Source of the DNA: Clostridia bacterium
Lineage (GTDB): Bacteria > Bacillota_E > SLMV01 > PUMD01
Direction of reading: 5' to 3'
DNA: 7,286 nucleotides
Assembly (NCBI GenBank): GCA_007128555.1
Contig: SKXF01000075.1
Coordinates: 1 to 7,286, forward strand
The position numbers were made by a program, and so were the translations under genes. The stretch's first letter is position 1. Each line of letters opens with the position of its first letter. Under the pieces are notes generated by a model, which was not told the DNA's origin, did no database searches, and saw only the letters and a program-made list of their open reading frames with translations. Below are positions 1-7,286 of the stretch, piece after piece.

Positions 1-569
1 ACCGGGAGACTGACCTGGAAGGCCGCCCGGAACATCCAGCTCATGAAGGAAAACACCTGGGGCAGTACCGCCGAAGAAAGCGACGTGCCCACGGGAACCT
101 CCGTGAAACTCTCCTGCAGGACCCGCAGGAGATGATGATGGCCGTCGAAGCTCAGAAACAGGACCATCGAGAACAGGTAGAGGTAGTTGCCGACCAGGGG
201 AACCCGCACCCCCAGCATCGGATCCACCTCGCTGGCGGTGAAAAAGCCCATCTGGAAATCCAGGAACTGCCCCGCCATCTGGCCGGTGACCAGGACCAGG
301 AAGGCCAGAAAGCCGAGGGCTGCCCCCACCGTGATCTCCCGGACCCCTTCCAGGGCGACCTGCGACCAGGGCTCGGTCCCCGGGTGTCCCGGCAGGGTCG
401 GGGCGATCAACAGGGCACAGATCACGGCCAAGAATACGGCAACGGGGGTCGGACAGTAGGGCCTTCTGAAAACGGGGAACAGGAAGAAGAATCCGCTCAT
501 CCGCAGAGACACCAGCAGAAAGGTCACCGCCGTTTCGCTCTGCCATATCACGTCCAGGTCCAGGCTCAT
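1..569 (-). CDS. fliR: Flagellar type III export gate protein FliR, 3' end outside window
   Basis: FliR completes the FliPQR export gate as a single subunit that caps the FliP ring and contacts the rod and FlhB. The ATG at 569 opens a frame that reaches the window edge without a stop. It gives 189 residues of an expected 250-265, so roughly the last quarter is missing. It begins MSLDLDVIWQSETAVTFLLV. Hydrophobic helices are visible at about 13-33, 42-58, 82-97 and 127-141. Family blocks include LRMSGFFFLFPVF (22-34), VREITVGAALGFLAFLVLV (76-94), GQFLDFQMGFFTASEVDP (100-117), VPLVGNYLYLFSMVLFLS (123-140) and the FDGHHHLLRVL region (141-151). A G-rich run (GAGGGGGGTGGGG) lies just upstream of the ATG and can serve as the ribosome site. 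The gap from fliQ is 13 bases. In related operons flhB and flhA come next, outside this window. Confidence 0.95.
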   Translation of the reverse strand, partial: MSLDLDVIWQSETAVTFLLVSLRMSGFFFLFPVFRRPYCPTPVAVFLAVICALLIAPTLPGHPGTEPWSQVALEGVREITVGAALGFLAFLVLVTGQMAGQFLDFQMGFFTASEVDPMLGVRVPLVGNYLYLFSMVLFLSFDGHHHLLRVLQESFTEVPVGTSLSSAVLPQVFSFMSWMFRAAFQVSLP

Positions 570-582
570 ATCCCCACCCCCC

Positions 583-852
583 TCAACGGATGAAGTCTGA
601 CATGCCTCCGAGCATCTCCGTGGCGAACCCACTCATCATGTTGATCATCCACGGCCCAAAGAGCATCGCTGCCATAAAAATGGCGACGATCTTGGGAACA
701 AAACTCATGGTCTGCTCATTGATCTGCGTCGTCGCCTGGAACACACTGACCAGCAGTCCGGTCAGAAGTCCGACTCCCAGCATTGGCCCCGCCACCATGA
801 GCACGGTGATCAGCGACCTGCGCGCCAGCGATATGATCAGTTCCTGCGGCAT
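583..852 (-). CDS. fliQ: Flagellar type III export gate protein FliQ
   Basis: FliQ is a small helical-hairpin membrane protein; four copies wrap around the FliP-FliR core of the flagellar export gate. The sequence has 89 residues, the standard family length. Two hydrophobic helices are visible at about 15-39 (TVLMVAGPMLGVGLLTGLLV) and 52-74 (PKIVAIFMAAMLFGPWMINM). Between them lies the signature VSVFQATTQINEQTMSFVPK (35-54), where the conserved QATTQINEQT loop closes the gate. The ATG at 852 lies 7 bases after the fliP stop, with GGGAGG about 11 bases upstream inside the end of fliP, so the two genes are probably translated together. The next gene, fliR, starts 13 bases after its stop. Nothing is unusual. 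Confidence 0.96.
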   Translation of the reverse strand: MPQELIISLARRSLITVLMVAGPMLGVGLLTGLLVSVFQATTQINEQTMSFVPKIVAIFMAAMLFGPWMINMMSGFATEMLGGMSDFIR

Positions 853-859
853 TTTCCCA

Positions 860-1645
860 TCATCCTCCCGTCAGTCCCTCGAGCAGGGACTTCATCACCA
901 GGTGCCAGCCGTCCACCATCACGAACAACAGGATCTTAAAGGGCAAAGAAATCATCATCGGCGGCAGCATCAGCATCCCCATGGACATCAGGGTGCTTGC
1001 GACCACCATGTCGATCACGATGAAGGGCAAGAAAACGATGAACCCCATCTGGAAGGCCGTCTTGAGCTCGCTTATGACAAAGGCAGGGACCAGCGAAACC
1101 ATGGGCACATCCTCCGGGGATTCGGGCAGGTCCTCCCCGGCAAAACCCAGGAAGAGCTCCAGGTCCCGTTCCCGCGTGTACTGGAGCATGAAATCGCGGA
1201 CGGGCACCGAGGCGCGTTCATAGGCGACCTCCATGGCGATGTCGCCTTCCTGCAGCGGCACCCAGGCATCGGTGTAGACCTGCCCCCATACCGGGGACAT
1301 GACAAAGAAGGTGATGAACAGGGCAAGCCCGATCAACACCTGGTTGGGCGGCATCTGTTGGGTTGCAAGGGCATTTCGAACAAAGGAAAGGACGATGACC
1401 ACCCGGGTGAACGACGTCACCATGAGCAGGATCGCCGGCGCCACGGCAAGAACCGTGAGAACCAGCAGCAGCTGGACTCCTGTGCCCAGGGTCCCGAGAC
1501 CGTCCTCGATATCTATTTCGGTATTGATCGTGGGCTGCGCCCCGGCCGGCGAGGCCAAAAGGACAACGGCCAGTATGACCAGCACAGCATACGCGCAACC
1601 GACGCTCCCACGACGTCGATGAAGCAGAATCCCACGCACTTCCAT
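860..1645 (-). CDS. fliP: Flagellar type III export gate protein FliP
   Basis: FliP forms the pentameric core of the FliPQR export gate, through which rod, hook and filament subunits leave the cytoplasm. It has 261 residues with a cleavable signal peptide: a basic LLHRRRGS region, a hydrophobic core (about 17-31) and an AGA site, with cleavage likely after Ala36. Conserved features follow: TM at 57-79, then FTRVVIVLSFVRNAL (79-93), PPNQVLIGLALFITFFVMSP (99-118), a periplasmic domain (about 119-185), VPAFVISELKTAFQMGF (186-202), a TM at about 203-222, the gasket loop MSMGMLMLPP (220-229) and SLPFKILLFVMVDGW (233-247). The gasket triplet usually read as MMM is MLM here. The ATG has a GGGAG about 8 bases upstream, and the gene starts 24 bases after fliO. 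All key family blocks are intact, so the protein looks functional. Confidence 0.97.
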   Translation of the reverse strand: MEVRGILLHRRRGSVGCAYAVLVILAVVLLASPAGAQPTINTEIDIEDGLGTLGTGVQLLLVLTVLAVAPAILLMVTSFTRVVIVLSFVRNALATQQMPPNQVLIGLALFITFFVMSPVWGQVYTDAWVPLQEGDIAMEVAYERASVPVRDFMLQYTRERDLELFLGFAGEDLPESPEDVPMVSLVPAFVISELKTAFQMGFIVFLPFIVIDMVVASTLMSMGMLMLPPMMISLPFKILLFVMVDGWHLVMKSLLEGLTGG

Positions 1646-1669
1646 CTCGCCTCTCCCACTACCCCGTTC

Positions 1670-1996
1670 TCAGTCCCTGTTGGTGCTGAATCCTCTCAGC
1701 GCACCCAGCCATCCCTCTGAACGTTTGGGGGCATCCCCCGACAGGACCTCAGAAACCTCATCATCCATCTCAGTGATCCGCACCACACCGGCCTCGGTAA
1801 CGCCCAACACCGTGTACGTCTGACCGATGCGGACCAGGACCAGCTGTGCCCTTCTCCCCACGGATATCGCCTCGACCACCTCCAGGTTCCCGCCACCCAT
1901 GCTTCCGTGCATGAAGGTGCGCAGGAGCCGGAGGCACAGCAGGGCGAGTGCAATGACGGCTATGCTGGCCAGAATCACCTGCAACGCGGATTCCAC
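1670..1996 (-). CDS. fliO: Flagellar export-gate assembly protein FliO (FliZ)
   Basis: FliO is a small bitopic membrane protein that helps assemble the FliP ring of the flagellar type III export gate. The gene is called fliZ in some Gram-positive and spirochaete operons. With the GTG start at 1996 it has 108 residues: a short N-terminus (MESALQ), one membrane helix (about 6-26, VILASIAVIALALLCLRLL), a short basic/glycine stretch, and the conserved cytoplasmic domain. That domain (about 38-78, LEVVEAISVGRRAQLVLVRI, then GQTYTVLGVTEAGVVRITEM) fits the family pattern of a basic-residue turn, a VLV strand and a LGVTE motif. The tail is charged and variable. A TTG at 2029 would add 11 residues (MRQKPEGEEGF) and overlap the preceding stop, but lacks a good ribosome site. 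Its place directly before fliP supports the call. Family sequence conservation is low, so context matters here. Confidence 0.88.
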   Translation of the reverse strand: MESALQVILASIAVIALALLCLRLLRTFMHGSMGGGNLEVVEAISVGRRAQLVLVRIGQTYTVLGVTEAGVVRITEMDDEVSEVLSGDAPKRSEGWLGALRGFSTNRD

Positions 1997-2000
1997 GAAT

Positions 2001-2010
2001 CCTTCCTCCC
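2001..2010 (-). promoter_or_regulatory. Shine-Dalgarno site that decides the fliO start
   Basis: The minus strand reads GGGAGGAAGG, with its GGAGG core 8 bases before the GTG at 1996. An in-frame TTG at 2029, overlapping the preceding stop, has no comparable site upstream and would place this purine run inside the coding sequence. Confidence 0.65.
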
Positions 2011-2025
2011 CTTCCGGCTTTTGCC

Positions 2026-3021
2026 TCAACCCAGGTTCTTCAGTCGATCCTCGAGACTGACGATCTCCGTGATGCGCACGGCGAAGTCCTCGTCCACCAC
2101 GACGACCTCACCCCGGGCGACCAGCTTGCCGTTGACCAGGATATCGACGGGATCCCCCGCCTGCTTCTCCAGCTCGAGCACCGCTCCGGTACCCAGCTGC
2201 AGGATGTCCCGGATCTGGCAGACCGTCCGTCCCAGTTCAACGCTGACCTGCAGGGGGACGTCGAGAAGCATGTCGATCCTATGGTCAGCCCCTCCCTGCG
2301 GCCCTGGAGACAGGCTGGCGAACTCGGCCCGGTCGACCCGGGTCTTTCGCTCCGGGGCCGGGGCGGACCGTCGCGGTGTCGTCCTCTCGACGGGATCAGG
2401 CACCGGGACCCGGGCGTCCTGCTCGCGCAACCCGGCCACACCCGGTGATACCAGCAAGTTCACAGCCCACGCCCCGGCATCGGATGCAAACTGCAGGGCC
2501 AGCCAGTACCTCTGGCCGCCGTCCGCCAGTTCCCCCAGCCCGGCCGAGCCAGCGGGGCCCGGGCGAATATCCATCACACCACTCCCCTTCGCCGCAAGCT
2601 GCGACGCCAGGGTATCCGCGAAGCTCTGCATGAAACTCTCCAGCAGCTCGGCGATCAGCGGATCGTCGACCCCCACGTCAAGGAGCCTCGCCATGACCTT
2701 CTCGGAGTTCCCGTCGATGTAGTACTGGCTGCGGGACCGGCTGTCCCCGGTGATCTCCATCTGCCCACACAGTGAGATGTCGTTCCTCCTGATGCCGGAT
2801 GCGTCGATGAGATCGCCCTTCCACTGGTGAAATTCGGCCGGAAGCTCCGTTGCCTGCAGTGCGAGCTCCGCAGCCCGCGCCGCCACGTCGCCGAACGCTC
2901 CGCTGTCATCGGCAGCCTGTGACAGGTCCTGCCCTTCCTCCTCTTGCTCCTCATCTTCGTCTTGGCCCAGGCCCTGGAGCAGGGCATCAATCTCTTCCTG
3001 GGTCAGAATCTCATTGGACAT
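2026..3021 (-). CDS. fliY: FliN/FliY-type switch protein with CheY-binding motif
   Basis: This C-ring protein has 331 residues, far longer than plain FliN (about 100-140) and close to FliY of Gram-positives and thermotogae. Four parts are visible. Residues 3-19 carry the CheY-P-binding peptide NEILTQEEIDALLQGLG. An acidic linker follows (20-45). A middle domain (about 65-195) resembles one CheC/CheX-type unit: in the key helix LIAELLESFMQSFADTL, Glu128 and Pro154 fit E-x2-N-x22-P exactly, but the Asn position is Met131, and the Asp/Ser position is Ala124. A Pro/Arg/Gly-rich linker (196-247) leads to a canonical FliN SpoA domain (248-331: IDMLLDVPLQVSVELGRT, then DILQLGTGAVLELEK and VVVVDEDFAVRITEI). 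The FliN domain should form the base of the C-ring and bind FliH. The start has a strong Shine-Dalgarno. FliN is the safe family call; FliY is preferred on architecture. Confidence 0.9.
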   Translation of the reverse strand: MSNEILTQEEIDALLQGLGQDEDEEQEEEGQDLSQAADDSGAFGDVAARAAELALQATELPAEFHQWKGDLIDASGIRRNDISLCGQMEITGDSRSRSQYYIDGNSEKVMARLLDVGVDDPLIAELLESFMQSFADTLASQLAAKGSGVMDIRPGPAGSAGLGELADGGQRYWLALQFASDAGAWAVNLLVSPGVAGLREQDARVPVPDPVERTTPRRSAPAPERKTRVDRAEFASLSPGPQGGADHRIDMLLDVPLQVSVELGRTVCQIRDILQLGTGAVLELEKQAGDPVDILVNGKLVARGEVVVVDEDFAVRITEIVSLEDRLKNLG

Positions 3022-3025
3022 TCGA

Positions 3026-3964
3026 CTACTCCTCCCCGGACTCTGACATCACCTGGACAGACATGCGCCTGCCCACGCGACCCACGCGACCCGAAAAAAC
3101 CGTCTTGTCCGCCACGCGAACGTCGATCGGTTGATCGACCTTTCCGTCGAGACGGATGATGTCTCCCTCTTCCAGTTCCAACAGGTCCCGGACCGTCACC
3201 CGTCCGTGTCCCAGGTACGCGACGACGGGAAGGGCCACCCCCTCCAGGTGCCCCTCGAGCATCGATCGGTCGACGCCGACCCGGTCCCCGGCGTTGCCAG
3301 GGTGACTCCGCCCCATCCAGTGCTGCACGGACAGTTCCGGCAGCACCGGCTCCAGCATGATGCACGGCCATGCGATGTTGATCCTTCCCTGGTGCTTGCC
3401 CATCTCAACGAGGAACCCGGCGGTCATCATCATCTCGCTGGGCGGCGCAAACTGGGTGAAAAAGGGGCTCGTCTCGATGGAACTCAGACGGGCCTCCAGC
3501 TTCCGGACGCCCCGCCAGTCCTCCTCGATCCCGGCAAGGATCCTCTCGAAGACGGTCTGGATCACGGCCGCCTCGATGTCCGTCAACGGTCTCTGCACGA
3601 CCTCCGTTTCCTGGGGACTGCCCAGGAGACGCTCCACGAGCGGATAGGAAATGCTCGGACACACTTCAATGCCCACGGTCCCTTCCAGGGGACTGAAACT
3701 GGCAATTCCCAGCACCACCGGATCATTCAGCTGTTCAATGAACTCCTCGTAGCTCACCTGGTCGAGCGCGATGAGGGAACACTTGACCGCCATGCGGACC
3801 TGGGCGGACAGCCCCGTGGCCATGAGTCGAGCCATGTTATCGTGAAGAATCCGCAGCGCCCCCAGGTTCTCCCGGGAGAACTTGTCCGGTCGGTGAAAAT
3901 CGTAGCGACGTACACGATGTTGTCCTGCGCTGTTCTTGATCCCAAACTGTTTCACTTGCGCCAT
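3026..3964 (-). CDS. fliM: Flagellar motor switch protein FliM lacking the CheY-binding peptide
   Basis: FliM is the middle layer of the cytoplasmic C-ring, linking FliG to FliN and normally receiving CheY-P. This protein has 312 residues, against about 330 usually. The family core is clear: YDFHRPDKFSRENLGALRIL (21-40), LSAQVRMAVKCSLIALDQVSYEEF (52-75), PLEGTVGIEV, PLVERLLG, the helix after LTDIEA, FFTQFAPPSEMMM (168-180), MLEPVLPELSVQHWMG, and a C-terminal SpoA domain (about 232-306, LLELEEGDIIRLDGKVDQPI). Two features are odd. The N-terminus (MAQVKQFGIKNSAGQHRVRR) has no EIDALL motif, and upstream sequence in the frame cannot supply it. The GGxG loop that contacts FliG, expected after ERLLG, reads GSPQ (115-118). 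The motif missing here is present on the next gene. The stop lies 4 bases before that gene. A second, conventional fliM elsewhere in the genome cannot be excluded. Confidence 0.93.
   Translation of the reverse strand: MAQVKQFGIKNSAGQHRVRRYDFHRPDKFSRENLGALRILHDNMARLMATGLSAQVRMAVKCSLIALDQVSYEEFIEQLNDPVVLGIASFSPLEGTVGIEVCPSISYPLVERLLGSPQETEVVQRPLTDIEAAVIQTVFERILAGIEEDWRGVRKLEARLSSIETSPFFTQFAPPSEMMMTAGFLVEMGKHQGRINIAWPCIMLEPVLPELSVQHWMGRSHPGNAGDRVGVDRSMLEGHLEGVALPVVAYLGHGRVTVRDLLELEEGDIIRLDGKVDQPIDVRVADKTVFSGRVGRVGRRMSVQVMSESGEE
3029..3037 (-). promoter_or_regulatory. Shine-Dalgarno site of the fliN/fliY gene
   Basis: The minus strand reads GGGGAGGAG, 7 bases before the ATG at 3021. It is embedded in the last codons of fliM (Glu-Glu). 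This supports the start that places the EIDALL peptide at the extreme N-terminus of the fliN/fliY product. Confidence 0.8.
3072..3089 (-). repeat. Perfect 9-base tandem duplication in fliM 3' end
   Basis: The plus strand reads CCCACGCGA twice in succession. In fliM this encodes the repeated Gly-Arg-Val-Gly-Arg-Val-Gly-Arg stretch (residues about 292-299), in the SpoA-domain loop that usually carries a single glycine-rich turn. It is in frame and probably a small slippage duplication. Confidence 0.6.
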
Positions 3965-3970
3965 GATCTT

Positions 3971-3977
3971 TCCCCCT
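3971..3977 (-). promoter_or_regulatory. Shine-Dalgarno site that sets the fliM start
   Basis: The minus strand reads AGGGGGA, 6 bases before the ATG at 3964. Upstream in the same frame there are only about 14 sense codons (reading ASSSTEVEGAGGKI) before a TGA at 4009-4007, with no EIDALL sequence. The short FliM N-terminus is therefore real and not a start-calling error. Confidence 0.75.
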
Positions 3978-3989
3978 GCCCCCTCAACC

Positions 3990-4412
3990 TCAGTGGACGA
4001 TGATGCTCAGCAAGAACACATCCGTCAGTTCAGCGTCATCGAGAATCTCGTTGGTTCGACGAATGATCGAACTCCGCAGCCTGTCCATTCCCTCCTCGCC
4101 CTTGAGACTCTCCGCTTCCAGCGATCGGAACACGGTCAGCAACTCGTTTCGGATCACGACCCAGTTCTCCTCAACGACGCTCAGCGTATCGGCATCCCGG
4201 CACTCCAGCTGCAGGTCCACCTGGACCCAGTTTCGCCGTCCATCCGGACCGACGGCCAGGTCCGTGGTGATCGATTCCACGTTGTAGATGGGTCGGTTGG
4301 GCAACGGCTGCTCCGCGGCCTCCTCCTCCGGCGCCCTCATCCACCCGTGGACGCCGTAGGCCCCACCGAGCAGGACCATCACCATAACAGCGACAAGTGT
4401 CCGGCGGCTCAT
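3990..4412 (-). CDS. fliL: Flagellar basal body-associated protein FliL
   Basis: FliL is a single-pass inner-membrane protein that, in other bacteria, encircles or supports the stator units and raises torque. The sequence has 140 residues, typical for the family. A basic MSRR start leads into a membrane segment at about 5-24, an acidic/proline linker (APEEEAAEQPLPNRP), and a periplasmic domain. That domain carries the expected pattern: strands at about 62-70, then VVIRNELLTVF, LKGEEGMDRLRSSI, RRTNEIL, and a final strand (DVFLLSIIVH). The ending departs from the commoner FxxFVVQ form, though the hydrophobic alternation is kept. The ATG overlaps the motB TGA in an ATGA arrangement, so translation is probably coupled. 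Position between motB and fliM matches FliL in spirochaete and clostridial operons. A second cysteine-containing strand (LQLECRD) has no assigned role. Confidence 0.92.
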   Translation of the reverse strand: MSRRTLVAVMVMVLLGGAYGVHGWMRAPEEEAAEQPLPNRPIYNVESITTDLAVGPDGRRNWVQVDLQLECRDADTLSVVEENWVVIRNELLTVFRSLEAESLKGEEGMDRLRSSIIRRTNEILDDAELTDVFLLSIIVH

Positions 4413-5173
4413 GGCTTCACGCTCGGCGGCTCGTACTCCGCGGCTCCGAGTCGCAGGATCACCACGTCGACCCTGCGATTCCGGGCCCTTCCCTCGGCAT
4501 CGTCATTGCTCGCCACCGGGCGGTACTCGCCGTAACCGGACGCCGACAGCCGCTCCGGGTTGATCGTGCTGTTCGCCAGCAGGTACTGAAGCACGTTGGT
4601 GGCCCTGGCCCCGGACAGCTCCCAGTTGCTAGGAAACCTGGCCGTGTTGATGGGAAGATCACACGTGTGTCCCTCGATCCGAAGCAGGTTCGGGATCTCG
4701 CCGAGCACCGGTAGGATCGAGTCAAGGATCACCGCTGCACTGAGAAGAATCTCGGCCTGGCCCCGGGCAAACAGGACCTGGTCAGCGAACCTGAGGACAA
4801 GGCCCCGCTCGGTGAGACTTAGATCGACCTCCTCGTGGATACCCGCCTCCTCCAGGGATGCCTGGATCTGCGTTCGGACCGACAACAGCTGGTAGGCCTG
4901 GAGGGACTGGAGGTGCTGTCGATGCTGCCGGTCCGGGATTCCCCCCATCTCAACGTCGGGTTCGGCGACCATGGTGCGACCGCCCGTGAGAATACCCAGG
5001 GCCTGCTGCAACGAGAGGATCGTGCGCTCAAACCGCTCGATGTCCACCGTCGAAAAGGAAAGGAGCAGAACGAAGAAGGCCAGCAACAGTGTCACCATGT
5101 CAGAGTAGGTGACCAGCCACAGATCTGCCGATCCTTCGCCCTGTTTTGCGTGCGCCCTCCGGGTCCTAGTCAT
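4409..5173 (-). CDS. motB: Flagellar stator protein MotB
   Basis: MotB anchors the stator to peptidoglycan and carries the ion-binding aspartate. The chosen ATG at 5173 gives 254 residues. A basic N-terminus is followed by one TM segment (about 18-41, LWLVTYSDMVTLLLAFFVLL) containing the essential Asp25, then a plug/linker (about 42-120). The C-terminal OmpA-like domain (about 120-241) has LVLRFADQVLF, LLRIEGHT, FPSNWELSGARA and ASGYGEYRPV...NRRVDVVI. The conserved Asp after GHT is Cys171 here (GHTCDLPI), while Arg190 of the LSxxRA motif is kept. The start overlaps the motA stop by 8 bases (ATGACTAG), implying translational coupling. The nearest GGAG is about 14 bases upstream, so initiation may depend on motA translation; an in-frame GTG at 5188 is a weaker alternative. 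The TGA overlaps the fliL ATG. Confidence 0.94.
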   Translation of the reverse strand: MTRTRRAHAKQGEGSADLWLVTYSDMVTLLLAFFVLLLSFSTVDIERFERTILSLQQALGILTGGRTMVAEPDVEMGGIPDRQHRQHLQSLQAYQLLSVRTQIQASLEEAGIHEEVDLSLTERGLVLRFADQVLFARGQAEILLSAAVILDSILPVLGEIPNLLRIEGHTCDLPINTARFPSNWELSGARATNVLQYLLANSTINPERLSASGYGEYRPVASNDDAEGRARNRRVDVVILRLGAAEYEPPSVKP

Positions 5174-5993
5174 CGGATGCCACGTCACTCCTCTCCGCTG
5201 CCCCTGCTGTGCGCTCCCTCTCTGCCCGCTCCGTGTCCTCACCATCTGCTGAACTGGCCTCGACGAAAGCGCTGAGCAGGCTGGCAATCATGCGAGGATT
5301 CTTGCCCTCCTGGATCGCCGTTATGCCCGTGATCATCATCTCCTTCACCTGCTGCTCTTCCTCGTTGATCTCTTTCAACTTCCGTGCCATGGGCCCGAAG
5401 AAGAGATTGGCAAAAAGGGAGCCGTAGAAGGTGGTGATCAGGGCCACCGCCATGCCGAGGCCGATTCCATCAGGATCCGACAGGTTCATCAACATGTGGA
5501 TCAACCCGATCAGGGTGCCGATCATGCCGAAGGCCGGGGAACTGGCAGCCGCGGTGTCAAAGAGTCCCGCGCCGCTTTCCCCCTTGAGTCCGTCCGAGTA
5601 GCTCTGGTTTTGCAGGACATCCCGCAGGTCCTCGGCCGGCGTGGCGTCGACCAGGAGTTGGACCGCCTCGTGCAGGAAGGGGTCTTCGATCTCCTTGAGA
5701 TCGTCCTCCATGGCCAGCAGTCCCTCCCGTCGCGCCCTTCCAGCGAGGTGTACCAGCCGATCACGGGTCTCCTCCCGGGCAGCGCCCTTGCCCTTGAAGA
5801 CCAGGAGGACAAGGCCCGGGATGCGCTTCACCTGGGACGCTCCGTGGGATACAGCAACGGCCGCAACGGTTCCACCCAGGACAATCGCCAGGGCTGAAGG
5901 ATCCCAGTAGGTTCCGACAGCCCCCCGGGAGGCAATGGCCCAGAACAGTAGCATGAGCCCAGAAAGCAACCCCAGGATCGCAGTAATCTCCAC
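5166..5993 (-). CDS. motA: Flagellar stator protein MotA (PomA-like)
   Basis: MotA is the membrane stator subunit that, with MotB, converts ion flow into torque on the rotor protein FliG. The GTG start at 5993 gives 275 residues, beginning MEITAILGLLSGLMLLFWAI, with a good Shine-Dalgarno. TM1 is about 2-21 and TM2 about 33-50. The large cytoplasmic loop carries RREGLLAMEDDL (88-99), containing the charged residues expected to face FliG (R88/R89, E96), then DPFLHEAVQLLVD. TM3 (about 150-170) contains SSPAFGMIGTLIGL with the conserved Pro153. TM4 (about 179-200) contains GMAVALITTFYGS and ends at FGP with Pro201. Thr160 and Thr187/188 fall where sodium-type PomA has threonines, so sodium coupling is possible but unproven. 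An unusual acidic, charged tail spans about 245-275. The stop overlaps the motB start by 8 bases. Confidence 0.95.
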   Translation of the reverse strand: MEITAILGLLSGLMLLFWAIASRGAVGTYWDPSALAIVLGGTVAAVAVSHGASQVKRIPGLVLLVFKGKGAAREETRDRLVHLAGRARREGLLAMEDDLKEIEDPFLHEAVQLLVDATPAEDLRDVLQNQSYSDGLKGESGAGLFDTAAASSPAFGMIGTLIGLIHMLMNLSDPDGIGLGMAVALITTFYGSLFANLFFGPMARKLKEINEEEQQVKEMMITGITAIQEGKNPRMIASLLSAFVEASSADGEDTERAERERTAGAAERSDVASDD

Positions 5994-6000
5994 GTCTACA

Positions 6001-6005
6001 CCCCT
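6001..6005 (-). promoter_or_regulatory. Shine-Dalgarno site that sets the motA start
   Basis: The minus strand reads AGGGG, 7 bases before the GTG at 5993, and overlaps the flbD stop codon. An in-frame ATG at 6068 inside flbD would add 25 residues with no resemblance to MotA, so the GTG at 5993 is preferred. Confidence 0.65.
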
Positions 6006-6198
6006 ATCCCATGACCCGTTGGCTGACCTGGCGCCTGTAGCGCATGACCCTGAACGTGACCTCGTCAATGGATTCTGACACCATGAGCTTCTTCCCCGTG
6101 TAGAGGGTGATGAGCGTGTCCGGGGTCGATTCGATGGACTCGATCAGCTCTGCATTCAGATGAACGACCGTCCCATTTAGCCGCGTTACCATGATCAT
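6004..6198 (-). CDS. flbD: FlbD/SwrD-family small flagellar motor protein
   Basis: This small, probably cytoplasmic protein of 64 residues belongs to the FlbD (SwrD) family. In Bacillus subtilis the homologue SwrD raises motor power, apparently through stator function; the mechanism is not settled. The sequence shows the family signature at the N-terminus (MIMVTRLNGTVVHLNAELIE), then ESTPDTLITLYTGKKLMVSE, with a basic tail (RYRRQVSQRVMG). Length matches the usual 60 to 75 residues. The ATG at 6198 is chosen over the one at 6192 because relatives begin M-I-x-V-T-R-L-N-G and AGGAGG is well placed. The gene sits between the hook gene and the stator pair, as in spirochaetes and clostridia, and ends 10 bases before motA, consistent with a stator-linked role. 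It is unrelated to the sigma-54 activator of Caulobacter that shares the name FlbD. Confidence 0.93.
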   Translation of the reverse strand: MIMVTRLNGTVVHLNAELIESIESTPDTLITLYTGKKLMVSESIDEVTFRVMRYRRQVSQRVMG

Positions 6199-6206
6199 CT
6201 GCTCAC

Positions 6207-6212
6207 CCTCCT
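6207..6212 (-). promoter_or_regulatory. Shine-Dalgarno site of flbD
   Basis: On the minus strand this reads AGGAGG, a perfect anti-16S match, 8 bases before the ATG at 6198. It supports that ATG over the second in-frame ATG at 6192. It lies in the 30-base gap after flgE, which leaves no room for a terminator. Confidence 0.8.
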
Positions 6213-6228
6213 ATCCAGGTCGATGACC

Positions 6229-7286
6229 CTACCGCTTCAGATTGACCAGTTCCTGCAGCATCTCGTCCGAGGTCGTGATGATCCTCGAGTTGGCCTGGAA
6301 TCCCCTCTGCGTGATGATCATCTCGGCGAACTGTTCGGACAGGTCCACGTTCGACATCTCGAGGGAACCCGGAGCGACGGTGCCCCGCGAGGCGGTGCCG
6401 GGAGGGCCGACCTGCCTGAGCCCGGAGTTGTTAGATTCCCGGTAGATGTTGCCGCCCTCGCGGATCAGGCCGCCAGGATTGGAAAAGGCCGCCAGGCCAA
6501 CCTGGGCAAGGGTCTGGGTCCGCCCGTTGGAGTAAACGCCGGTGATCTCCCCCGACGAGTCGACGGTGAAGCTCTCCAGGGTGCCCATGGGATGACCGTC
6601 CCGCTTTACTGCAGAAGCCGTCGTGGATCCGTAGAACTGGGTGATCTGGGAGAAGTCCAGGTCCAGTTCGATGTCGCTGGCCTCGCTGAACTGCAGGGTC
6701 ACATTCCCCAGGGCGCCGGCCTCCTCGGCAATCCCATCGGCGTCAAACGTGATGACGCCCGTACCCCCTACGACCCCGTCGATGCCCCCGGAGTCTGCCG
6801 TCACCTCCCAGGCCCACTCATTGTCATCGGTCTTGGTGAAGTTCATCTGTATCGTGTGTCGATGCCCCATCGAGTCAAATACCTCTACCGGGGTCGTCCA
6901 CTCGTAGCCCACCTCCGAAGAGGAGTTGACGTTGTTCCGATAGACCACGACCGTGCTCGCCCTGGCGCCGATGGTCTCTCCCAGGGGAATGCGGATGTTC
7001 TCCAGGTTGGTCGCATCGGCCCGGGGGAGCACACCCGCATCGGCGGCCCAGCCCAGCACCCGGGCTCCCGACGGATCCACAAGGAACCCATCGGCATCGG
7101 GCTGAAAGGCCCCGGCCCGCGTGTACAGGATCTGATCGCCGTTCTGCAGGATGAAAAAGCCCTGCCCCTCAATAGCCATATCGGTCTCTCCACCCGTGCT
7201 TTGCAGGTTGCCCTGCCCCTGTATGATGTCAATCGAGGAAATCATGGTCCCGAGGCCGATCTGCTGGGCACTGGTTCCGCCCCGCT
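6229..7286 (-). CDS. flgE: Flagellar hook protein FlgE, 5' end outside window
   Basis: FlgE polymerises into the extracellular hook, the universal joint between the rod and the filament. The frame is open to the window edge at 7286, so the start is missing. About 351 residues are visible; full-length relatives are roughly 400 to 460, so the N-terminal rod-like helix and perhaps 50 or more residues are lost. The visible part begins with SAQQIGLGTMISSIDIIQGQ, followed by GNLQSTGGETDMAIEGQGFF, the typical early hook/rod signature. A variable central region (FlgE D2-like) follows. The C-terminus has the conserved flagellar basal-body motif (LEMSNVDLSEQFAEMIITQR, then GFQANSRIITTSDEMLQELV) and ends LKR-TAG. 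The internal ATG at 7245 is not the real start, because conserved hook sequence continues upstream of it. The visible part contains no cysteine. The stop lies 30 bases before flbD. Identity is secure; the taxon is not. Confidence 0.95.
   Translation of the reverse strand, partial: RGGTSAQQIGLGTMISSIDIIQGQGNLQSTGGETDMAIEGQGFFILQNGDQILYTRAGAFQPDADGFLVDPSGARVLGWAADAGVLPRADATNLENIRIPLGETIGARASTVVVYRNNVNSSSEVGYEWTTPVEVFDSMGHRHTIQMNFTKTDDNEWAWEVTADSGGIDGVVGGTGVITFDADGIAEEAGALGNVTLQFSEASDIELDLDFSQITQFYGSTTASAVKRDGHPMGTLESFTVDSSGEITGVYSNGRTQTLAQVGLAAFSNPGGLIREGGNIYRESNNSGLRQVGPPGTASRGTVAPGSLEMSNVDLSEQFAEMIITQRGFQANSRIITTSDEMLQELVNLKR

Follow-up and report, generated by a model that had tools for sequence, protein, structure and literature searches.

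Described flagellar switches and the locus

In E. coli and Salmonella the switch is assembled from FliM and FliN, and an EIDALL-type peptide on FliM is the port for CheY-P; FliN has none. In Bacillus subtilis FliM also carries the peptide, and its FliY has CheC-type phosphatase activity. There FliY replaces FliN and bears a CheY-binding motif at its N-terminus (PMC8809382, in the portion available), and the same portion contrasts Helicobacter pylori FliY with the motif-bearing FliY of B. subtilis. Campylobacter and Helicobacter have FliY as well, with FliN alongside FliM and FliY (available parts of PMC6946799 and PMC8809382). The FliY of Thermotoga maritima (PDB 4hyn) combines a FliM-middle-like domain with a FliN-like one, according to the accessible text of a review (PMC7355467); by the same text, whether docked CheY-P goes on to act on FliM or on FliN varies with the model species. 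According to the accessible part of a 2022 paper (PMC9126983), every motile bacterium has EIDALL in both FliM and FliY.

The window, by which is meant the whole stretch of 7,286 nucleotides analysed here, carries on its minus strand flgE (partial), flbD, motA, motB, fliL, fliM, a fliY/fliN-type gene and fliO, in that order; fliP, fliQ and fliR after fliO were named by eye from the list of open reading frames alone. The features of concern are as follows.

3990..4412, minus strand: fliL (PF03748, 2.4e-13), upstream of fliM in the same flagellar gene run
3965..4006, minus strand: 14 in-frame codons 5' of the FliM start, ASSSTEVEGAGGKI, free of the motif, with a stop at 4007-4009
3026..3964, minus strand: fliM, core plus SPOA domain, without an N-terminal CheY-binding peptide (PF02154, 5.5e-51, residues 21-210; PF01052, 1.8e-19; TIGR01397 above its cut-off)
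3905..3964, minus strand: FliM residues 1-20, MAQVKQFGIKNSAGQHRVRR, an N-terminal extension that varies within the clade by pairwise identity
2026..3021, minus strand: fliY/fliN-type gene, encoding peptide, linker, a degenerate domain predicted to be CheC/CheX/FliM-middle-like, and a SPOA domain (PF01052, 1.6e-25 at 251-321; TIGR02480, fliN; structural model and fold search)
2977..3006, minus strand: LTQEEIDALL, candidate CheY-P docking peptide, FliY residues 6-15 (27.2 bits; invariant positions; helix 8-16 in the model)
2449..2904, minus strand: FliY middle domain, residues 40-191, predicted CheX/CheC/FliM-middle-like fold without [DS]xxxExxN (Foldseek; signature search)
2059..2271, minus strand: FliY SPOA (FliN) domain, residues 251-321 (PF01052)

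The FliM core and the SPOA domains are held in common with the E. coli/Salmonella switch, with the placement of the peptide reversed: on FliY, and absent from FliM. FliY stands in for FliN as it does in B. subtilis; unlike the B. subtilis switch, FliM here is without the peptide and FliY without the catalytic signature. The domain plan resembles that of T. maritima FliY, also recovered by the Foldseek search, but the middle domain is very divergent here and gives no Pfam CheC match. In the available portions of the open-licence literature no published case of FliM without the peptide beside FliN/Y with it was found.

FliM without the peptide

FliM starts 20 residues ahead of its YDF core and has both the middle domain and the SPOA domain by profile match, with no EIDALL peptide at its N-terminus. 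The initial annotation had said as much, adding that some 14 in-frame codons separate this start from a stop and contain no peptide either; its coordinates and its reading of both stretches were correct. Across three frames of the stretch 4420-3700, no EIDALL-like decamer occurs upstream of FliM, the best score being 2.0 bits, compared with 27.2 bits for LTQEEIDALL at 3006 (minus strand), 8.4 for the next best decamer in the six frames of the window and a maximum of 13.4 in shuffled windows (three frames, 200 shuffles). The scoring matrix was built from 23 distinct decamers, which a pattern selected among P0019-P0041 and P0064-P0167; one protein in this range, P0065, is a FliY of the clade.

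Relatives agree. When N-termini were aligned, as the initial annotation had proposed, the peptide was found in 0 of 18 clade FliM sequences (P0001-P0018, at about 50% identity or more, P0001 being the window's own) and in 17 of 17 clade FliY sequences among the matches listed, the window's included; the next tier of FliM, from P0019 on, mostly has it. Because of this double agreement a slip in the start site can be dismissed: absence of the peptide from FliM, and its presence on FliY, is a trait of the clade. A wrong start or a frameshift is likewise ruled out by the three-frame scan together with the 18 homologues. The FliM extension is poorly conserved (mean pairwise identity among the 18 sequences 0.35, vs 0.67 for the middle domain), and residues 1-21 have pLDDT under 50 in the predicted structure.

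The initial annotation had also called for a hunt for a second fliM bearing EIDALL. It was run on family f1, a set of eight incomplete genomes of relatives to which the window's own assembly does not belong, and gave at most one FliM per genome. PF02154 has a single match in seven of the eight and none in G005; PF01052 has two matches in seven and one in the fragmented G001, one of the two in G005 being a short piece at a contig end, below the cut-off. No second FliM, and no third SPOA protein that might be a second FliN, was seen in these eight incomplete genomes.

FliY: a constrained peptide and a degenerate middle domain

The FliY/FliN-type protein begins MSNEILTQEEIDALLQGL, so that the annotated EIDALL peptide on the neighbouring gene is indeed there. 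Homologues came from a search in which the 7997 candidates sharing most words were scored and the best 120 of 4835 listed; P0050, an entry additional to the 17 clade sequences, is a C-terminal fragment of the window FliY. Over 18 rows (the 17 plus P0069) positions I5, L6, Q8, E10, I11, D12, A13, L14, L15 and G17 are invariant. Among the 17, residues 1-18 have a mean pairwise identity of 0.87 and SPOA one of 0.76, compared with 0.25 across linker and middle domain, making the peptide the slowest-changing part of the protein. The near relatives P0048, P0049 and P0051 match it at 18, 17 and 17 of 18 positions, with linker and middle matching at 0.83, 0.51 and 0.47; the binomial chance of such a peptide match is 0.035, 1e-4 and 3e-5, respectively. 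Judged by these rates of change, FliY is strongly constrained in its peptide and much less so in the rest.

A structural model of FliY from 18 sequences (mean pLDDT 67, pTM 0.51) places a low-confidence helix at residues 8-16 (block pLDDT about 60); linker and SPOA are poorly predicted and the middle domain confidently. With Foldseek the predicted middle domain finds 1xkr, 1squ, 4hyn and 2hp7 at target-normalised TM-scores of 0.56-0.60, and the structures it would resemble are CheC, CheX, FliM-middle and T. maritima FliY. In the window FliY no Pfam family besides PF01052, CheC included, matches at E<=1, and the first 32 residues, searched against PDB sequences, matched two entries, neither of them related. 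The [DS]xxxExxN motif, which we take to be the CheC-type phosphatase active-site signature, is absent from the window FliY and, among the matches listed, from 16 of 16 other clade FliY; it is present in 95 of the 101 non-clade FliY listed. TIGR02480 scores 103 bits on the protein against a cut-off of 84, identifying a SPOA (FliN) domain, and NF005995, for the full-length FliY phosphatase, scores 150.8 against 218. Since there is no Pfam CheC match and the signature has gone across the clade, the enzyme part of FliY has apparently degenerated, with the docking peptide retained.

Chemotaxis genes in the relatives

Within f1, cheA is found in seven of the eight genomes, CheW in seven and MCPs in five. 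Close cheY orthologs occur in six, at 63-90% identity to the query from G007 (itself one of the six); in G004 the contig stops before the cheY position. The che operon, read from open reading frames and clearest in L064 and L065, runs cheW-cheA-cheY-cheB-cheR-cheX. Here cheB and cheR, and a neighbouring valS, were named by eye; the places of CheA, CheW and CheX agree with family matches, and Pfam confirms the CheY of L066 and the CheX of L064.

The genome nearest the window, G001 (FliM 95% identical over residues 1-170), is another matter. Neither cheA, cheW, an MCP nor a cheY ortholog was detected in it, which at 90% completeness and 7% contamination could mean loss or an assembly gap. The one chemotaxis gene found among those sought is cheX (L068:4810-5316), adjoining a valS-like gene and without the usual cheR upstream. 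Given these absences and the isolated cheX, chemotaxis may have been lost near the window's species or genus.

Distribution in the class and the wider phylum

FliM is found in 128 of 154 genomes of the class, and both proteins were read in all 128 where the contig allowed. FliM peptide scores separate into two sets, and few lie between them. Thresholds were set after the scores were seen: FliM was called positive at >=10 and negative at <=6.5, FliN/Y positive at >=14 and negative at <6.5, and the rest ambiguous; CheA was positive at >=40 bits, so that weak CheA-like matches in family f6 (21-36 bits) counted as none. Of 75 genomes with CheA, 29 (13 families) have both peptides, 10 (six families) the FliM peptide only, 19 (seven families: f1, f4, f16, f17, f23, f32 and f48) the FliN/Y peptide only, and seven (f37 and f45) neither, with 10 unread or ambiguous on one side. 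Such CheA-bearing genomes with a peptide-less FliM stand against the universality stated in the accessible part of PMC9126983. Among the 53 genomes without CheA at 40 bits the FliM peptide is absent from 40, present in 10 and unclear in three; among the 40 without it, FliN is positive in three, negative in eight, unread in three and ambiguous in 26, most of which have a degenerate version of the peptide (LTAEEIQALV in f6). Peptide and CheA are thus only loosely coupled: CheA occurs without either peptide in f37 and f45, and the FliM peptide without CheA in 10 genomes.

Two of these families deserve separate mention. In f37 (L044:2563-3606, L090-L097) CheA is present and EIDALL is absent from the FliM and FliN-type proteins read; the FliN-type protein has an N-terminal region LNDQDLSTYGIVQNLAWGG..., with no Pfam match in L044, the one checked, and this region is possibly another CheY port. 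In f6 (L046, L115, L118-L138, L145, L146) FliM mostly starts MGLVRDxxEVRPYDFQRPHQ or similarly, without the peptide, FliN opens with a degenerate stretch resembling LTAEEIQALV, and the CheA-like matches, mostly weak, lie within very long frames.

Across the phylum a FliM-profile survey matched 251 of 299 genomes. The matches listed are its high-scoring end, and all of them but that of G351 begin at profile positions 1-4, so that this survey is unfit for counting peptide-less FliM. At 21 loci from other classes FliN/Y has the peptide in 20 and FliM in 20, a FliM count that is no estimate, as 19 of the loci (all except those of G204 and G351) came from matches that already covered the peptide region. 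G351 (L219), picked because its FliM match left that region out, has a peptide-less FliM adjoining a FliY with the peptide. With the outside loci pre-selected in this way, we infer rather than observe an ancestral switch that probably bore the peptide on FliM and FliN/Y alike; in support, 13 families of the class have both peptides in cheA-bearing genomes.

How often the change occurred

An rpoBC tree was made for 60 of 146 genomes with a match, f32 being left out. On it f1 groups with f16, and f23 with f48. Family f4 is on its own, and the clade around f17 consists otherwise of members that lack the FliM peptide too. The AU test rejects a single clade of all 15 FliN/Y-only genomes on this tree (p 8e-97), and also f1+f16+f4 (0.017), f1+f16+f17 (8e-9) and f1+f16+f23+f48+f4 (0.005); f1+f16+f23+f48 (0.43) and f4+f17 (0.11) are not rejected. 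These groups were chosen with the data already in view. Because the single clade is rejected, at least two changes are implied by parsimony, and four would be required on the best tree (f1+f16, f23+f48, f4 and the clade with f17).

The FliM tree alone does not reject a single FliN/Y-only clade (p 0.30), so repeated change rests on rpoBC; an independent-pairs test on the FliM tree had two usable pairs and no power. That tree left out G001, G028, G078, G098, G101, G111, G112 and G129 and the copies L053, L143 and L105, its 123 rows being thinned to 87, and the single-clade test also left out L038.

The signal route

The best account of this arrangement, which we think probable, is that CheY-P docks on FliY alone and brings about motor switching from the lower part of the C-ring, the FliY phosphatase having decayed and CheX carrying out dephosphorylation. 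The f1 switch would have a single kind of peptide for docking CheY-P, at the FliY N-terminus; CheY-P made by CheA would be captured at the lower (SPOA) layer of the C-ring by this peptide, carried on its linker; the change would then be relayed through FliM to FliG. FliM would retain its place in the ring and its FliG-facing domain and have lost capture of CheY-P by a peptide, and removal of the phosphate would fall to CheX because of the decay of the FliY phosphatase domain. The two ancestral copies of the peptide would have been partly redundant, and lineages would have dropped one or the other. The initial annotation had proposed that the signal enters the C-ring through FliN/Y. In its favour are relatives in which no second FliM or FliN was found, cheA in most of f1, the constrained FliY peptide, the recurrence of the pattern and the lost phosphatase signature. 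Against it are G001, the nearest genome, where of the chemotaxis genes sought all but CheX went undetected, and the loose coupling of peptide and CheA across the class.

CheY could still make contact elsewhere on FliM. An unlikely version of this has CheY-P acting directly on the FliM middle domain, with the FliY peptide merely concentrating CheY-P locally or recruiting it for turnover; second CheY sites are indeed reported on FliM-middle in T. maritima or on FliN in E. coli (PMC7355467, accessible text), and B. subtilis FliY is named among CheY-P-hydrolysing proteins in the title of a reference cited in the available part of PMC6946799. The clade FliY, however, keeps its peptide with no phosphatase signature (0 of 16), and CheX is encoded in the che operon; loss of the signature makes a role of the peptide in dephosphorylation only less likely. 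The peptide need not be a phospho-specific trigger, since T. maritima FliY shows no preference for activated CheY in the review's accessible text (PMC7355467).

More doubtful still is the supposition that the window's species lost chemotaxis, with the FliM peptide already gone and the FliY peptide a relic or kept for assembly. The gaps in G001 are in keeping with it, and so is the absence of a FliM peptide from 40 of the 53 class genomes without a 40-bit CheA match; yet this peptide is also missing from the six f1 genomes that carry CheA and whose FliM start could be read, so that its loss predates any loss of chemotaxis, and the window and its closest relatives have kept the FliY peptide almost intact. 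That a wrong start codon, a frameshift or a second FliM elsewhere conceals the peptide is very improbable: MAGs are fragmented and the window's own assembly lay outside the genomes searched, but all 18 homologues agree, the upstream frames are empty and no f1 genome has more than one FliM.

A possibly movable docking port

There is also a broader account, on which our judgement is evenly divided: that the docking port is movable, so that from an arrangement with the peptide on both layers lineages came to keep it on FliM only, on FliN/Y only, or on neither (f37, f45), and that in the present clade the FliN/Y layer is the sole place from which rotation is triggered, the phosphatase role having passed to CheX. 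One-layer natural switches of this kind separate the site of docking from the site of action, a question open to peptide-deletion tests.

FliM of the clade differs at another place as well. The GGxG loop, presumably the FliG-facing side of FliM, is found in 0 of 18 clade FliM (P0001-P0018); the window has ERLLGSPQET at about residues 111-120. EHPQT of FliG is kept in all eight f1 genomes. Loss of GGxG is separate from loss of the peptide, since the other FliN/Y-only families, f4, f16, f17, f23, f32 and f48, retain it.
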